Shown in pieces: positions 1 to 64,000 of a stretch of 64,000 nt of DNA; position 1 is the stretch's first letter; each line of letters begins with the position of its first letter. Source of the DNA: Alteromonadaceae bacterium (GTDB lineage: Bacteria > Pseudomonadota > Gammaproteobacteria > Enterobacterales > Alteromonadaceae); NCBI GenBank assembly GCA_013216015.1, contig JABSOI010000010.1, forward strand, positions 1-64,000, written 5' to 3'. The translations under genes and the position numbers were made by a program. The notes below the pieces were generated by a model that worked only from the letters and a program-made list of their open reading frames with translations, ran no database searches and had not been told where the DNA came from.

Positions 1-122
1 TGCCCGTAGAGTCACCTGATGGCACAGGTGGTTTGATCAACATCCTCTGTTTTAAGCCAAACAACTTCGCAGGCGACTTCGTGTCGCACTTTTGTATCGA
101 TAATGCCTTGCTAAGCGGCTAA
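1..122 (+). CDS. C-terminal end of an unidentified protein (partial)
   Basis: A reading frame is open from the left window edge (first full codon at base 3) for 39 codons to a TAA at 120-122. The end reads ...CIDNALLSG. No start is visible and I do not recognise the family. It could be a real 3' gene end or a chance open frame; the short length leaves this undecided. Confidence 0.3.
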   Translation, partial: PVESPDGTGGLINILCFKPNNFAGDFVSHFCIDNALLSG

Positions 123-261
123 AAATGGCTGGCTATAATATTAACGGAGTGAAATAGCCAACGCATTTTTGTCTGTTTGAGTAACTTATATGCAACATAG
201 GTTAAACCAAGTATTGCGCGATTTTACAAGCACCCGCCATTATTGTTCATAAGAGTTGAAT

Positions 262-705
262 TTATTCGCACAGGTAGCTAGTGAAGTCGCTAAGTGTAAA
301 ATCAGACTTTAAATACTCTTTTGAATCCGCACCTCCTTGATACAAGTAATTGCCATCAGTACTTACCGTGTAGTCGATACTAGTTACTTTACCGCTATCT
401 CGCACTCCTACAAAATTGTTACCTTCAATATGGTTAACACTTGTAACAGTTAATGAGGTGCTAATTAAGTGCTTTATAAAGCAGTTACTTTCTGTGTTGT
501 ACCCAAAATATGTCATGTTGCCGCTATTATCGTAGTACACATAGCTGTTTGTCAGTTGTCCACTTGACAGTTTTTGCCAAGAACCGCTTAGGCTTTCATA
601 GGGGTCTGGTTCAGAATCAGAACCTCCACAAGCTGTCAGCGAGAGTATTAATAATGATAGAGTTAAGCTTTTTTTTAAAAAGTCATTTGATTTATATTGA
701 AGCAA
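262..705 (-). CDS. Small hypothetical lipoprotein
   Basis: 147 residues. The N-terminus has a basic stretch, a hydrophobic core and the lipobox LTAC at about residues 23-26, followed by GGSDSEPD, so it should be a lipid-anchored exported protein. The start is a TTG preceded by AGGAC at a suitable distance. The mature part is rich in Ser, Thr, Tyr and Gly and shows no motif I can name. The next gene on the same strand is another lipoprotein, but about 100 bp separate them. Function unknown. Confidence 0.6.
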   Translation of the reverse strand: MLQYKSNDFLKKSLTLSLLILSLTACGGSDSEPDPYESLSGSWQKLSSGQLTNSYVYYDNSGNMTYFGYNTESNCFIKHLISTSLTVTSVNHIEGNNFVGVRDSGKVTSIDYTVSTDGNYLYQGGADSKEYLKSDFTLSDFTSYLCE

Positions 706-802
706 AATTAGAGTCCTGTTAATTTGAAGTGATATATGAGTAATTTATTAACTGTAAGTGTTTTTCTTTGTTCATCTAAAAAAGTGATTATATTGACTTA
801 GT

Positions 803-1261
803 CTATGAACTACACTGCCCCTTTATAGCCATTTCCAATTCAGATATTTCTTTTTCCCCTTTTTCTTCACTTACTAACTCAACACCAGCACCACCAACGA
901 ATACGCCCATTTTTATATATTGGCTCACGAAATAGTTTTTACCATTTTCTGCCTTTACAATTAAGTCGTTTGGTGAAAATTCTGATTCAGTAGAAATTTT
1001 GTGCTCACTATCGCCACTCACTTCTTCATAAAAAAATACGTTGGGAGCAGTTTCTCCGATACACTTACCGTTTAACCATATATCTTTTTTTAATGCACCA
1101 CCGAAACTTCCAGACCTGTAAATATATAACCCAGATTTCCCTTCTGATGGAGAGTTAAACTGTTTCGCTAGCCCGCTCTTTTCTGCTGACTCCATTGGAA
1201 CAGAAGAACAGCCAGCCAATGCTGCTGTAGTGATTAACGTTGCGAGTAATAGTGTTTTCAT
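803..1261 (-). CDS. DUF2846-type lipoprotein
   Basis: 152 residues with a lipoprotein signal (lipobox ALAGC, Cys at about 18). The mature region contains YIYRSG, then LNGKCIGE and a later VKAENGKNYFV segment. This matches the pattern of the DUF2846 domain, a small beta-rich domain found in proteobacterial lipoproteins and of unknown role. The Glu-rich C-terminus ends in QCSS. No operon partner is obvious. Family assignment comes from pattern memory, not a search. Confidence 0.7.
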   Translation of the reverse strand: MKTLLLATLITTAALAGCSSVPMESAEKSGLAKQFNSPSEGKSGLYIYRSGSFGGALKKDIWLNGKCIGETAPNVFFYEEVSGDSEHKISTESEFSPNDLIVKAENGKNYFVSQYIKMGVFVGGAGVELVSEEKGEKEISELEMAIKGQCSS

Positions 1262-1333
1262 TAATTATCCTTAAAATTTTGTTAAAGTAAGGCACAAACT
1301 TAGCAAAACACTTGTGCCTAATGCTCAGTTTTT

Positions 1334-1879
1334 CTAAAACCTATAAGCCAAAACTAGAGAACCTGATGCAGCTGCCACTTCCTCTCTATCATCAACTAAA
1401 TCTTCATAATCACCCGTTGAACGCAGAGCAATTGAAAAATCTAAGGATACTGATTCCCAGTTATACCCAAAGCCACCACTTATATGGGCACCCGAAAAGT
1501 CTTCATCAAAATCACTGACTTCTAATGACTCACTATATAACCCACCACCAACATAAGCTTTAAAGCCTTTTGTTGCGAGGCCTGTACCATAATAGGCTGA
1601 TAATTCAAATCCCGTAAGCTCTACATCTGAATAATCAACATGCTCAAGAGAATATAAATTTCCTCTTATCGCAAAATTATCATTAAAGGCATAGGTTGCC
1701 GATAAAGCCCCTCCCCCAAAACTATCATCTTCAGTTTCTTCAAAAGCTAGAGCTACAGAAGCTGAGCCAACCCCTACGCTCCATTGCTTCATTGGTTGGG
1801 AATCTTCTTCTGCTAATGTGGCGCTAGAGAAGATTAAAGAGGAGGCTAAAATCGCAGAGGTTATTAATGTGTTTTTCAT
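1334..1879 (-). CDS. Small outer-membrane beta-barrel protein
   Basis: 181 residues with a clear signal peptide ending in TLA-EED near residue 23. The mature part is made of alternating amphipathic strands (WSVGVGSASVALAF, ALSATYAF, FAIRGNLYSLEH, GFKAYVGGGLYS, LVLAYRF) and finishes with Phe, the BAM-recognition residue of outer-membrane proteins. Length and pattern fit an 8-stranded barrel of the OmpW/YfaZ size class. The exact family and ligand are not identifiable. Its 3' end lies about 70 bp from the start of the DUF2846 lipoprotein on the same strand. Confidence 0.7.
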   Translation of the reverse strand: MKNTLITSAILASSLIFSSATLAEEDSQPMKQWSVGVGSASVALAFEETEDDSFGGGALSATYAFNDNFAIRGNLYSLEHVDYSDVELTGFELSAYYGTGLATKGFKAYVGGGLYSESLEVSDFDEDFSGAHISGGFGYNWESVSLDFSIALRSTGDYEDLVDDREEVAAASGSLVLAYRF

Positions 1880-2324
1880 GTTATTCCTTTTATTGTAGAA
1901 AATGCAAATGCAAATACAAACCTGTATTTATTCTACTAAAACAATAGGTAAAGTAATTGTTCTAACAAAATTACTTTAACATTTGTACAATAAGTTAAAT
2001 GTAAGACAAATCTGCTCTTCATGTAAGACATCTGCCATCAAAGGATATATTTCCTTGTTTTTGTTACGCTTTAGTTACACTTGAGTTGTAATAAAGCTTA
2101 GAGTACATATCATCACATAGACTGTGGAATACCGCTCTTAGTCCTATTAAGATAGACAGTAACTTGTTTCTTGAAAAAGCTTACTAACGCGCTTTACTTG
2201 CAACCCTATATAAAATTATGGGGTTCTGAACTTGTTCAGGTTCGATTGATTTTATATGAGGTAGGTTTTTATTGTAACGTGAATATTTGACGGTCTTCTT
2301 GACGGTTCAGAAAGTAGCAGACAT
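1880..2324. other. Intergenic stretch before the tRNA-Ser fragment
   Basis: About 450 AT-rich bases with no convincing gene. The only visible structures are short hairpins near 2200-2255, such as AACCC/GGGTT around a TATATAAAATTATG core and CTGAAC/GTTCAG. Together with the tRNA 3' duplication just downstream they could be the edge of a lost integrated element, but nothing coding remains. Confidence 0.4.
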
Positions 2325-2352
2325 AAAAAAGCCCCTGTAAAACAGAGGCTTA
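2325..2352 (-). terminator. Rho-independent terminator
   Basis: On the minus strand the stem AAGCCTCTGT/ACAGGGGCTT is followed by six T. It lies downstream of the duplicated tRNA-Ser 3' fragment, just as a second terminator lies downstream of the intact tRNA. Confidence 0.7.
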
Positions 2353-2363
2353 TCTATAAAATG

Positions 2364-2391
2364 TGGCGGTGAGATAGAGATTTGAACTCTA
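2364..2391 (-). repeat. Duplicated 3' end of tRNA-Ser
   Basis: These 28 bases are identical to the 3' end of the intact tRNA-Ser (2489-2516), covering the CCA, acceptor strand and T arm. The rest of the tRNA is missing. Such a partial copy is what integration at a tRNA 3' end, or decay of a tandem tRNA gene, leaves behind. Confidence 0.75.
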
Positions 2392-2452
2392 CTTGAAGGC
2401 TTTGTGCTACAAATCTTATTTTTTAAGAATGTATTCCTAAATTTTAAAAAGC

Positions 2453-2481
2453 AAAAAGCCGCTAAAAAATTAGCGGCTTTT
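2453..2481 (-). terminator. Terminator of tRNA-Ser
   Basis: Stem AAGCCGCTA/TAGCGGCTT with an A/T loop, followed by a T run on the minus strand, directly downstream of the tRNA-Ser CCA end. Confidence 0.75.
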
Positions 2482-2488
2482 CTTAATA

Positions 2489-2579
2489 TGGCGGTGAGAT
2501 AGAGATTTGAACTCTAGGAGGGCTATAAACCCTCGCCGGTTTTCAAGACCGGTGCTTTCGACCACTCAGCCATCTCACC
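2489..2579 (-). tRNA. tRNA-Ser (UGA anticodon)
   Basis: 91 nt on the minus strand. The acceptor stem GGTGAGA pairs with TCTCACC, followed by discriminator G and an encoded CCA. The anticodon stem-loop CCGGTCTTGAAAACCGG presents TGA, reading UCA. A long variable arm (GAGGG...CCCTC) is typical of serine tRNAs. The T arm contains GTTCAAATC. Confidence 0.95.
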
Positions 2580-3116
2580 AGATATCTTAAAGCATGCTTG
2601 CTTCAAGACGAGGCGGATATTAAAGTGTCGCTATTAACTTGTAAAGTAATAATTTAACAAAATAGTTTGTTTGCCAATAAAATAACCAGTTTGTTGGCAA
2701 ATCAATCAATTAAAGGTTTGTTTTCTTGAAGAATTCATTTTTTACTAAAAATAAGTACTAGCCCATAATTAAATAGCGGGAGTAAAGACCTGCTATATAA
2801 GAAGCGGTAAAATTTATTGCTTTACCCCTATGTTATGCTCATTTGTAACACGCAGTATAATTAACGACAGCAGCATAGATTGTTACAAAATAAAATTAAT
2901 TATTGATGAATATCAGTAAGCTTTATAATAGTAATCTCAAAACTTCCATGCCATAATATGTCATATGTTTATAAGTTGTGAATGTAAAAAGATATAATTT
3001 TATAGTGTTACCTTGTTTTAAAAATGGTAACTTTACCTCACACTTGAAATCAATCTGAATAACCTCAACCTCTATGTTAGAGTATAAGAGTTATAAAGTT
3101 TTATTAAGGAAGGTTT
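2580..3116. other. Intergenic region upstream of the Bax-inhibitor gene
   Basis: About 540 bases, very AT-rich, with no reading frame that I can support. It must hold the promoters of the flanking divergent units (tRNA-Ser on minus, yccA-like gene on plus). I see no clear -35/-10 pair or repeat. Confidence 0.4.
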
Positions 3117-3785
3117 ATGCAATCAAATTTTGGTTTAAATACAGCGAGTCGTAGCTCGGCTATTGAAATTAACAAAGTGCTTAAAAACACTTATATGTTG
3201 TTATCCATGACATTAGTGTTTAGTGCTGTAACTGCGGGTATATCGATGGCAATGGGATTGTCTCATGTGGCTGGTATAGTTATGATGCTAATTTCTTTTG
3301 GTTTGCTTTTTGTTGTTAACAAAAATGCAGATAAAGCCAGTGGCATATTTTGGATTTTTGCATTTACTGGTTTAATGGGTGCTTCTTTAGGGCCTATGCT
3401 TAGCTATTATGCGTCAATGCCTAATGGTGCGTCATTAATTTTACAAGCCCTTGGTGGAACAGCATTAATCTTTTTTGCTTTATCTGGTTATGCACTTACC
3501 AGTAAAAAAGATTTTTCTTTTATGGGCGGTTTTTTAATGGTTGGTTTGATCGTGGTGATTGTGGCCAGTCTAGCAAACATCTTTTTTCAAATTCCAGCAC
3601 TTTCTTTAGCAGTAAGCGCGGCTATCATTATGATAATGTCTGGTTTAATTTTGTTTGATACCAGCCGTATTATCAATGGTGGTGAAACTAATTATATCCG
3701 AGCAACCGTATCTTTATATTTGAATGTTTATAATATTTTCGTTCATTTATTACATTTACTTGGTGTATTTGGTGGTGACGATTAA
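3117..3785 (+). CDS. yccA: Bax inhibitor-1/YccA family membrane protein
   Basis: 222 residues, close to E. coli YccA (219). Seven hydrophobic segments run from about residue 27 to the end, and a conserved FDTSRII motif lies near residues 180-190, typical of the BI-1/YccA (TMBIM) family. The family protein interacts with the FtsH protease at the inner membrane and is proposed to modulate its activity. The ATG has AGGAAGG upstream. The gene stands alone and ends at a strong terminator. Confidence 0.85.
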   Translation: MQSNFGLNTASRSSAIEINKVLKNTYMLLSMTLVFSAVTAGISMAMGLSHVAGIVMMLISFGLLFVVNKNADKASGIFWIFAFTGLMGASLGPMLSYYASMPNGASLILQALGGTALIFFALSGYALTSKKDFSFMGGFLMVGLIVVIVASLANIFFQIPALSLAVSAAIIMIMSGLILFDTSRIINGGETNYIRATVSLYLNVYNIFVHLLHLLGVFGGDD

Positions 3786-3834
3786 GTTTTACCCTAAAAT
3801 GATTTATAATCATTTTTAGCGAACTTGAAACATA

Positions 3835-3863
3835 AAAAACCTCGCAGTGCCGAGGTTTTTTTA
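3835..3863 (+). terminator. Rho-independent terminator after yccA
   Basis: AAAACCTCG-CAGTGC-CGAGGTTTTTTT: a short GC stem flanked by A and T runs about 50 bp after the yccA stop. It separates this gene from the tus genes. Confidence 0.85.
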
Positions 3864-3923
3864 TGTCTACGCTCTGATAACCATTAACCTAAAGCCAATA
3901 ACCTTATCGTAGAGGATGTTCAG

Positions 3924-4292
3924 TTGAAGCAAAAACTTGCCGTAGTAGTAACTACCCCACCCTTTAGTAATTTAACCGCAACAGCTATTGCTTATATTGA
4001 AGCGGCACTTGAGGAAGAGATCACAGTGGTTGGTGTGTTTTTTTATCAAAAAGGTGTGCTTAACGCAAGCAAGCACCTTGTACTGGCGAGCGATGAATTT
4101 CAAGTAATTGAACAATGGAAAAAATTATATATTACTCATAACCTACCATTACACCTTTGTGTAACAGCTGCACAAAAACGTGGATTAAGTGACGAATCAG
4201 AAGTTTCAAATATCCATGATTTCTTTACAATATCTGGTTTGGGTGAGTTAGTTGAATTAAGCAATATGGCCGATCGCGTAGTGCAACTTTAA
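3924..4292 (+). CDS. tusD: Sulfurtransferase TusD
   Basis: 122 residues of the DsrE/DsrF family. TusD accepts persulfide sulfur from TusA inside the TusBCD complex and passes it to TusE for 2-thiolation of the wobble uridine in tRNA (with MnmA). The likely active cysteine is C79 in LCVTAAQKRG, equivalent to C78 of E. coli TusD. The start is TTG at 3924 with AGAGGA upstream; an overlapping ATG is in the wrong frame and stops at once. First gene of a tusDCB-tusE run, 19 bp before tusC's likely ATG. Confidence 0.9.
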   Translation: MKQKLAVVVTTPPFSNLTATAIAYIEAALEEEITVVGVFFYQKGVLNASKHLVLASDEFQVIEQWKKLYITHNLPLHLCVTAAQKRGLSDESEVSNIHDFFTISGLGELVELSNMADRVVQL

Positions 4293-4311
4293 TTGTTTGA
4301 GGTTTAAAAAA

Positions 4312-4680
4312 ATGACAACAAAGACAAAATCCTTGGCAATACTAAATTCTACAGCACCTTTTTCTAAAACGAATGGTAAAGACGCATTAGATATAGCCCT
4401 TATTTTTGGTTCGTATGAACAACCTACCTCGCTATTTTTTCAGGCTGATGGTGTTTGGCAGTTAATTGATAACCAGAACCCGGAAGCAATAAAAGTTAAG
4501 AATTATTTAAAAACCTTTTCCGCTCTTGAATTTTATGATATTGAAAATATTTATATTTGCCGTAATTCTTTAAAAGAGCGAAAGCTGGCAGAAAACTTTC
4601 ATATTGATAATGTACAAATACTTAACGCTGAGGACTTTTCTGAGAAGTTATCTCAACACCAAGTTATTTTAAGGTTTTAG
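4312..4680 (+). CDS. tusC: Sulfur relay protein TusC
   Basis: 122 residues from ATG 4312 (E. coli TusC has 119). TusC is a structural subunit of the TusBCD heterohexamer that relays sulfur to tRNA. An in-frame TTG five codons upstream (4297) is possible, but TGAGG at 4298-4302 sits at ideal distance from the ATG, so I prefer 4312. The gene starts with TTKTKSLAILNSTAPFSKTNGKDALDIAL, wherein the family pattern of a DsrF-like N-terminus is recognisable. It follows tusD closely on the same strand. Confidence 0.85.
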   Translation: MTTKTKSLAILNSTAPFSKTNGKDALDIALIFGSYEQPTSLFFQADGVWQLIDNQNPEAIKVKNYLKTFSALEFYDIENIYICRNSLKERKLAENFHIDNVQILNAEDFSEKLSQHQVILRF

Positions 4681-4804
4681 TTTTAACTTAGTTGAAGAGA
4701 ATAGTTAAGTTGAAAAAAAGTTTAGTTGAAAAAAAATTGAACATTAGCTGAATAACATCTGAATTGTGATTTAACTAATTTTAGAAATTTAAAGAGAATA
4801 AAAC

Positions 4805-5095
4805 ATGTCACTTTTACATTTAGTCAGAAGTTCTGCATTCGACAGCAACGATTTTGCCCAATGCATCAATAATATATTACCGAACGACAAAATCGTATTA
4901 ATGGATGACGCTTGTTACAACATCAATCACCCACTTATCGAGAAAGCAATTGATAAAGTATCTACCACTTCAATTTATGCGTTAAAACAGCACGTATTAG
5001 CTCGTGCAATTGCCAATAATAATATTATGGAAATCACAATGAATGAGCTTACGAAAATGACTTTTGAACTTGATTCAGTCATTACCTGGCAATAA
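4805..5095 (+). CDS. tusB: Sulfur relay protein TusB
   Basis: 96 residues, the size of E. coli TusB (95), opening with MSLLHLVRSSAF as is usual for DsrH/TusB. It is the third subunit of TusBCD, the cytoplasmic sulfur carrier complex for mnm5s2U34 synthesis. The 124-bp gap after tusC holds no terminator, so transcription from tusD through tusE is plausible. AGAGA precedes the ATG. Confidence 0.85.
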   Translation: MSLLHLVRSSAFDSNDFAQCINNILPNDKIVLMDDACYNINHPLIEKAIDKVSTTSIYALKQHVLARAIANNNIMEITMNELTKMTFELDSVITWQ

Positions 5096-5137
5096 GACGA
5101 ATTGACGAATAAAAGACTTAAAAACGAGAAGTGAACA

Positions 5138-5470
5138 ATGAGTATAATTTTTCAAGACAACGAAATTCTAACCGATAAACAAGGTTATTTACTTGATTTT
5201 AATTTATGGGATAAAGATCTGGCAGAAGTAATGGCAGAACATGACAACTTTTGCTTAACTCAAGCGCATTGGGAAGTGATAAATTTCGTTCGAGCATTCT
5301 ACTTAACCTACAATACTTCACCCGCAATACGAGCATTAACCAAAGCAATGAAGGCTGAATTTGGTGAGGAAAAAGCCAGTAGCCGGTATTTATATCGCTT
5401 ATTTCCCGAAGGCCCGGCAAAGCAGGCAACAAAGTATGCGGGTCTTCCTAAACCTGCGCGATGTATTTAA
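5138..5470 (+). CDS. tusE: Sulfurtransferase TusE (DsrC family)
   Basis: 110 residues of the DsrC/TusE family. The protein receives sulfur from TusD and hands it to MnmA on tRNA. The penultimate residue is Cys (C109 in LPKPARCI), the sulfur-carrying residue on the flexible C-terminal arm; E. coli uses C108. N-terminal features such as [18 protein letters not shown] and a central [12 protein letters not shown] match the family. It lies 42 bp after tusB and ends the operon before a shared terminator. Confidence 0.9.
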
Positions 5471-5609
5471 TTAAGTACTTGTAGCAATTAGTATGAGTAA
5501 CTAGTGAATTTAATATCTCTCTGTGTACTGCCCAAACCATCAATTTTAAAGACCTGAAATAATTGTTTATTTGCAGGTAATATTGTTCCCAGTTACTGAT
5601 ATAAACAAC

Positions 5610-5646
5610 AAAAAAGCGCTTGTTTATTAAAACAAACGCCCTTTTT
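5610..5646. terminator. Bidirectional terminator between tusE and gap
   Basis: A-rich stretch, stem GCGCTTGTTT/AAACAAACGC with one mismatch, then CCCTTTTT. A and T runs flank both sides, so it can serve tusE (plus) and the converging GAPDH gene (minus). Confidence 0.7.
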
Positions 5647-5659
5647 AGCAATTTTAAAC

Positions 5660-7111
5660 TTAATTAGCAGGTAACGTTGGTACATAAATGCCTGACATTT
5701 CGTGCATTACACGAACAACTTGACAGCTATAGCCAAATTCATTGTCATACCAAACATACAATACAGTTCGGTCGCCATCAACAATTGTCGCTTGAGAATC
5801 AAGAACACCCGCATAACGGGAACCAACAAGATCTGTTGACACTATTTCAGAAGATGCGGTGTAATCTACTTGATTCTGAAGATCAGAGTTCAACGATATA
5901 TTACGTAAATAATTATTCAGTGTTTTTTTATCAGTCGCCTCTTTTAAATTAAGATTCATAATAGCCATGGAAACATTAGGTGTAGGAACACGAATCGCGT
6001 TGCCCGTTAACAACCCCTTTAATTCAGGTAAAGCTTTCGCAACGGCTTTTGCAGCACCTGTAGTGCTAATAACCATATTTAGCGGCGCACTGCGACCACG
6101 ACGAGGAGCTTTATGATAATTATCAGTTAAGTTTTGATCATTTGTATAAGAGTGAATAGTTTCAACATGCCCATTGCGAATACCAAACTTATCATTAATA
6201 GCCTTTAACACAGGTGTTATGGCATTAGTTGTACAGCTTGCGGCAGAAACAATCTTATCTTCAGGTAAAATCATGTCATGGTTTACACCATAAACAATAT
6301 TTTTTATATTACCTTTAGCGGGTGCTGTAAGTAGTACTTTAGCAACACCTTTAGATTGAAGATGTTGACCAAGACCTTCTTCGTCACTCCAGATACCCGT
6401 ATTATCAACTACCAGAGCATTGTTAATACCGTAAGCTGTATAGTCAACTTCAGAAGGTGAATCAGCATAAATAATTTTAATAAATGCGCCGTTGGCTCTT
6501 ATCACGTTATGTTCTTTATCAACAGTAATACTGCCGTTAAAGGCGCCGTGAACAGAATCTCTTCTTAATAAACTTGCACGTTTTTCTAAATCATCACTGC
6601 TTTTAGCAGGACGAAGTACAATAGCACGTAAATTCAATTTTGCACTAGGACCAGCACGTTCAATCAACAAACGCGCCAGTAAACGACCAATACGACCAAA
6701 ACCATATAAAACAACATCTTGAGATTCTTGCTTTTGAGCATTTTTAGATATATCCGTAAGCTCTTTATCTAAATATTGCTCAATTGATATTCCGTTAGCT
6801 TGACCTTTAAACCAGTAACGGTATGCCAATTTACCTACATCTATACGTGCTGGCGCCAGCGACATTTTGCTCAGTGCTTCAACAATAGGATAACTTTCTC
6901 TTAAACGTAATTTACTTTCTTCATGTAAAGCTACAGATTTGTGGGCTTTGATGATGTCAATAGCTGATGCGTTAACTAAAGGGCGTCCATAAACAGAAAT
7001 CTCAACTCCTTTATTTCTAAACAGCTGGCCAATGATAGGCTGCATGTTTTCCGCAAATGTCTGACGTTCTTGCCAACTAGTTTGATATTCTTCCTCAAGA
7101 TGAGAAGTCAT
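5660..7111 (-). CDS. gap: Glyceraldehyde-3-phosphate dehydrogenase, long form
   Basis: 483 residues, about 150 more than classical GAPDH. The first ~125 residues are an alpha-helical extension found in a distinct proteobacterial GapDH subgroup. The Rossmann motif VVLYGFGRIGRLLARLL follows, then the catalytic-cysteine motif SAASCTTNAITPVL and the C-terminal YDNEFGYSCQVVR. The enzyme interconverts glyceraldehyde-3-phosphate and 1,3-bisphosphoglycerate; members of this long group have been linked to gluconeogenic conditions. The gene stands alone, 388 bp downstream of the M23 peptidase gene on the same strand. Confidence 0.85.
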   Translation of the reverse strand: MTSHLEEEYQTSWQERQTFAENMQPIIGQLFRNKGVEISVYGRPLVNASAIDIIKAHKSVALHEESKLRLRESYPIVEALSKMSLAPARIDVGKLAYRYWFKGQANGISIEQYLDKELTDISKNAQKQESQDVVLYGFGRIGRLLARLLIERAGPSAKLNLRAIVLRPAKSSDDLEKRASLLRRDSVHGAFNGSITVDKEHNVIRANGAFIKIIYADSPSEVDYTAYGINNALVVDNTGIWSDEEGLGQHLQSKGVAKVLLTAPAKGNIKNIVYGVNHDMILPEDKIVSAASCTTNAITPVLKAINDKFGIRNGHVETIHSYTNDQNLTDNYHKAPRRGRSAPLNMVISTTGAAKAVAKALPELKGLLTGNAIRVPTPNVSMAIMNLNLKEATDKKTLNNYLRNISLNSDLQNQVDYTASSEIVSTDLVGSRYAGVLDSQATIVDGDRTVLYVWYDNEFGYSCQVVRVMHEMSGIYVPTLPAN

Positions 7112-7406
7112 TGCATAAACCTTTTATTTCAGTCAATTAAATAATAGCTTACTACTATAATAACAATCAATTAATCATCGTTTACATAATAGTTATTTGG
7201 GTATATTTACCAATGTTACTACATTGGAAGGACTTATATTGTAATGCAAGTGGTAATGATTCGCCACAAGTTACACATTAAAAAATAAACTAAAATTAAC
7301 AACTGCAACAACTTGACGCCTGATAAATCAAAAATATAACCAATTATTATGTTTGTACTGCCGAGTTTGATTGGGATCTAAGCTCAGCATCTAAACTATT
7401 AACCTG
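7112..7406. other. Promoter region of the GAPDH gene
   Basis: About 300 AT-rich bases between the GAPDH start and the 13-bp tandem repeat. It must contain the gap promoter (minus strand). I see no clear operator or structured element. Confidence 0.35.
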
Positions 7407-7484
7407 AACTCTTAACTTAAACTCTTAACTTAAACTCTTAACTTAAACTCTTAACTTAAACTCTTAACTTAAACTCTGAAGTTA
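7407..7484. repeat. 13-bp tandem repeat, six copies
   Basis: Six units of AACTCTTAACTTA in a row. The first five are identical and the last is AACTCTGAAGTTA. The array starts 16 bases past the stop of the M23 peptidase gene on its downstream side. A 13-bp unit is not coding-compatible. Confidence 0.9.
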
Positions 7485-7499
7485 AATTAAGAGTCTAAA

Positions 7500-8342
7500 C
7501 TATTTTAAAGGCTTAATTTTTAACACAAAAACCGGATCTATTCTGGTATTAAACCAGTTAATTCGCCAATCTAAATGTGGGCCTGTCGCACGACCTGATG
7601 AGCCTACAGCAGCAATTTTCTGGCCTTTCTTAACTACATCCCCTTCCTTCACATAAGATTTACTTAAATGTAAAAACGTCGATGTGACTCCTTGACCATG
7701 ATCAATTATCATTGTTCCGCCGGAATAAAACATGTCGGCAACAAATAAAAGTACTTTCCCCGCAGCTGGCGCTTTTACCGGATCGCCTGTTTTACCTGCG
7801 TAGTCCAGGCCAAAATGAGGTCTTTTAGGTTTTCCGTTAAATACTCGCTGGCTGCCGTAAACACCAGTAACTTTACCGTTAATCGGTGCAATAAAACCTC
7901 CGGCAAACGACGTTAACATGCTTGATGTTTTTCGGGCAGATGCTATTTGAAGGTTATCTTGTTTAGAACGTTTAACAGCCGCCGGATCAGGCTCCATTAT
8001 GCGTTTGGGAATACCTTCAATTCGTTGAATGTTATAACTGCGTTTGGCGGGTACGATGGTTTTTTGCTCTTGTTTCCCGTCAGGATATTTAATAACCAGT
8101 TGATGTGTTTCAACATCATCCCGACCAAAACCAAAAACATAATCTCCCTCAGGTGAAAGGGATAAAACTTTACCATCAAATAGCACTTGGTTATCAGCTT
8201 TGGTTTTTCCTATCACCAAGCCACCCTGTTTTATTTCACCAGACAAAACTATTTCAGCCTGACTAGCCGTGCTAGCCAAACTAAGTGAAACAGTTAAACA
8301 AGTTAAATTAAATAAAGGCTTAAAACAAAAAATTTTAAACAC
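7500..8342 (-). CDS. Secreted M23 family metallopeptidase
   Basis: 280 residues from a GTG at 8342, chosen because AAGGAG lies 9 bases upstream and the protein then opens with a clean signal peptide (MFKIFCFK...STASQA, about 29 residues). An ATG further upstream would give a long N-terminus and overlap the preceding gene by 62 bases. The LytM/M23 core lies in the C-terminal half, with the metal motif HFGLD and, later, GPHLDWRINWF. M23 enzymes usually have HxH in the second motif; here the last His is Asp, a variant I recall from this proteobacterial subgroup. Likely a periplasmic murein endopeptidase or amidase activator. The start overlaps the stop of the QueD-like gene by 8 bases, so translation is probably coupled. 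Confidence 0.8.
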   Translation of the reverse strand: MFKIFCFKPLFNLTCLTVSLSLASTASQAEIVLSGEIKQGGLVIGKTKADNQVLFDGKVLSLSPEGDYVFGFGRDDVETHQLVIKYPDGKQEQKTIVPAKRSYNIQRIEGIPKRIMEPDPAAVKRSKQDNLQIASARKTSSMLTSFAGGFIAPINGKVTGVYGSQRVFNGKPKRPHFGLDYAGKTGDPVKAPAAGKVLLFVADMFYSGGTMIIDHGQGVTSTFLHLSKSYVKEGDVVKKGQKIAAVGSSGRATGPHLDWRINWFNTRIDPVFVLKIKPLK

Positions 8343-9216
8343 TTGATATCGCTCCTTTGCCAACACCTTCATAAGCGATAACTTTAAAATTATCATCAGG
8401 TGAAAGTTTCTTTAATTGCCGGGCAATATAATCAGCAAGTAATTCTACCGTTGAATCACAATCTACCACTTCCAATACATTTTTAACCACAGCAATGTCA
8501 AAACGACCTTGGGGGGCATGATAAGAAAAATACTGGTGATCGGGAGTCAATTGTTTCACCGCTGATGGCGATAGCTGAACATCTGCCAAACTGATTCTGT
8601 CAACCTCTGAGGCTATATAAATATCTTCCCATCTTTGACACCAGCTTTTTTCCAAGTCTGTATCACGTTTGTCATTCCTGAAAATTTGAATGGTAGAACG
8701 ATGGCCATGAGCGATACGCTGACAATTACCGTCATGTAACTTTAGCCCGTGAGTATAATGATACAATTCACCCGTTATCACTTCAGGACGAAGTGTAAGT
8801 GTCAGTCCTTCAACGTTTCCTGGAAGCTGTGCCACAATAATTGCCTGTAAATGGCTAGTTACCGATTCAATAGCGATTTCCCTGCTGGCAATTTTTGCAA
8901 AAGCACAAGCAGGAGATTGTAAATAATAACTCGCTCGGTCTGCGCTAAAGTCTACCCATTCATGATCATTGTTATAACTTGAAGATGAAACAGTTAAAAC
9001 AGGCTCATCCATAGGTAATAATAGCTTGTGATCAACCGCAGCATCAATAATAGCTTTGATTTGCTTTTTCACAATTGCAAAATCAAGCACCATACTTTGT
9101 TCATTCAACGATCCGTCTAATAAAACATCTACAATCCAGCTTTCGCCGACCACACCACGTTTTTTACATAAATAAGAAAAATCTATAACGGTTAAATCGT
9201 TTACAAAAAGTTGCAT
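8335..9216 (-). CDS. Two-domain 6-pyruvoyl-tetrahydropterin synthase/QueD-like protein
   Basis: 293 residues, about twice the length of QueD. The second half carries THGLKLHDGNCQRIAHGHRS, which has the zinc histidines, catalytic Cys and HGH of the PTPS/QueD family. The first half resembles the fold (LDFAIVKKQIKAIIDAAVDHKLL) with a degenerate metal site. QueD makes 6-carboxytetrahydropterin for queuosine; whether this long form does so is unknown. The downstream M23 gene overlaps its stop, a pairing that may be conserved in related genomes. It follows pyrC by about 27 bp on the same strand. Confidence 0.8.
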   Translation of the reverse strand: MQLFVNDLTVIDFSYLCKKRGVVGESWIVDVLLDGSLNEQSMVLDFAIVKKQIKAIIDAAVDHKLLLPMDEPVLTVSSSSYNNDHEWVDFSADRASYYLQSPACAFAKIASREIAIESVTSHLQAIIVAQLPGNVEGLTLTLRPEVITGELYHYTHGLKLHDGNCQRIAHGHRSTIQIFRNDKRDTDLEKSWCQRWEDIYIASEVDRISLADVQLSPSAVKQLTPDHQYFSYHAPQGRFDIAVVKNVLEVVDCDSTVELLADYIARQLKKLSPDDNFKVIAYEGVGKGAISSV

Positions 9217-9243
9217 AAAATTGTTAATTCCTCAAAAAATAAT

Positions 9244-10287
9244 TTATTCGGTTACTTGCCAGCTAATACTTTCATTAGCGCGAATAGGAATAACTTGAGC
9301 ATCCCCCAGAGGAAGGCTATCTGGTACTTGCCAGTCTATTTTTGATAATGTTATTTTATCAGTGTTTATTGGCAGCTGATAAAACTCAGGACCAAATATA
9401 CTGGCAAATCTTTCTAATTTATCTAATGCACCTGCTTGTTCAAATGCTTCAGCATACAGCTCTATTGCAGCATGAGCAGTATAAGAACCCGCGCATCCGC
9501 AAGCAGACTCTTTTGCACCCTGACTATGAGGAGCTGAATCTGTTCCCAGGAAAAACTTTTTATTTCCACTTATCGCTGCTTGAATAAGCGCCTGCTGATG
9601 AGTATTGCGTTTTAAAATAGGTAAACAGAAATAATGAGGACGAATTCCGCCTACTAACATATCATTTCTGTTGAACAGTAAATGATGCACCGTAATAGTT
9701 GCAGCAACATTATCACCTGCTTGTTCAACAAATTCGACCGCATTTTTAGTAGTAATATGTTCAAGTACAACTTTTAAATCAGGAAATTTACTCACCAGAG
9801 GTTTTAAAATTGTATCGATAAATACGGCTTCACGATCAAAAATATCTACTTCACTGTCTGTAACTTCACCATGTACCAGCAATGGCATGTTTATTTCCTG
9901 CATTGCTTCTAATACATGATAAATATTGGCAACGTCTGTCACACCAGATGATGAATTTGTAGTTGCGCCCGCCGGATATAACTTTGCCGCATAAACTAAG
10001 CCTGTCGCTTTAGCTTCTTTGATGTCTTGTACTGTCGTTTGATCCGTTAAATAAATAACCATCAAAGGCGTAAAATCCTTATTACCTTGTTCGTCATTTT
10101 TAGCACTGACAATTCTTTGGTAATATGCCTTTGCCATTTCAGCATTAGTCACTGGTGGTACTAAATTCGGCATAATAATAGCGCGGCCAAAATATCGAGC
10201 AATATCAGGAACCGTTGATCTTAAAGAATCGCCATCACGTAAATGTACGTGCCAGTCGTCTGGACGAATAATAGTTAAAGTCTTCAT
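9244..10287 (-). CDS. pyrC: Dihydroorotase PyrC
   Basis: 347 residues (E. coli PyrC 348). It catalyses reversible cyclisation of carbamoyl-aspartate to dihydroorotate in pyrimidine synthesis. The zinc motif HVHLRDG is at residues 13-19, and [11 protein letters not shown] near residue 100 carries the lysine that is carboxylated to bridge the two zincs. Later metal histidines are in LVHGEV and VLEHITT, and the catalytic Asp is in LGTDSAPH. Cytoplasmic. The QueD-like gene follows closely. Confidence 0.95.
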
Positions 10288-10464
10288 CTTATTTTCCTAT
10301 CAATAACCACCGAATATATTGAGTGGTTATGCATTAATTAACTCACAAACACTGAATAACGTCTGACTAAACAATTGCAGTATAAACAACCATTGTTTAG
10401 ATAACTGCTCTCTACATAAATAATAATCAGAAGTAATTCAGCATTTATTCAATATTATATTTTT

Positions 10465-10586
10465 ACTTGCCTATGCACATCACACAGGTTGGTCGATAAC
10501 TACCCTGAACTTGAGAAATATCGACCAGTTTTATATCTATCTTGTCGGTATTTTCCAAATACCGGAGCAAACTGCATAGGCATGTA
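10465..10586. ncRNA. Candidate structured element (three-way junction)
   Basis: An outer 10-bp perfect stem, TGCCTATGCA (10468-10477) with TGCATAGGCA (10573-10582), encloses two hairpins: TGGTCGATA/TATCGACCA (10490-10498 with 10519-10527) and CGGTATTT-TCC-AAATACCG (10546-10564). On the plus strand a T-rich run follows. It sits between the yejK stop and pyrC start, both on the minus strand. It may be an RNA (5' leader of pyrC, end of yejK, or an independent plus-strand RNA) or a small palindromic element. This is seen only by eye. Confidence 0.45.
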
Positions 10587-10602
10587 TTTTTATTAAATTC
10601 TC

Positions 10603-11787
10603 TTATTCACTTACAGCGTCATCCGGTATTTCTCCGGTAGGAATATCCTGAACTGTTGGTGACTGCTGTGACTGTTCTTCCTGTGAATGTTCTACCTGTG
10701 CTTGTTGCACTTGTGGTTGATGAGCCTGATTTTGATGACCTTGGCTTTGATGATCATTAAGAAGTGACAATAGTTGTTCTTTTAAATTTGGCGGTACTTT
10801 ATAAAGAGTCAAACTGTCGTTGGCCGGATTATAAACAACCTCTTCACCAAAATGACTTCGTTCAAAACTTACACTTATACCATTACCATAACCTGAATAT
10901 TTGGTGATTTTATTAACTACAGACTGCTCATGAGGAAATGACTCTTCTATCGGGTATGATTGTTCCTGACAAAATTTATAAAAATCCTGATTAGCATCAC
11001 CGCTTTCTTCATTACCAATCACATTACCCAATTCACGTAATGAAACGTCCTGAGCCATTTGTTTCTGTTCTTTGCAATAACTGAGCAATTCTTTTCTGAC
11101 ATGTTGTTTTTCTTGCGGATCAAGTTGATTAACCGCAACAAAATCTTCCACAGCTTGTACTAAAGTTTGCGTTTGTTCTTTAGCGTTCAAACCTTCTTCA
11201 CAGCCAAGAAAATCAAGGAAAAAGTCGGATACTTGACGACCTGCCCGTCCTTTAATAAACGAAATATAACGATTACCTTCCGGATTTTGTTGATAATCGA
11301 ATAAATCTATCCGCGCAGCTAATTGTAATTTACTGGTATCAAGATGTTGATCCGCAGAAATATTTAACTCACCGTCAACAGAATAATGCTCCGTTATAGG
11401 AATAATTGCGACTAATAAATATCTCCCACCCATATATTCATAATGACAAGTGAGCAAATAACCTTTTTCGGCAAGATCATACTTTTCTAACTCATTTTTT
11501 AATAAATTACCGGCTTGAGTACTGAAAATATAAAAATTTTGTTGCTCACTAAAATAACTTTCCATAAGATCGACAAATCGGGCATTGTCACCCTCAGCTG
11601 GCATAGAAGAAAAATGCCCGTAAGCTTTACTTCCCTTATTGTTATAAATATGGTGTAAAGCATCAATAAAGCTTTCTATTTTTTTGTCTATTTCAATATG
11701 TTCTGGGCCCAGGCGAATAATTATTTCACCAGTTTCTTCTTTCTTCGATAAATAATGTAATGCAATATTTGAAATTATTAAGCTCAT
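10603..11787 (-). CDS. yejK: Nucleoid-associated protein YejK (NdpA)
   Basis: 394 residues; E. coli YejK has 335. The N-terminus [18 protein letters not shown], the central [11 protein letters not shown] and the [11 protein letters not shown] region are typical of the 37-kDa nucleoid-associated protein. The last ~55 residues are a Gln/His-rich tail ([17 protein letters not shown] and on) absent from the E. coli protein and likely disordered. It is divergent from yejL, with about 80 bp between the starts, the same arrangement as in E. coli. Confidence 0.9.
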
Positions 11788-11866
11788 ATTTAAAGTTCAG
11801 TATTATATTGTTCAGGCATTTGATAAACTCCTTTTCGAGTTTATCAACCATAAAGTAAGTGAAAAT

Positions 11867-12073
11867 ATGCCCATTGTATCTAAGTATTCCAATGAACGTG
11901 TAGAAAAAATTATTCAAGATCTACTTGATGTATTAGTAAAAGAGTCTGCAGCTCCTGATTTAGCGCTAATGTGCCTTGGAAATGCAACAACAAATATTAT
12001 ACATCAAATGCCTGAAAAACAGCGAGGCGCTATTGTGACTAATTTCACCAATGCTTTAAAGCAATCAATATAA
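11867..12073 (+). CDS. yejL: YejL family protein (DUF1414)
   Basis: 68 residues, close to E. coli YejL (75). The protein begins [20 protein letters not shown] and contains [15 protein letters not shown], a pattern characteristic of this small helical family of unknown function. The start is an ATG at 11867. It lies between divergent yejK and downstream yejM, as in enterobacteria. Confidence 0.85.
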
Positions 12074-12263
12074 TAAATTTATAAATATTTAGCTCATAAC
12101 TTGTTAACCCGTAATTTGTTAACACGTTCGTCAGCAGTCGGTAACTTAATACCAAAATTCATATACGCTAATAATCGACATTTATAATTAAGACTTGTTA
12201 AAGTAAATTAATGTTGTTGATTAGTAAAACAAACAAAGATCCTAAAGAAGAAGAAAAATAAAA

Positions 12264-14075
12264 ATGGTATCGTTTAATTCTAAATCTTACAGCAAAAGGC
12301 TTTTACATCTCATTAGCTGGAGCCACTGGTTTACCTTTATCAATATCATTGCCGCTATTGGTTTATCCTCATTTTATTTATTTAGTGAATCAGCCCCCGA
12401 AACTATTTTTGGACAAGCTTATTTGTTGACTACCTGGATAAGCCATATGGGTTTCTTAACTTTTATGAGCTTTGTTTTAATTTTATTCCCGTTAACGTTA
12501 TTATTTCCGCAAACTAAGTTTATCAGAACAACCGCCTCTATTATTTTCACCATTGAATTGTTATTGCTAATACTCGATGCTTTTATTTATAACCGACTTG
12601 GTTATCATTTGAATGCATCGTCCAGCGAACAAATTATCACGTTAATTGCCAATCAAATTGATCACAATCGCCGTTCTTTCTGGTTCGTAAGTATCGTACT
12701 TTGTCTACTCATTTTATCATTTGAATTTGTGGTAAGTAACTATGCCTGGAAACACCTTAAACAATTGCAAAAAACAGTTTTTGCTCGCTTTTTCGTTTTA
12801 GTTCTGGTGGTTTCATTCGTTTTTAGTCATATCACTCATATTTGGGCCGATGCAAACCTGGAATATGATATTTTAAGACAAGACACCGTTTTTCCACTTT
12901 CGTACCCCAGTACAGCTAAAACCTTATTAACTAAATACGGCATGTTCAACCAAAGTGATTATATTGAACGTAGAACCAGCCCGTTATCTTTTACACAAGC
13001 TATTCCACCCTATCCTCAGTTAGATACTATGGGAGATGACCCTTGCCTTAACGCTGATTTAGAGGACAATTTGCTAAAAGACAAGGCTCAAAAGCAAACA
13101 GATCAAAATAACCAAACACTAAAAAATCAACAATCTGTCTTTATTGTCTTAAGCAAAGCATTGCTGAGTGAAGAGCAAATAGAACAATTTTCTCAGCGTG
13201 CTCAAGGTTCCACCCTTACATTAAATCACCATATCGACAACGCTTTACCCACTGATGCCTGGTTTAATTTATTTTATGGTTTACCTTCTATTTACCAGAA
13301 AGAAATTTTGCAACAAAAAACCAGCCCTTTATTATTTCAAGCCATTGATAAATTGGGGCTAGCAAAAACATTTACCGTTATTAGTGACAACAAAAGCAAT
13401 AACAACAGAAATAAAGATGAAACAAATGTCGTTAATACACAATACTGGTTTGAAAGCTTATTTGACCAAAAAATAGAATTATCCGATATTTCCAGCCTTA
13501 TCTTTCCAGATAAACTTAACAAGGCAAAACCCGGATTACATTTAATTTATTTTGACCAAAACGCAACATATCAATTTGAATTGTTTATCGACGCCCTACT
13601 GTTGGCTCAAAAACAAAAAACTCTGGGCGACATTGTCTGGATAGGTTCAATTGGTAATGAAAAAGAAGAAACACGCTTATCTAAAAAATCAGCCATGTTA
13701 ATATTGCCATCCCTAACAAGGTCCGATAAAAGAATAGTTAAGAACAAAAGGATTACGTTACTAACCAGCCAAATGGATTTACAATCAACGCTATTGGAAA
13801 ACTGGTTAAGCTGTAAAATCCCGTCAAACAAATATAGCAACGGCAGTAATGTCTCAACCATTAAGCAAAACCGAATTATCGCCAATACGGTAAAACACGG
13901 GATTATGGTTTTCAATAAAGATAAATCAGTGTTTATCGACCAAAATGGTAATTTTCAAAGCTATTCAACCCAGCTACAAACGCCAATAATGATCAACGCT
14001 GATTTCCCCTTGATGATCGATGGTGTGCATTTTATCAAGCAGTTCAGTAATAATAATAAAGTTACTGACCATTAA
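12264..14075 (+). CDS. yejM: Inner-membrane sulfatase-like protein YejM/PbgA
   Basis: 603 residues (E. coli 586). Residues 1-190 hold about five membrane segments (the DUF3413 region), followed by a linker and a periplasmic sulfatase-fold domain. The family hallmark ...AWFNLFYGLPSIY is present near residue 335. In E. coli, YejM senses periplasmic LPS and controls LpxC turnover through LapB. The periplasmic half here looks diverged, with Asn/Lys-rich insertions near residues 375-390. Located about 190 bp after yejL on the same strand. Confidence 0.85.
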   Translation: MVSFNSKSYSKRLLHLISWSHWFTFINIIAAIGLSSFYLFSESAPETIFGQAYLLTTWISHMGFLTFMSFVLILFPLTLLFPQTKFIRTTASIIFTIELLLLILDAFIYNRLGYHLNASSSEQIITLIANQIDHNRRSFWFVSIVLCLLILSFEFVVSNYAWKHLKQLQKTVFARFFVLVLVVSFVFSHITHIWADANLEYDILRQDTVFPLSYPSTAKTLLTKYGMFNQSDYIERRTSPLSFTQAIPPYPQLDTMGDDPCLNADLEDNLLKDKAQKQTDQNNQTLKNQQSVFIVLSKALLSEEQIEQFSQRAQGSTLTLNHHIDNALPTDAWFNLFYGLPSIYQKEILQQKTSPLLFQAIDKLGLAKTFTVISDNKSNNNRNKDETNVVNTQYWFESLFDQKIELSDISSLIFPDKLNKAKPGLHLIYFDQNATYQFELFIDALLLAQKQKTLGDIVWIGSIGNEKEETRLSKKSAMLILPSLTRSDKRIVKNKRITLLTSQMDLQSTLLENWLSCKIPSNKYSNGSNVSTIKQNRIIANTVKHGIMVFNKDKSVFIDQNGNFQSYSTQLQTPIMINADFPLMIDGVHFIKQFSNNNKVTDH

Positions 14076-14216
14076 TATATCGAATACACACTGTAATTGA
14101 ACAATAAAACAACATTCAAACAAAAATTAACAATAATATGCGTTAAACCATTGCATTCAATAATTAATTCATTAATATACATCCAGCAAACATTGAATCC
14201 CCAAGATGTTTGTTTT

Positions 14217-14293
14217 CGGGGTGTAGCGCAGCTTGGTAGCGCGTGCGTCTGGGGGACGTGAGGTCACAAGTTCGAATCTTGTCACTCCGACCA
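14217..14293 (+). tRNA. tRNA-Pro (GGG anticodon)
   Basis: 77 nt with an encoded CCA. The acceptor CGGGGTG pairs with CACTCCG (one G-T). The D arm GCGCAGCTTGGTAGCGC and T arm ACAAGTTCGAATCTTGT are canonical. The anticodon loop CTGGGGG presents GGG, and the C1-G72 pair with discriminator A is typical of bacterial tRNA-Pro. Confidence 0.95.
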
Positions 14294-14306
14294 TATTTCA
14301 TAGTAA

Positions 14307-14334
14307 CGAAAGCCTGCATTTATGCAGGCTTTCG
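14307..14334 (+). terminator. Hairpin downstream of tRNA-Pro
   Basis: Perfect 12-bp stem CGAAAGCCTGCA/TGCAGGCTTTCG with a TTTA loop, 13 bases after the tRNA. No long T run follows, but its position suggests a terminator or processing signal. Confidence 0.65.
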
Positions 14335-14541
14335 CATTTCTGGTTTCGCGTTTCCGGTTTCAATGGTCAAATTAAAAGATACAGAGCCTGTTTTTTCATA
14401 CCTGTTATTTATGCTAATTTATTAAAATTCGATGAGCTAACGGAAAAAACCAATAAAACTAAACAGTTGTTAAAATAGTGCCCCGCATTTAATTCAAATT
14501 TCATTATTTTTAATATACATTTTGTAATAAATAGAATGTTC

Positions 14542-14693
14542 GTAGGATGAGTTAGCCGTAAAGCGTAACCCATAGTTCAAGCGTTGAATTATTTCACATA
14601 TTTATATTAATTCGCTTTGTACAATATTTTTTCCGTTATAATACTCAAGTGGTTATAAACTGATGGATTACGCCTAGGTTACCCCGTCCTGAC
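14542..14693. repeat. Inverted-repeat element of the GTAACCCA type
   Basis: About 152 bp bounded by imperfect inverted ends: GGATGAGTTAGCCGTAAAGC with GTAACCCAT on the left, and the complement of ATGGATTACGCCTAGGTTAC on the right. Such sequences are common dispersed intergenic repeats in gammaproteobacteria. No coding capacity. Confidence 0.6.
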
Positions 14694-14736
14694 AACACTG
14701 AGACGTATTGATAATATACTGTTATGTTTCAAAACA

Positions 14737-15775
14737 ATGTTCAATTCACGGATTTATAATTTGAAAATTTCACGAGATACAACTCTTACCCTTTCCCTAT
14801 TCTTATTTCTAGCAATTGTTCTCTATATTGTTGGTTACTGGTTAATATTTAGATTGGGTAAGGCTACACCTTTAATGCTTTCCGTTGGTGTTGCAGCTAT
14901 TCTAACTTGCCTAATAAGAAAGCGTAATTTATCCTCCCTTGGTTGGGGGTGGGGAAGTTGGAAATACCTGTGGATGAGTTATACCAATTGTACTAAGTAA
15001 ATGGTCACCCTCGATGGTCTAAATTTCCAATAGCTGCGTTGCCGACATGGATGTAGGTACTTAGGTTTTGCCTGGAGCAAAAAACCTGTGCTCTTGAAAA
15101 TTTATCCTCATCGATCCCTGACCACTAACTTAATACAATTGGTATTACCTAATTCCATTAGCAATCGTCACAATTGCTTACTTGATAATATGGTTCACCG
15201 ATCTTGGAGGATGGTATAACACTCAATTTGTTTTAGAGCAAAAAGAAGATTACAACCTAAGAGAATGGAATGATGTTAGCCTTATTCTTTTTCATATTTT
15301 GGTGACAGGGACTATTGCTTTTCTTCTTACATTACCTTCTATTTTAGGTGAGGAAATTGCCTGGCGGGGGTTGCTTGTTCCTGAACTTTCAAAATTTATG
15401 TCCTTTACTGGTGTTGCGCTAGTGAGCGGATTTGTTTGGGCTATATGGCATTGGCCTATGATGATAGCAGGGATTTATGGGAATGATGGTACTCCCTTAT
15501 ATTATCAATTATTCATTTTTACACTTAGTATTATGAGTGCTTCGATTGTCATGACCTACCTTCGATTTAAAACCAATAGTATATGGACGGCTGTAATATT
15601 TCATATGAGTGGTAATGTCTTCATGCAAAAAGTATTTACCCCTTTAACCATCGAAAATACAAATTCAGCATGGTATATCGATGAATTTGGAGTTATTCCA
15701 ACTCTTGTCGCTTTTACAGTTGCGATTTATTTTTGGAAAAAAGGTGATAATGAATTTGGCAGCAGCAAAACATGA
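14737..15775 (+). pseudogene. CPBP-family intramembrane protease, split by a MITE
   Basis: The first part (14737-14981) encodes membrane segments and ends ...LWMSY; the second (15145-15775) continues YLIPLAIVTIAYLIIWF and carries EEIAWRGLL (the EExxxR glutamates of CPBP/Abi proteases), then HWPMM and HMSGNV. Removing the 163-bp element and one TTA duplication restores a single 290-codon frame. The family cleaves or binds substrates within the membrane; in bacteria some members protect against bacteriocins or process peptides. Function here is lost unless the insertion is very recent and excisable. Confidence 0.85.
14982..15144. mobile_element. 163-bp MITE inserted in the CPBP gene
   Basis: Terminal inverted repeats of about 26 bp (starting TACCAATTGTA at one end and its complement at the other, 3 mismatches). 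The element is flanked by a 3-bp target duplication TTA (14979-14981 and 15145-15147). No reading frame inside. The empty site can be reconstructed exactly because the host gene frame is restored on excision. Confidence 0.9.
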
Positions 15776-16114
15776 CAAGGGCAATCAAAACTTGTTCCTA
15801 TACTGTTGTGTTTTTTGCAAAAACACGCACCACCATATTCCACCGTTGTTGGCTGCGTTATCGATACAAAAACTCATCTGCATTTCATCGCAGATTTTTA
15901 TTCTTAATAGCTGAAAAGTGGCAAAAGCGACGAAAGTTGTAATTCATTTATTCCAGAGCTTATGTAGTTCCTACCCTGCTTTTCTTCCGCATCTCATTTG
16001 AAATATGAGAACCAAAAATAAAGTTAAAAATAAAGTTAAAAATAACTAAACTTTATTGGACGTTATTACTACGTATAGTTGTTAAAAGTCGAATTACCCA
16101 ATGGAGAACTATTA
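15776..16114. other. Intergenic region
   Basis: About 340 bases between the broken CPBP gene and the DUF2268 gene. I see no gene. A near-perfect small repeat (AAAATAAAGTTA, twice, about 16014-16038) lies near the end. Promoter of the next gene is presumably here. Confidence 0.35.
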
Positions 16115-16870
16115 ATGTGGTCAAATAATTTAAACTGTTTAAAGAAAATTGTATTAATAATGATCTTGTTTTTTATACCCTGTATTTCCGTATTGGCTGA
16201 GGAAGTTACAGGCTCAAAGCCCGCTGCAACCTTCACATTTACTAACAATATAGAAAGCGAATTCCTAGATAAACATAAAACTGTGATCAAGACGATCACT
16301 GAAAACACCATAGCAAAAGTTAGAAAGTTAATGCCAGAACTGGCAGAGTCAATTCATTTTACTGTATTAATCATTAATCGTGATTTATCTATAGTTAATG
16401 GTATGACTGGTCGTGCAGATAAACCAACAGAAATAGAAATTAGTTTCTCTTCTATTTATCAAGGTGGAATCGATAAAGCTATCGAAGACAGCCTCGAGTT
16501 CACCCTATTTCACGAATTGCACCATACAGTTCGAGGTTGGACTATCTATGGCAACAAGTTTGGACCTGGCATTGATACCGCAGCTATCAACGAAGGACTT
16601 GCCGATACCTTTGCTGAAATACAAGCGGGCCAAGCTGCTAACAATTATACTGATGCTGTTAATTATGACGCATGGACTAAGGAAATACTTACATTGCCGA
16701 GAAATGCCAATTATGGTGAATGGATGTTTAGGCACCCCGATGGCCGAGAAGCTATAGGCTATAGAACAGGTAGTTACCTTATTAAAAAAGCGATGAAAAA
16801 TTCTAATAAAAATATTCTAGAATTAAGTAAAATGACAATAAGTGATATTTATGAGCTGGCAGGATATTAG
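16115..16870 (+). CDS. DUF2268-like exported zinc protease
   Basis: 251 residues from ATG 16115, chosen for GGAG 8 bases upstream; a TTG 12 codons earlier is less likely. Residues 9-29 form a signal peptide or anchor (IVLIMILFFIPCISVLA). The HExxH metal motif is in FHELHHTVRGW, with a downstream ENEG-like glutamate in INEGLADTFAE that can be the third ligand. This arrangement matches the DUF2268 predicted Zn-protease family. Substrate unknown. It is isolated within a patch of decayed genes. Confidence 0.75.
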   Translation: MWSNNLNCLKKIVLIMILFFIPCISVLAEEVTGSKPAATFTFTNNIESEFLDKHKTVIKTITENTIAKVRKLMPELAESIHFTVLIINRDLSIVNGMTGRADKPTEIEISFSSIYQGGIDKAIEDSLEFTLFHELHHTVRGWTIYGNKFGPGIDTAAINEGLADTFAEIQAGQAANNYTDAVNYDAWTKEILTLPRNANYGEWMFRHPDGREAIGYRTGSYLIKKAMKNSNKNILELSKMTISDIYELAGY

Positions 16871-17195
16871 GTTTTTCCGTTAGCCATTGTTCAAAATAGA
16901 GTAGGAACCTAACTATAAGGATCCTCATTACATTTTCCAAATCCTAAAAATAACATTGTGGCAATATTTTCTATCTCGCTATGTACCTCACAGCGAGATA
17001 GAAAGTTCACACATCAATTAGACAAGCGACCCCTTATGGCACTTCTTCTTTTATTGTCAAATCACAATTGATTTATAGGCTGAAAACATAGGTTTAAGCA
17101 GGTAACATGGCCTGATATTTATATCAAACACAAATTAATCAGCGTGTTACGTAGGTCAGACCCCGATCTCGAAACTTCGTTCTCCTGCACTAAGT
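16871..17195. other. Intergenic region with a hairpin and a solo repeat end
   Basis: Contains a 13-bp perfect inverted repeat TTTCTATCTCGCT/AGCGAGATAGAAA (16968-17004, loop 11), probably the transcript end of the DUF2268 gene, and a 32-bp segment (17134-17165) nearly identical to the end of the element at 45207-45396. Confidence 0.55.
17134..17165. repeat. Solo end of a dispersed inverted-repeat element
   Basis: ATTAATCAGC-GTGTTACGTA-GGTCAGACCCCG matches the right end of the 45207-45396 element at 28 of 32 positions. No partner end is visible nearby, so it is a remnant. Confidence 0.55.
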
Positions 17196-17733
17196 TTAAG
17201 AAACTCGCTCATTAATAACTTCTCCATGTAATGATTCTGAAATCCATTTCATTGAACGAGGTAAAGCTTTTATGAATTTAGCTTGTATTTTGGGTTCTAA
17301 CATTGTTCTAAATTTACACTTTAAATCATGCTCATAATATTTAAAGCCACTTCTGTCTAAATAAGAGAAAGCACTCCATAAAATTAATGCCTTGCTCTTA
17401 GATTTTTCATCTTTTACATCGAAGTGAGAAATAAAGAATTTGAACGATTCTTTGTACTCAAACTTTACGTTTTTCACCTCAATTTTCGCTCGGATTCGCT
17501 CGGATATAATAAAGCTTTTTACCATAGGAAGCTGCGTATCTAAACCTAGAGCATTTATTGCTGCTACCCCAGCAGGAGCAATAGTTGCACCTTTTTGTTT
17601 AGCTATCCCTGCAATTAACTCTTTAGTATCTATAGGCAGACGCCCAAATCGGCTTATTTTAGGACGGTAATAGACACCATTTGTTATTCTAATTATCTCT
17701 TTTTTGATTTCTCGACTGACACTATTGGTACTT
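17196..17733 (-). pseudogene. DUF6088 (AbiEi antitoxin-like) gene, 5' truncated
   Basis: The minus-strand frame runs from about 17733 to a stop at 17196 without interruption, but has no proper start: it enters as SREIKKEIIRITNGVYYRP, in the middle of the N-terminal winged-helix region. It continues KISRFGRLPIDTKELI and KGATIAPAGVAAINALGL, the DUF6088 signature. Such proteins resemble AbiEi antitoxins of type IV toxin-antitoxin systems. An internal ATG at 17525 would give 109 residues without the DNA-binding part. The 5' end stops where an unrelated gene fragment begins, so it was cut by a rearrangement. No toxin gene is next to it. Confidence 0.7.
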
Positions 17734-18048
17734 CACCACAGTTATGGATAACTGAGCAAGGCAGTGATACCAGTGCCTTAGTTATTAATGAAAATACCAA
17801 CTCAGTGTTGCAATTAGTTGATAACAATAACAGTGCCCGCGCTGTCGTTAGTCAAACATTTACCGCCCAGCAAGGCTCACCAACGACAGTGCAAATTACT
17901 ATCGTCTTAGCTTGAATTTCAATGGCAATAGTATAGAAGCGTCAGTTGACGGTTCGGTTGTTGATACTGTTAGTGATAGTAGCATTTCAAGTGGGGCAAT
18001 AGGGTTGGTACAGCCGATTACGACAACATAGTAGTGATTGAAAACTAA
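17734..18048 (+). pseudogene. Fragment of a secreted carbohydrate-active protein (LamG-like end)
   Basis: Three plus-strand frames together read as one domain: LWITEQGSDTSALVINEN up to a TAG/TGA, then LNFNGNSIEASVDGSVV with SSISSGAIGLV, then TADYDNIVVIEN and a stop at 18046. The GxIGL...DYDNIVV ending is typical of laminin-G-like carbohydrate-binding modules in lyases and hydrolases. At least two frameshifts and a missing 5' part make it a pseudogene. It abuts the truncated DUF6088 gene. Confidence 0.6.
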
Positions 18049-18078
18049 TATCAGTCTAACCTAGGTCATGCATTAATT

Positions 18079-18118
18079 AAAAAGTCGATAGTCCGCATTG
18101 CGAGCTCTCGACTTTTTT
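18079..18118 (+). terminator. Rho-independent terminator
   Basis: AAAAAGTCGA ... TCGACTTTTTT hairpin about 30 bases after the end of the carbohydrate-module fragment; probably the original terminator of that gene. Confidence 0.7.
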
Positions 18119-18169
18119 AATATTTTAAATTTCCGACATTAACTCAGCAAAAACAGATAAATAAACCTG

Positions 18170-18355
18170 TTAAAATTCTGTGCCCACAATCTCAGTCATT
18201 TCTTTGAGCAATTGTTTTTTAATCACTTTTTTATTCGGCTCTTTAGCCAGATTACGCCACTCATAAGGGTCACTGCGATGATCATAAAGTTCTTCTTGGT
18301 CATCACTGTAACGAATATAACGCCAGTATTTATTATTTATTAAAATGGGCATCAA
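18170..18355 (-). pseudogene. 3' remnant of a sulfatase gene
   Basis: About 60 codons ending at 18170 read [20 protein letters not shown] followed by [13 protein letters not shown]. This is the conserved C-terminal end of S1-type (formylglycine) sulfatases acting on polysaccharides. The catalytic N-terminal part (CxPxR) is absent. A near-copy lies at 30737-30825 in the same orientation. Confidence 0.75.
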
Positions 18356-18371
18356 AAACTGATGCCCATTT
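18343..18371 (-). terminator. Terminator of the first TonB receptor gene
   Basis: Perfect 11-bp stem AAATGGGCATC/GATGCCCATTT with a 7-base loop, 8 bases after the receptor stop, followed by a T-rich run on the minus strand. Confidence 0.75.
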
Positions 18372-18378
18372 AGCTTAA

Positions 18379-21183
18379 TTAGAATGACGCCCGTAACCCT
18401 AATGAGTATCTTGGCCCTGTTTCTAAATATTGTAAAAATTGATTTTTATGGCGACCATATTTTCTGGTAGCTTCATCAGTAATGTTTAAGGCTTCAACAA
18501 AGACAGTGACGTTATCATTAATTTCATAACTGGCACTGGCATCAATTTGCTCATATTCACCAACATATTGTGGTGTACCGGTCCAACCAACAAAGGTATC
18601 CTGTAAAAACTCGTCACGCCAGTTATAGGCAATACGTACTTGCAATGGTCCTTTTTCATAAAAAGCGACTAAGTTAGCAGAATCTGCAAGCCCTTCTAAA
18701 GCAAAGGTAGAATCAGTGCCTAATTCAGCGTTGCTATCAATGCCGGTATAGTTAACTTGTAAACCTAAACCATTTTCAAGCGTATGGATCCAGTTAACTT
18801 CATAACCGTCAATTTCAGCCGTTTCAATATTACGAGGGCGTTGCACCGTAACTTCTTCATGAGGACTGGTTAATAAATCAATGGTCTCAATCGCATCTTC
18901 ACGTACAATCCAGTCATCAACGTTCTTAGTAAAGTAAGCAATTGATAGCATGCTAGCATCGTCATAATACCATTCTAAAGACAAATCAATATTGGTTGAC
19001 AGATAAGGTTTAAGCGCAGGGTTAGAGCCTGTCGCCGCATTACCTTCAACAACATGAGTATTACCATAGTTAATCCATGGTGCAACATCATTCAACGTTG
19101 GGCGTGTCATCGTTTTTGACGTACCTGCGCGTAAAATAATCTCATCAGTAATATGCAAATTTGCAATGATTGATGGTAAGACTTCGCTGTAATCAGACTC
19201 TTGTTTGGTGTGAACAAAATCACCATTAGCGGCATAAACTTTTTCTAACTTATTATGAGCATTAGGATCATCTTCTGAAGGTATACCTGGAATAAGGTCA
19301 ACTAATTGTTGTATGGTGCCTGCTGAGCTTAAATCAGTTTGCACATAACGCGCACCCGCAACTACATTTAGTGGCATATCACCTAAGTCAAAATCAAAAT
19401 TAGCAGATGCATATAACGCAGTAACCGTTTCTTCAACATTATAGCTATTATCACTTTCCTGAGCAGTAAAACCACCATTGTCATTAAAAAGGCTAACGGC
19501 ATCATCTAGCCCTGGATGAGCATTTAATTGTTCTAGGCTCGCAGGATTTGCCATCCAAGCAACATAATCGTCTACAGATTTAAACGTATGAGCTATGTCG
19601 CTAATACCATCCCAACCACCGTCTAATGACTTAACTTCTAACAACTCTTCTGGTACATATAATTTAACGGTATTATGTTTAGCATATTGTTTATAAATAC
19701 GACTGGATGCTGTATTTTCGCGATACTCTTGATTACTTTTTTCATTAACACTGTAATGAGCACCAAACTTAACCGCTGTTAAATGATCTATGTCTGACTG
19801 CCAAGTAAAATCGAACTTAATGCCAACATTTTCGGCATCAATATAATTTCCTCTAGCTTCATAATGGGCTGGGAAAATATTACCGATATTTTCTTCTGAT
19901 GGTATCGTGCCATTATTTTGAATCAGTTTAGGATAGTTACCACCAGCGGTATAGTCCCATTCAACATAACCAATAGGTCCAGATTCAATCAAAGTTTGTG
20001 TATTGTAACCTTTGTTTTTATTACGGGCATTTGACCAAAAAGCATCGGCATTTAAACTTAAATCATCATTAATTTCCCACTCAAGGTTCAAACCAAACGA
20101 AGCTAGGTCTGAAGGACGGCTTTTTTCACGATAAGCAGAAGACATACCTGTTGAACCATGTTGCATAAAAACAACATTGCGATCGGTTTCTGAATCTAAA
20201 ATGGGGTCTAAGCCACCAACGGTATCTTCGTAAGCCCCTGTTGGATACCAAAACCAAGTACCTGCCGCATAACCGTCAGAGTTAACATCAAACTCTGAAT
20301 AAAGCGCATCAGCGGTAATTAATAAATCATCTGATGCTTGGTACTGCACAACTAAAGTGCCACTGTTTCGCTCTCGAGTTTCATGGGTCACTTCACGTCC
20401 AAGTGATTGAGGACGAGTAACATCTTCAATCACTCTTTTTTCCCCACCGTGCCATAGCGGCCCACGGTTTAAGGTTAAGTTACCCGGCACGTTTTGAAAG
20501 TTAACCACTTCTTTATTGGTTTGAGTACGCTCTTGATGATTAAACGACGCTAATACGCCCAAACGGTCGTCTAAAAACGTATTGCTCACTAAAAATGAAA
20601 ACTGTGGTTCAGTTTCACCACTTGAGTCGGTATGTAGTGCTTTAGCAGTAGCTACGGCGCGGAATCCTTCTTTATCGAACGGTCTAGCGGTATTAATACT
20701 GACCGTACCACCAATACCACCTTCAGTAAGTTCTGCATTACCTGATTTATAAACATCAACGGCACTAATGGTTTCTGAAGCAAGCGTATCTAAACTAAAA
20801 GAACGTCCCGCGGTATCGGTAGCTAACATACGACCATTAAATAATACGCTGTTAAATTCTGGTCCTAAACCACGAATAGTAACAAACTGTCCTTCACCAC
20901 CACTACGGTCAATCGATACACCAGTGATACGTTGCAATGATTCAGCGATATTTGTATCAGGGAATTTACCGACATCTTCCGCAGAAATTGTATCAACAAT
21001 ATAATTTGAAAAACGTTTATTGTTCATTGACTGAACAATACTGCCTTTAATACCTGTTACTTGAATAACTTCAATTTCGTCTTCTGCAGCATTACTTTCA
21101 GCAGCAAAAACGGTATTAATATTACTTGCGGTAAAACTCAACGCTATTGCAGAAGCTAGTAGACTTTTATTTATTGTTTTCAT
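18379..21183 (-). CDS. TonB-dependent receptor (polysaccharide type), no STN domain
   Basis: 934 residues from ATG 21183, which has AAGGGG upstream; a start 10 codons earlier is unlikely. A signal peptide ends near [11 protein letters not shown]. The plug domain includes [20 protein letters not shown] and [20 protein letters not shown], a pattern typical of the Xanthomonas/Caulobacter-type receptors for oligosaccharides. The 22-strand barrel ends in aromatic Phe (LRASF). It imports a TonB/ExbBD-driven ligand across the outer membrane. It is a close paralogue of the next gene upstream but lacks the signalling domain. Its own terminator follows. Confidence 0.9.
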
Positions 21184-21450
21184 TCTATTCCCCTTTGTAT
21201 TAATCATTAACACTGAAGTATTTTCAACGTTAACTTATTTTTTTATAGGAAGAGGTAATCCCTGATCAAACCTATTAGGCAATATAAGGCTGCTAATTAT
21301 GGGTATATAGCGATCCCCTCTTTGAACTAGTTAACAAAGCAGGAATTAAAAACCGTAAAATTAAATACTATAAATATGAATAATAAGAACAATTACTTTT
21401 CAAATATCGATAAACAATTGATAATTATGTGAAGAATTTTGCTATGAGGA
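21184..21450. other. Spacer between the two receptor genes
   Basis: About 270 AT-rich bases between the paralogous receptors. It probably holds the promoter of the downstream receptor. No hairpin stands out. Confidence 0.3.
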
Positions 21451-24400
21451 TTAAAATTTTATTCTTATGCCTGCGGCATAACGAGAGCCTGTTTCAGAAA
21501 ACTCCAGAAATTGTGCTTGGCTTCGACCATATTTACTGGTTTTTTCATTGGTTAAATTAATAGCTTCAAAGAACATCGAACTATAATCATTGAGTTGCCA
21601 ACTCGCACTTAAATCAAATTGCTGGTAACTAGCAACAAAGACAGGTTCATTGGTCCAATTCCATAATGTATGTTGAAGAAACTCATCGCGCCAATTATAA
21701 GCTAATCGAATTTGTTTACCGTTTTTTTGATAAAATAACATTAAGTTAGCTGAGTCACTCAAGCCTTCTAAAGCAAATAACGAATCTTTCGAGAAATCGG
21801 CATTGCTATCAACAAAAGTAGCATTGGCTTGAAAACCAAAACCATTGTCAAAGTTATGAATCCAATTCAATTCAATGCCGCGGATATTTACCTGTTCACC
21901 ATTTTCTGGACGGTCAACATTAAATGTATCAAATGTACTGGTTGCCAATGGTTGTTGCATTAATTCCGTAGTACGAACTACCCAATCATCAATATCTTTA
22001 TAAAAGACAGCTACCGAGAGCATGCCTGTTTTAGCGTAATACCACTCCAATGATAAATCTGTATTAGTCGCTAAATATGGCGTTAAATCAGGATTGGATG
22101 CCTGTGCAAAGTTGCCTTGTATCTCATGTGTATTACCATAATTAAACCAAGGCGCAATATCATCAAGTGTTGGTCGACTAAGTGTTTTTGATAAACCCAC
22201 TCGAAATAGAAGCGACTCTGAAATATTAAGATTGGCGATAAGTGAAGGTATTACGTGGTGATATTGATTGTTTTTTTCAACATGAATAACCTCACCGTTG
22301 CTGGCAAATACTTTGTCCAAACGGGGAGAGTTAGGATTAGAAATTTCTAGCACTAAATCATTAAGTTGTTGAATTGTGCCCATCGACAAAATATCTGTAT
22401 GGGTGTAGCGCACTCCCATTAACAAGTCTAACGGCATATTGTTAATATCAAAAGTTAAATTTGTCGATGCGTATAAAGCGGTGATGTTTTCTTCTACCTG
22501 ATACGAATCATCTGTTTGTTGTGCAGAAAACCCGCCACTATTATTAAACAAACTCACGGCATCATGCATTTCGGGATGGGCATTAAGCTGTTCAAGTGTC
22601 GAGGGCTGCTCTAACCATGAGAGATAATCATCAAGCGATTGAAAACCATAAACAAGATCAGATAAGCCTTGCCAGAGCCCGTTTATGGATTTGAGTTCAA
22701 GAAAAGATTTAGGTATTTTAAGATTAACAGCAGGGTCTCGAGCATAATTTTTATAAAGTCTTCCTGATGTTTCATTTTCACTGTAATCAATATTATTTTT
22801 TTTATGACTACTGTAGTGCAAGCCAAAATTGACTTTATCAAAATAATCATCATCTACATGCCAACTAACATCAAATTTAGCACCGATATTTTCAGCATCA
22901 ATATAATTCCCTCTCACCTCAACATGCGCAGGAAAAACCTTATCAATATTATTTTCAGACGGTAAAGTATTAAGCCCTTGATGCAATAATGGATATTCCC
23001 CTTGTGACCTATAGTCATATTCCACATAACCTTTTGCATTTGATTCTACGACATATTGTTTATCGTAACCTCTATTACGATTGCGAGCATTCGACCAAAA
23101 AACATCACTGGTTACATTAACATTTTCTAGTAATTGCCAATAAACATTCAAACCCATTGATGCTAAGTTTGAAGGGCGGTGTTGCTCCCGATAAGCAGAA
23201 GAAATACTAGTAGCCCCATGTTGAAGAAAAACAACATTACGTTGTTCAAATGAATCTAAAATGGGGTCTTTTCCGCCTAAAGCGTCATTATAAGCCCCTG
23301 TAGGATACCAAAACCAAGTATTGCCGATATAGCCACTCGATTTAACATCAAACTCAGAATATAAACCATCAAGGGTAAACAATAAATTATCGTTAGCCTG
23401 ATATTGCATCACTACCGTGCCACCATTACGTTCCCTGTCCTCGGTCATAACATTGCGACCAAGAGCTTGCGGGCGGGTTACATTTTCAATAACACGTAAT
23501 TCATCATTATCAAAATGAGCCAAAGGGCCTTTATTAAGAGTCATATCACCGACAACATTTTGAAAGTTAACCACCGTTTTATTAACTTGAGTGCGTTGTT
23601 GATGATTAAAAGAAGCCAAAATGCCCAACTTATCATCAAGAAAACTATTACTGACTAGAAAGGAAAATTGTGGCTCGGTTTTATCGCTCGATTCTTTATG
23701 TAAAAATTCTACCGTACTAGACAAATGAAAGCCTTGGTGATCAAAAGGTTTGGCGGTTTTAATATTGACTAAACCGCCAATGCTATCTTCTGATAATACC
23801 GCTTGCCCTGATTTATAAACATCAACCATGCTTATAGTTTCTGAAGCTAAAGTATCTAGACTAAACGCTCGTCCTTGTGTATCAGTTGCTAATGCTCTGC
23901 CATTAAATAGCACACTATTAAACTCAGGTCCTAACCCTCTGATAGTAATAAAGCGCCCTTCACCACCACTACGGTCAATAGATACACCAGTAATCCTTTG
24001 TAAAGATTCGGCAATATTAGCATCAGGAAACTTACCAACATCTTCTGCAGAAATACTATCAACGATATATTTAGATAATCGCTTGTTATTAATTGATTTA
24101 ATTAAGCTTTGGCGAATACCGGTAATAGTAATCATTTCAATGCTATTTTCTTGATTATCTTGTACTGAAACTAAAGAGGGTTTATCTACTCTTTCTACCT
24201 TGTTGATTGGTGTCTTAACCTCATCAAGTGGTATTGCAGATATTTTAAGTATGCCATTTTCTGTTAAATTAGCGACCAAACCTGAGTCATCGAGTAGCAG
24301 CTCTAATGCCTCCATTAAAGTATAACGCCCGACTATGCCAGTGGTTCGTTTAGTTTTGACTTGAGCATAGTTAAACAAAAGCACTGCATCAGTTTGCTCA

Positions 24401-24657
24401 GCCAACAAGTTAAGTGCAGATGCCGCATTTTGAGGTTTTATATATATTTTGTGACGCTTGAGCAAATCAAGCTTATGTTCTACTTGCTGGCCACTAGAGA
24501 AACCATCTTTGGCGTAACCTATCGCACTTTGAGTATTGAAAAGTAACAAAGCGAACAACCAATAACGAAAGTTGTACAAAACACCATGACGCAGTAAGCC
24601 AATTAGCCTGCTGATAAACAGAGCTAAGCTGTAAATATGATAAAAAGGCTTAAGCAT
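21451..24657 (-). CDS. TonB-dependent receptor with N-terminal STN signalling domain
   Basis: 1068 residues. After an N-terminal membrane/signal segment (about 33-50) comes a secretin/TonB short N-terminal (STN) domain at about 72-145 (IYIKPQNAASALNLLAEQTD ... GILKISA). The plug and barrel closely match the downstream paralogue ([20 protein letters not shown]). Receptors with STN transmit ligand binding to a FecR-type anti-sigma factor. The adjacent fecR-like and sigma genes on the same strand (spacing about 80 bp) complete such a cell-surface signalling system. ATG 24657 has AAGG upstream. Confidence 0.9.
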   Translation of the reverse strand: MLKPFYHIYSLALFISRLIGLLRHGVLYNFRYWLFALLLFNTQSAIGYAKDGFSSGQQVEHKLDLLKRHKIYIKPQNAASALNLLAEQTDAVLLFNYAQVKTKRTTGIVGRYTLMEALELLLDDSGLVANLTENGILKISAIPLDEVKTPINKVERVDKPSLVSVQDNQENSIEMITITGIRQSLIKSINNKRLSKYIVDSISAEDVGKFPDANIAESLQRITGVSIDRSGGEGRFITIRGLGPEFNSVLFNGRALATDTQGRAFSLDTLASETISMVDVYKSGQAVLSEDSIGGLVNIKTAKPFDHQGFHLSSTVEFLHKESSDKTEPQFSFLVSNSFLDDKLGILASFNHQQRTQVNKTVVNFQNVVGDMTLNKGPLAHFDNDELRVIENVTRPQALGRNVMTEDRERNGGTVVMQYQANDNLLFTLDGLYSEFDVKSSGYIGNTWFWYPTGAYNDALGGKDPILDSFEQRNVVFLQHGATSISSAYREQHRPSNLASMGLNVYWQLLENVNVTSDVFWSNARNRNRGYDKQYVVESNAKGYVEYDYRSQGEYPLLHQGLNTLPSENNIDKVFPAHVEVRGNYIDAENIGAKFDVSWHVDDDYFDKVNFGLHYSSHKKNNIDYSENETSGRLYKNYARDPAVNLKIPKSFLELKSINGLWQGLSDLVYGFQSLDDYLSWLEQPSTLEQLNAHPEMHDAVSLFNNSGGFSAQQTDDSYQVEENITALYASTNLTFDINNMPLDLLMGVRYTHTDILSMGTIQQLNDLVLEISNPNSPRLDKVFASNGEVIHVEKNNQYHHVIPSLIANLNISESLLFRVGLSKTLSRPTLDDIAPWFNYGNTHEIQGNFAQASNPDLTPYLATNTDLSLEWYYAKTGMLSVAVFYKDIDDWVVRTTELMQQPLATSTFDTFNVDRPENGEQVNIRGIELNWIHNFDNGFGFQANATFVDSNADFSKDSLFALEGLSDSANLMLFYQKNGKQIRLAYNWRDEFLQHTLWNWTNEPVFVASYQQFDLSASWQLNDYSSMFFEAINLTNEKTSKYGRSQAQFLEFSETGSRYAAGIRIKF

Positions 24658-24737
24658 ATGAAACCTTGAGAAAATAAGGTTTCATATTATTTTATATGTT
24701 CCTATAGGTCATTACCCACTTATTGTTATTGCACGAG

Positions 24738-25856
24738 TTAATTGTTTGATTGTTTTATTGGCGACAAGCGCACTTTATTGTAACTTAAGCGCTCAACACT
24801 AATACCAAAGTTAGTTTGTAAAACCAAGAAGAAGTCTTCTATCTCTCCTACTTTAAAACGCCCACCAATAGCCAGTTGCTTTAACTTTTCATCAATAATT
24901 TCAATATCTACCGTGGTAAAACGTGAAATTTCAGTAGCTACCTGCTCAAGCGACTCACCATTAAAGGTTAATAGCCCCTTCTGCCATGACAATCGACGTT
25001 TTATTTCGCTGTCAGTTATTTGCTTTATATTTTCTAATTGCTGTAGACTGCCATCCGAAATATCCAATGAAACCTGTTGTCCTGCATCTAAAGTCCCTAA
25101 AGCTAACGATGAACTACCCGAATAAAGGTCTACCTGCTTTTTATTTGAGTCATTAGTCGTTGACATTTCTGTTTCTTGTTTAGATAACGCCGCCACAGCA
25201 ACTCGCCCTTCAGTTACCAGTACATCAATAGCTTCATCAGCTAAGTAAACAGAAAATGCCGTACCAACCGCCTCAACACGACCATCGCCAGCATAAACTC
25301 GTAATGGATAGTCTTTATTTTTAGCCACTTCAAAATGCGCTTCACCACGAATAATACGGATATTTCGATAGTTGTCATTAAAAGCAACCTCGACCTGACT
25401 GTCAGTATTCATATGCATCACGGTGCCATCGGCTAATACCGTATGATTTAACTTGCCAATGCCAGTTAAATACAAACCATTGCTTGCAAATTGTTCATTA
25501 GTAGAAAATAACGTTGCCAGTAATAAACTAGCCGTAAAAACAACTGCTGTGGCAGAAAAAGCAAACTGCCAACGAGCATTAGCACCAAACCAATTTTTAA
25601 GTGACGAGAATAAGCTTTGTTTCCTATGAGCGGCGGCACAAGTGAGTGGGACCATCAATTCAGTTAAGACATTATCTTGCCAAAATTCATTTAAATTATT
25701 CAATTCTTTAATGTGAGCAGGACTACGAGCTAACCAAGCTTTAAATTGGCTATGCTCTTGTTTTGTTAATGGCTCATCACCATCAAGTTTGATGATCCAA
25801 TCAATCGCTTCTTGTTCAATCACTTTTTGATCGGGGAATTCGATAATATTTTCCAT
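24738..25856 (-). CDS. FecR-family anti-sigma/signal transducer
   Basis: 372 residues. N-terminal DUF4880-like region (EAIDWIIKLDGDEPLTKQE ... FKAWLARSP) that contacts the sigma factor, a single membrane helix at about 96-115 (FSATAVVFTASLLLATLF), the periplasmic FecR domain (LADGTVMHMNTDSQVEV ... GTAFSVY) and a C-terminal STN-like DUF4974 domain (GLLTFNGESLEQVATEISRF). Inferred role: keeps the ECF sigma factor responsive to the STN receptor. Its ATG overlaps the sigma stop as TAATG, so translation is coupled. Confidence 0.9.
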   Translation of the reverse strand: MENIIEFPDQKVIEQEAIDWIIKLDGDEPLTKQEHSQFKAWLARSPAHIKELNNLNEFWQDNVLTELMVPLTCAAAHRKQSLFSSLKNWFGANARWQFAFSATAVVFTASLLLATLFSTNEQFASNGLYLTGIGKLNHTVLADGTVMHMNTDSQVEVAFNDNYRNIRIIRGEAHFEVAKNKDYPLRVYAGDGRVEAVGTAFSVYLADEAIDVLVTEGRVAVAALSKQETEMSTTNDSNKKQVDLYSGSSSLALGTLDAGQQVSLDISDGSLQQLENIKQITDSEIKRRLSWQKGLLTFNGESLEQVATEISRFTTVDIEIIDEKLKQLAIGGRFKVGEIEDFFLVLQTNFGISVERLSYNKVRLSPIKQSNN

Positions 25857-26458
25857 TATTTTTCACCTTCCATACTTTGCTTTATTGTTGAAGTTGTAAC
25901 GGAATTTTCTGTGTTGTATTCACGCATATAATTACGACATATTTCTAAACCGAGTTTTAAATGTTTTTCAACACTACTCAAAGAAATATCTAAATGATCC
26001 GCAATTTCTTTATGTTTTAAACCATGTACCTTACGTAATAAGTAAACCTTGCGTGATTTTTCAGGCAGAGTTGCCACTGCCTGACAATACTTGCCGAGTG
26101 ATTGCTCTGCTTCAACTTCATGTTCAGTTGTTGCAGTTTTGCCAAGGTTAATTTCAGACTGACACTCTTCAATATAGCCAGTCATTTGTCGTGACTTTCG
26201 GTTAAGTTCATTTAATGCTAGATTTTTAGCGATGCTAAATAAAAACGCTTTTGGTTGTTCAATGTCCCGCTCTTTTTCAACAGTAAAAGCTTTTAAATAA
26301 GTTTCTTGAACAACATCTTCGATATCTTGCTCTCGCTTAAGAAAACCTCTTAAGAATTTTTTCAAGAAAGTATTATTTTCTAACCAAACAGCAGAAATAA
26401 AACTAGATGATTTGTTTTTTGCTTTATCTGTTATTGCCATAATAGTTAATACAAACAT
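25856..26458 (-). CDS. ECF RNA polymerase sigma factor (FecI-like)
   Basis: 200 residues or 194 if the second ATG at 26440 is used; neither start has a good Shine-Dalgarno. Sigma region 2 includes EQDIEDVVQETYLKAFTVEK and FLFSIAKNLALNELNRK; region 4 includes LPEKSRKVYLLRKVHGLKHK with an HTH in EIADHLDISLSSVEKHLKLG. It is expected to direct transcription of the neighbouring receptor/degradation genes. First gene of the sigma-fecR-receptor unit. Confidence 0.88.
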   Translation of the reverse strand: MFVLTIMAITDKAKNKSSSFISAVWLENNTFLKKFLRGFLKREQDIEDVVQETYLKAFTVEKERDIEQPKAFLFSIAKNLALNELNRKSRQMTGYIEECQSEINLGKTATTEHEVEAEQSLGKYCQAVATLPEKSRKVYLLRKVHGLKHKEIADHLDISLSSVEKHLKLGLEICRNYMREYNTENSVTTSTIKQSMEGEK

Positions 26459-26700
26459 TCCAAGTTAGCTATTGATAAAAATACAATAATTTAGGGCTAA
26501 TAATTTAAATTTCGTTACCGCTAACCGCCCTCTCACTATTAAACAAGTCATCGATTAAAAACCGTAATAATAACTTAAATAAATAATTGTTTAATATTAT
26601 ACGATGAATACGATTATTTTTACGGCTTTTTCTTATTGCTTTGTTTAATAAGTGTCCAGATGAATTTGCAAACAAACTCACGATAACAAACAAGCGTTAT
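26459..26700. other. Divergent promoter region, sigma factor and beta-helix gene
   Basis: About 240 AT-rich bases between the two divergent units. I see no clear operator; the (TAAC)10 microsatellite follows on the beta-helix side. Confidence 0.35.
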
Positions 26701-26740
<40 letters not shown>

Positions 26741-26763
26741 AAAAATAATAAAGTAGGAATGCA

Positions 26764-29502
26764 ATGAAATATCCAAGTGTAACACCATATTTTGTTTTAT
26801 CGATGCTGACTTTTACACAAGTAGCCAACGCCAACTCCGTTCAAAACCCAGGTTTTGAACAAGGTAATAGTAATTGGAAGACTGGTTGGAATGCAGCAAT
26901 AACCACTGATAGCAACCATGTTAATTCTGGTTCATCAGCCATAAAAGTGGGGGCAGGAAATAATAATGGCTCTGCCGAACAAATCATCACTGGTTTAACC
27001 CCCGAAACCAGTTACCAATTACGGGCATTTGCTAAAGTACACAATAGTAATTCAACTATTCGTATTGGTGTAAAAAATCATGGTCAAAATGAAATCTATC
27101 AAGCTGTTAGTTCAACAAACTATCAAGAAGTAACCGTGCCTTTTAGCACCGGAGCATCTTCTACAACGGCTACCATTTATGGATTTAGGGTATCAGGCAG
27201 TGATTATGGCTATGCTGATGATTTCTCAGTTTTGGCTGATGTTGATATAGAAGCACCAACCGTAACTATATCAAGCAATTTAACCAGCCCAACGAACACA
27301 ACACTCATTCCAATAACCATTAGTTTTAATGAAGCAGTAACCGATTTTACCTTAAGTGATCTATCAATTAATAATGGCACTGCTAACAATTTTGTCGCTA
27401 ATGCTACTGGTACTCAATGGACTGTTGATATAACTGCTAATCAAATTGGAACTGTTGAAATAAGTATTGCTGCCGGCAGTGTTAGTGATTTAGCTGGTAA
27501 TGTAAATACTAATTCAAATAACTTTCAAATAGAGCACGAAGCCCCCAACCCAACAGGTGAAAATTTAGTAGTCAACCCTAGCTTTGAGGATGGCAGTACG
27601 CCATGGTTAACGGCGTGGTATGCTAGTGTTATTTCGTCACAAGCAACAGATGGTAGCTACGCTGTTCGTGTTGGCAATGGTGGTAACAATGGCTCCGCTG
27701 CACAAATCATTACTGGCTTAACCGCTAATACCGAATATACCTTAAGTGCCGATATACGAGTAGCAAGTGCGGGCTCACAGTTAAACTTAGGCGTAAAAGA
27801 CTATGGTAATACCGAAACTTATATAGCCACGACTAATGATAACTATGAACGCTCAAGTTTAAATTTTATTACTGGAGCTAGTTCAACCTCAGCAAGAATA
27901 TATGCTTTTAGATCTTCAGGTAACAGTTATGGTTATGCCGATAATTTTTCATTGAAAATAGCCACGCCAGACAATAATTGTTTAGCGGAATCAATTTCTG
28001 ATGGCAATACCGCTTATTATATTGACGCAGATTCAGGTGATGATTGTAACGATGGCCTGAGCCCAGAAACCCCATGGCAATCACTTGATAAAATTAATGC
28101 CACAACCTTTACTAGTGGCGATCAAATATTATTACATGATCAAAGTGCATGGACAGGCATTCTGTCGCCAAAAGGTTCTGGTAGTGCAGGCAACCATATT
28201 GTTTTAAGTAAGTATGGCATGGGTGATTATGACCAGCGCCCTATTATTAATGGTAATGGTGAGTTACATGCTGTTTACTTAGTTAACCAAGAATATTTTC
28301 AAATTAGCAATTTAGAAGTAATAAACAGTGCTAATGCCGGTCAAAATAAACGGGGAATTGAAGTACTAAATATGAATGCTGGTGTATTACATCAAATCCA
28401 TATTATTGATAACTATGTACACGACATTAATGGCGATAATACTAAGGGCATTAAAGGTAGTACTGGTATTATGGTCAGCGTACATAAAGGGGCCACTCCT
28501 ATACAATCATATTGGGATGGAATTTTTATTGAAAACAATGAAGTAATAAGATCAACTCGCACAGCGATTGCTACTACATCGGCTTGGTGGTGTCGACCAT
28601 CTTCTGGTTGTTACACTGGCACAGGTTATGTTGCTCATCAAAATGTTGAGGTTCGCAATAACTATGTTGAAGACGCCGGCGGTGATGGTGTTGTTGCAAG
28701 TGCTTCATATGCACCTATTGTTGAATATAATATGGTTAATGGTGCTAATGTAAATTCCGGTGAAGCAAATGTAGGTATTTGGGCATGGAACTCTGACCAA
28801 CCGCTATTCCAATTTAACGAAGCTTATAATGTACAAGGTACAAAAGACGGGCAAGGTTTTGACGTTGATTATGGACAAGACGGTACTATTTTCCAGTACA
28901 ACTACAGCCATGATAATGTTGGCGGCTTTATTTTGGTAGCCACTAGCCCAACGGGTGCAACGACAAATGCAATTATTCGTTATAACATCAGCCAAAACGA
29001 TCATGAACGAGTTTTTGAGTTAATCGGTCAAGCTGATGGTATTGAAATCTACAACAATACTATCTATTTACCACAGGGCTCTACCACTAAACCATTTTCT
29101 GTTCGTGATTGGGGTAATACAAATAAATATCCAAGTAACCTAGCTGTTTATAATAATATTTTTCACTTAGACGGAGCTGGAGAATGGGAAGGTTTATCCT
29201 TAGTTGAAGGCACAACTATATTTGAAAATAATATTGTTTATGGTGTCCATACGGCTGGTGAACCTGAAGGTATGATCACTTCAGATCCAATGTTAGTGGC
29301 ACCAGGTACGGCAACAACTGGTACTCGTATAAATGGCGAGAATATATTTGGTGTTTTTGACGGTTACAAACTTCAAGCTGGGTCACCGGCTATTGGTGCC
29401 GGTACATTAATATCTGATGCGCCTGATACTGATTATTGGGGTAATATTATTTCAACAAATACGGCGCCAAATATTGGTGCTTACAATGGAGATGGCGAAT
29501 AA
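26764..29502 (+). CDS. Secreted multi-domain right-handed beta-helix protein
   Basis: 912 residues. Signal peptide to about VANA-NS (23). Two similar carbohydrate-binding-like modules (NPGFEQGNSNWKTGWNA at about 27-160; NPSFEDGSTPWLTAWYA at about 270-400) flank an Ig-like domain (PTVTISSNLTSPTNTTLIPI ... AGNVNTNSNN). The C-terminal ~500 residues open with YYIDADSGDDCNDGLSPETP and continue as beta-helix repeats (IFIENNEV, VEVRNNYVED, IFQYNYSHDN, NAIIRYNIS). This architecture suits a polysaccharide lyase or related glycan-active enzyme. No catalytic residues can be assigned by eye, so the substrate is open. AGGAATGC precedes the ATG; a terminator follows. Confidence 0.75.
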   Translation: MKYPSVTPYFVLSMLTFTQVANANSVQNPGFEQGNSNWKTGWNAAITTDSNHVNSGSSAIKVGAGNNNGSAEQIITGLTPETSYQLRAFAKVHNSNSTIRIGVKNHGQNEIYQAVSSTNYQEVTVPFSTGASSTTATIYGFRVSGSDYGYADDFSVLADVDIEAPTVTISSNLTSPTNTTLIPITISFNEAVTDFTLSDLSINNGTANNFVANATGTQWTVDITANQIGTVEISIAAGSVSDLAGNVNTNSNNFQIEHEAPNPTGENLVVNPSFEDGSTPWLTAWYASVISSQATDGSYAVRVGNGGNNGSAAQIITGLTANTEYTLSADIRVASAGSQLNLGVKDYGNTETYIATTNDNYERSSLNFITGASSTSARIYAFRSSGNSYGYADNFSLKIATPDNNCLAESISDGNTAYYIDADSGDDCNDGLSPETPWQSLDKINATTFTSGDQILLHDQSAWTGILSPKGSGSAGNHIVLSKYGMGDYDQRPIINGNGELHAVYLVNQEYFQISNLEVINSANAGQNKRGIEVLNMNAGVLHQIHIIDNYVHDINGDNTKGIKGSTGIMVSVHKGATPIQSYWDGIFIENNEVIRSTRTAIATTSAWWCRPSSGCYTGTGYVAHQNVEVRNNYVEDAGGDGVVASASYAPIVEYNMVNGANVNSGEANVGIWAWNSDQPLFQFNEAYNVQGTKDGQGFDVDYGQDGTIFQYNYSHDNVGGFILVATSPTGATTNAIIRYNISQNDHERVFELIGQADGIEIYNNTIYLPQGSTTKPFSVRDWGNTNKYPSNLAVYNNIFHLDGAGEWEGLSLVEGTTIFENNIVYGVHTAGEPEGMITSDPMLVAPGTATTGTRINGENIFGVFDGYKLQAGSPAIGAGTLISDAPDTDYWGNIISTNTAPNIGAYNGDGE

Positions 29503-29519
29503 AGCTAAGTAATATCGTA

Positions 29520-29556
29520 CGCTTCATCATCTTAACTATGGATGATGAAGCGTTTT
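29520..29556 (+). terminator. Terminator of the beta-helix gene
   Basis: Perfect 12-bp stem CGCTTCATCATC/GATGATGAAGCG, 9-base loop, then TTTTAT, 17 bases after the stop. Confidence 0.85.
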
Positions 29557-29607
29557 ATCTATCATTAATAATTATTCAATACATATGAAAATATCGGAAG
29601 GTGCGTT

Positions 29608-30645
29608 TTGAAGCTTCAGCTATTTATTAAAATACTTATAAGCAGTTTTTTATTGTTTTCTTTTTACAATCAAGCGACTGAGTCTGAGCAAGCAGATAAA
29701 ATAAAAATTGCACTTTTTATAGATGAACTACCAATAACCACTGCGCAATTTAAGCAAGTAAAGAAACGATTACGTGGCAGAGCCATTGCCCATTTTTCAC
29801 AATTCACCACGCATAATTCAGGAGATAATTTTTGGCGAACTTGTTTTGCTGGTATTTCACCTAATACATGGTTACACCAAGCAAGTGTGAACGAACTTAT
29901 CGATTCACAGATTAAATTAAGAATAATGTTTAATTATGGTGTTGCCGATGAACAATTAACGCTAACAAAACTACAAGCATTGATGGTAGAAGAAAATAAT
30001 AAACGAAGTGATAACCTTGCTAAAAATAAAGTCGTATATGGTTTAAAAAGTTATAATTTCAATCAATTTAAAAGTAACTTTCTCAGTAATGGTCATAACA
30101 AGGTTATTACACAGATAAAACAGCAACAAAAGTTTTCTCAGCAACAGTTACAACGTTATTATCAGGCAAATAAAAATATAGATTTTGTGGCAACCACAAA
30201 GTTTAGCATTGCTGCTATTAAGTTAACTGAACAAAAAGTTCAAAAAACACTTAACAGTGAAAAAGCGTTAATGAATGATTTACAGTCTCTAACTTTTGAG
30301 CAACTAATCAGTAAATACCAACAGAATGAGCAGCAGAGTGAACAACAAGTATTGTTTAAAGATTTCAGCGCATACTCAAGAAAATCTGATGAGTTTATCT
30401 GGTCTGAATTAATTGATGTAGCTAATAACAAAAAACAAGGTGATATTTTCAAAGTAGCGGATATAGACAATCAACAATATTTGGTAAAAATCATCAAAAA
30501 AAGTCCTCGCTCGGCAATTCCCTTTGACGAAGTAAAACACATTATTGAAAGCAGGCTTGCCGAGCAGTATTATCAAAAACTAATTGATAAAATTCGTTTA
30601 ACTTTAACCATCAATGATCTAATGATAGGCAAGCCTGCTTGCTGA
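29608..30645 (+). CDS. SurA/PpiC-like peptidyl-prolyl isomerase-type protein
   Basis: 345 residues, starting at TTG 29608 with GGAAGG 7 bases upstream. Signal peptide to about residue 22. An N-terminal SurA-like helical part (LFIDELPITTAQFKQVKKRL ... ASVNELIDSQIKLR) is followed by a diverged parvulin-type domain (FSIAAIKLTEQ ... GDIFKVADIDNQQYLVKIIKK) and EVKHIIESRLAEQYYQKL. Likely periplasmic folding helper. Its place right after the secreted beta-helix gene suggests that protein is its client, which is inference. Confidence 0.7.
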   Translation: MKLQLFIKILISSFLLFSFYNQATESEQADKIKIALFIDELPITTAQFKQVKKRLRGRAIAHFSQFTTHNSGDNFWRTCFAGISPNTWLHQASVNELIDSQIKLRIMFNYGVADEQLTLTKLQALMVEENNKRSDNLAKNKVVYGLKSYNFNQFKSNFLSNGHNKVITQIKQQQKFSQQQLQRYYQANKNIDFVATTKFSIAAIKLTEQKVQKTLNSEKALMNDLQSLTFEQLISKYQQNEQQSEQQVLFKDFSAYSRKSDEFIWSELIDVANNKKQGDIFKVADIDNQQYLVKIIKKSPRSAIPFDEVKHIIESRLAEQYYQKLIDKIRLTLTINDLMIGKPAC

Positions 30646-30736
30646 TGTTTGTTTTCAACCAAAGCTGCCTTTCATGTCACGGTATAACCAAACCAACAAT
30701 GGCATTGATTTCAGCTAATAAATGTTTCTTTTGTGC

Positions 30737-30825
30737 TTACTTAGACGGTTCTTTTGCCAAGTTATGCCACTCATAAGGATCACTGCGATGGTCATAAAGT
30801 TCTTCTTGTTCATCACCATAATGAA
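30737..30825 (-). pseudogene. Second 3' remnant of a sulfatase gene
   Basis: About 29 codons on the minus strand read [20 protein letters not shown], then AKEPSK and a stop at 30737. They match the remnant at 18170-18355 almost residue for residue. Everything upstream is lost. Confidence 0.7.
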
Positions 30826-31311
30826 GAGCATTTTTAGCTGAGCGGTCGCGCGCACAGCTGTTGATAGAACGTGAAAATATCTATCGCGAACGGTTAGTTA
30901 AAAATGTATTGGACTGAACCGCGGGTAGTCTGACACCGCTATGGGGTTTGAATGATGACCCGTTGCTTTTCGATATTTTGGTTGCGTTGAAAATATAATT
31001 TTGTGGCTATAGCTGCTTAGTGGTTATGCACTTCAGGGTTGAATCTGCCTGAATTAATAACATCTATTAATCAATTTTGAATTCAATAATTAAAGGCTTA
31101 AATAATTTCCACACATGGCTATTTCGTTTCAGCTCTAACATGCAACGATATAAATACAAGATTTCAGTGCGCAGGGGTTCAGGCAGAATCTAACGGTCTG
31201 AAATCTCTTTAGTAAATTTCGAAATTGAGGTAATTGCAACCATTAACTCTCGCGAATAGTTGCAATTTTCAATTGCTTGCTCTTAATCTTAAGTGCGAAA
31301 ACTAAGCAGCT
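30826..31311. other. Gene-poor stretch with unidentified fragments
   Basis: About 490 bases. A short plus-strand frame (RAQLLIERENIYRERLVKNV, stop near 30917) looks like a gene fragment, but I cannot name the family. A 13-bp inverted pair (GAATCTGCCTGAA near 31040, TTCAGGCAGAATC near 31186) spans about 160 bp and may be a small repeat element. Confidence 0.35.
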
Positions 31312-33502
31312 TTAATTAAAGTTATAGTCTACCTGTATTCCAATAACGCTTGGTCGATCAACGAAACCATAAAAGGTATTGGTATCAAAGGTACTGGCCG
31401 ATAATGGCGTATTACCCGTATAAGTTAATACTTTTTCGTTCGTTAGGTTTTTAGCAAACAGGGCAACACTCCAACTTTCGCCTTCAAGCGCGATACGCAT
31501 ATTGACCTTAGTGTAGGCATCAATTTCATACAGCGGGTTGAGATTTACATCAACATTTTGCTTAGCTGAATGGTACAAACCTATTGTAGCTTTGAAATAT
31601 TCAAAGCCGGCAAAGGATACTTCCTTAAAGTAATCGAGCCCAAGACTAGCAGTGATTTTAGGCTTGTACTGACCTGATTTACCCGTGTAATCACACAGTT
31701 GGTTGCCACCTGCGCCCATATCTCCATCAGGTACTTGACGGTTATAACAATTACCATTTTTAAAATCTTTGAACTCGTGATCTAAATAAGCAGCTGAATA
31801 TTGCATAGCTAAACTATCGGTTAATGCCCAACGTCCATCCACTTCAACACCTTGCACAACAGTGTCTTTCGCATTACCGACATTATAACCTAGTACACCA
31901 TCAAACTGACTAATTTGCAGGTTGTCATACTCAGTACGATAAAAGGATAAATTTGCTTCCAGGGTATTATTCAATAATGAAGATTTAACACCGAATTCGA
32001 ATGCAGTTGCTTCCTCTTGTTCAAATTCCCATGATTCAACATTATTCGCACGAGCATCAAAGCCGCCCGCTTTAAATCCTGTGGTCGCCGAGGCGTAAAC
32101 CATTACATCTTCTTCGAGTTTATAACTGATATTGATTAGCGGTGTAAAAGACGATTCATCGCGGATACCACTCAAGTTATGTCCCTGTAGAGACAACGGG
32201 CTTTGCTCATTCTGAACACCAAATACCGCATCAAACAATATCGAAGCTACTGGATCCTCGGTGATTTCATGTGTACTCAAGTCGGTAATATTTATCACCC
32301 TTGACGCTGTTTTTTCTTCGCTGGTATAGCGAGCACCCAAGGTTAAAGTTAAATCATCGGTAAAGTGATAACGGCCTTGGAAAAATGCCGACCACATATC
32401 TGTATCCACTTGATAGTTTCGACTTGCGCCCTTGCCTGTAAGTGCCGCTAATGCACCGCCAGATAATAATCCCAGTACACTATTGGTTGGGATCCTTATA
32501 TCGTCATCGAGGTTAAGTTCGCTCGATTGATAGAAAAAACCGCCCAACCAGTCAAATTGATCACCAACGGGCGATACGATACGAATTTCCTGACTAAATT
32601 GCTCGTAGTCTTCGTCAAGTAAGGCCGACATAATAGGAGCGGCTACGTAATCACAATCACAGACTTCAACAAAGTCATAGGAAATAAGCCCTGTAACACT
32701 GGTCAACGTATATTCACCTAACTGAAAGTTGCCGGTTAATGTTGCATTATTTAAGTTATTTGTACTAGTTTCTTCGCCGTCAGCTTGACGTTCAAAGTTT
32801 AAGGTATCCTCAGTAATGGCACCAGGATGCCCTAAAGCACCTAGAATCTGACTATAAGTAGCACCCGAAATTGGAGAGCCCTGAAGCGCAGGATCATCAC
32901 GAATAATTTCAGCTTGGCTACCTGCTGCATCAAATTTATCTTGTTCAACTTTCAGTAAAAAATTCATGTCATCGCTTGGTTCCCACAACAGGCTCAAACG
33001 AACAGCGCTTTCTTCCCGTGCTCTTTCATCTACGCCTTTAAATGAGTTATCAATATAACCATCTTCAGAATAATCGCTACCCGCTCTAAATCCAAAAACG
33101 GCGCACGAAGTAGCTGTTGACGACCGTAATAAATGCCATCGATATACTGACCAACCGATTGCTCAAATCCCGAGTTACTCCCAGTACCTATACCTCGCAC
33201 AAATACCTGCGTACTAATGCCAGTTTCTGTCATTTGTAAATTTGGCACAAAATATTGTAAATCATCAATTTTATCAATGCTTTTTTCTTTTAAATCGCCA
33301 GAACCAATAACATTCAACGATATTGGCGTATCTTGTGCATTTTCCTGACGTTTTTGTGCAGTTACTTCAATAACCTCCAGGGAGCCTGCTTTTTATCTTC
33401 TGCATTAGCTGGTAATGACGGATGTTCTTGCGCCAACGCGACGTTAACAGCTAAAGCACATGCACTTAACAAAATGATGTGTTTTGTGACCTGACTCTTC
33501 AT
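31312..33502 (-). pseudogene. TonB-dependent receptor, frameshifted and internally deleted
   Basis: A start at 33502 (after AAAGGGG) gives signal peptide MKSQVTKHIILLSACALAVN...ALA and stops after about 45 codons. A shift at about 33376-33392 then continues EVIEVTAQKRQENAQDTPIS and the plug (VFVRGIGTGSNSGFEQSVGQ, YIDGIYYGRQQLLRAPFLDL). At about 33078-33092 the plug jumps into a barrel segment (GFRAGSDYSEDGYIDN) in another frame, so several hundred bases including the usual RGPQGTL-type region are missing. The remaining ~560 codons encode the barrel, ending DYNFN. It lies downstream of the terpene operon and was probably its outer-membrane uptake gene. Confidence 0.85.
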
Positions 33503-33679
33503 TATATGTTCCCCTTTATAGTTATTATATGTTCATATTTTTTGTGCCTGCGGCCACTTAAAACTAAGCTGTCATTACCTTAATTAGGCTTAACTTAGGC
33601 AATTAATTTATCTAATTAACCTTTGGAGTTAACTTAACTAACTAACCTTCGTAATTAGCCACTGCATTAACCTCTGGAA

Positions 33680-34663
33680 TTAGCCAGCCGCATGAAACTC
33701 ACTAATCATTTGCTCGACTAAATCATCGCAGCTAATAATATTGTTAATACCAGTGACCCCATGACCAGCAGACCAAACATCCTGCCAAGCTTTTGAACTA
33801 CCTGAGTCTGTTGGCGTAAGTTTTTCACCAAAATTGACATTGCCTGGGTTTAATAAGGCGTCCATATCGTAACCAGCATCCGCAAGACTTTGCTTCATGA
33901 AGTTTGATGGAACACCTGTAATTGCTGGCGTGTGCACCACATCGCTAGCGCCAGACTGAATAATCATTTCTTTATGACCATCGGGTGCGCGGCTCTCGAT
34001 AGTGTTAATAAAACGCGTTCCAATATAAGCTAAATCAGCGCCCATCATTTGTGCTGCTTTCACTTGATGACCTCGATTAATACAACCACCAAGTAATAAA
34101 GTTTTATCCCAAAAAGTACGAATTTCTTCTACTAATGAAAATGGATTAATGATGCCTGCATGACCACCTGCCCCGCCACTTACCGCGATAATGCCATCAA
34201 CATTAGCGCCCGCCGCCTTTTTAGCGTGACGAGCATTGGTAGCATCGTGAAATACTACACCACCATAAGCGTGAACTTTATCTACCACTTCCCGTAATGC
34301 GCCCAGTGCCGTTATGACTAATGGCACTTTGTATTTAATACACAGAGCTAAATCTACTACCATGCGTGGATTGGACTCATGAACAATCAAGTTAACGCCA
34401 TAAGGTGCCGCTTTATTGCCAGTTTCCTGCTCAAACGCTGCAAGTTCGTCGCTGATTTGGATTAACCATTGCTCGAATCCTTCACTGGCGCGCTGATTTA
34501 ACGCTGGAAAGGTACCGACAATCCCTTTCTTGCAACCTGCAATCACAAGCTCTGGCCCTGAGACTAAGAACATTGGCGCCATCACCACGGGTATAGATAA
34601 ACGGCCTTGCCAAGCTTTAGGTAACGTTTTCTGTGGAAATTTTTTAGTGGATAACATGCTCAC
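33680..34663 (-). CDS. Nitronate monooxygenase/FabK-like flavoprotein
   Basis: 327 residues, TIM-barrel FMN enzyme with IPVVMAPMFLVSGPELVIAG at the N-terminus and the FMN-phosphate motif VSGGAGGHAG. The family includes nitronate monooxygenases and FabK-type enoyl reductases. The start is GTG 34663 directly after the upstream stop, or ATG 34657; both are poorly spaced from AGGTGA. It is the last gene of the terpene operon, where an enoyl-CoA or enal reductase role would make more sense than nitronate oxidation; that is inference. Confidence 0.8.
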   Translation of the reverse strand: MSMLSTKKFPQKTLPKAWQGRLSIPVVMAPMFLVSGPELVIAGCKKGIVGTFPALNQRASEGFEQWLIQISDELAAFEQETGNKAAPYGVNLIVHESNPRMVVDLALCIKYKVPLVITALGALREVVDKVHAYGGVVFHDATNARHAKKAAGANVDGIIAVSGGAGGHAGIINPFSLVEEIRTFWDKTLLLGGCINRGHQVKAAQMMGADLAYIGTRFINTIESRAPDGHKEMIIQSGASDVVHTPAITGVPSNFMKQSLADAGYDMDALLNPGNVNFGEKLTPTDSGSSKAWQDVWSAGHGVTGINNIISCDDLVEQMISEFHAAG

Positions 34664-36646
34664 CTACGCTTCTAGTTCAATTAATAGTTGACGCCCTTTA
34701 ACCTGGTCGCCAGTCGAGACAAAGACAGTTTTAATAACGCCATCGACACCGGCTTTAAGAGGATGTTCCATTTTCATTGCTTCGATCACTGCTAGCGCAT
34801 CGCCGCACTTAACCGTTTGCCCAGCTTCAACCAATACATCAATGATCACACCGTCCATTAAGGCCAGTACCTTGTTCGATCCCACGCTTGCAGCCTTGCT
34901 AACGACTAACGTGGAGTCATTAAAGTAAATATTTCCGTTTGTGCTCGCCAACCAAAGACTCGGTGTTGTTGCAGTTAAATCAAGACTAAAAACGGCAGTT
35001 CTCATGATGTTTTCTTGAACAAAACGTAATTTATTATCATTTAATTCGATAAGTTCAAATTCAGTAGAAAATTGTTCATGTGCCACCCGATAACTGTTTG
35101 CATTAGTGCGCTCAACACTCCAATGCTGCGCTAACTCTTGACTATGCAATTTAACTAAGCGTTGGCCAACTGCAGCACTATGAAAGCTGTTACTGATATT
35201 GTGTTTAACATCAATGCTCATCAGCAAAGCAGCCAAAGCCCATTCCTGATCTGCTATTTTTTGGCCGGTAAGAGAGGGATTATCACTAAATTTATCACCA
35301 ACGAAATTAGTGGTGGCCGCCCCTTTGATAAAGGTGTCACAAGTTAATAATTCAGTTAAGAATGCGCGGTTGTCACGCACACCAAGCAAATGAGAGTCAT
35401 TCACCAGACGCACTAAACGACGACGTGCCTGTTCACGATTTTGACCATAGGCAATAAATTTTGCCAACATGGGATCATAAAAAGGGCTGATCTCACTCCC
35501 TTGTTTAATGCCTGAATCGACACGTACACCCGTGATTTTTTCACCTGAAACATCATCAACCAACGCTGGCTGCCATAAATCTATAATGCCCGTTTGTGGC
35601 ATAAAGTTATTGGCTGGATCTTCAGCATAGAGCCGCACTTCAATTGCGTGGCCGTTAATTTGTACTTGATCTTGTGTCAATGGCAGCGCCTCACCAGCCG
35701 CGACTCTAAGCTGTAATTCAACCAAATCTAGATTGGTAACTAACTCAGTCACTGGATGTTCTACTTGTAAACGAGTGTTCATTTCTAGGAAGTAAAAAAC
35801 GTTATCTGACGTTAGCAAAAACTCAACAGTGCCTGCGCCAACATAGTCACAAGCCTTGGCAGCTGACACTGCCGCCTGCCCCATTTCTTCACGCAGTGCA
35901 GGTGTCAGCACAAGTGATGGCGCTTCTTCTACTACTTTTTGATGGCGGCGCTGCATGCTGCAATCACGCTCAGCTAGATGAATAACATTGCCGTGGGTAT
36001 CAGCAATGATTTGAATTTCAATATGCTTCGCATCCAACAAGGCTCTTTCTAAAATAAGATCGTCACTGCCAAATGCATTAAGCGCTTCAGAGCGGGCCGA
36101 TTTAAGTGCTTCACTTAATGCAAACTGCGCATTAACCAATCGCATACCACGACCACCACCGCCTGCCGATGCTTTGACCATCAACGGAAAGCCAATATTT
36201 ACTGCCGCATCAATTAAAGCAGAATCACTTTGATCTTGATCTTCGTAACCTGGAATACAAGGCACATTCGCTTTGATCATAGCAACTTTAGAGACGCGTT
36301 TACTGCCCATCAGTTCTATAGCACTAGCGCTAGGTCCAACAAAAGTAATTGCGGCATCAACACAGGCACTCGCAAAGTCACTATTTTCCGATAAAAAACC
36401 ATAACCGGGATGAATCGCATCACTATTCGTTGCTCGCGCTGCATCGAGGATCTTTTGTGGATTGAGGTAACTTTCGCTCGCTGCGCCTGCTCCAATGCAC
36501 ACTGCTTCATCAGCTAGAGTAACGTGTGGCGCGTGTTTATCACTGGTAGAGTAAACAGCAACAGTACGATAACCAAGTGCTTTAGCAGTGCGGATTACTC
36601 GCACAGCAATTTCTCCGCGATTGGCAATTAAAATCTTATTAAACAT
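34664..36646 (-). CDS. atuF: Acyl-CoA carboxylase biotin subunit (geranyl-CoA carboxylase alpha-like)
   Basis: 660 residues. Biotin-carboxylase domain from NKILIANRGEIAVRVIRTA, ATP-grasp glycine loop ASAGGGGRGMR and LEMNTRLQVEHPVTE, then a linker and a C-terminal biotinyl domain with AMKM; the biotinylated lysine is K625. It carboxylates its own biotin and works with the carboxyltransferase encoded at 38705-40321. The presence of atuA and absence of an HMG-CoA lyase favour geranyl-CoA over methylcrotonyl-CoA as the substrate, but sequence alone cannot separate AtuF from LiuD. Confidence 0.8.
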   Translation of the reverse strand: MFNKILIANRGEIAVRVIRTAKALGYRTVAVYSTSDKHAPHVTLADEAVCIGAGAASESYLNPQKILDAARATNSDAIHPGYGFLSENSDFASACVDAAITFVGPSASAIELMGSKRVSKVAMIKANVPCIPGYEDQDQSDSALIDAAVNIGFPLMVKASAGGGGRGMRLVNAQFALSEALKSARSEALNAFGSDDLILERALLDAKHIEIQIIADTHGNVIHLAERDCSMQRRHQKVVEEAPSLVLTPALREEMGQAAVSAAKACDYVGAGTVEFLLTSDNVFYFLEMNTRLQVEHPVTELVTNLDLVELQLRVAAGEALPLTQDQVQINGHAIEVRLYAEDPANNFMPQTGIIDLWQPALVDDVSGEKITGVRVDSGIKQGSEISPFYDPMLAKFIAYGQNREQARRRLVRLVNDSHLLGVRDNRAFLTELLTCDTFIKGAATTNFVGDKFSDNPSLTGQKIADQEWALAALLMSIDVKHNISNSFHSAAVGQRLVKLHSQELAQHWSVERTNANSYRVAHEQFSTEFELIELNDNKLRFVQENIMRTAVFSLDLTATTPSLWLASTNGNIYFNDSTLVVSKAASVGSNKVLALMDGVIIDVLVEAGQTVKCGDALAVIEAMKMEHPLKAGVDGVIKTVFVSTGDQVKGRQLLIELEA

Positions 36647-36673
36647 AATTTTTTCCTAGCTTTGTTCTGGGTT

Positions 36674-37462
36674 CTATCTGTGGTGCCAGTTAGGCTTGCG
36701 TTTTTGAGCGAATGCAGTTGCACCCTCTCGTCCTTCGCCAGCGACACTGAGCGCAAAATCTTGAGCCGCTCGATCAAGCAGTTCACTCATTGGTATCTCC
36801 GCAACTTGATGTAGTAGCGATTTAGTAAGTATGGTGGCCTGTGGTGCGCAATTTAGCGCCAACTTAATGGTTTTATCCAATTGCTCTTGTAAATCAGCTT
36901 CATCGATGGCTATTTGATGTATAAGTCCGAGCGATAACGCTTCATCGGCCTTTATTCGTAATCCCAATAAGGCAAGTCGACGCGCCGCCGTTAGGCCAAT
37001 TCTAGCGACCACAAAAGGCGCTATTTGTGCGGGAATAATGCCTAGAGATGTTTCTGGCATCGCAAATTTTGCGCTAACGTCAGCAATAGCAACATCACTC
37101 ACACAAGCCAAACCAAAGCCGCCACCTAATACTGCTCCTTGTAATACGGTGATCACCACACAAGGAAGTGTATTGGCTTTTTCAATCATCAGCCCAAAGG
37201 CACGGTTTAACTTCGTTAAGGCCTTAGCGTCATTTGCAATTAGTTGCATGTCTTTAATGTCACCACCTGCGCAAAAATTACCAGCTGCACCTTTAAACAC
37301 CACGACACGACTTTTACTTTTCAAGGCAAGATCCATGGTATGGTTTAATTCTTCAACCATAAGCAAGTTCATTGAGTTGGCAATTTCAGGACGATTTAAG
37401 GTAATGCTTAACACACCAGATTGTTGACTAACGACTAACGTTTTAAAATGTTCCATTTGCAT
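36674..37462 (-). CDS. atuE: Enoyl-CoA hydratase family (isohexenylglutaconyl-CoA hydratase-like)
   Basis: 262 residues of the crotonase fold. Oxyanion-hole segments are AGNFCAGGDIKD (about residue 60) and QGAVLGGGFGLACVSD (about 110). It would hydrate the carboxylated enoyl-CoA made by the carboxylase. The ATG is 2 bases after the acyl-CoA dehydrogenase stop, so the genes are coupled. AtuE versus LiuC cannot be settled by eye. Confidence 0.75.
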   Translation of the reverse strand: MQMEHFKTLVVSQQSGVLSITLNRPEIANSMNLLMVEELNHTMDLALKSKSRVVVFKGAAGNFCAGGDIKDMQLIANDAKALTKLNRAFGLMIEKANTLPCVVITVLQGAVLGGGFGLACVSDVAIADVSAKFAMPETSLGIIPAQIAPFVVARIGLTAARRLALLGLRIKADEALSLGLIHQIAIDEADLQEQLDKTIKLALNCAPQATILTKSLLHQVAEIPMSELLDRAAQDFALSVAGEGREGATAFAQKRKPNWHHR

Positions 37463-37464
37463 GA

Positions 37465-38613
37465 TTACCCTTTACTCAGGGCCATATGCTTACTAATAAT
37501 GCTGAGCATAATCTCATCGGCACCGCCGCCAATCGATCCAAGGCGATTGTCACGATAGAAACGGCTAACAATGTTATCCCACATGAAGCCCATACCACCC
37601 CAATACTGTAAACATGCATCGCTAACTTCACGTGACAAGCGGCCAGATTTAAGTTTTGCCATTGAAGCCAAAGTAGTTACATTTTCACCATTAATATATT
37701 GCTCACTCGCCTGATAAATTAGTGCTCGCAGTGCTTCTACTTCGCTCTGTAGCTCCGCTAGACGAAATCTAATCACCTGATTTGCTAACAAAGGCTTACC
37801 GAAAGCTTGGCGCTCTTGGGTGTAGTCCAACGTCTCGTTTATACATGTTTCCATGCTTTTTAATGACATCGCTGCCACATACAAGCGCTCTTCTTGGAAT
37901 TGCTGCATTTGCATAATAAAGCCAGCGCCTTCGCGGCCAATTAAGTTCTTTTGAGACACCCTCACATCATCAAAGAAAATTTGCGCGGTATCAGAGCTGC
38001 GCATCCCCAACTTGTCGAGTTTCTCAGAAAAACTAATGCCCGGCGTATTAGTCGGCACCACAATTAATGATTTGTTTTTATGTACAGAGTCTGATGATGT
38101 ATTGGCCAACAAGCAAATGAAATCGGCTTGAGTCGCATTGGTGATCCACATTTTAGTGCCATTGATCACATAATAATCGCCCTCTTTTATCGCGGTTGTT
38201 TTAATCGCCGCCACGTCACTACCAGCACCTGGCTCACTCACCCCGATACAAGCAATCATGTCACCGGCAATCGCAGGAGCTAAATAAGTTTCACGCACAT
38301 ACTCACTACCAAACTGAGCAAGCGCCGGCGTTGCCATATTGGTTTGAACCCCAATAGCCATTGGTACCCCACCACAACGAATTGCGCCAAACTCTTCAGC
38401 AGCAATCATTTCATAACTATAATCAAGCCCCATACCCCCATTTTCAACCGGCTTAGAAATACCTAATAGTCCCAAACCGCCCATTTTTTTGAATAACTTT
38501 TTAGCTGGAAATATCCCTGATCTTTCCCACTCATCCACATAAGGGTTAATTTCGTTTTCAACAAAATTGGCAATGGTACGTTTTAATTCTAAATGTTCTT
38601 GGGTAAGTATCAT
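37465..38613 (-). CDS. atuD: Acyl-CoA dehydrogenase (citronellyl-CoA dehydrogenase-like)
   Basis: 382 residues with the usual three domains. Signatures are ACIGVSEPGAGSDVAAIKTT and WITNATQADF, and a C-terminal CLQYWGGMGFMWDN ... RDNRLGSIGGGADEIML. FAD enzyme that oxidises the alpha-beta bond of an acyl-CoA and passes electrons to ETF. In an atu pathway it would act on citronellyl-CoA. Located between the carboxyltransferase (91 bp upstream) and enoyl hydratase genes. Confidence 0.78.
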   Translation of the reverse strand: MILTQEHLELKRTIANFVENEINPYVDEWERSGIFPAKKLFKKMGGLGLLGISKPVENGGMGLDYSYEMIAAEEFGAIRCGGVPMAIGVQTNMATPALAQFGSEYVRETYLAPAIAGDMIACIGVSEPGAGSDVAAIKTTAIKEGDYYVINGTKMWITNATQADFICLLANTSSDSVHKNKSLIVVPTNTPGISFSEKLDKLGMRSSDTAQIFFDDVRVSQKNLIGREGAGFIMQMQQFQEERLYVAAMSLKSMETCINETLDYTQERQAFGKPLLANQVIRFRLAELQSEVEALRALIYQASEQYINGENVTTLASMAKLKSGRLSREVSDACLQYWGGMGFMWDNIVSRFYRDNRLGSIGGGADEIMLSIISKHMALSKG

Positions 38614-38704
38614 GATTCATCCTCTGTAATATTCTTATCTTCATTGGCCGCAAGTGCTAATTCATCAGTGCTAACTTAACAGTGCTAAAAAAATCTATAA
38701 AGAG

Positions 38705-40321
38705 CTAAAAGCGTGCAACGCCAAAGCTATTTTTTTGTAATTTTCGATGATTCGCTTGCCAGCAGATATCTAACAAATTCGTGAGTAATTCTCGGGTATC
38801 GCGTGGATCAATTAAGCCATCGTCCCATAGACGAGCGGTGCCAAATACAGCCGTTGAACCGGCATTTAATTTGGTCGCGGTTAACAGTTCCACTTCATCT
38901 AATTGAGGTTGATCAGGCTGTAGTCCCCTTTTGACCATTTTTTCTTCGGTAACAATGCGTAGCACTTTGCCTGCTTGCTCACCACCCATCACCGCTGTTT
39001 TTGCGTTAGGCCAGGCGAAGATAAAACGTGGATCTAAACCGCGTCCGCACATTGCATAATTGCCAGCGCCATAAGAGCCGCCAATTAAAATTGATATTTT
39101 AGGCACACTGGCATTAGCCACTGCTTGAATAAGCTTTGCGCCATGTTTAATAATGCCATTTTGCTCCGCATCAGTGCCCACCATAAATCCGGTGGTATTA
39201 TGAAGAAATAACAAGGCGCGGTTGGATTGCTCACACAATTGAATAAACTGCGCCGCTTTATTCGCTCCTTTTGGTGTTATTGGGCCATTATTGCCAATAA
39301 TTCCGATACTATGACCGTCGATAAATGCAAAGCCACAGACAGTTTGAAGATCAAAGTCGCTTTTAAAATCTTGAAAATTTGAGTCATCAACCAAACGTGA
39401 TATGACCTCGCGAACATCATATGGCTTCTTACTTTCGCAAGGAATGATACCGAGAAGATCATCACTGCTATAACGCGGTGCAATACTTTCACGTTTCAAC
39501 GGTAGTATTAGCTGCTCGTTCCAACCCAAGCTATCGGTAATATCACGCGCGATTGCAATTCCATCATTGTCATCTTGAGCCAAATAGTCTGCTGTGCCTG
39601 CTTGGTAAACATGCAAATCACTGCCACCTAGTTCTTCATCCGTCGCGATCTCACCAGTGGCGGCTTTTAACAGAGGTGGTCCAGCCAAAAACATCTTAGT
39701 TTTGTTTTTAATCGCAACAATATAATCAGATAACCCCGGCTGATAAGCACCGCCCGCAGTAGCATTACCGTGAACCACTGTGATTTGCGGAATGCCTACT
39801 TTTGATAAACGTGCCTGATTGGCAAAGGCGCGAGCACCTGGGACAAAGATATCAGTGGCATAGTTTAGATTAGCACCACCACTTTCAGCCAAAGTAATGA
39901 CGGGTAAACTATTTTCGCGTGCAATCTCTTGCAAACGCAGCGTTTTTTCTAACCCTGTAGGAGAAATGGTGCCCCCTTTAATTGCGCAGTTATTAACTTG
40001 TATGATACAACGCACTTCACTTACAAAACCAATACCTGCGATAATACCGCCGCCCGCTGTGCTACCGTCTTTATCATCATGCATTTTGTAGCCAGCCAAT
40101 GAACTTAGTTCTATAAAACTAGATCCGGGGTCGAGTAGTAATGACAAGCGCTCTCGGGGTAACAACTTACCTTTTTGATGAAACTTGGCCTGCACCGCCT
40201 GCGCCTTTTCTAATACGGTCTTCTCTAGCGCACGAAATTCTGCAATAGTGATTAGCATTTCCGCTTTATTCGCCGCAAAATCTTGACCATGCACATCGAC
40301 TTGAGATTGAATGATTGCCAT
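38705..40321 (-). CDS. atuC: Acyl-CoA carboxylase carboxyltransferase subunit (geranyl-CoA carboxylase beta-like)
   Basis: 538 residues. Crotonase-like N- and C-terminal carboxyltransferase domains: GSSFIELSSLAGYKMHDD, GAYQPGLSDYIVAI, and IGGSYGAGNYAMCGRGLDPR. It transfers CO2 from biotin on the alpha subunit to the acyl-CoA. The last residues are NSFGVARF, an ending common in methylcrotonyl/geranyl carboxylase beta subunits. The start follows the atuA stop by 2 bases. Confidence 0.82.
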   Translation of the reverse strand: MAIIQSQVDVHGQDFAANKAEMLITIAEFRALEKTVLEKAQAVQAKFHQKGKLLPRERLSLLLDPGSSFIELSSLAGYKMHDDKDGSTAGGGIIAGIGFVSEVRCIIQVNNCAIKGGTISPTGLEKTLRLQEIARENSLPVITLAESGGANLNYATDIFVPGARAFANQARLSKVGIPQITVVHGNATAGGAYQPGLSDYIVAIKNKTKMFLAGPPLLKAATGEIATDEELGGSDLHVYQAGTADYLAQDDNDGIAIARDITDSLGWNEQLILPLKRESIAPRYSSDDLLGIIPCESKKPYDVREVISRLVDDSNFQDFKSDFDLQTVCGFAFIDGHSIGIIGNNGPITPKGANKAAQFIQLCEQSNRALLFLHNTTGFMVGTDAEQNGIIKHGAKLIQAVANASVPKISILIGGSYGAGNYAMCGRGLDPRFIFAWPNAKTAVMGGEQAGKVLRIVTEEKMVKRGLQPDQPQLDEVELLTATKLNAGSTAVFGTARLWDDGLIDPRDTRELLTNLLDICWQANHRKLQKNSFGVARF

Positions 40322-40323
40322 GG

Positions 40324-42162
40324 TTATGTCCCTTTCACTTGATTATAAGTTTGATGATTAATAGTTATTGGCATCGACAACAATTGTTGTGCAACCGCTT
40401 TGCCTTGTGGATCTATACGTAAACTAGCCATGCCGCCTCCGCCTAAACAGTTGGTCATCAAAATGTTTAAGCTATCCATGTTTGGTAATTGATAACGGAT
40501 AACTTCACTACTGTCACTGAGCATGTGAGCAAAAAATTGGCCTATAACGTGCGGAGTCAAAGCCGCTTCAATATAAGGTAGATAGCGGTTATCTCGAGCG
40601 ATAACCCCAATATTACAGTGATTACCTTTATCACCACTGCGCGCTAAAGCCAGTTCAACTAGCGGCACGGCAATGGTAGCCTCCGTATTTTCAAGTGCAT
40701 GCTCTTGCCAGCTGTTGTCGCTTGGTTCCAGCGATTGACCACTCCCAACCTCTACAACATGTGATGATTCGTCTGAGGTATTCGCTGAGCTATTAACCAA
40801 GCGATAACTAACCGCTACTGCATCTTTATTTAATAAAAACGAGAATAAGCAAATACGCGGACTGGCTTTAGGTCGACCACCAACTAAACCTGTGATACCT
40901 GGAGCCATTGCCGTTGCCGCCTGTGCTATCTCTGATCCGAACAAGCCTAATGCTCGTTTATCCTGATGAGAGACTGCAATTTTCACCACTACCTCTCGAG
41001 CCTGCTGCGCTTTGGCTTGTACGCCATAAGTGCTTTCGCTACCTAACACTTCTATATTCACTTCATCGAAGTCATTAATCCCTTTTAGCGCATAAAGACT
41101 ACTTACTCGGGTGATAATAGCGTCAGCGACTATCTGCCCTTTATGTGCGGCGTCAATACCACCAATCATAAAAGTGGCTGTGGTGCGGTACCCATCAAGG
41201 TAAGTCGCACTCACTTTATATTGTTTAGAACACGCTCGTCCTGTTGCACCACTTACTTGCACACGGTTATCAGCCAACTGCTTCAGCGCTACTTGGCTAA
41301 AATCACAAGTTACATCCGGTAATAAATAGGCTTTAGGATCACCGATTTCATAAAGTATTTGTTCACCAACGGTATGAACACTAACCAAACCGCCTGTGTT
41401 AGCGCATTTAGTCACGACAAAGCTACCATCAGCACTACATTCAACAATTGGGAAGCCCATATTGGCATAACCATCTCGAACCAAATGCCAATCAGTAAAG
41501 TTTCCACCTGTGGCTTGAGTTCCACATTCGATAACATGCCCTGCTAAAGATGCCTGCGCCAACTTGTCATAATCTTGCCACGACCAGTTAAATTCGTGTA
41601 CCAAAGGTCCTACAACAACGGCACTGTCAACGACTCGTCCAGTGATCACAATATCGGCACCTGCGGCTAATGCAGCAGCTATTGATGGTGCACCTAAATA
41701 AGCATTAACACTGATCAAATTATCCGGCATCACTTCACCGCTAAACATTTCAGTAATGCTGCTTTGTTGCAAAGAATGTTGCTGCGCAGCTAAATTATCC
41801 CCTTCCACTACTGCAATGGTAAGATCTACTCCTGAAGCAGCAACAACTTGCGCCAGCGTCTTTGCACAACCGCTTGCGTTAACACCACCAGCATTACTAC
41901 ACACCTTAATACCTTGAGCCTTAATCCGGCGCAATAAAGGTTTAAGCGTACCGATAAAGTCGGAAGCAAATCCCGCCTCAGGATTTTTCATTTGCGCGCC
42001 AGCCATAATCGACATCGTCATTTCAGCTAGATAGTCAAAGACTAGATAATCTAGTTCGCCACTATTAACTAACTGATGAGCCGCAGCTCCGGTATCTCCC
42101 CAGAAAGCTGAAGCACAGCCAATACGTAATGTTTTTTGGGACGTTACTGTTTGTAATGTCAT
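40324..42162 (-). CDS. atuA: Acyclic terpene utilisation protein AtuA (DUF1446)
   Basis: 612 residues. The N-terminal 450 residues match DUF1446: RIGCASAFWGDTGAAAHQLV, YLAEMTMSIM, and GADIVITGRVVDSAVVVGPL. The C-terminal ~110 residues (VELALARSGDKGNHCNIGVI) are the AtuA-like ferredoxin-fold domain. AtuA is required for citronellol/geraniol growth in Pseudomonas; its exact reaction is not settled. First gene of the operon, reading away from the operator region. Confidence 0.85.
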   Translation of the reverse strand: MTLQTVTSQKTLRIGCASAFWGDTGAAAHQLVNSGELDYLVFDYLAEMTMSIMAGAQMKNPEAGFASDFIGTLKPLLRRIKAQGIKVCSNAGGVNASGCAKTLAQVVAASGVDLTIAVVEGDNLAAQQHSLQQSSITEMFSGEVMPDNLISVNAYLGAPSIAAALAAGADIVITGRVVDSAVVVGPLVHEFNWSWQDYDKLAQASLAGHVIECGTQATGGNFTDWHLVRDGYANMGFPIVECSADGSFVVTKCANTGGLVSVHTVGEQILYEIGDPKAYLLPDVTCDFSQVALKQLADNRVQVSGATGRACSKQYKVSATYLDGYRTTATFMIGGIDAAHKGQIVADAIITRVSSLYALKGINDFDEVNIEVLGSESTYGVQAKAQQAREVVVKIAVSHQDKRALGLFGSEIAQAATAMAPGITGLVGGRPKASPRICLFSFLLNKDAVAVSYRLVNSSANTSDESSHVVEVGSGQSLEPSDNSWQEHALENTEATIAVPLVELALARSGDKGNHCNIGVIARDNRYLPYIEAALTPHVIGQFFAHMLSDSSEVIRYQLPNMDSLNILMTNCLGGGGMASLRIDPQGKAVAQQLLSMPITINHQTYNQVKGT

Positions 42163-42210
42163 AGCATGCCTATATTAAATAAGTGTTCATAATTTCCATC
42201 AACCTTACCT

Positions 42211-42271
42211 AGCAAGCGCTTGGTTGTCAACTAGGCAACACTCATTTTTCAATAAAAACCAAGCGCTTGCT
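42211..42271. promoter_or_regulatory. Two palindromic operators of the terpene cluster
   Basis: The 10-bp palindrome CAAGCGCTTG occurs at 42213-42222 and 42260-42269 in the 199-bp gap between divergent atuA and the CoA ligase gene. The flanks are mirror images (AGCAAGCGCTTGGTT and AACCAAGCGCTTGCT), and the centres are 47 bp apart. In Pseudomonas the TetR-type repressor AtuR binds two 13-bp inverted repeats upstream of atuA. The TetR gene at 44088 is the obvious candidate here. Confidence 0.75.
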
Positions 42272-42361
42272 TTTGTGGCTGTTTTGTCGTTATGATGGAA
42301 AACTTTAAGTGCTTTAACGCAAACAAATACAGTTAAAGACTTTACAGGAGCTTAGTAAGAA

Positions 42362-43999
42362 ATGAAAAATCAATCACTTGAACAAAATTTAATTGAACGT
42401 GTTGCCATGGGCGATATGCTAAGACGCCGCTCACGAGGTGCTGGCAATCGCAGTGCTATTGTTGGTTTTAATGAGTTAGGTCGACATGAGATCAGCTATC
42501 GTGAATTAAATAATAAAAGTAATCAGTTAGTACACGGTTTACGTGAACAAGGCTTAGTTCAAGGAGATTCATTGGCTTTATTAGCGACTAATAGCATTGA
42601 ATTTTTTATTGTGCTTTTTGCCTGTTATAAAGCTGGGATTGTGTTGGTTCCGATCAACTTCCTCCAAAGCCCCGCAGATATTGAATACAACTTACAGATT
42701 GCAAAAGTTAAAGCGATTGTATGCGAATCACGTTTCACACCATTAACCGCTAGCGCTAAACTTGAGCACATTAAATTGCGAATTCTTATCACTAGTAATA
42801 ACGCTACTAACTGTGATAATAACAAAGATAATAACCATGACGACGCAGGTGAAAATACCAGTAATAGCAGCTTAAACCTCAATCAATTAATCGCCGCGCA
42901 ACACGATAGCGAGATTGAAGATATTATTATAAATGATCGTGACACAGCGCAAATCATCTTTTCTAGCGGTACTACCTCTAAGGCCAAAGGCATTGAAACT
43001 TCACATTTATCTTTGTACATGTCGAGTTTAAACACCCCATTAAGTTTAGAATTTGGTAAGTTTCATAATCACTTAGCAGTACTACCTACGTTTCATTGTG
43101 CTTCGTTGTCTTTTTGCTTATCGACTTTACAAACAGGCGGCAAGCTCTGTCTTATTCCAGCGTTTGACCCACTCAGCGTGGCCAAAATAATTAAAGACGA
43201 ACAAGTACTAAGTACTGGATTGTTACCGATAATGTGGAAAGCAATGCTAGCACATCCTGAATTGCCAACATTTGATTTTAGTAGCCTCACTATCGGGCTC
43301 TATGCAATGGCATTAATTGATGGCGAAACGCTACAAAAATTACGTGATACTTTCAGTAGCTGCAAGTTCCACCTTGGCAGTGGTCAATCAGAATATACCC
43401 CTTGTGCTACCATTTTTTATGACGGCAGCGCCACTGAATTTGCCCAAGGTAACTATTGGGGCGTTCCTACTGCAATCAGTGATCAAGCGATCATTGATGA
43501 GCAAGGTAATGAAGTTCCTCAAGGACAGCAAGGTGAAATATGCTGGCGTGGACCTCAGGTAATGAGTCGTTATTTAGACGACGAAGAATCATCACGCGAA
43601 GCAAGTAAGTTTGGTTGGCACCACACCGGTGACCTCGGGTTAATCGACAGCGAAGGACAACTACTCTTTGTTGATCGTAAAAAAGACATGATAAAATCTG
43701 GCGGTGAGAATGTCGCCTCAATGAAGGTTGAGCAAGTATTACTTAGCCTACCTAATATTGTACAAGTGGCGGTGTTTGGTCTGCCTCACGAACAATGGAG
43801 TGAAGCCGTTTGCGCTGGAGTACAAGTGACTCCTAACAGTGATTTTAATGAAAGCGACATTATTGCGCAATGTAAAAAGAAATTAGCCGGGTTTGAGGTG
43901 CCCAAACGCGTATTATTACTCAATGAATTTCCGTTAACTAGTACCGGTAAAATCCAAAAGAATGCACTAAGAGAACAATACAAAAAACTTTTCTCTTAA
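42362..43999 (+). CDS. AMP-dependent acyl-CoA ligase (terpenoid acid candidate)
   Basis: 545 residues of the ANL superfamily. The phosphate loop is IIFSSGTTSKAKGIE, the adenylate motif includes HTGDLGLID, and the C-terminal hinge and catalytic region is DRKKDMIKSGGENVAS ... STGKIQKNALRE with the catalytic lysine. It forms an acyl-AMP and then an acyl-CoA. Its place opposite atuA suggests citronellate/geranylate activation. An Asn/Asp-rich insertion lies at about residues 143-170 (NNATNCDNNKDNNHDDAGEN). TTACAGGAG precedes the ATG. Confidence 0.8.
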   Translation: MKNQSLEQNLIERVAMGDMLRRRSRGAGNRSAIVGFNELGRHEISYRELNNKSNQLVHGLREQGLVQGDSLALLATNSIEFFIVLFACYKAGIVLVPINFLQSPADIEYNLQIAKVKAIVCESRFTPLTASAKLEHIKLRILITSNNATNCDNNKDNNHDDAGENTSNSSLNLNQLIAAQHDSEIEDIIINDRDTAQIIFSSGTTSKAKGIETSHLSLYMSSLNTPLSLEFGKFHNHLAVLPTFHCASLSFCLSTLQTGGKLCLIPAFDPLSVAKIIKDEQVLSTGLLPIMWKAMLAHPELPTFDFSSLTIGLYAMALIDGETLQKLRDTFSSCKFHLGSGQSEYTPCATIFYDGSATEFAQGNYWGVPTAISDQAIIDEQGNEVPQGQQGEICWRGPQVMSRYLDDEESSREASKFGWHHTGDLGLIDSEGQLLFVDRKKDMIKSGGENVASMKVEQVLLSLPNIVQVAVFGLPHEQWSEAVCAGVQVTPNSDFNESDIIAQCKKKLAGFEVPKRVLLLNEFPLTSTGKIQKNALREQYKKLFS

Positions 44000-44087
44000 A
44001 AACAGAACCATTTAGCGTATATTTTTTACCTTAATGATTCTTTGCGTTAAGCTAGTTCAGTTTTATTCATCAAATTTAAGGTAGTTC

Positions 44088-44750
44088 ATGTCATTTACCG
44101 CGTTAAGCGCAAAACAAAGTTTAGCACTAATCCAACAATTGGTGTCTGAAGGCTTTATTGTCGACCCAGCCAGTGCCAAAGGTCGGTTATTAAAAGCGGC
44201 AGCGACATTATTTCGTGACAAAGGCTTTGAGCGCACCACCGTGCGCGAGTTAGCCAAAGAAGTAGGAATACTATCAGGTAGTCTTTTTCATCACTACGCT
44301 AGCAAACAAGAAATTCTACGCAATGTCATGGAGCAAACCGTCTTGCTCAACACCGCGTTAATGGAACTTTCACTGAGTCAAAACCATAGTATCGAAGATA
44401 AATTACATGCATTAATCATGTGTGAACTCCAAGCTATATTAATTGACACTGGCGCTGAAATGGCGGTATTGGTTTATGAATGGCGCAGTCTTAACCCAGA
44501 AAACCAAGCAAAGGTTTTAACACTCAGAGATAATTATGAACGACTATGGCTTGATATATTAGACAGTGCTTATCAGGAAGAAATAGTGACCATAACACCG
44601 AGCATATTACGTCGTTTACTCACCGGTGCCATTAGTTGGAGTATTAATTGGTACAATCTTCAGGGCGAATTATCTTTGGATGAGTTAGCTCAAATGACCT
44701 TGTCATTGGCGCTTAACAATAAAAATAAGGGACTGTCGACTTGGCTATAA
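44088..44750 (+). CDS. TetR/AcrR family regulator (AtuR-like role)
   Basis: 220 residues. The DNA-binding domain is at about 28-75: GRLLKAAATLFRDKGFERTT, then VRELAKEVGILSGSLFHHYA with the recognition helix, and SKQEIL. The ligand-binding half is helical with no named motif. It follows the CoA ligase on the same strand by 88 bp. Inferred role: represses the terpene genes through the two palindromes at 42213 and 42260 until a terpenoid-CoA is present. Confidence 0.8.
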   Translation: MSFTALSAKQSLALIQQLVSEGFIVDPASAKGRLLKAAATLFRDKGFERTTVRELAKEVGILSGSLFHHYASKQEILRNVMEQTVLLNTALMELSLSQNHSIEDKLHALIMCELQAILIDTGAEMAVLVYEWRSLNPENQAKVLTLRDNYERLWLDILDSAYQEEIVTITPSILRRLLTGAISWSINWYNLQGELSLDELAQMTLSLALNNKNKGLSTWL

Positions 44751-45487
44751 GCTCCAAAATCGTGCAATAGACACTACAGTAAGATCAACCTTGGTATAAT
44801 CGATATTGGGTTGTCTTAAGTAGACTTCTTCAGATTTAGTTACTTCCCAATAGTACAAACATTCGAGAGGGTTAACTAAATATTTACCCATAATAAATAT
44901 CTATTTAAATTATCTAATTAAATAACTTTTTTAATTTCGAAAGGCGATCTTCCCCTGATAAACAGACAGCACTCATCAGGCACCAAAATTCCTTTAGGTA
45001 GGAAGTAGTTACAGCTTACAAATTTAGGCTTTGTGTTATCACTAGAAGTCATAGACACCAAGAATATATTAAACTTTTCAGTTCATCCAACATCCTCTAG
45101 ATGTGTAGCCGTAAAGTAAACGTGGAACATTATTGTAAGTATTCTATGGCGCTAAGTGCTATAAAGCGCCACAGGCAGGAGTCTGAAAGTTATGCGGCTA
45201 GAAATGCGGGGTCGGACCTACATAACCTACTGAATAAAAAAATAAATTGCTCCATAATAAGTGAATAAATTGGCTTAAAAGCCTCTTTTTGAGTACAAAA
45301 TCAAATCTTTAATATACAAATACGGGGTAGGACCTTAATGGCATTTTATCTGTATTAAATGCTGATTAATCAGCCTGTTATGTAGGTTAGATCCCGCTAT
45401 GATCTGACGATAACCGAGCAAACTTTTAGCAGTCCTGCTTTAAATTCTTATACGTATTTACGCCCCCAAAACGCCTTAGGTAGCCTA
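44751..45487. other. Gene-free region with a dispersed element
   Basis: About 740 bases without a supportable gene. It contains the inverted-repeat element at 45207-45396 and short GC-rich words (AAGCGCCACAGGCAGGAGTC near 45165) that look like the decayed end of something larger. Confidence 0.4.
45207..45396. mobile_element. 190-bp inverted-repeat (MITE-like) element
   Basis: Ends are inverted copies: CGGGGTCGGACCTACATAAC at the left, and CGGGATCTAACCTACATAAC read inward from the right. The next ten bases also agree in part. The interior is AT-rich and noncoding. A solo copy of one end is at 17134-17165. The target duplication is not clear. Confidence 0.55.
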
Positions 45488-45673
45488 TTAATTCATAAAC
45501 CAATCGTAATCAGTATTATTAAAATCAGCAATTTCCATAGATTATACGTGATCAGATTTTTTCCAATCATGCTGAGATTGCTGATGACAAAAAATGCACT
45601 GCTTGTTTGTTGTAGGTTCGTCCTTTGGAAAATAATGTATTGTTACTTCAGCTACATTTGCAGAGTACAACAT
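45488..45673 (-). pseudogene. N-terminal remnant of a multihaem cytochrome c protein
   Basis: The minus-strand frame from 45673 reads MLYSANVAEVTIHYFPKDEP, then KQCIFCHQQSQHDWKKSDH, has an in-frame TAA at 45542-45544, then SMEIADFNNTDYDWFMN and another stop. CIFCH is a haem c motif, and the H...DWxxSxH spacing is typical of the start of tetratricopeptide/multihaem cytochromes. Too short and interrupted to be functional. Confidence 0.55.
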
Positions 45674-45832
45674 GAATATACTAATACTTAAAAAATAATA
45701 AGTTTCAAAATATCTAAAACCTTAAAGTGATATCGATACTTAATTGACTGACATGGTTTCATAATACGCTTTACATGCGAAATACTTGTTCAGTACCTAC
45801 TTTTCTGTTCCCTATTGACTAATATTCGCTTG

Positions 45833-47074
45833 CTATTGCATATAATTGTCAGGCATTTTTAGCGCAGCAACACCAGAGTCTACCGCAGCTTGTGCTACGG
45901 CTTTAGCTACTCGCTTACATAACCTTGAATCCATAGGTTTAGGGATAATATAGTCTTTACCAAACGCTAATTCATCTTCACCTATCGCGGAAAGTACGTC
46001 CTGCGGCACAGGCTCTTTAGCTAGCTTTCGAATTGCATGTACGGCTGCTATCTTCATTTCATTATTGATAATGCGTGCTCTAACATCTAATGCACCACGG
46101 AAAATAAATGGAAAACATAGTACATTATTAACCTGATTTGGGTAATCAGAACGCCCCGTCGCAATAATAAGATCATCACGTACTGCTAATGCCAGCTCAG
46201 GCTTAATTTCAGGATCCGGGTTTGAACACGCAAAAATCACTGGTTTTTTTGCCATCAACCTGACCTGTTCTGGCGATAAAACATTAGGGCCTGAGACACC
46301 AAGAAAAACATCTGCCCCCTCAATTGCATCATCTAAATTACGTTTATCGGTGTTGTTAGCAAATAAACGTTTATACTCATTAAGATCGTCACGACGAGTA
46401 TGTATAACGCCCTTAGTGTCTAACATGTATATTTTTTCACGTTGAGCTCCACAGGTAATTAATAGCTCCATACAAGCTATTGCAGCGGCGCCTGCCCCCA
46501 TACATACTATATTGGAATTTTTGATACTCTTACCTTGAATTTCAAGGGAATTGATCATACCTGCTGCTGTAACAATAGCAGTACCATGTTGGTCATCATG
46601 AAATACAGGCACTTTACAGTGTTCAATCAGTGCTTTTTCAATAACAAAACAATCAGGTGCTTTTATATCCTCTAAATTAATGCCACCAAAACTATCAGAA
46701 ATATTTGCCACGGTTGAAATAAACTCTTCAATCGTTTTATGCTTAACTTCGATATCAAATGAATTAATGTTGGCAAAACGTTTAAAAAGTAATGCTTTTC
46801 CTTCCATAACAGGCTTTGACGCCATACCTCCTAAATTACCTAAACCTAAAACAGCGGTACCATTCGTTATAACAGCAACTGTATTACCTTTACCAGTATA
46901 TTTATAAACATCATCCGGATTTTCTGCAATAGCTCTACAGGGCTCTGCGACACCGGGGCTATAAGCTAATGAAAGATCAAGGCTTGTTTCTGCTGGGGTG
47001 GTCAGTTCAACACTGATTTTTCCAGGAGTAGGGAATTGGTGATAATCAAGTGCTTGTTGGCGTATGTCAGTCAT
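45833..47074 (-). CDS. Malic enzyme, short MaeB-like form
   Basis: 413 residues. Malic N domain with LAYSPGVAEPCRAI and GNTVAVITNGTAVLGLGNLG, catalytic and metal region SFGGINLEDIKAPDCFVIE, VFHDDQHGTAI, and the Rossmann motif NIVCMGAGAAAIACMELL. It oxidatively decarboxylates malate to pyruvate with NAD(P). It resembles the N-terminal half of E. coli MaeB but lacks the phosphotransacetylase-like domain. The cofactor is not assignable by eye. Single gene; ATG 47074. Confidence 0.88.
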   Translation of the reverse strand: MTDIRQQALDYHQFPTPGKISVELTTPAETSLDLSLAYSPGVAEPCRAIAENPDDVYKYTGKGNTVAVITNGTAVLGLGNLGGMASKPVMEGKALLFKRFANINSFDIEVKHKTIEEFISTVANISDSFGGINLEDIKAPDCFVIEKALIEHCKVPVFHDDQHGTAIVTAAGMINSLEIQGKSIKNSNIVCMGAGAAAIACMELLITCGAQREKIYMLDTKGVIHTRRDDLNEYKRLFANNTDKRNLDDAIEGADVFLGVSGPNVLSPEQVRLMAKKPVIFACSNPDPEIKPELALAVRDDLIIATGRSDYPNQVNNVLCFPFIFRGALDVRARIINNEMKIAAVHAIRKLAKEPVPQDVLSAIGEDELAFGKDYIIPKPMDSRLCKRVAKAVAQAAVDSGVAALKMPDNYMQ

Positions 47075-47201
47075 TGAAGTGTCCTAGTGCGTTATTAGAT
47101 ACGATAAGGTTATAAGTAGATGGTTTTTATTTTATACAAAATTACGTTTAGTCAATTTATATTTCCCCTATTATTCCTTGATTTAAATTGAGCGAGTCTG
47201 G
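47075..47201. other. Upstream region of the malic enzyme gene
   Basis: Short AT-rich stretch separating the malic enzyme start from the decayed fragments; presumably contains its promoter. Confidence 0.3.
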
Positions 47202-47590
47202 TCAGTCAGTTTGCATCACCAAGCTGTCACCATTGGGCTTTAATTTCTTTAACGGTTTCCCAAACATCACCCTGAGCTCAAAATTATTTGAGCCATCATA
47301 GGAATGACGAATGTTTGGATACTGAGATAATGTGACATCATAAATATCACTATCAAAGGTAATAAATGTTTGCCACAGCTCCTCAAAATCTAAGACACTA
47401 ATGAACCAAACCAGAAATAAAAAGACTCTTGCGCTTTACGTTCATCCATAAATGTAGTGAAATTTTCAGATATGCCTTTAGCAGGCTTAATATTAAGGCT
47501 GGCCTGGTTATATTCAACGCCAGCTGAATTTTTTTACAACTTATAATTGGTAATACATTCAGGTCGTTATATTTTCTATTTTCCATAAAA
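47202..47590 (-). pseudogene. Decayed fragments, one from a sulfatase
   Basis: One minus-strand frame (about 47531 to a stop at 47390) reads GVEYNQASLNIKPAKGISEN, then FTTFMDERKAQESFYFWFGS. This resembles the sulfatase segment before the PHRPY motif. It runs into a second frame (47399 to a stop at 47202) that reads FEELWQTFITFDSDIYDVTL and PNIRHSYDGSNNFELRVMFG, which I cannot identify. No intact protein can be made from either. Confidence 0.5.
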
Positions 47591-47623
47591 CATACTCCCA
47601 AATTAGACCTTCGCTAACTGGCA

Positions 47624-48823
47624 TTATGATAAATTTGCGTTGAGCGCTTTAATTACACCGCGAATTTCAGCCAAGCCTTTTAGACGGCCGAGACACGAAT
47701 ATCCAGGATTAGCCTCTTTATTGAGATCATCTAATATTTGATGACCGTGATCGGGGCGAATAAATATCTCTTGATTATTTTCAGTGTTATTGCGCAATGT
47801 TTCTTCCTTTAACAAAGCTGAAATAATCTCCACCATATCGACGTCACTAGATAAGTGCTGGGCTTCAGTAAATGAACGTTGTTCATTGGCATCTCTGCTT
47901 ACCCCTCTTAAGTGGGAGAAATGAATACGTGAGCCATATTTCTTAGCCATTTCGGGCAAATCATTATCTGGGCGGCTACCAAAAGTGCCTACACATAAGG
48001 TAATGCCATTAGCAGAGCTGGGCAGGGCTGAAAATAGACGTTCTAAATCTGCTGAGGTACAAATGATGCGTGGTAAACCGAGCATATCTCTGGGTGGATC
48101 ATCAGGATGGATCGCTAATTTAACGCCTAACTGTTCCGCTTTTGGTAACACTTGTGACAAAAAGGAAAATAAGTTTTTTCTTAAAATATCTTTGTTGATG
48201 TCTTTATAGTTTGACAGCATGTCTCGAAAATTGTCTATGGTATAGGCATCCGTCATCTTTCCCGGTAACCCAGCAATAATATTTTTGGTTAATAACGCTT
48301 TATCATCTTCAGACATTGCATCAAAGATTGACTTGGATTGCTCGATTTCTTCTTCAGAATAATCGGCTTCAGCATTTTCACGCTTCAAAATAAACAAATC
48401 AAAAGCAGTAAATTTTTGTTGATCAAACCTAAGGGCATAAGCACCATTAGGCAGTTGAAATTCTAAATCAGTGCGGGTCCAATCAATGACAGGCATAAAA
48501 TTATAACAAATGGTTTTAATACCGCATTTGGCTAAATTTTCCATTGATGCTATCCAACTATCAACATATTGCTGATTGTTCTCTCGTCCCAACTTGATGT
48601 CTTCATGAACAGCAATACTTTCAACAACCGTCCATACCAAAAAAGAGCCTGGCTCATTATTCCGCTCAATCAATTGCTGATGCCCACGAATTTTCTCTAA
48701 AGGCCAAACTTCACCAGTAGGAATTGAGTGTAAAGCACTAACTATATCAGTCGCGCCAGTTTGCCTAATATCCTGAATTGTCACCGGATCATTTGGACCA
48801 AACCATCTCCAAGCTTCACGCAT
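47624..48823 (-). CDS. uxuA: Mannonate dehydratase UxuA
   Basis: 399 residues (E. coli 394). It dehydrates D-mannonate to 2-keto-3-deoxy-D-gluconate (KDG). The N-terminus REAWRWFGPNDPVTIQDIRQ, the metal-binding CYNFMPVIDW, LAIHPDDPP, LCVGTFGSRPDND and RPDHGHQ segments all match the family (Mn/Fe site with His/Cys/Asp). Second gene of the uxaC-uxuA unit, 25 bp after uxaC. It competes for the same substrate as the proposed nickel epimerase at 54196. Confidence 0.95.
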   Translation of the reverse strand: MREAWRWFGPNDPVTIQDIRQTGATDIVSALHSIPTGEVWPLEKIRGHQQLIERNNEPGSFLVWTVVESIAVHEDIKLGRENNQQYVDSWIASMENLAKCGIKTICYNFMPVIDWTRTDLEFQLPNGAYALRFDQQKFTAFDLFILKRENAEADYSEEEIEQSKSIFDAMSEDDKALLTKNIIAGLPGKMTDAYTIDNFRDMLSNYKDINKDILRKNLFSFLSQVLPKAEQLGVKLAIHPDDPPRDMLGLPRIICTSADLERLFSALPSSANGITLCVGTFGSRPDNDLPEMAKKYGSRIHFSHLRGVSRDANEQRSFTEAQHLSSDVDMVEIISALLKEETLRNNTENNQEIFIRPDHGHQILDDLNKEANPGYSCLGRLKGLAEIRGVIKALNANLS

Positions 48824-48847
48824 TATAAAGCCCCTTTTATTCTAATA

Positions 48848-50281
48848 TTATGATAATTTATAAGCTTTTTTTGCTAACGTATAAGCAAGCTCAACCGCAA
48901 GCTCTTCTGCTTCATCAAGCTCTAATCGATGATCACAAACTAACTCAGCAAGCCAGTTACAATCCATTCTTCTCGCCACATCATGACGGGCAGGTATAGA
49001 TAAAAAGGCACGGGTATCATCATTAAAACCGACTGTATTATAAAATCCCGCAGTTTCAGTCATTTGCTGACGGAACCGACGCATACCCTCAGGGCTGTCA
49101 TGAAACCACCACGGTGGTCCGATACGTAAACAAGGGTAATGCCCAGCTAAAGGCGCTAGCTCTCGGCTATAACTGGTTTCATCTAAAGTAAACAAAATCA
49201 GCGTTAAATCTGGGTTAGAACCATATTTATTGAGTAAAGGTTTTAACTGTTCAACATAACTGGTTTGCAAGGGAATATCAGCGCCTTTATCTCGACCAAA
49301 ACGATGGAAAACGTCTTGATTATGATTACGAGAAACGCCTGGATGTAATTGCATCACTAGACCATCTTCGACACTCATACCAGCCATTTCAGTCAGCATA
49401 TGAGCACGAAACAATTCTGCTTGTGCTGGTAAAGCATTGCCCGAAATAACAATGGCATATAAGGCTTCTATTTCAACTTTTGGTAAATAAGCCGTTTTAG
49501 CGGTTGGATGACCATGATCTGTTGACGTCACCCCAGTTGCTTTGAAGTATGCTCTACGATTACGATGGGCAGCTAAATAGCCGGAAAATGTTGAAGTATC
49601 TTCCCCCGTCAATTCACCAAAACATTTAACTGCACTAACAAAGCCTTCAAACTCAGGATCGACAACTGGGTCGGGGCGATAAGCTGAAATGACTCGCCCA
49701 TTCCAGTCACTATCATTAATCGCTTTATGATGTTCAAGTGAGTCTAATGGTGATTCTGTGGTCGAAAGCAATTCTATTTTAAAGCGTTCGTATAATGCGC
49801 GTGGCTTAAAGGCATCGGTTGCCAGCGCCGCATTAATGGTATCGTAATAATGGTCTGCAGTTTCCTCACACAAGACGACATCAAAGCCGAAAACTTCCAC
49901 GAAAACGGTATCGAGCCACATTCTCGATGGTGTGCCGCGAAATAAATAATAATTTCCAGCTAGAATATGCCAGATTTTTCGACTGTCGGTTTCGACTTCT
50001 TGAGCATTTGAAGTAGAAATACCTGAAGTGGCGATACCCAAACTTTCTAAAGAAATGCCCTGACTGTATAACATGCGAAATACATAGTGGTCGGGTTTTA
50101 TCAGTAATTCGGTTGCATTTTCAAAAGCTAAATTTTTAGAAAACCACGACGGATCGGTATGGCCATGAGGGCTAATAATAGGTAAATCTTTGACCTTCTG
50201 ATACAAAACCCGCGCAACTTGTCTAATATTTTCATCTGATGAAAACAATCTGTCGGGATGTAAAACTAATTTTTTTATCAT
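48848..50281 (-). CDS. uxaC: Glucuronate isomerase UxaC
   Basis: 477 residues from ATG 50281, which has TTGGA upstream; an ATG 12 codons earlier is less likely (E. coli 470). It isomerises D-glucuronate to D-fructuronate (and D-galacturonate to D-tagaturonate). The N-terminus KLVLHPDRLFSSDENIRQVA and the metal motif ISPHGHTDPSWF are diagnostic, with later QLHPGVSRNHN and VGFNDDTRAFLSIPARHDV. First gene of uxaC-uxuA, divergent from kdgK-uxuB. Confidence 0.95.
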   Translation of the reverse strand: MIKKLVLHPDRLFSSDENIRQVARVLYQKVKDLPIISPHGHTDPSWFSKNLAFENATELLIKPDHYVFRMLYSQGISLESLGIATSGISTSNAQEVETDSRKIWHILAGNYYLFRGTPSRMWLDTVFVEVFGFDVVLCEETADHYYDTINAALATDAFKPRALYERFKIELLSTTESPLDSLEHHKAINDSDWNGRVISAYRPDPVVDPEFEGFVSAVKCFGELTGEDTSTFSGYLAAHRNRRAYFKATGVTSTDHGHPTAKTAYLPKVEIEALYAIVISGNALPAQAELFRAHMLTEMAGMSVEDGLVMQLHPGVSRNHNQDVFHRFGRDKGADIPLQTSYVEQLKPLLNKYGSNPDLTLILFTLDETSYSRELAPLAGHYPCLRIGPPWWFHDSPEGMRRFRQQMTETAGFYNTVGFNDDTRAFLSIPARHDVARRMDCNWLAELVCDHRLELDEAEELAVELAYTLAKKAYKLS

Positions 50282-50743
50282 ATATATTTTTCCAACATTA
50301 CTAATGTATCTTACCAAATATTAATTTAGCCTTCGGTTTCATTGGGAATAACGACGACTAATTTCTACATAAATCACTATCTGTAATACGGATTGCAATC
50401 AATATAGCAGACAAACTATTGGTAAGTCCAATGTCTTTTTTTAACAGACATAATTTTAAACAATAATTGCTTTAAAATATGTTAAATATCAAAAAAACCA
50501 CATAACAGTTTAAAAACAAAACAATAAAACCTAACAGAAACAACACAAAACCATATAATAAACGACAAACAGAACAACTAACTTTAAATTCGAACATACT
50601 TATAATTCAAATGGCAATCAAAATAAACTGGTAAGATAGGTTTGTTTTCGTTTACTATACAACTAAAGATTATATTTTTATAAAGTCTTTAACTGTGATG
50701 AAGAAAATATGCTAACCATTTTAAATACTGTTTTGAGGTACCT
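50282..50743. promoter_or_regulatory. Divergent control region of the uronate operons
   Basis: 462 bp between uxaC and kdgK. The word TATCTTACCA occurs at 50307-50316 and inverted at 50629-50638, and a related site ATTGGTAAGTCCAAT (5-bp inverted arms) is at 50418-50432. ATTGGTAAG recurs upstream of gntK (53567-53575). It resembles a half of GntR-family UxuR/ExuR operators (ATTGGTATACCAAT). No regulator gene is in the window. The rest is A/T-rich with no gene. Confidence 0.45.
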
Positions 50744-51700
50744 ATGACTGATATCGCTATCATTGGAGAAGTAATGCTTGAGCTATCGCCCTTGAGTGAA
50801 AGAAATTATACGCGAGGGATTTCTGGTGATACTTACAACTCAGCCTGCACTCTTGCTGGACTTGACATAAATACCACCTATATTACCTGTTTAGGTGAAG
50901 GCCAATCAGCAGATATTATTCGCCAGGATGCACAGCTACGACAGGTCCATTTACTTGAGCCGAAAGAGGTGATAAACAAATCACCTGGTCTTTACATGAT
51001 AACTAATGATGCGACTGGCGAACGTTTCTTTGACTATTGGCGCAGCGACTCTGCAGCAAAAGCTTTATTCAATAATGAAGACTTGCTGTTTCCCTTGTTA
51101 AAACAAGTTGAAAAACACGATTATATCTATTTAACAGGTATTACCCTTGCGCTTATGAGTGAAAGATGTCGAATGATGTTCACCCTGTTTCTTATCGATT
51201 ATAGGGATCAAGGTGGTAAGGTTATTTTTGATCCCAATTATCGGCCAAAACTATGGGGTGACAAAACCACAGCAATTAAAGCTATTGATGTAATTCAATC
51301 TTATATTGATGTCTATTTACCCGGATTTGAGGAAGAAGAAATTCTTTTTAACGCTACCTCACCTGACGATGCAGTTAAACGATTATTAACAATAAAAGCC
51401 AATGAAATAGTGATTAAAAATGGACCTAAAAGTTGTTTGTTAATTAGGAACCAACAAGTTGAAAATATCAAGATAACCCCATCAAAAAATGTTATTGATA
51501 CTACAGGCGCAGGCGATACCTTTAATGCTGGTTACATTGGCGCACGATTAACAGGGTTGACTCCAAAGGATGCTATTGAGTTTGCTGCTATCTCTGCCAG
51601 CCAAGTATTAACGATTAAAGGTGGCGTTCTTCAATCCACTCAGTTGGCTAAGCTTAAGGAAAACCTTAATAGCATGTTCAATTCGATAAAAAATAAGTGA
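50744..51700 (+). CDS. kdgK: 2-dehydro-3-deoxygluconokinase KdgK
   Basis: 318 residues of the PfkB sugar-kinase family (E. coli KdgK 309). It phosphorylates KDG to KDPG. The N-terminus has IIGEVMLELSPL and the substrate-binding GDTYNSA; the C-terminal PfkB signature DTTGAGDTFNAGYIGARL holds the catalytic Asp and the anion hole. GAGG lies 6 bases before the ATG. It is followed 10 bp later by uxuB. No KDPG aldolase is present in the window. Confidence 0.92.
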   Translation: MTDIAIIGEVMLELSPLSERNYTRGISGDTYNSACTLAGLDINTTYITCLGEGQSADIIRQDAQLRQVHLLEPKEVINKSPGLYMITNDATGERFFDYWRSDSAAKALFNNEDLLFPLLKQVEKHDYIYLTGITLALMSERCRMMFTLFLIDYRDQGGKVIFDPNYRPKLWGDKTTAIKAIDVIQSYIDVYLPGFEEEEILFNATSPDDAVKRLLTIKANEIVIKNGPKSCLLIRNQQVENIKITPSKNVIDTTGAGDTFNAGYIGARLTGLTPKDAIEFAAISASQVLTIKGGVLQSTQLAKLKENLNSMFNSIKNK

Positions 51701-51710
51701 AGTTAATAAC

Positions 51711-53225
51711 ATGACCCTTACTCAAAATAAATCGGCTCAGAATAAATCAGCTCAAAAAAAGTTATGCCAAGAAAATTTAGCACAAGTAGCAAGCGTAGCA
51801 GCTATTACCACCCCACAATACGATAGAGAAAACACCGAGATAGGCATTGTTCATCTAGGCCCTGGGGCTTTTCACCGTGCGCATCAAGCGGTGTATACCG
51901 AAAATGCAATGAATTTATCAGGCGGAAATTGGGGTATTTGTGGCGTATCACTTCGTAGCGCTACCGCGCAAGAAATATTACAACAGCAGGACTACTTATA
52001 TACGCTGGCTGTTTTAGACCAAAACATTTCCTATCAAATTATTGGCGCAGTAAAAGAAATTTTGGTCGCCAACAAGCAATCTGATAAAGTTATTGCCCGA
52101 ATGGCTGCCGCAAGTACTAAGCTGGTTACGCTTACTATCACAGAAAAAGGCTATTGCTTGGCGTCTGACGGTTCATTAGATTTAAATCACGAAGACATCA
52201 AACATGATTTGGCAAATCCTTGCGCGCCAATCAGTGCCATTGGTTTTATCGTCGAATCACTTAAACAAAGAAAAATTAACGGGTCAAGTGCATTTAACGT
52301 ATTAAGCTGCGATAACGTTTCAGGTAATGGCGATAAACTTCGTCGTGCCGTTTTAGACTATGCCGAGCAACTTGATAACAGCCTTAAAACATGGATTAGC
52401 GATAATGTTGCTTTTCCAAATGCAATGGTTGACAGCATCACCCCTAAAACTGAAAGTTATACTGTGGAATCGGTATCAAAAGCCATTACTGTCCAAGATA
52501 ATTGGCCAATACAAAGAGAGGAATTCTCTCAATGGGTTATCGATAACAACTGGCAAGGTGAACGCCCTGATTGGGAAAAAGTAGGGGTTATTTTTACCGA
52601 CGATGTTGAAGGTTTTGAGAAGGCAAAATTAAGATTACTGAACTGCCTGCATTCAACGTTAGCGTACTCAGCATCTTTAGCGGGCTTTGAAACGGTATTT
52701 GACGCCATCCGTGATAAAGGCTTCTATCAATTTATTACTAAACTTGCGCAAAATGAAATTATTGGCTCGTTTACGCCACCAAAAGAAATGGATGTAAACG
52801 TTTATGCCAATGAAATTATTCAGCGTTTTTCAAACCCCTCTATTCGTCACTTATTGGCGCAAATAGCCTGTGATGGCTCACAAAAATTACAAATACGTCT
52901 CTTGCCAGTTATACGAGACAATATTAAACAAAATCGTTCAACGAAATTACTTTGCTTTTCATTAGCAAGCTGGTTTGAATTTATTTGCCAAGCAGTAAAA
53001 AACAACCAAGAAATTGTCGACCCTATGGCCGAAACCTTTAAACAAACAGCGGCAATACTGAGTGATGATGTCGAGGAAGTAGTGACCAGTTTTTTAGCCA
53101 TTGAAGCTATCTTTGGCAAAGACTTACTAGCTGACACGAAAGTTAAAAATCAATTGGTCGATAGCTTAACAAATATACGTAAAACCACAGCAAACCAACT
53201 CAGTACACTTCTTAACTCGCTTTAA
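51711..53225 (+). CDS. uxuB: D-mannonate oxidoreductase (fructuronate reductase) UxuB
   Basis: 504 residues of the polyol/mannitol dehydrogenase family. It reduces D-fructuronate to D-mannonate with NADH. Family segments are IGIVHLGPGAFHRAHQAVYT, SCDNVSGNGDKLR and the catalytic AKLRLLNCLHSTLAY (Lys/Asn/His). The N-terminal ~25 residues carry a small tandem duplication (QNKSAQ-NKSAQ) absent from E. coli. UxaB (tagaturonate reductase) is a relative, but the neighbouring uxuA favours UxuB. Second gene after kdgK. Confidence 0.9.
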   Translation: MTLTQNKSAQNKSAQKKLCQENLAQVASVAAITTPQYDRENTEIGIVHLGPGAFHRAHQAVYTENAMNLSGGNWGICGVSLRSATAQEILQQQDYLYTLAVLDQNISYQIIGAVKEILVANKQSDKVIARMAAASTKLVTLTITEKGYCLASDGSLDLNHEDIKHDLANPCAPISAIGFIVESLKQRKINGSSAFNVLSCDNVSGNGDKLRRAVLDYAEQLDNSLKTWISDNVAFPNAMVDSITPKTESYTVESVSKAITVQDNWPIQREEFSQWVIDNNWQGERPDWEKVGVIFTDDVEGFEKAKLRLLNCLHSTLAYSASLAGFETVFDAIRDKGFYQFITKLAQNEIIGSFTPPKEMDVNVYANEIIQRFSNPSIRHLLAQIACDGSQKLQIRLLPVIRDNIKQNRSTKLLCFSLASWFEFICQAVKNNQEIVDPMAETFKQTAAILSDDVEEVVTSFLAIEAIFGKDLLADTKVKNQLVDSLTNIRKTTANQLSTLLNSL

Positions 53226-53582
53226 GGTTCACAAATTGGTGAATTATTAAAAATATTTTATTCTGGGGCCAACAAAATACCCGTTACCGTTCAAAATTCA
53301 GTTTTCAAAAGCCGCAGCAGGTGAAGCCCTATAGTTGTCACCTGTTCCCTCATATTAGAAAACACTCGGAAAATATTTTGGCCTTGCCAATAATCAAGAT
53401 TAAACCTGCCCAAGAATCACCATGACTAAACCTTAAAACAATTAAAATAACGGCCTTACTTCGCAGCCATGATACGTCAGGTAATACCTCTTCTGTTTCA
53501 TGGCTTTAATCTACAGAATAGTTTAATGCATACACATCACTTTAATTTTTTTCACCCATTAGCTGAATTGGTAAGGCCACTA
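53226..53582. other. Spacer between uxuB and the gntK promoter
   Basis: About 360 bases. No terminator with a T run is visible. On the minus strand a 35-codon frame (FNLDYWQGQNIFRVFSNMRE, near 53315-53400) looks like a gene scrap, perhaps of a transposase; I cannot confirm it. The motif AGGTAATACCT is at 53479-53489 and ATTGGTAAG at 53567-53575. Confidence 0.4.
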
Positions 53583-53609
53583 TTGACAACATTCTTACAA
53601 CGGTATAAT
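53583..53609 (+). promoter_or_regulatory. Putative sigma-70 promoter of the gntK-lar operon
   Basis: TTGACA at 53583-53588 and TATAAT at 53604-53609, both perfect consensus, with a 15-base spacer (shorter than the ideal 17). It lies about 105 bp before the gntK ATG. The inverted word GGTAWTACC occurs on both sides (53480-53488 and 53655-53663), and ATTGGTAAG lies 8 bases before the -35 box, so regulation by a repressor is likely. Confidence 0.6.
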
Positions 53610-53713
53610 CTAGACGTAATTGGTCAGGACAAACACGATGAGAGTGGCTAGTCTGGTATTACCTTTATATTTATAGAGAGTTTTTAGATTGTGGTTTTTC
53701 AAAGGAGATAAAA

Positions 53714-54199
53714 ATGATTTATGTCGTTATGGGAGTTTGCGGCTGTGGTAAATCAACCGTCGGTGAAATGTTAGCACGACAGCTCAATATTTCCTTTTAT
53801 GACGCGGATGATTTTCACTCAGACCTTAATAAAGAGAAAATGGCAAACGGGAATCCATTAACTGATGACGACCGTGGCCCATGGTTACGTTTAATAGCAA
53901 ATAAAATGGTTGACTGGAATGCTTCAGGTAACGCTGTACTGGCTTGCTCGGCACTGAAACAAAGTCACCGCAATATTTTAACAACAAAGCTAAGTAGCGA
54001 CGTAAAATTTATTTACCTCAAAGGTGATGAAGAGACACTTACGCAAAGGTTATCAAACAGAACACAGCATTTTATGCCTCCGGCTTTATTAAAAAGTCAA
54101 TTGCAGATACTGGAAGAACCTATAGATGCAATCACCACTTCTATTAAAAGTAGCGCTGACGCGATTGTAGCAACTATATTCAAGGCGATTAACGTATGA
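53714..54199 (+). CDS. gntK: Gluconokinase GntK
   Basis: 161 residues (E. coli GntK 175). It phosphorylates D-gluconate to 6-phosphogluconate with ATP. P-loop GVCGCGKSTVGEMLA at about 7-21, then DADDFHSDLNKEKMANGNPL and CSALKQSHRNIL are diagnostic. CAAAGGAG lies 8 bases upstream. First gene of the nickel-pincer operon; its stop overlaps the larA start as ATGA. No gluconate permease is nearby, which hints that the gluconate is made inside the cell. Confidence 0.93.
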   Translation: MIYVVMGVCGCGKSTVGEMLARQLNISFYDADDFHSDLNKEKMANGNPLTDDDRGPWLRLIANKMVDWNASGNAVLACSALKQSHRNILTTKLSSDVKFIYLKGDEETLTQRLSNRTQHFMPPALLKSQLQILEEPIDAITTSIKSSADAIVATIFKAINV

Positions 54200-55491
54200 C
54201 ATACCCTATACACAGAGTCGATACTGAGTTAACCCTATCAGACGATGACTTACGCGCGATTTTAGATGACTTTATTGAACAGAAAGCTTTAAAAGCAAAA
54301 CGCATATTGATATTACCCCCTGACATCACACGCTTTTATTCCAAAGCAGGCTTTATCACTTCATATCTATATCATCAATTGAAAGATAGGGCTGAAATTT
54401 TCTTTTTGCCTGCCTTAGGTACCCATGAACCTATGTCCGACAGCCATATCGATACAATGTTTGGCACTGACATTCCAAAAGAATTATTTTTGCCTCATCA
54501 ATGGCGTACCGACGTTGTAAAAATGGGCGAGATAAGCAGTGAACGCATGGCGCAATTGTCTGAAGGAAAATTAGACTGCACCATGGAAGTTGCAGTGAAC
54601 AAATTATTAGTTGAAGAAAATTGGGATCTCATTGTTTCCGTAGGGCAGATAGTGCCACACGAAGTTATTGGCATGGCTAACTATACCAAAAACGTACTTA
54701 TAGGTGTTGGCGGTGAAGATACCATACATAAATCACACTTTTTAGGCGCGGTTTATGGTATGGAACGCATAATGGGCAGAACGTCAAGTCCGGTTCGACA
54801 AGCCCTCAATGAGGGATATGATGCTTATTTACGTCATTTGCCGATTGAATTTATATTAACCGTACTGGGGAAAAAGTCGGGTAAGCTGGCCCTGCAAGGG
54901 CTGTTTTGTGGTAACGACGACAATACCTATGAGCAAGCATGTAAATTAAGTCAGCAACTTAATTTGAATTTACTGGATAAACCCATCAAGAAAGCCATTG
55001 TTTATTTGGATCCAAATGAGTTTAAAACTACCTGGTTAGGCAACAAAGCCATTTACCGAACACGAATGGCGATGGCCGATGATGGCGAGCTGATTGTATT
55101 GGCTCCCGGACTGAATAGATTTGGTGAAGACAGTGAAATCGATAAGTTGATCCGTGAATTTGGTTATAAAACTACCGATGAAACGTTAGCGGCAGTTCAG
55201 GCCAACCCAACCTTAGCCAGCAATTTATCGGCGGCGGCTCATTTGATCCATGGCACAACAAATAATCGCTTCAAAGTAACCTATTGTCCGGGTGATGGCG
55301 TCAGCCGGGAAGAAATTGAATCCGTTAATTACCAATATTGCCACCTAGACGACATGTTAAAAATATATCCGCTCGATAGTTTGGAAAATGGTTGGAATAC
55401 TTTAGACAATGGTGAAGAAGTATTCTATGTCAGTAATCCGGCTCTGGGTTTGTGGGCAACAAAATCAAGTTTTTTGCAGCGTGGTAAATAG
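54196..55491 (+). CDS. larA: LarA-family nickel-pincer epimerase, predicted D-mannonate/D-gluconate 2-epimerase
   Basis: 431 residues (L. plantarum LarA 424). LarA-type enzymes use a nickel-pincer nucleotide fixed to a lysine and move a hydride at C2 of an alpha-hydroxy acid. Here K165 lies 10 after H155 (PHEVIGMANYTK) and 16 before H181 (KSHF), the same spacing as H174-K184-H200 of LarA. H77 (ALGTHEP) matches H108, and PPDITR has the D-x-T-R substrate/cofactor motif. Lactate seems an unlikely substrate, as the gene is fused translationally to gntK and flanked by uronate genes. D-gluconate 2-epimerases are a known branch of the LarA superfamily; D-mannonate and D-gluconate differ only at C2. 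The function is inferred from context; the residues are seen. Confidence 0.8.
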   Translation: MTYPIHRVDTELTLSDDDLRAILDDFIEQKALKAKRILILPPDITRFYSKAGFITSYLYHQLKDRAEIFFLPALGTHEPMSDSHIDTMFGTDIPKELFLPHQWRTDVVKMGEISSERMAQLSEGKLDCTMEVAVNKLLVEENWDLIVSVGQIVPHEVIGMANYTKNVLIGVGGEDTIHKSHFLGAVYGMERIMGRTSSPVRQALNEGYDAYLRHLPIEFILTVLGKKSGKLALQGLFCGNDDNTYEQACKLSQQLNLNLLDKPIKKAIVYLDPNEFKTTWLGNKAIYRTRMAMADDGELIVLAPGLNRFGEDSEIDKLIREFGYKTTDETLAAVQANPTLASNLSAAAHLIHGTTNNRFKVTYCPGDGVSREEIESVNYQYCHLDDMLKIYPLDSLENGWNTLDNGEEVFYVSNPALGLWATKSSFLQRGK

Positions 55492-55506
55492 CTTGGAATA
55501 TTTATC

Positions 55507-56817
55507 ATGAAGTGTTATTCAAATATTTATCACATCCACCTAGATATAGTCGGTGGTATTGCCGGTGATATGTTTATTGCTGGGATGTTAGATGCCTTTG
55601 AGGAGCTAACCCCCATAGTGATGGCTTCATTATCAGAAGTTTTACCCGCCAATACTGGCACACCGATTTTATCGACCGGTATAAATGCCGGCATTAGTGG
55701 CTTGAGGTTTTTCTTGCAAGATGATGATGCAGATAAGTTTTCATCCGCTGTACAAGATACTGACAAACATGCTCATAGCCACTCACACGAACATGAACAT
55801 GAGCACAACCATCAAAGCCATAGCCATGATAATGAAAGTCATGCCCACAATCACAATCATGGGCATAAACATGAAACCAGCTACCAATATTTATGTCAGT
55901 TGCTACGCGACAGTCAACTCGACAGCAGTATTCTAGATATTGCCATTAAGCTACTGACGATAATTGCCAAAGCTGAAGCCAAGATACATGGAAAAACGTT
56001 AGCTGATGTACATTTTCATGAGTTGGCTGATTGGGACTCTTTAATGGATGTGGTGGCAAGTGCCGTCATTTTAAATGCCTTAGCTAACGCCAACTGGAGC
56101 ACTTCAAAATTACCCATTGGTGGTGGTTTAGTTAATACACAGCACGGTTTGATACCTGTACCTGCACCGGCAACAACGGAAATACTAAAGGGTTTTGAGT
56201 TTATTGATGACGGTATTAAAGGTGAGCGAATTACCCCTACGGGAGCGGCAATATTATGTTACTTATCTGAAAGTTTGTTACTTTCAGATCAGCCTCAAGG
56301 CCAGCTGAAAACTAGTGGATATGGTTTAGGCACCAAAGAATTCCCAGGCATGCCAAATATATTACGAGTTTTATCGTTTGAAAAAGCTAATAGTTCGAGT
56401 AATCAGCAAGGCACTGTGGTGATAATAGAGTTTGATATTGATGATATGACAGGTGAAGAGCTGGCCTTGTCACTGGACTTATTAAGAGCAGAAAACGGTG
56501 TACTTGATGTCGTATCGCAAACAGCTAGAGGCAAGAAAAACCGAGCAGTAGAACTGATTCGAATACAGGCATCGAGCAGCGATTACCAAAATATTATTAA
56601 GCAATGTTTTATGCAAACAACCACCATAGGTTTGAGATACCGTTTTGAAACTCGCCACCATCTATCCAGACAACTGACAGAATATAACAGCCAGTATTGT
56701 AAAAGCGTTATCCGCCCCGACGGCACTACCACTACTAAAATAGAGCATGATCAACTTCATGATTTTTCAACATTGGCAGAGCGCAGAGCCATCAAAAATA
56801 CAACTGAATCATTATAA
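55507..56817 (+). CDS. larC: Nickel-pincer cofactor nickel insertase LarC
   Basis: 436 residues. LarC inserts nickel into the pyridinium bisthiocarboxylate mononucleotide, the last step of cofactor assembly. The N-terminus HLDIVGGIAGDMFIAGMLDA and the GERITPTGAAILCYL segment match the family. A His-rich loop at about 88-122 has 16 His in 35 residues, probably a metal store. In L. plantarum larC is split and needs a ribosomal frameshift; here it is one continuous frame. It starts 15 bp after larA. Confidence 0.92.
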   Translation: MKCYSNIYHIHLDIVGGIAGDMFIAGMLDAFEELTPIVMASLSEVLPANTGTPILSTGINAGISGLRFFLQDDDADKFSSAVQDTDKHAHSHSHEHEHEHNHQSHSHDNESHAHNHNHGHKHETSYQYLCQLLRDSQLDSSILDIAIKLLTIIAKAEAKIHGKTLADVHFHELADWDSLMDVVASAVILNALANANWSTSKLPIGGGLVNTQHGLIPVPAPATTEILKGFEFIDDGIKGERITPTGAAILCYLSESLLLSDQPQGQLKTSGYGLGTKEFPGMPNILRVLSFEKANSSSNQQGTVVIIEFDIDDMTGEELALSLDLLRAENGVLDVVSQTARGKKNRAVELIRIQASSSDYQNIIKQCFMQTTTIGLRYRFETRHHLSRQLTEYNSQYCKSVIRPDGTTTTKIEHDQLHDFSTLAERRAIKNTTESL

Positions 56818-56835
56818 TGTTCTGGAGATGTAAAT

Positions 56836-57684
56836 ATGACTACACAAAAAATAACTAGACTCATCCAGTATTTTGACCAGTTTGAGCATTTCTCTGTCGC
56901 GGTTAGCGGCGGTATAGACAGCATGGTGCTGGCTTATTTGGCACATAAATTTTCTACTGCGCAAGTGACTGTGGTACATGCCTGTTCTCCTGCCGTGCCG
57001 GAATCTGCTTTGACAAGAATTAAACACTATGCACAAAGTCACCAATGGTTGTTTAAGCAGATCAACGCCGGTGAATTTTCCGATGAAAACTATCTTAAAA
57101 ACCCGGTAAATCGCTGTTATTTTTGTAAAAATAATTTATATAGTCGAATAGCAGAACATAGCCAAGAACAAATATTTTCAGGAACAAATTTAGACGACCT
57201 CAAAGATTTCAGACCAGGATTAGAAGCGGCAAAAGAATTACAGGTAAAACATCCCTATGTTGAAGCCGGTATTAATAAAGCTGATATTTATCGAATCGCT
57301 AAACACTATAATTTAAATGATTTACAGTGTTTGGCCGCTCAACCCTGTTTAGCAAGTCGTGTCGAAACTGGCATCAGTATTAAAGCACAAGATATGGTAT
57401 TTATTGATGATGTCGAGGTTAGAACACGAAAATTATTTCCAACCATTGAAAATGTTCGATGCCGCATTACCCTTCAGGGAATATTTGTTGAATTAGATGA
57501 AATACCTGCCTCCCCTGCTCTATCGAATTTATCAAGCCAGCTAAATGATCTTTGCAATCAACAGGGACATTTATTTTCAGGGGTAAGGTTGTATCAAAAA
57601 GGCTCAGCTTTTCTTAATGGCCTAAATCATGGCCTAGATCATGGAGTAACTCATGGAGTAACTCATGGAGTAACTCATGGATAA
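56836..57684 (+). CDS. larE: Nickel-pincer cofactor sulfurtransferase LarE
   Basis: 282 residues. PP-loop ATP pyrophosphatase (AVSGGIDSMVLAYL at about 22-35) that adds sulfur to the carboxylates of the cofactor precursor. Cys residues C94 and C97 (NRCYFC) plus C171 (PCLASR) form the three-cysteine set of LarE enzymes that carry a [4Fe-4S] cluster, instead of the single sacrificial cysteine of L. plantarum (C176, equivalent to C171). The last ~20 residues are an imperfect repeat ending THGVTHGVTHG that looks like a recent extension and may bind nickel. The stop overlaps larB by 8 bases. Confidence 0.92.
   Translation: MTTQKITRLIQYFDQFEHFSVAVSGGIDSMVLAYLAHKFSTAQVTVVHACSPAVPESALTRIKHYAQSHQWLFKQINAGEFSDENYLKNPVNRCYFCKNNLYSRIAEHSQEQIFSGTNLDDLKDFRPGLEAAKELQVKHPYVEAGINKADIYRIAKHYNLNDLQCLAAQPCLASRVETGISIKAQDMVFIDDVEVRTRKLFPTIENVRCRITLQGIFVELDEIPASPALSNLSSQLNDLCNQQGHLFSGVRLYQKGSAFLNGLNHGLDHGVTHGVTHGVTHG
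57616..57675 (+). repeat. 12-bp tandem repeat with built-in Shine-Dalgarno and ATG, before larB
   Basis: Five units end to end: AATGGCCTAAAT, CATGGCCTAGAT, then CATGGAGTAACT three times, followed by the larB start CATGGAT. In the larB frame each unit reads ATG-one codon-stop (ATG GCC TAA, ATG GCC TAG, ATG GAG TAA x3). In the last three, GGAG sits 6 bases before the next ATG and can act as its Shine-Dalgarno. In the larE frame the same bases code for N/H-G-L/V-N/D/T repeats. Confidence 0.9.
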
Positions 57685-58330
57685 TTTTACTTGGGATAAA
57701 AGTCGTCAAGCTCGCACCGGAGTCGCTGAAGCGGTTTTTTGTCTGGGCAAACACAGTAAAGATCTTCAAGCCATTATTGAATTCAATATCAGCAATGAAA
57801 GTTCAGTTTTATTAACACGTTTAGAACAAGAACAATGGTTGGCTTTACCCCTGGAACTATGTGAAAAGTTAGATTACGACTCACATTCTAAAACAGCAAT
57901 TTTTAACTGCAAAACCACAAGCACTCTACAGCAGGGAATTTGTATTGTTACTGCGGGCACTTCAGATCTAAGTGTTGGCTTGGAAGCGCAACGCACCTTA
58001 GTTTTTAACGGCTTTGATGCGCCATTATATCCGGATCTTGGCGTCGCAGGTTTATGGCGATTAATGGAAAAAATTGATGAGCTTCGCCAATACAAAATGA
58101 TTATTGCCATAGCAGGCATGGAAGGAGCGTTATTTAGTGTCCTTGCCGGCTTAGTCGCTGCGCCAATTATAGCCGTTCCTACTTCGATTGGTTATGGCGT
58201 TGCTTCAGGCGGAAGAAGTGCATTAGACAGTGCCTTATCTTCATGTGCTCCTGGGTTATTAACGGTGAACATAGATAATGGTTTTGGTGCAGCCGCGGCG
58301 GCGATTAAAACCATGCGTCAGTTTAGCTAG
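57677..58330 (+). CDS. larB: Nickel-pincer cofactor carboxylase/hydrolase LarB
   Basis: 217 residues. LarB carboxylates and dephosphorylates nicotinic acid adenine dinucleotide, the first step of cofactor synthesis. The N-terminus DKSRQARTGVAEAVFCLGKH and the PurE-like C-terminal half (VTAGTSDLSVGLEAQ, AVPTSIGYGVASGGRSAL, VNIDNGFGAAAAAIKT) are diagnostic. The start is at 57677, the last ATG of a repeated SD-ATG array inside the end of larE. It precedes the nickel permease gene by 9 bp. Confidence 0.93.
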   Translation: MDNFTWDKSRQARTGVAEAVFCLGKHSKDLQAIIEFNISNESSVLLTRLEQEQWLALPLELCEKLDYDSHSKTAIFNCKTTSTLQQGICIVTAGTSDLSVGLEAQRTLVFNGFDAPLYPDLGVAGLWRLMEKIDELRQYKMIIAIAGMEGALFSVLAGLVAAPIIAVPTSIGYGVASGGRSALDSALSSCAPGLLTVNIDNGFGAAAAAIKTMRQFS

Positions 58331-58339
58331 GAGTTTTTC

Positions 58340-58969
58340 ATGACAGAAGTCAGTATGCTCTCAGTGATAGGTTTAGGCATTGCGATAGGATTATTTCATG
58401 CCTTTGATGTTGACCATGTCGTTGCCATGGCAACCTTTGTTGATAAAAAGTCGAAGCTTAAACCTATTCTCTACTATGCCATCAAGTGGGGTACTGGTCA
58501 TGGTGGAGTTTTGTTGCTGCTAGGAGTTTTACTCGCCTTTATAGGCATACAGCTTCCTGATTGGTTTGTGCATTACTCTGAAATTACCGTTGGCCTTTTG
58601 CTCATTTATCTTGGTTGTCGTGTGCTTGGCTATTTAACTAAAAATGGTCACACGAGTAGCCAAAGCAAAAATCAAAGTGTAATAACTAAATTAAAACATG
58701 ATCATGCGCCAATATTAATCGGCATGTTACATGGTGTAGCAGGCAGTGCATCCGTGCTGATGATATTACCCAACATGATGAAAGCACAATTTTTAATTCA
58801 CATTGCCTTATTTTCAATGGGCTGTTTACTTGGCATGTTTTGCTTTGGCTTATGTTTAGGTTTCATGCAATCTTTTGTTACCAAGCACAACCAAAATATG
58901 GCAGATATATTTACCCGATGTTTAGGGTTCAGTTCAATAGGCTTGGGATCAGTGTGGATTATTAGCTGA
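58340..58969 (+). CDS. Nickel permease of the NiCoT/UreH superfamily
   Basis: 209 residues with about six membrane helices. Helix I contains HAFDVDHVV, the HX4DH motif (H20, D25, H26) that selects Ni/Co in NiCoT transporters, and a later segment has WGTGHGG; LHGVAGSAS is in a C-terminal helix. A cytoplasmic loop has a weak His cluster (KLKHDHAP). It lies 9 bp after larB, so it is cotranscribed and probably supplies nickel for the LarA cofactor. Cobalt cannot be excluded. Confidence 0.8.
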   Translation: MTEVSMLSVIGLGIAIGLFHAFDVDHVVAMATFVDKKSKLKPILYYAIKWGTGHGGVLLLLGVLLAFIGIQLPDWFVHYSEITVGLLLIYLGCRVLGYLTKNGHTSSQSKNQSVITKLKHDHAPILIGMLHGVAGSASVLMILPNMMKAQFLIHIALFSMGCLLGMFCFGLCLGFMQSFVTKHNQNMADIFTRCLGFSSIGLGSVWIIS

Positions 58970-59074
58970 GTCTTGACAAAATTTCACCCCACTTCAGGGA
59001 TATGTATTGATATATAAGCGTGTATAAAAACAAGCACGTTTTTCTAAGTAACTAACTAAAGCGAGAAATATTTA

Positions 59075-60544
59075 ATGAAAACTAAATCTGATATTGGCCT
59101 GGTAGGCCTGGCCGTTATGGGTGAAAACCTTATTTTAAACATGGAATCTAAAGGCTTTACGGTTACGGCATACAACCGTAGTTATGCCAAAGTAGAGAGC
59201 TTCCTCCGCGGCAGAGCGGAAGGTAAAAATATCAGAGGCGCGAATAGCATTGAGTCTTTGATTGACTCCTTGGCAACACCAAGAAAAATTATGCTGATGG
59301 TGAAAGCTGGCCAAGTGGTTGATAATTTCATAGAGCAACTTATCCCGCATCTTGAAAAAGGCGATATTATAATTGATGGCGGTAATACCCATTATCCAGA
59401 CTCAAATCGTCGTACTCAATATCTAGAAAGCAAAGGCCTGTTATATATAGGTACTGGCGTTTCTGGTGGTGAAGAAGGTGCGTTAAAGGGTCCTTCTATA
59501 ATGCCCGGTGGTTCAAAAGCAGCCTGGCCGGCAGTGAAAGAAATTTTTCAGTCAATTTCTGCGAAAGTAGACAATGAGCAGGGTGAGCCGATTGTGCCAT
59601 GTTGTGACTGGGTTGGCGATGCCGGTGCTGGTCACTTTGTCAAAATGGTTCACAATGGCATCGAATATGGTGATATGCAGTTGATTTGTGAAGCCTACCA
59701 ATTGATGAAAAATGTGCTGGGCTTATCCGCTGATGAATTACATCAGGTCTTTGATGATTGGAATAACACCGAACTTGATAGCTACCTTATTGAGATCACC
59801 AGAGACATTTTTGCCTATAAAGATGAAGATGGTGAGCCATTAGTTGAAAAAATACTCGATACCGCCGGTCAAAAAGGCACGGGTAAATGGACAGGTGTTA
59901 CCGCCCTTGATTTAGGTGTCCCCCTTACGTTGATTGCCGATTCTGTATTTGCCCGTTGTATTTCAGCGAAAAAAGATCAGCGAGTTGAAGCTGCAAAAGT
60001 AATTTCTGGCCCAGAAATTAGCTTTTCAGGTGATAAAGCCGCATTTATTGAAGATTTACGTCAAGCCTTGTTAGCAGCCAAAATGGTTTCTTATGCGCAA
60101 GGATATATGTTGATGGAAGAAGCGGCAAAAGAATACCAGTGGCAATTAAACTTTGGCGGTATTGCACTAATGTGGCGTGGCGGCTGTATTATTCGCTCAG
60201 CATTTTTAGGCAAAATAAAAGAAGCGTATGATGACAACCCACAAGTGGGCAACCTATTATTAGCGCCTTATTTCAGAGATTCAGTGGTTTGTGCACAAGC
60301 TGGTTGGCGCCGTGTAGTAGGTACTGCTGTTGCCAATGGTGTTGCCATACCTTGCTTAAGCTCAGCGCTGACTTATTTTGATGGTTTTAGAACAGCGCGT
60401 TTACCTGCCAATTTATTACAAGCTCAACGAGATTATTTTGGCGCACATACCTATGAACGTATCGACAAACCAAGAGGTGAATTCTTCCATACCAACTGGA
60501 CTGGGCGTGGTGGTGATACTGCATCTACAACATATAACGTTTAA
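59075..60544 (+). CDS. gnd: 6-phosphogluconate dehydrogenase (decarboxylating)
   Basis: 489 residues (E. coli Gnd 468). It converts 6-phosphogluconate to ribulose-5-phosphate with NADPH and CO2. N-terminal nucleotide fold GLVGLAVMGENLILNM and NRSYAKVE, the catalytic GVSGGEEGALKGPSIMPGG and the FVKMVHNGIEYGDMQLICEA lysine region are present. The C-terminus ends FHTNWTGRGGDTASTTYNV. About 105 bp after the nickel permease gene. It uses the product of gntK, which ties it to the upstream operon. Confidence 0.95.
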   Translation: MKTKSDIGLVGLAVMGENLILNMESKGFTVTAYNRSYAKVESFLRGRAEGKNIRGANSIESLIDSLATPRKIMLMVKAGQVVDNFIEQLIPHLEKGDIIIDGGNTHYPDSNRRTQYLESKGLLYIGTGVSGGEEGALKGPSIMPGGSKAAWPAVKEIFQSISAKVDNEQGEPIVPCCDWVGDAGAGHFVKMVHNGIEYGDMQLICEAYQLMKNVLGLSADELHQVFDDWNNTELDSYLIEITRDIFAYKDEDGEPLVEKILDTAGQKGTGKWTGVTALDLGVPLTLIADSVFARCISAKKDQRVEAAKVISGPEISFSGDKAAFIEDLRQALLAAKMVSYAQGYMLMEEAAKEYQWQLNFGGIALMWRGGCIIRSAFLGKIKEAYDDNPQVGNLLLAPYFRDSVVCAQAGWRRVVGTAVANGVAIPCLSSALTYFDGFRTARLPANLLQAQRDYFGAHTYERIDKPRGEFFHTNWTGRGGDTASTTYNV

Positions 60545-60584
60545 GTGAAATTCTTGGGATAATATTATGTGTATTGTCCCTTAA

Positions 60585-60847
60585 TACCAATCGGATTAAT
60601 TAATCGATCACTTAGCGAGAATTAAAAGGCTTAGAGGCAAGGCATTGATTGAAGAGAATGGTTGTTCCCTTGTCAAAATCAATAACGCCGCATATATGCC
60701 TTTTAAACTCGCCCTTAGGGAGTTCAGTAGCAAACTGATAACTTCACAAAATGAATGAAATATAGAATAACTATGTTTAACTCATTTTGTTTGTTCTAAG
60801 CTCGCTACAGAAGCTCTAAGTTGGTCTATTTATTAATCCGTTTGGTA
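60585..60847. mobile_element. 263-bp MITE between gnd and tal
   Basis: Inverted ends TACCAATCGGATTAATTAAT and, from the right, TACCAAACGGATTAATAAAT, about 25 bp with few mismatches. The 3-bp target duplication is TAA (60582-60584 and 60848-60850). Noncoding inside. It shares the TACCAA ends and 3-bp duplication with the MITE at 14982-15144, though the interiors differ. Confidence 0.85.
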
Positions 60848-60902
60848 TAACTAACCCTTATAAAAATATATCCCCATGCTACCTCAAAATGCAGGAATGA
60901 AG

Positions 60903-61855
60903 ATGCCAACTCAACTCGAACAGTTACGTAAATTAACCACGGTTGTTGCCGATACCGGTGACATTGAAGCCATTAAAAAATTTTTACCACAAGATGCGAC
61001 CACAAACCCTAGTTTATTACTAAAAGCATCTGAAATACCTGAATACCAAAACCTGATCACTGATGCTATCAACTGGGCTAAATCACAATCAAATGATGTT
61101 GAACAACAAGTGATTGATGCGGGTGATAAACTTTCGGTCAATATTGGTGTTAAAATCTTGAATATTGTACCTGGGCGAATTTCTACTGAAGTGGATGCAC
61201 GTTTGTCTTATAACAAAGACGCATCACTGGCTAAAGCGAGAAAACTCATTGCCCTCTATAACGATGCCGGCATCAGTAATGATCGGGTATTAATTAAATT
61301 AGCCTCGACTTGGGAAGGCATTCAAGCAGCAGAAGTTTTAGAAAATGAAGGCATCAACTGTAACTTAACGCTACTGTTTAGTTTTGCTCAAGCTCAGGCT
61401 TGTGCCGAGGCTGGGTATTTTTAATATCGCCATTTGTTGGCCGTATCCTTGATTGGTACAAAAAATCCGAAGGCGTGGATAGTTATCCAGCAGATGAAGA
61501 TCCTGGCGTAGTCTCAGTGAGCGAAATCTACAATTATTACAAGCAACACGATTATAATACCGTCGTTATGGGGGCAAGCTTTCGCAGTACTGATGAAATC
61601 TTAGCACTGGCCGGTTGTGATCGTTTAACCATTGGTCCTGATTTATTAGAGTCACTAAATAAAACCACGGGTGATGTGCCGATTAAGTTAGCTTTTAACG
61701 GCGACGTTAAAGCCAGACCAAAAAGATTATCCGAAGCAGATTTTCGTTGGTCACATAACCAAGATCCAATGGCCGTTGAAAAATTAGCCGAAGGCATTCG
61801 CAATTTTGCCCTTGATCAAAATAAGCTAGAAGTCACTTTAAGAGCACAACTCTAA
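60903..61855 (+). pseudogene. tal: Transaldolase, interrupted by a one-base frameshift
   Basis: Start ATG 60903 with AGGA 7 bases upstream. The frame reads [20 protein letters not shown] and the Schiff-base lysine motif [14 protein letters not shown], then CAEAGYF and a stop at 61422. The other frame continues [17 protein letters not shown] to 61855. One base is missing near GGCTGGGTATTT (61409-61420). Restoring it gives exactly 317 residues, the length of E. coli TalB. Transaldolase exchanges C3 units in the pentose-phosphate pathway. This is a true recent mutation, a sequencing error in a G run, or (least likely) a programmed shift. Confidence 0.9.
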
Positions 61856-61913
61856 AACTTTAACATAACCAATGTTCGGTAAGCTTTACCAAGATAAGGG
61901 ATAGAAGCTAAGT

Positions 61914-63590
61914 ATGTCTTTATTTACACAATTAAAAAGTTATCAGGCCTTGCAAGCGCATTTTTCAAAAGTTGAAAATGTTCACATGCGAGATTTGTTT
62001 GCTGCAGATCAACAACGTTTCAATAGACTATCCACCAATGCCTGTGGCATTGAACTTGATTATTCGAAAAATAGAATAACAGATGAAACACTGCAACTGT
62101 TATTTGATCTAGCGCGTGAAGCTGGCGTTGAAGAAAAACGCGACGACATGTTTTCCGCTAAAAAAGTCAATACCAGTGAAAACCGTGCTGTGTTACATAC
62201 GGCCTTGCGTAATATAGCTAATATCCCGGTCATGTTAAATGGCCAGGATGTTATGCCAGAGGTGAATGCAGTCCTTAAAAAAATGCAGCTGTTTGTTGAG
62301 CAAGTACATAATGGTACTCGTCAAGGTTACACAGGCAAATCCTTCACTGATGTATTGGCTATTGGTATAGGTGGCTCCTTTTTAGGGCCTAAAATAATAA
62401 CAGAAGCATTGAAACCTTATCAGAACTCAGCAGTTAAAGTGCACTTTGTCGCCAACGTTGACGGGTCGCATATTCATGATGTCTTAGCAAAGTTGCACGT
62501 TGAAACGACCTTAGTTGTCATGTCTTCAAAATCATTTGGCACGCAAGAAACGGTTAAAAACACCGAAACAGCAAAAGAGTGGTTTTTAAGCAATGGCGCT
62601 GAATTTACCGATATAAAAAATCACTTTATCTGTGTTTCTTCAAATATTGCCGCAGCGACTGAATTTGGTATTGCTCAAGATAATATTTTTCCGATATGGG
62701 ATTGGGTCGGTGGTCGCTATTCGTTATGGTCGGCTATAGGATTGCCTATTGCCTTAGCCCTAGGTTTTGATAACTTCAAAGCGCTACTTTCAGGGGCAAA
62801 TGAGATGGATGTACACTTTCGAACGGCACCTTTGGCAGAAAATATTCCGGTTATTTTAGGCCTGTTAGGTATTTGGTATATCAACTTTTTTGATGCACAA
62901 AGTCAGGCGATATTACCCTATGATCATTACCTCAGAGGATTTCCTGCCTATGTACAGCAGCTCGATATGGAATCTAATGGCAAAATGGCGACGCCAAACG
63001 GTGATTGTTTGGATTATGCCACAGGGCCCGTTATCTGGGGAGCGGAGGGATGTAATGGCCAACATGCTTTTCATCAATTGATTCATCAGGGTAGTGTTTT
63101 GATCCCTGCTGATTTTATCTTGCCGCTTAACTCTCAACATGAAATGAGCAATCATCATGCAATGTTAGCGTCAAATTGTTTTGGCCAAACTCAAGCATTA
63201 ATGCAAGGTAAATCTTTAGCACAAGTGAAGACTGAACTTGATGAACTCGGTTTAACTGAAGAAGAAATAAATCGGATAGCGCCGCAAAAAGTATTTGAAG
63301 GTAATAAGCCGAGTAACACCTTATTATTTGATAAAATGACACCTCATTCACTCGGCAGTTTAATTGCTTTGTATGAGCATAAAGTTTTTGTGCAAGGTAT
63401 AATCTGGGGGATTAATTCATTTGATCAATGGGGGGTAGAGTTAGGTAAAGTATTGGGTATTGATATTTTGGCTAAACTCGAAGACAGTTCATTAGCACTT
63501 GATAGTGATGCTTCAACAAATGCTTTAATTGCGCGTTTTCGCAATAGAAAAAATACCGAAGTGGATTTTGTTGAAAAAATTGCCGTTTAA
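61914..63590 (+). CDS. pgi: Glucose-6-phosphate isomerase
   Basis: 558 residues (E. coli Pgi 549). It interconverts glucose-6-phosphate and fructose-6-phosphate. Family segments are [35 protein letters not shown] (signature 1) and [18 protein letters not shown] (signature 2). It follows tal by 58 bp on the same strand, so gnd-tal-pgi would return pentose-phosphate carbon to hexose-phosphate. Confidence 0.95.
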
Positions 63591-63653
63591 GCGCATTAAT
63601 CCTGTTAAATTTATGCTCTTAATCAGGATATCTGGACTTAGAAAGGTAGCTAA

Positions 63654-63683
63654 AGGTGAATAGCATGTTTATGCTATTCACCT
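63654..63683 (+). terminator. Hairpin after pgi
   Basis: Perfect 13-bp stem AGGTGAATAGCAT/ATGCTATTCACCT with a GTTT loop, 63 bases after the pgi stop. It lacks a T run, so it may be a weak or factor-assisted terminator. Confidence 0.55.
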
Positions 63684-63788
63684 TATGGTCATTCGCATTC
63701 CCCTACTGCTGTTGACAAACCAGCCAAAAGGTCAATTGTGTCAGTTTTCAAGGGAGTTCATCTAAACTTAATAAAATTGATATAATAA

Positions 63789-64000
63789 ATGATTCAAGAA
63801 TATTTACGTTTTATAAGGCACAGTTGGCCAATGCTTCTTTTTGGCATGATGACTGTTTTCATGGGGAATTTCGGTCAGTCGTTTTTTGTCAGCTGGTTCG
63901 GCAGCAGTTTTCAAGAAAGTCTTGGTTTATCAGCCACAAGTTATGGCTCCGCCTACTCTATTGCAACACTTGCCAGTGGCCTACTTCTTATGTGGATTGG
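63789..64000 (+). CDS. MFS transporter, N-terminal part (runs off the window)
   Basis: Seventy codons from ATG 63789 to the window edge. MIQEYLRFIRHSWPMLLFGM, then MTVFMGNFGQSFFVSWFGSS and a second helix SIATLASGLLLMWI look like helices 1 and 2 of an MFS carrier. The substrate is not known; a link to the sugar-acid genes is possible. No obvious Shine-Dalgarno. Confidence 0.6.
   Translation, partial: MIQEYLRFIRHSWPMLLFGMMTVFMGNFGQSFFVSWFGSSFQESLGLSATSYGSAYSIATLASGLLLMWI

Follow-up and report, generated by a model that had tools for sequence, protein, structure and literature searches.

A tandem array of two-codon minigenes at the larE/larB overlap, probably a variable minisatellite made by slippage

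The phage lambda bar minigenes are two-codon open reading frames (ORFs) with a Shine-Dalgarno (SD) sequence, and are toxic via peptidyl-tRNA drop-off when overexpressed. Two-codon minigenes in axe-txe, B. subtilis ycbK and LEE1 ler act in cis and raise or lower downstream expression, depending on distance (PMC8708949). Termination and reinitiation can couple translation at overlapping gene pairs (PMC6728339); an overlap of 8 nt (-8) is the third commonest in prokaryotes, reinitiation drops steeply with distance, and phage fr used the start closest to the stop (PMC10666635). Here we describe the junction between larE and larB in a 64,000-nucleotide stretch of Alteromonadaceae DNA (contig JABSOI010000010.1; hereafter the window), where an array of such minigenes precedes an overlapping start.

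Five tandem units at the larE/larB junction

Both genes belong to one operon (Table 1), whose neighbourhood also contains a gluconokinase gene, and their short start/stop overlap is that of an overlap-coupled gene pair. The larB start at 57677 is secure, since a TAA (57671-57673) closes the frame 6 nt upstream, the MDNFTWD N-terminus aligns with that of homologues and the product matches the LarB profile; an earlier note on this DNA had thus placed it correctly. We take the HAFDVDHV motif of the membrane protein encoded downstream to mark a probable nickel/cobalt permease. A single ORF encodes LarC and covers both LarC1 and LarC2; its long stretch rich in His (HAHSHSHEHEHEHNH...) carries a 6-bp indel relative to the nearest homologue.

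Table 1. Features of the lar operon and of the junction array, in window coordinates
Feature	Position	Strand	Remarks
LarA-family putative hexonate epimerase	54196-55491	+	NF052594; upstream in operon
larC	55507-56817	+	upstream in operon, before larE
larE, ATP-dependent sacrificial sulfur transferase	56836-57684	+	TIGR00268 match at residues 5-257 of 282
Two divergent 12-bp units, ATGGCCTAAATC and ATGGCCTAGATC	57617-57640	+	ATG-Ala-stop in larB frame; LarE tail GLNHGLDH; without GGAG
Three identical 12-bp units, ATGGAGTAACTC	57641-57676	+	ATG-Glu-stop in larB frame; LarE tail GVTH x3; GGAG 6 nt before next ATG
larB, nickel-pincer cofactor biosynthesis	57677-58330	+	NCBIfam NF033503
larE/larB overlap, 8 nt, ATGGATAA	57677-57684	+	larB start and larE stop; kept in Paraglaciecola homologues
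Membrane protein, HAFDVDHV motif	58340-58969	+	downstream of larB; no NCBIfam match

Five 12-bp units stand in tandem at 57617-57676 and abut the larB ATG. A codon walk in the larB frame reads ATG GCC TAA ATC, ATG GCC TAG ATC and three copies of ATG GAG TAA CTC before larB opens with ATG GAT AAT, every unit (5/5) having the form ATG-X-stop-X. This bears out the earlier note, which had seen five ATG-X-stop units before larB within 57616-57700 and had read GGAG in three of them as the SD of the next ATG, the last serving larB: GGAG lies 6 nt ahead of the ATGs at 57653, 57665 and 57677, and the first three array ATGs are without it. An SD at a spacing usable for a two-codon minigene is therefore found at 2 of the 5 minigene ATGs (57653 and 57665), the other 3 having no GGAG, and the proximal units combine a stop-3nt-ATG with a GGAG-6nt-ATG geometry. 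The array lies wholly within larE coding sequence, with all five units encoding the C-terminal tail of LarE, which ends in ...NGLNHGLDHGVTHGVTHGVTHG before its stop and whose residues 261-282, the repeat tail, fall beyond the TIGR00268 match. An independent TRF search also recovered the array (12 bp x 5.3; 12 bp x 3.6 at 100%), and the tandem repeat is more than chance. Assembly error is an unlikely source of an array with units of three sequence types; small errors are possible in this genome, which is in 240 contigs and has a 1-base deletion in tal.

Short tandem repeats abound in the window's genome: a 452-kb sample held 80 merged arrays, 47 intergenic, 30 inside ORFs and 3 at edges, with ORFs taken from simple calls and not from a gene finder. 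Further strong short arrays are found in the window at 7392-7486 (TAAACTCTTAACT x7) and 26701-26740 (TAAC x10), and elsewhere at L146:8897-8995 (TATATGTTTCAC x8) and L149:10057-10124 (ATGTATTAAGTT x5.7). At L147:13719-13765, an array of 15-bp units extends over the start of a further gene and yields repeated NNKS residues and no minigenes, which indicates that start-covering arrays arise in this genome without the ATG-X-stop form. The gene concerned encodes a signal-peptide-like N-terminus (VNNKSMNNKSIKNKSINK) and has alternative GTG and ATG starts. Across the family, the pattern (ATG-X-TRR-X)x3-ATG, slightly loose in that TRR also allows TGG, occurred in 19 of 397 genomes, and the reversed pattern in 16 by our count. 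With the reversed control about as frequent, we dropped the ATG-X-stop format as significant in itself. Among the ATG-X-stop arrays examined in these genomes, only in that of the window does the last ATG begin a long ORF (217 aa, against 61 aa for the runner-up).

Copy number and conservation among relatives

The nearest homologue is found in an uncultured Colwellia metagenome-assembled genome (MAG; CAJWZC010000011.1), placed in a different genus from the window in the genome collection, with 95% larB DNA identity and 98% LarB protein identity. Its junction reads ATG GCC TAG ATC, ATG GAG TAA CTC and then larB, that is, two units as opposed to five, with stops in all units in both genomes. The 36-bp difference within larE corresponds to exactly three units and is the sole in-gene indel above 6 bp over ~10 kb aligned (~93% identity), the remaining ones being 6 bp in larC and single bases at the end of larC and in tal. 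Copy number has thus changed in frame, by whole 12-bp steps that leave larE and larB intact in both alleles, as the earlier note had proposed. The array varies in number as a VNTR does, the comparison being between two species of different genera and not within a strain set. That the three proximal units are identical suggests that the window allele expanded recently.

The Colwellia MAG is the one close homologue with an array in the data. In the window's genus the only further genome is without larB, the 39 genomes of the genus of the Colwellia MAG gave no further match, no closer homologue was found in the genus Paraglaciecola or in the order and wider relatives searched, and the larB relatives on plasmids were all below 60% identity. 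Viral contigs gave 21 single scattered matches to the 16-nt repeat core, which we put down to chance. The region from 53687 to 64000, comprising the operon and the following gnd-tal-pgi genes, is ~93% identical to this MAG of another assigned genus; together with the absence of larB from the window's other congener, the match suggests horizontal transfer or misassigned taxonomy. Compared with the MAG, the window lacks 1 base near 61414, and its transaldolase gene (60876-61855) consequently falls into two ORFs; either the frameshift is recent or the assembly is in error here. Between gnd and the permease gene, the MAG also carries an extra 314 bp (beginning TATACCCAAGCCACCTCAAGATGC; missing at window 59010), possibly a small repeat element.

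More distantly, seven Paraglaciecola loci have one unit and P. arctica BSs20135 has two, so that the copy numbers observed across the relatives and the window are 1, 2 and 5. The earlier note had asked for this comparison, and a repeat number fixed in all relatives is refuted by it. In addition to the 8-nt overlap, all Paraglaciecola loci compared have an ATG lying 12 nt ahead of the larB ATG, which is accounted for by the conserved Asn-Gly codons (aATGGN) in LarE. Of the 7 single-unit loci, 2 have the larB-frame stop that makes a mini-ORF, and 1 has GGAG. The proximal unit of P. arctica reads ATG GAG CAA CGA, without a stop, and leaves larB open 4 codons upstream. Conservation of ATG-X-stop at the orthologous junction, a supportive though not strictly defining sign of selection, was thus not seen, and distant homologues have different overlaps or gaps and no array. 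What these junctions conserve is the gene overlap and not the mini-ORF.

Slippage and alternative accounts of the array

We consider it probable that the array is a slippage-made variable minisatellite that multiplies the larB initiation site, with the two-codon minigenes as by-products. At the conserved 8-nt overlap, the C-terminal Asn-Gly of LarE (aATGG) lies 12 nt ahead of the larB ATGG. The two form a short direct repeat, found in most single-unit relatives, which may have seeded replication slippage; each event would duplicate a 12-bp unit including the start region of larB. A larB-frame stop in this lineage's founding unit would turn every copy into an ATG-X-stop minigene, and duplication of a GGAG-bearing unit would multiply the SD. 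LarE presumably tolerates the in-frame tail, as it is outside the conserved domain. Several observations support this account: the 36-bp difference as the only large in-gene indel, the identity of the proximal units, the retention of overlap and upstream ATG in all seven single-unit loci against a stop in 2/7, the array-rich genome, the similar frequency of the reversed control, the absence of long-ORF starts at the other ATG-X-stop arrays examined, the position of the tail outside the LarE profile, and an overlap class that is third commonest and at which reinitiation is local (PMC10666635).

The earlier note had instead proposed a selected dial, in which ribosomes start on the SD-ATG-stop units and reinitiate stepwise down to larB, or use the array as a landing pad where they gather, while slippage tunes the LarB:LarE ratio. 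The geometry of the proximal units is good for such a device, copy number does change without loss of frame, and minigenes are known to act in cis with a sign set by distance (PMC8708949). We nevertheless regard it as unlikely. The stop on which a stop-and-reinitiate ladder depends is missing from 5 of the 7 single-unit relatives and from the proximal unit of P. arctica, and the arrangement does not recur at other gene starts, no other ATG-X-stop array examined in the 397 family genomes preceding an ORF of more than 61 aa. Moreover, ribosomes leaving larE are expected at the nearest start: given the steep decay with distance and the behaviour of phage fr, they should take the larB ATG over the ATGs 12-60 nt upstream (PMC10666635). 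The evidence therefore favours a slippage accident over a selected dial. A little less likely still is the reading that expression of a coupled downstream gene is set by a slippage-variable tandem array of SD-minigenes within the gene before it, where every unit is a ribosome loading step gained or lost with the frames undisturbed.

A neutral origin is compatible with a present effect. Judging from the overlap geometry and the literature, larB is most likely made mainly by termination-reinitiation from the larE stop, with the upstream SD-ATG-stop copies as at most weak decoy or feeder initiation sites, through which a change in copy number may have a modest effect on larB output. Ribosomes could also load directly at the two upstream minigenes that have an SD, and SD-ATG-stop units so near larB likely bind some. 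Since minigenes act in cis and according to distance (PMC8708949), a modest effect of the array on larB output, of either sign, is plausible. Against slippage alone stand the altered downstream expression that two-codon minigenes cause in other systems (PMC8708949), which may extend to this junction, and the presence of stops in all units of both the window and the Colwellia MAG.

Copy number might also act through mRNA structure, if the CAUGs of neighbouring units pair (UCAUGG hairpins) and hide the larB start unless larE is translated, a longer array giving tighter coupling. One pair of units is predicted to form a -3.7 kcal/mol hairpin, and the predicted cost of opening -12 to +15, ~5-6 kcal/mol for a single unit, reaches ~10 for five and 11-12 for six. 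The rise is uneven, however, with n=0 and n=2 also high, and 43% of 200 synonymous tail recodings were at least as closed as the real sequence. We accordingly set aside a special RNA structure at the larB start, for which the real sequence is average among these recodings, and think the structural account improbable, with RNA structure a possible but unremarkable contributor in these predictions. Least probable of all, and very doubtful, is selection on the protein, by which the His-rich LarE tail (NHGLDHGVTHGVTHGVTHG, with five His) would bind nickel for cofactor assembly. LarC of the same operon has a far longer His-rich stretch, but LarC is the nickel inserter in cofactor assembly and LarE a sulfur transferase; the tail has one His in single-unit relatives, forced by the larB C-ATG, and two in Colwellia.

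If copy number does change larB output, the array would offer a frame-neutral route by which slippage tunes protein ratios within an operon. Even as an accident, it indicates that a start codon 12 nt past an identical ATGG at an overlap can yield tandem minigenes by slippage alone, and it cautions against taking such arrays as designed.

Relation to known systems

Like phage lambda bar, the junction units pair a two-codon ORF with an SD, toxicity on overexpression being a feature of bar. Our literature search for tandem repeats within translation initiation regions found nothing useful. The parts of the junction (overlap coupling, two-codon minigenes, VNTR) are known, and the literature searched yielded no description of them combined in a variable array. 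The earlier note's statement that it knew of no described example consequently stands for the variable array within that literature, and falls for the parts, in view of the minigenes of axe-txe, ycbK and LEE1 ler (PMC8708949).

Ordinary overlapping gene pairs share with larE/larB the 8-nt start/stop overlap and an SD within the upstream gene (PMC6728339, PMC10666635), but have just one start there, whereas that of larE/larB is preceded by duplicated start copies. The axe-txe mg2 minigene (ATGactTAA) is embedded in the coding sequence of the upstream gene and shares the downstream gene's frame, as the window units do, and the two dipeptide ORFs of B. subtilis ycbK and the minigene of LEE1 ler place ATG-X-stop close upstream of a gene, as at larB (PMC8708949). 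Each of those systems has a fixed set of one or two minigenes whose effects have been measured, whereas the window has five in tandem, variable in number and with a putative effect. With VNTR and contingency loci the junction shares short tandem units whose copy number varies between relatives. It differs from them, as far as can be read from the DNA, in that its unit is a multiple of 3, so that a change in copy number switches no frame and instead multiplies a start site.
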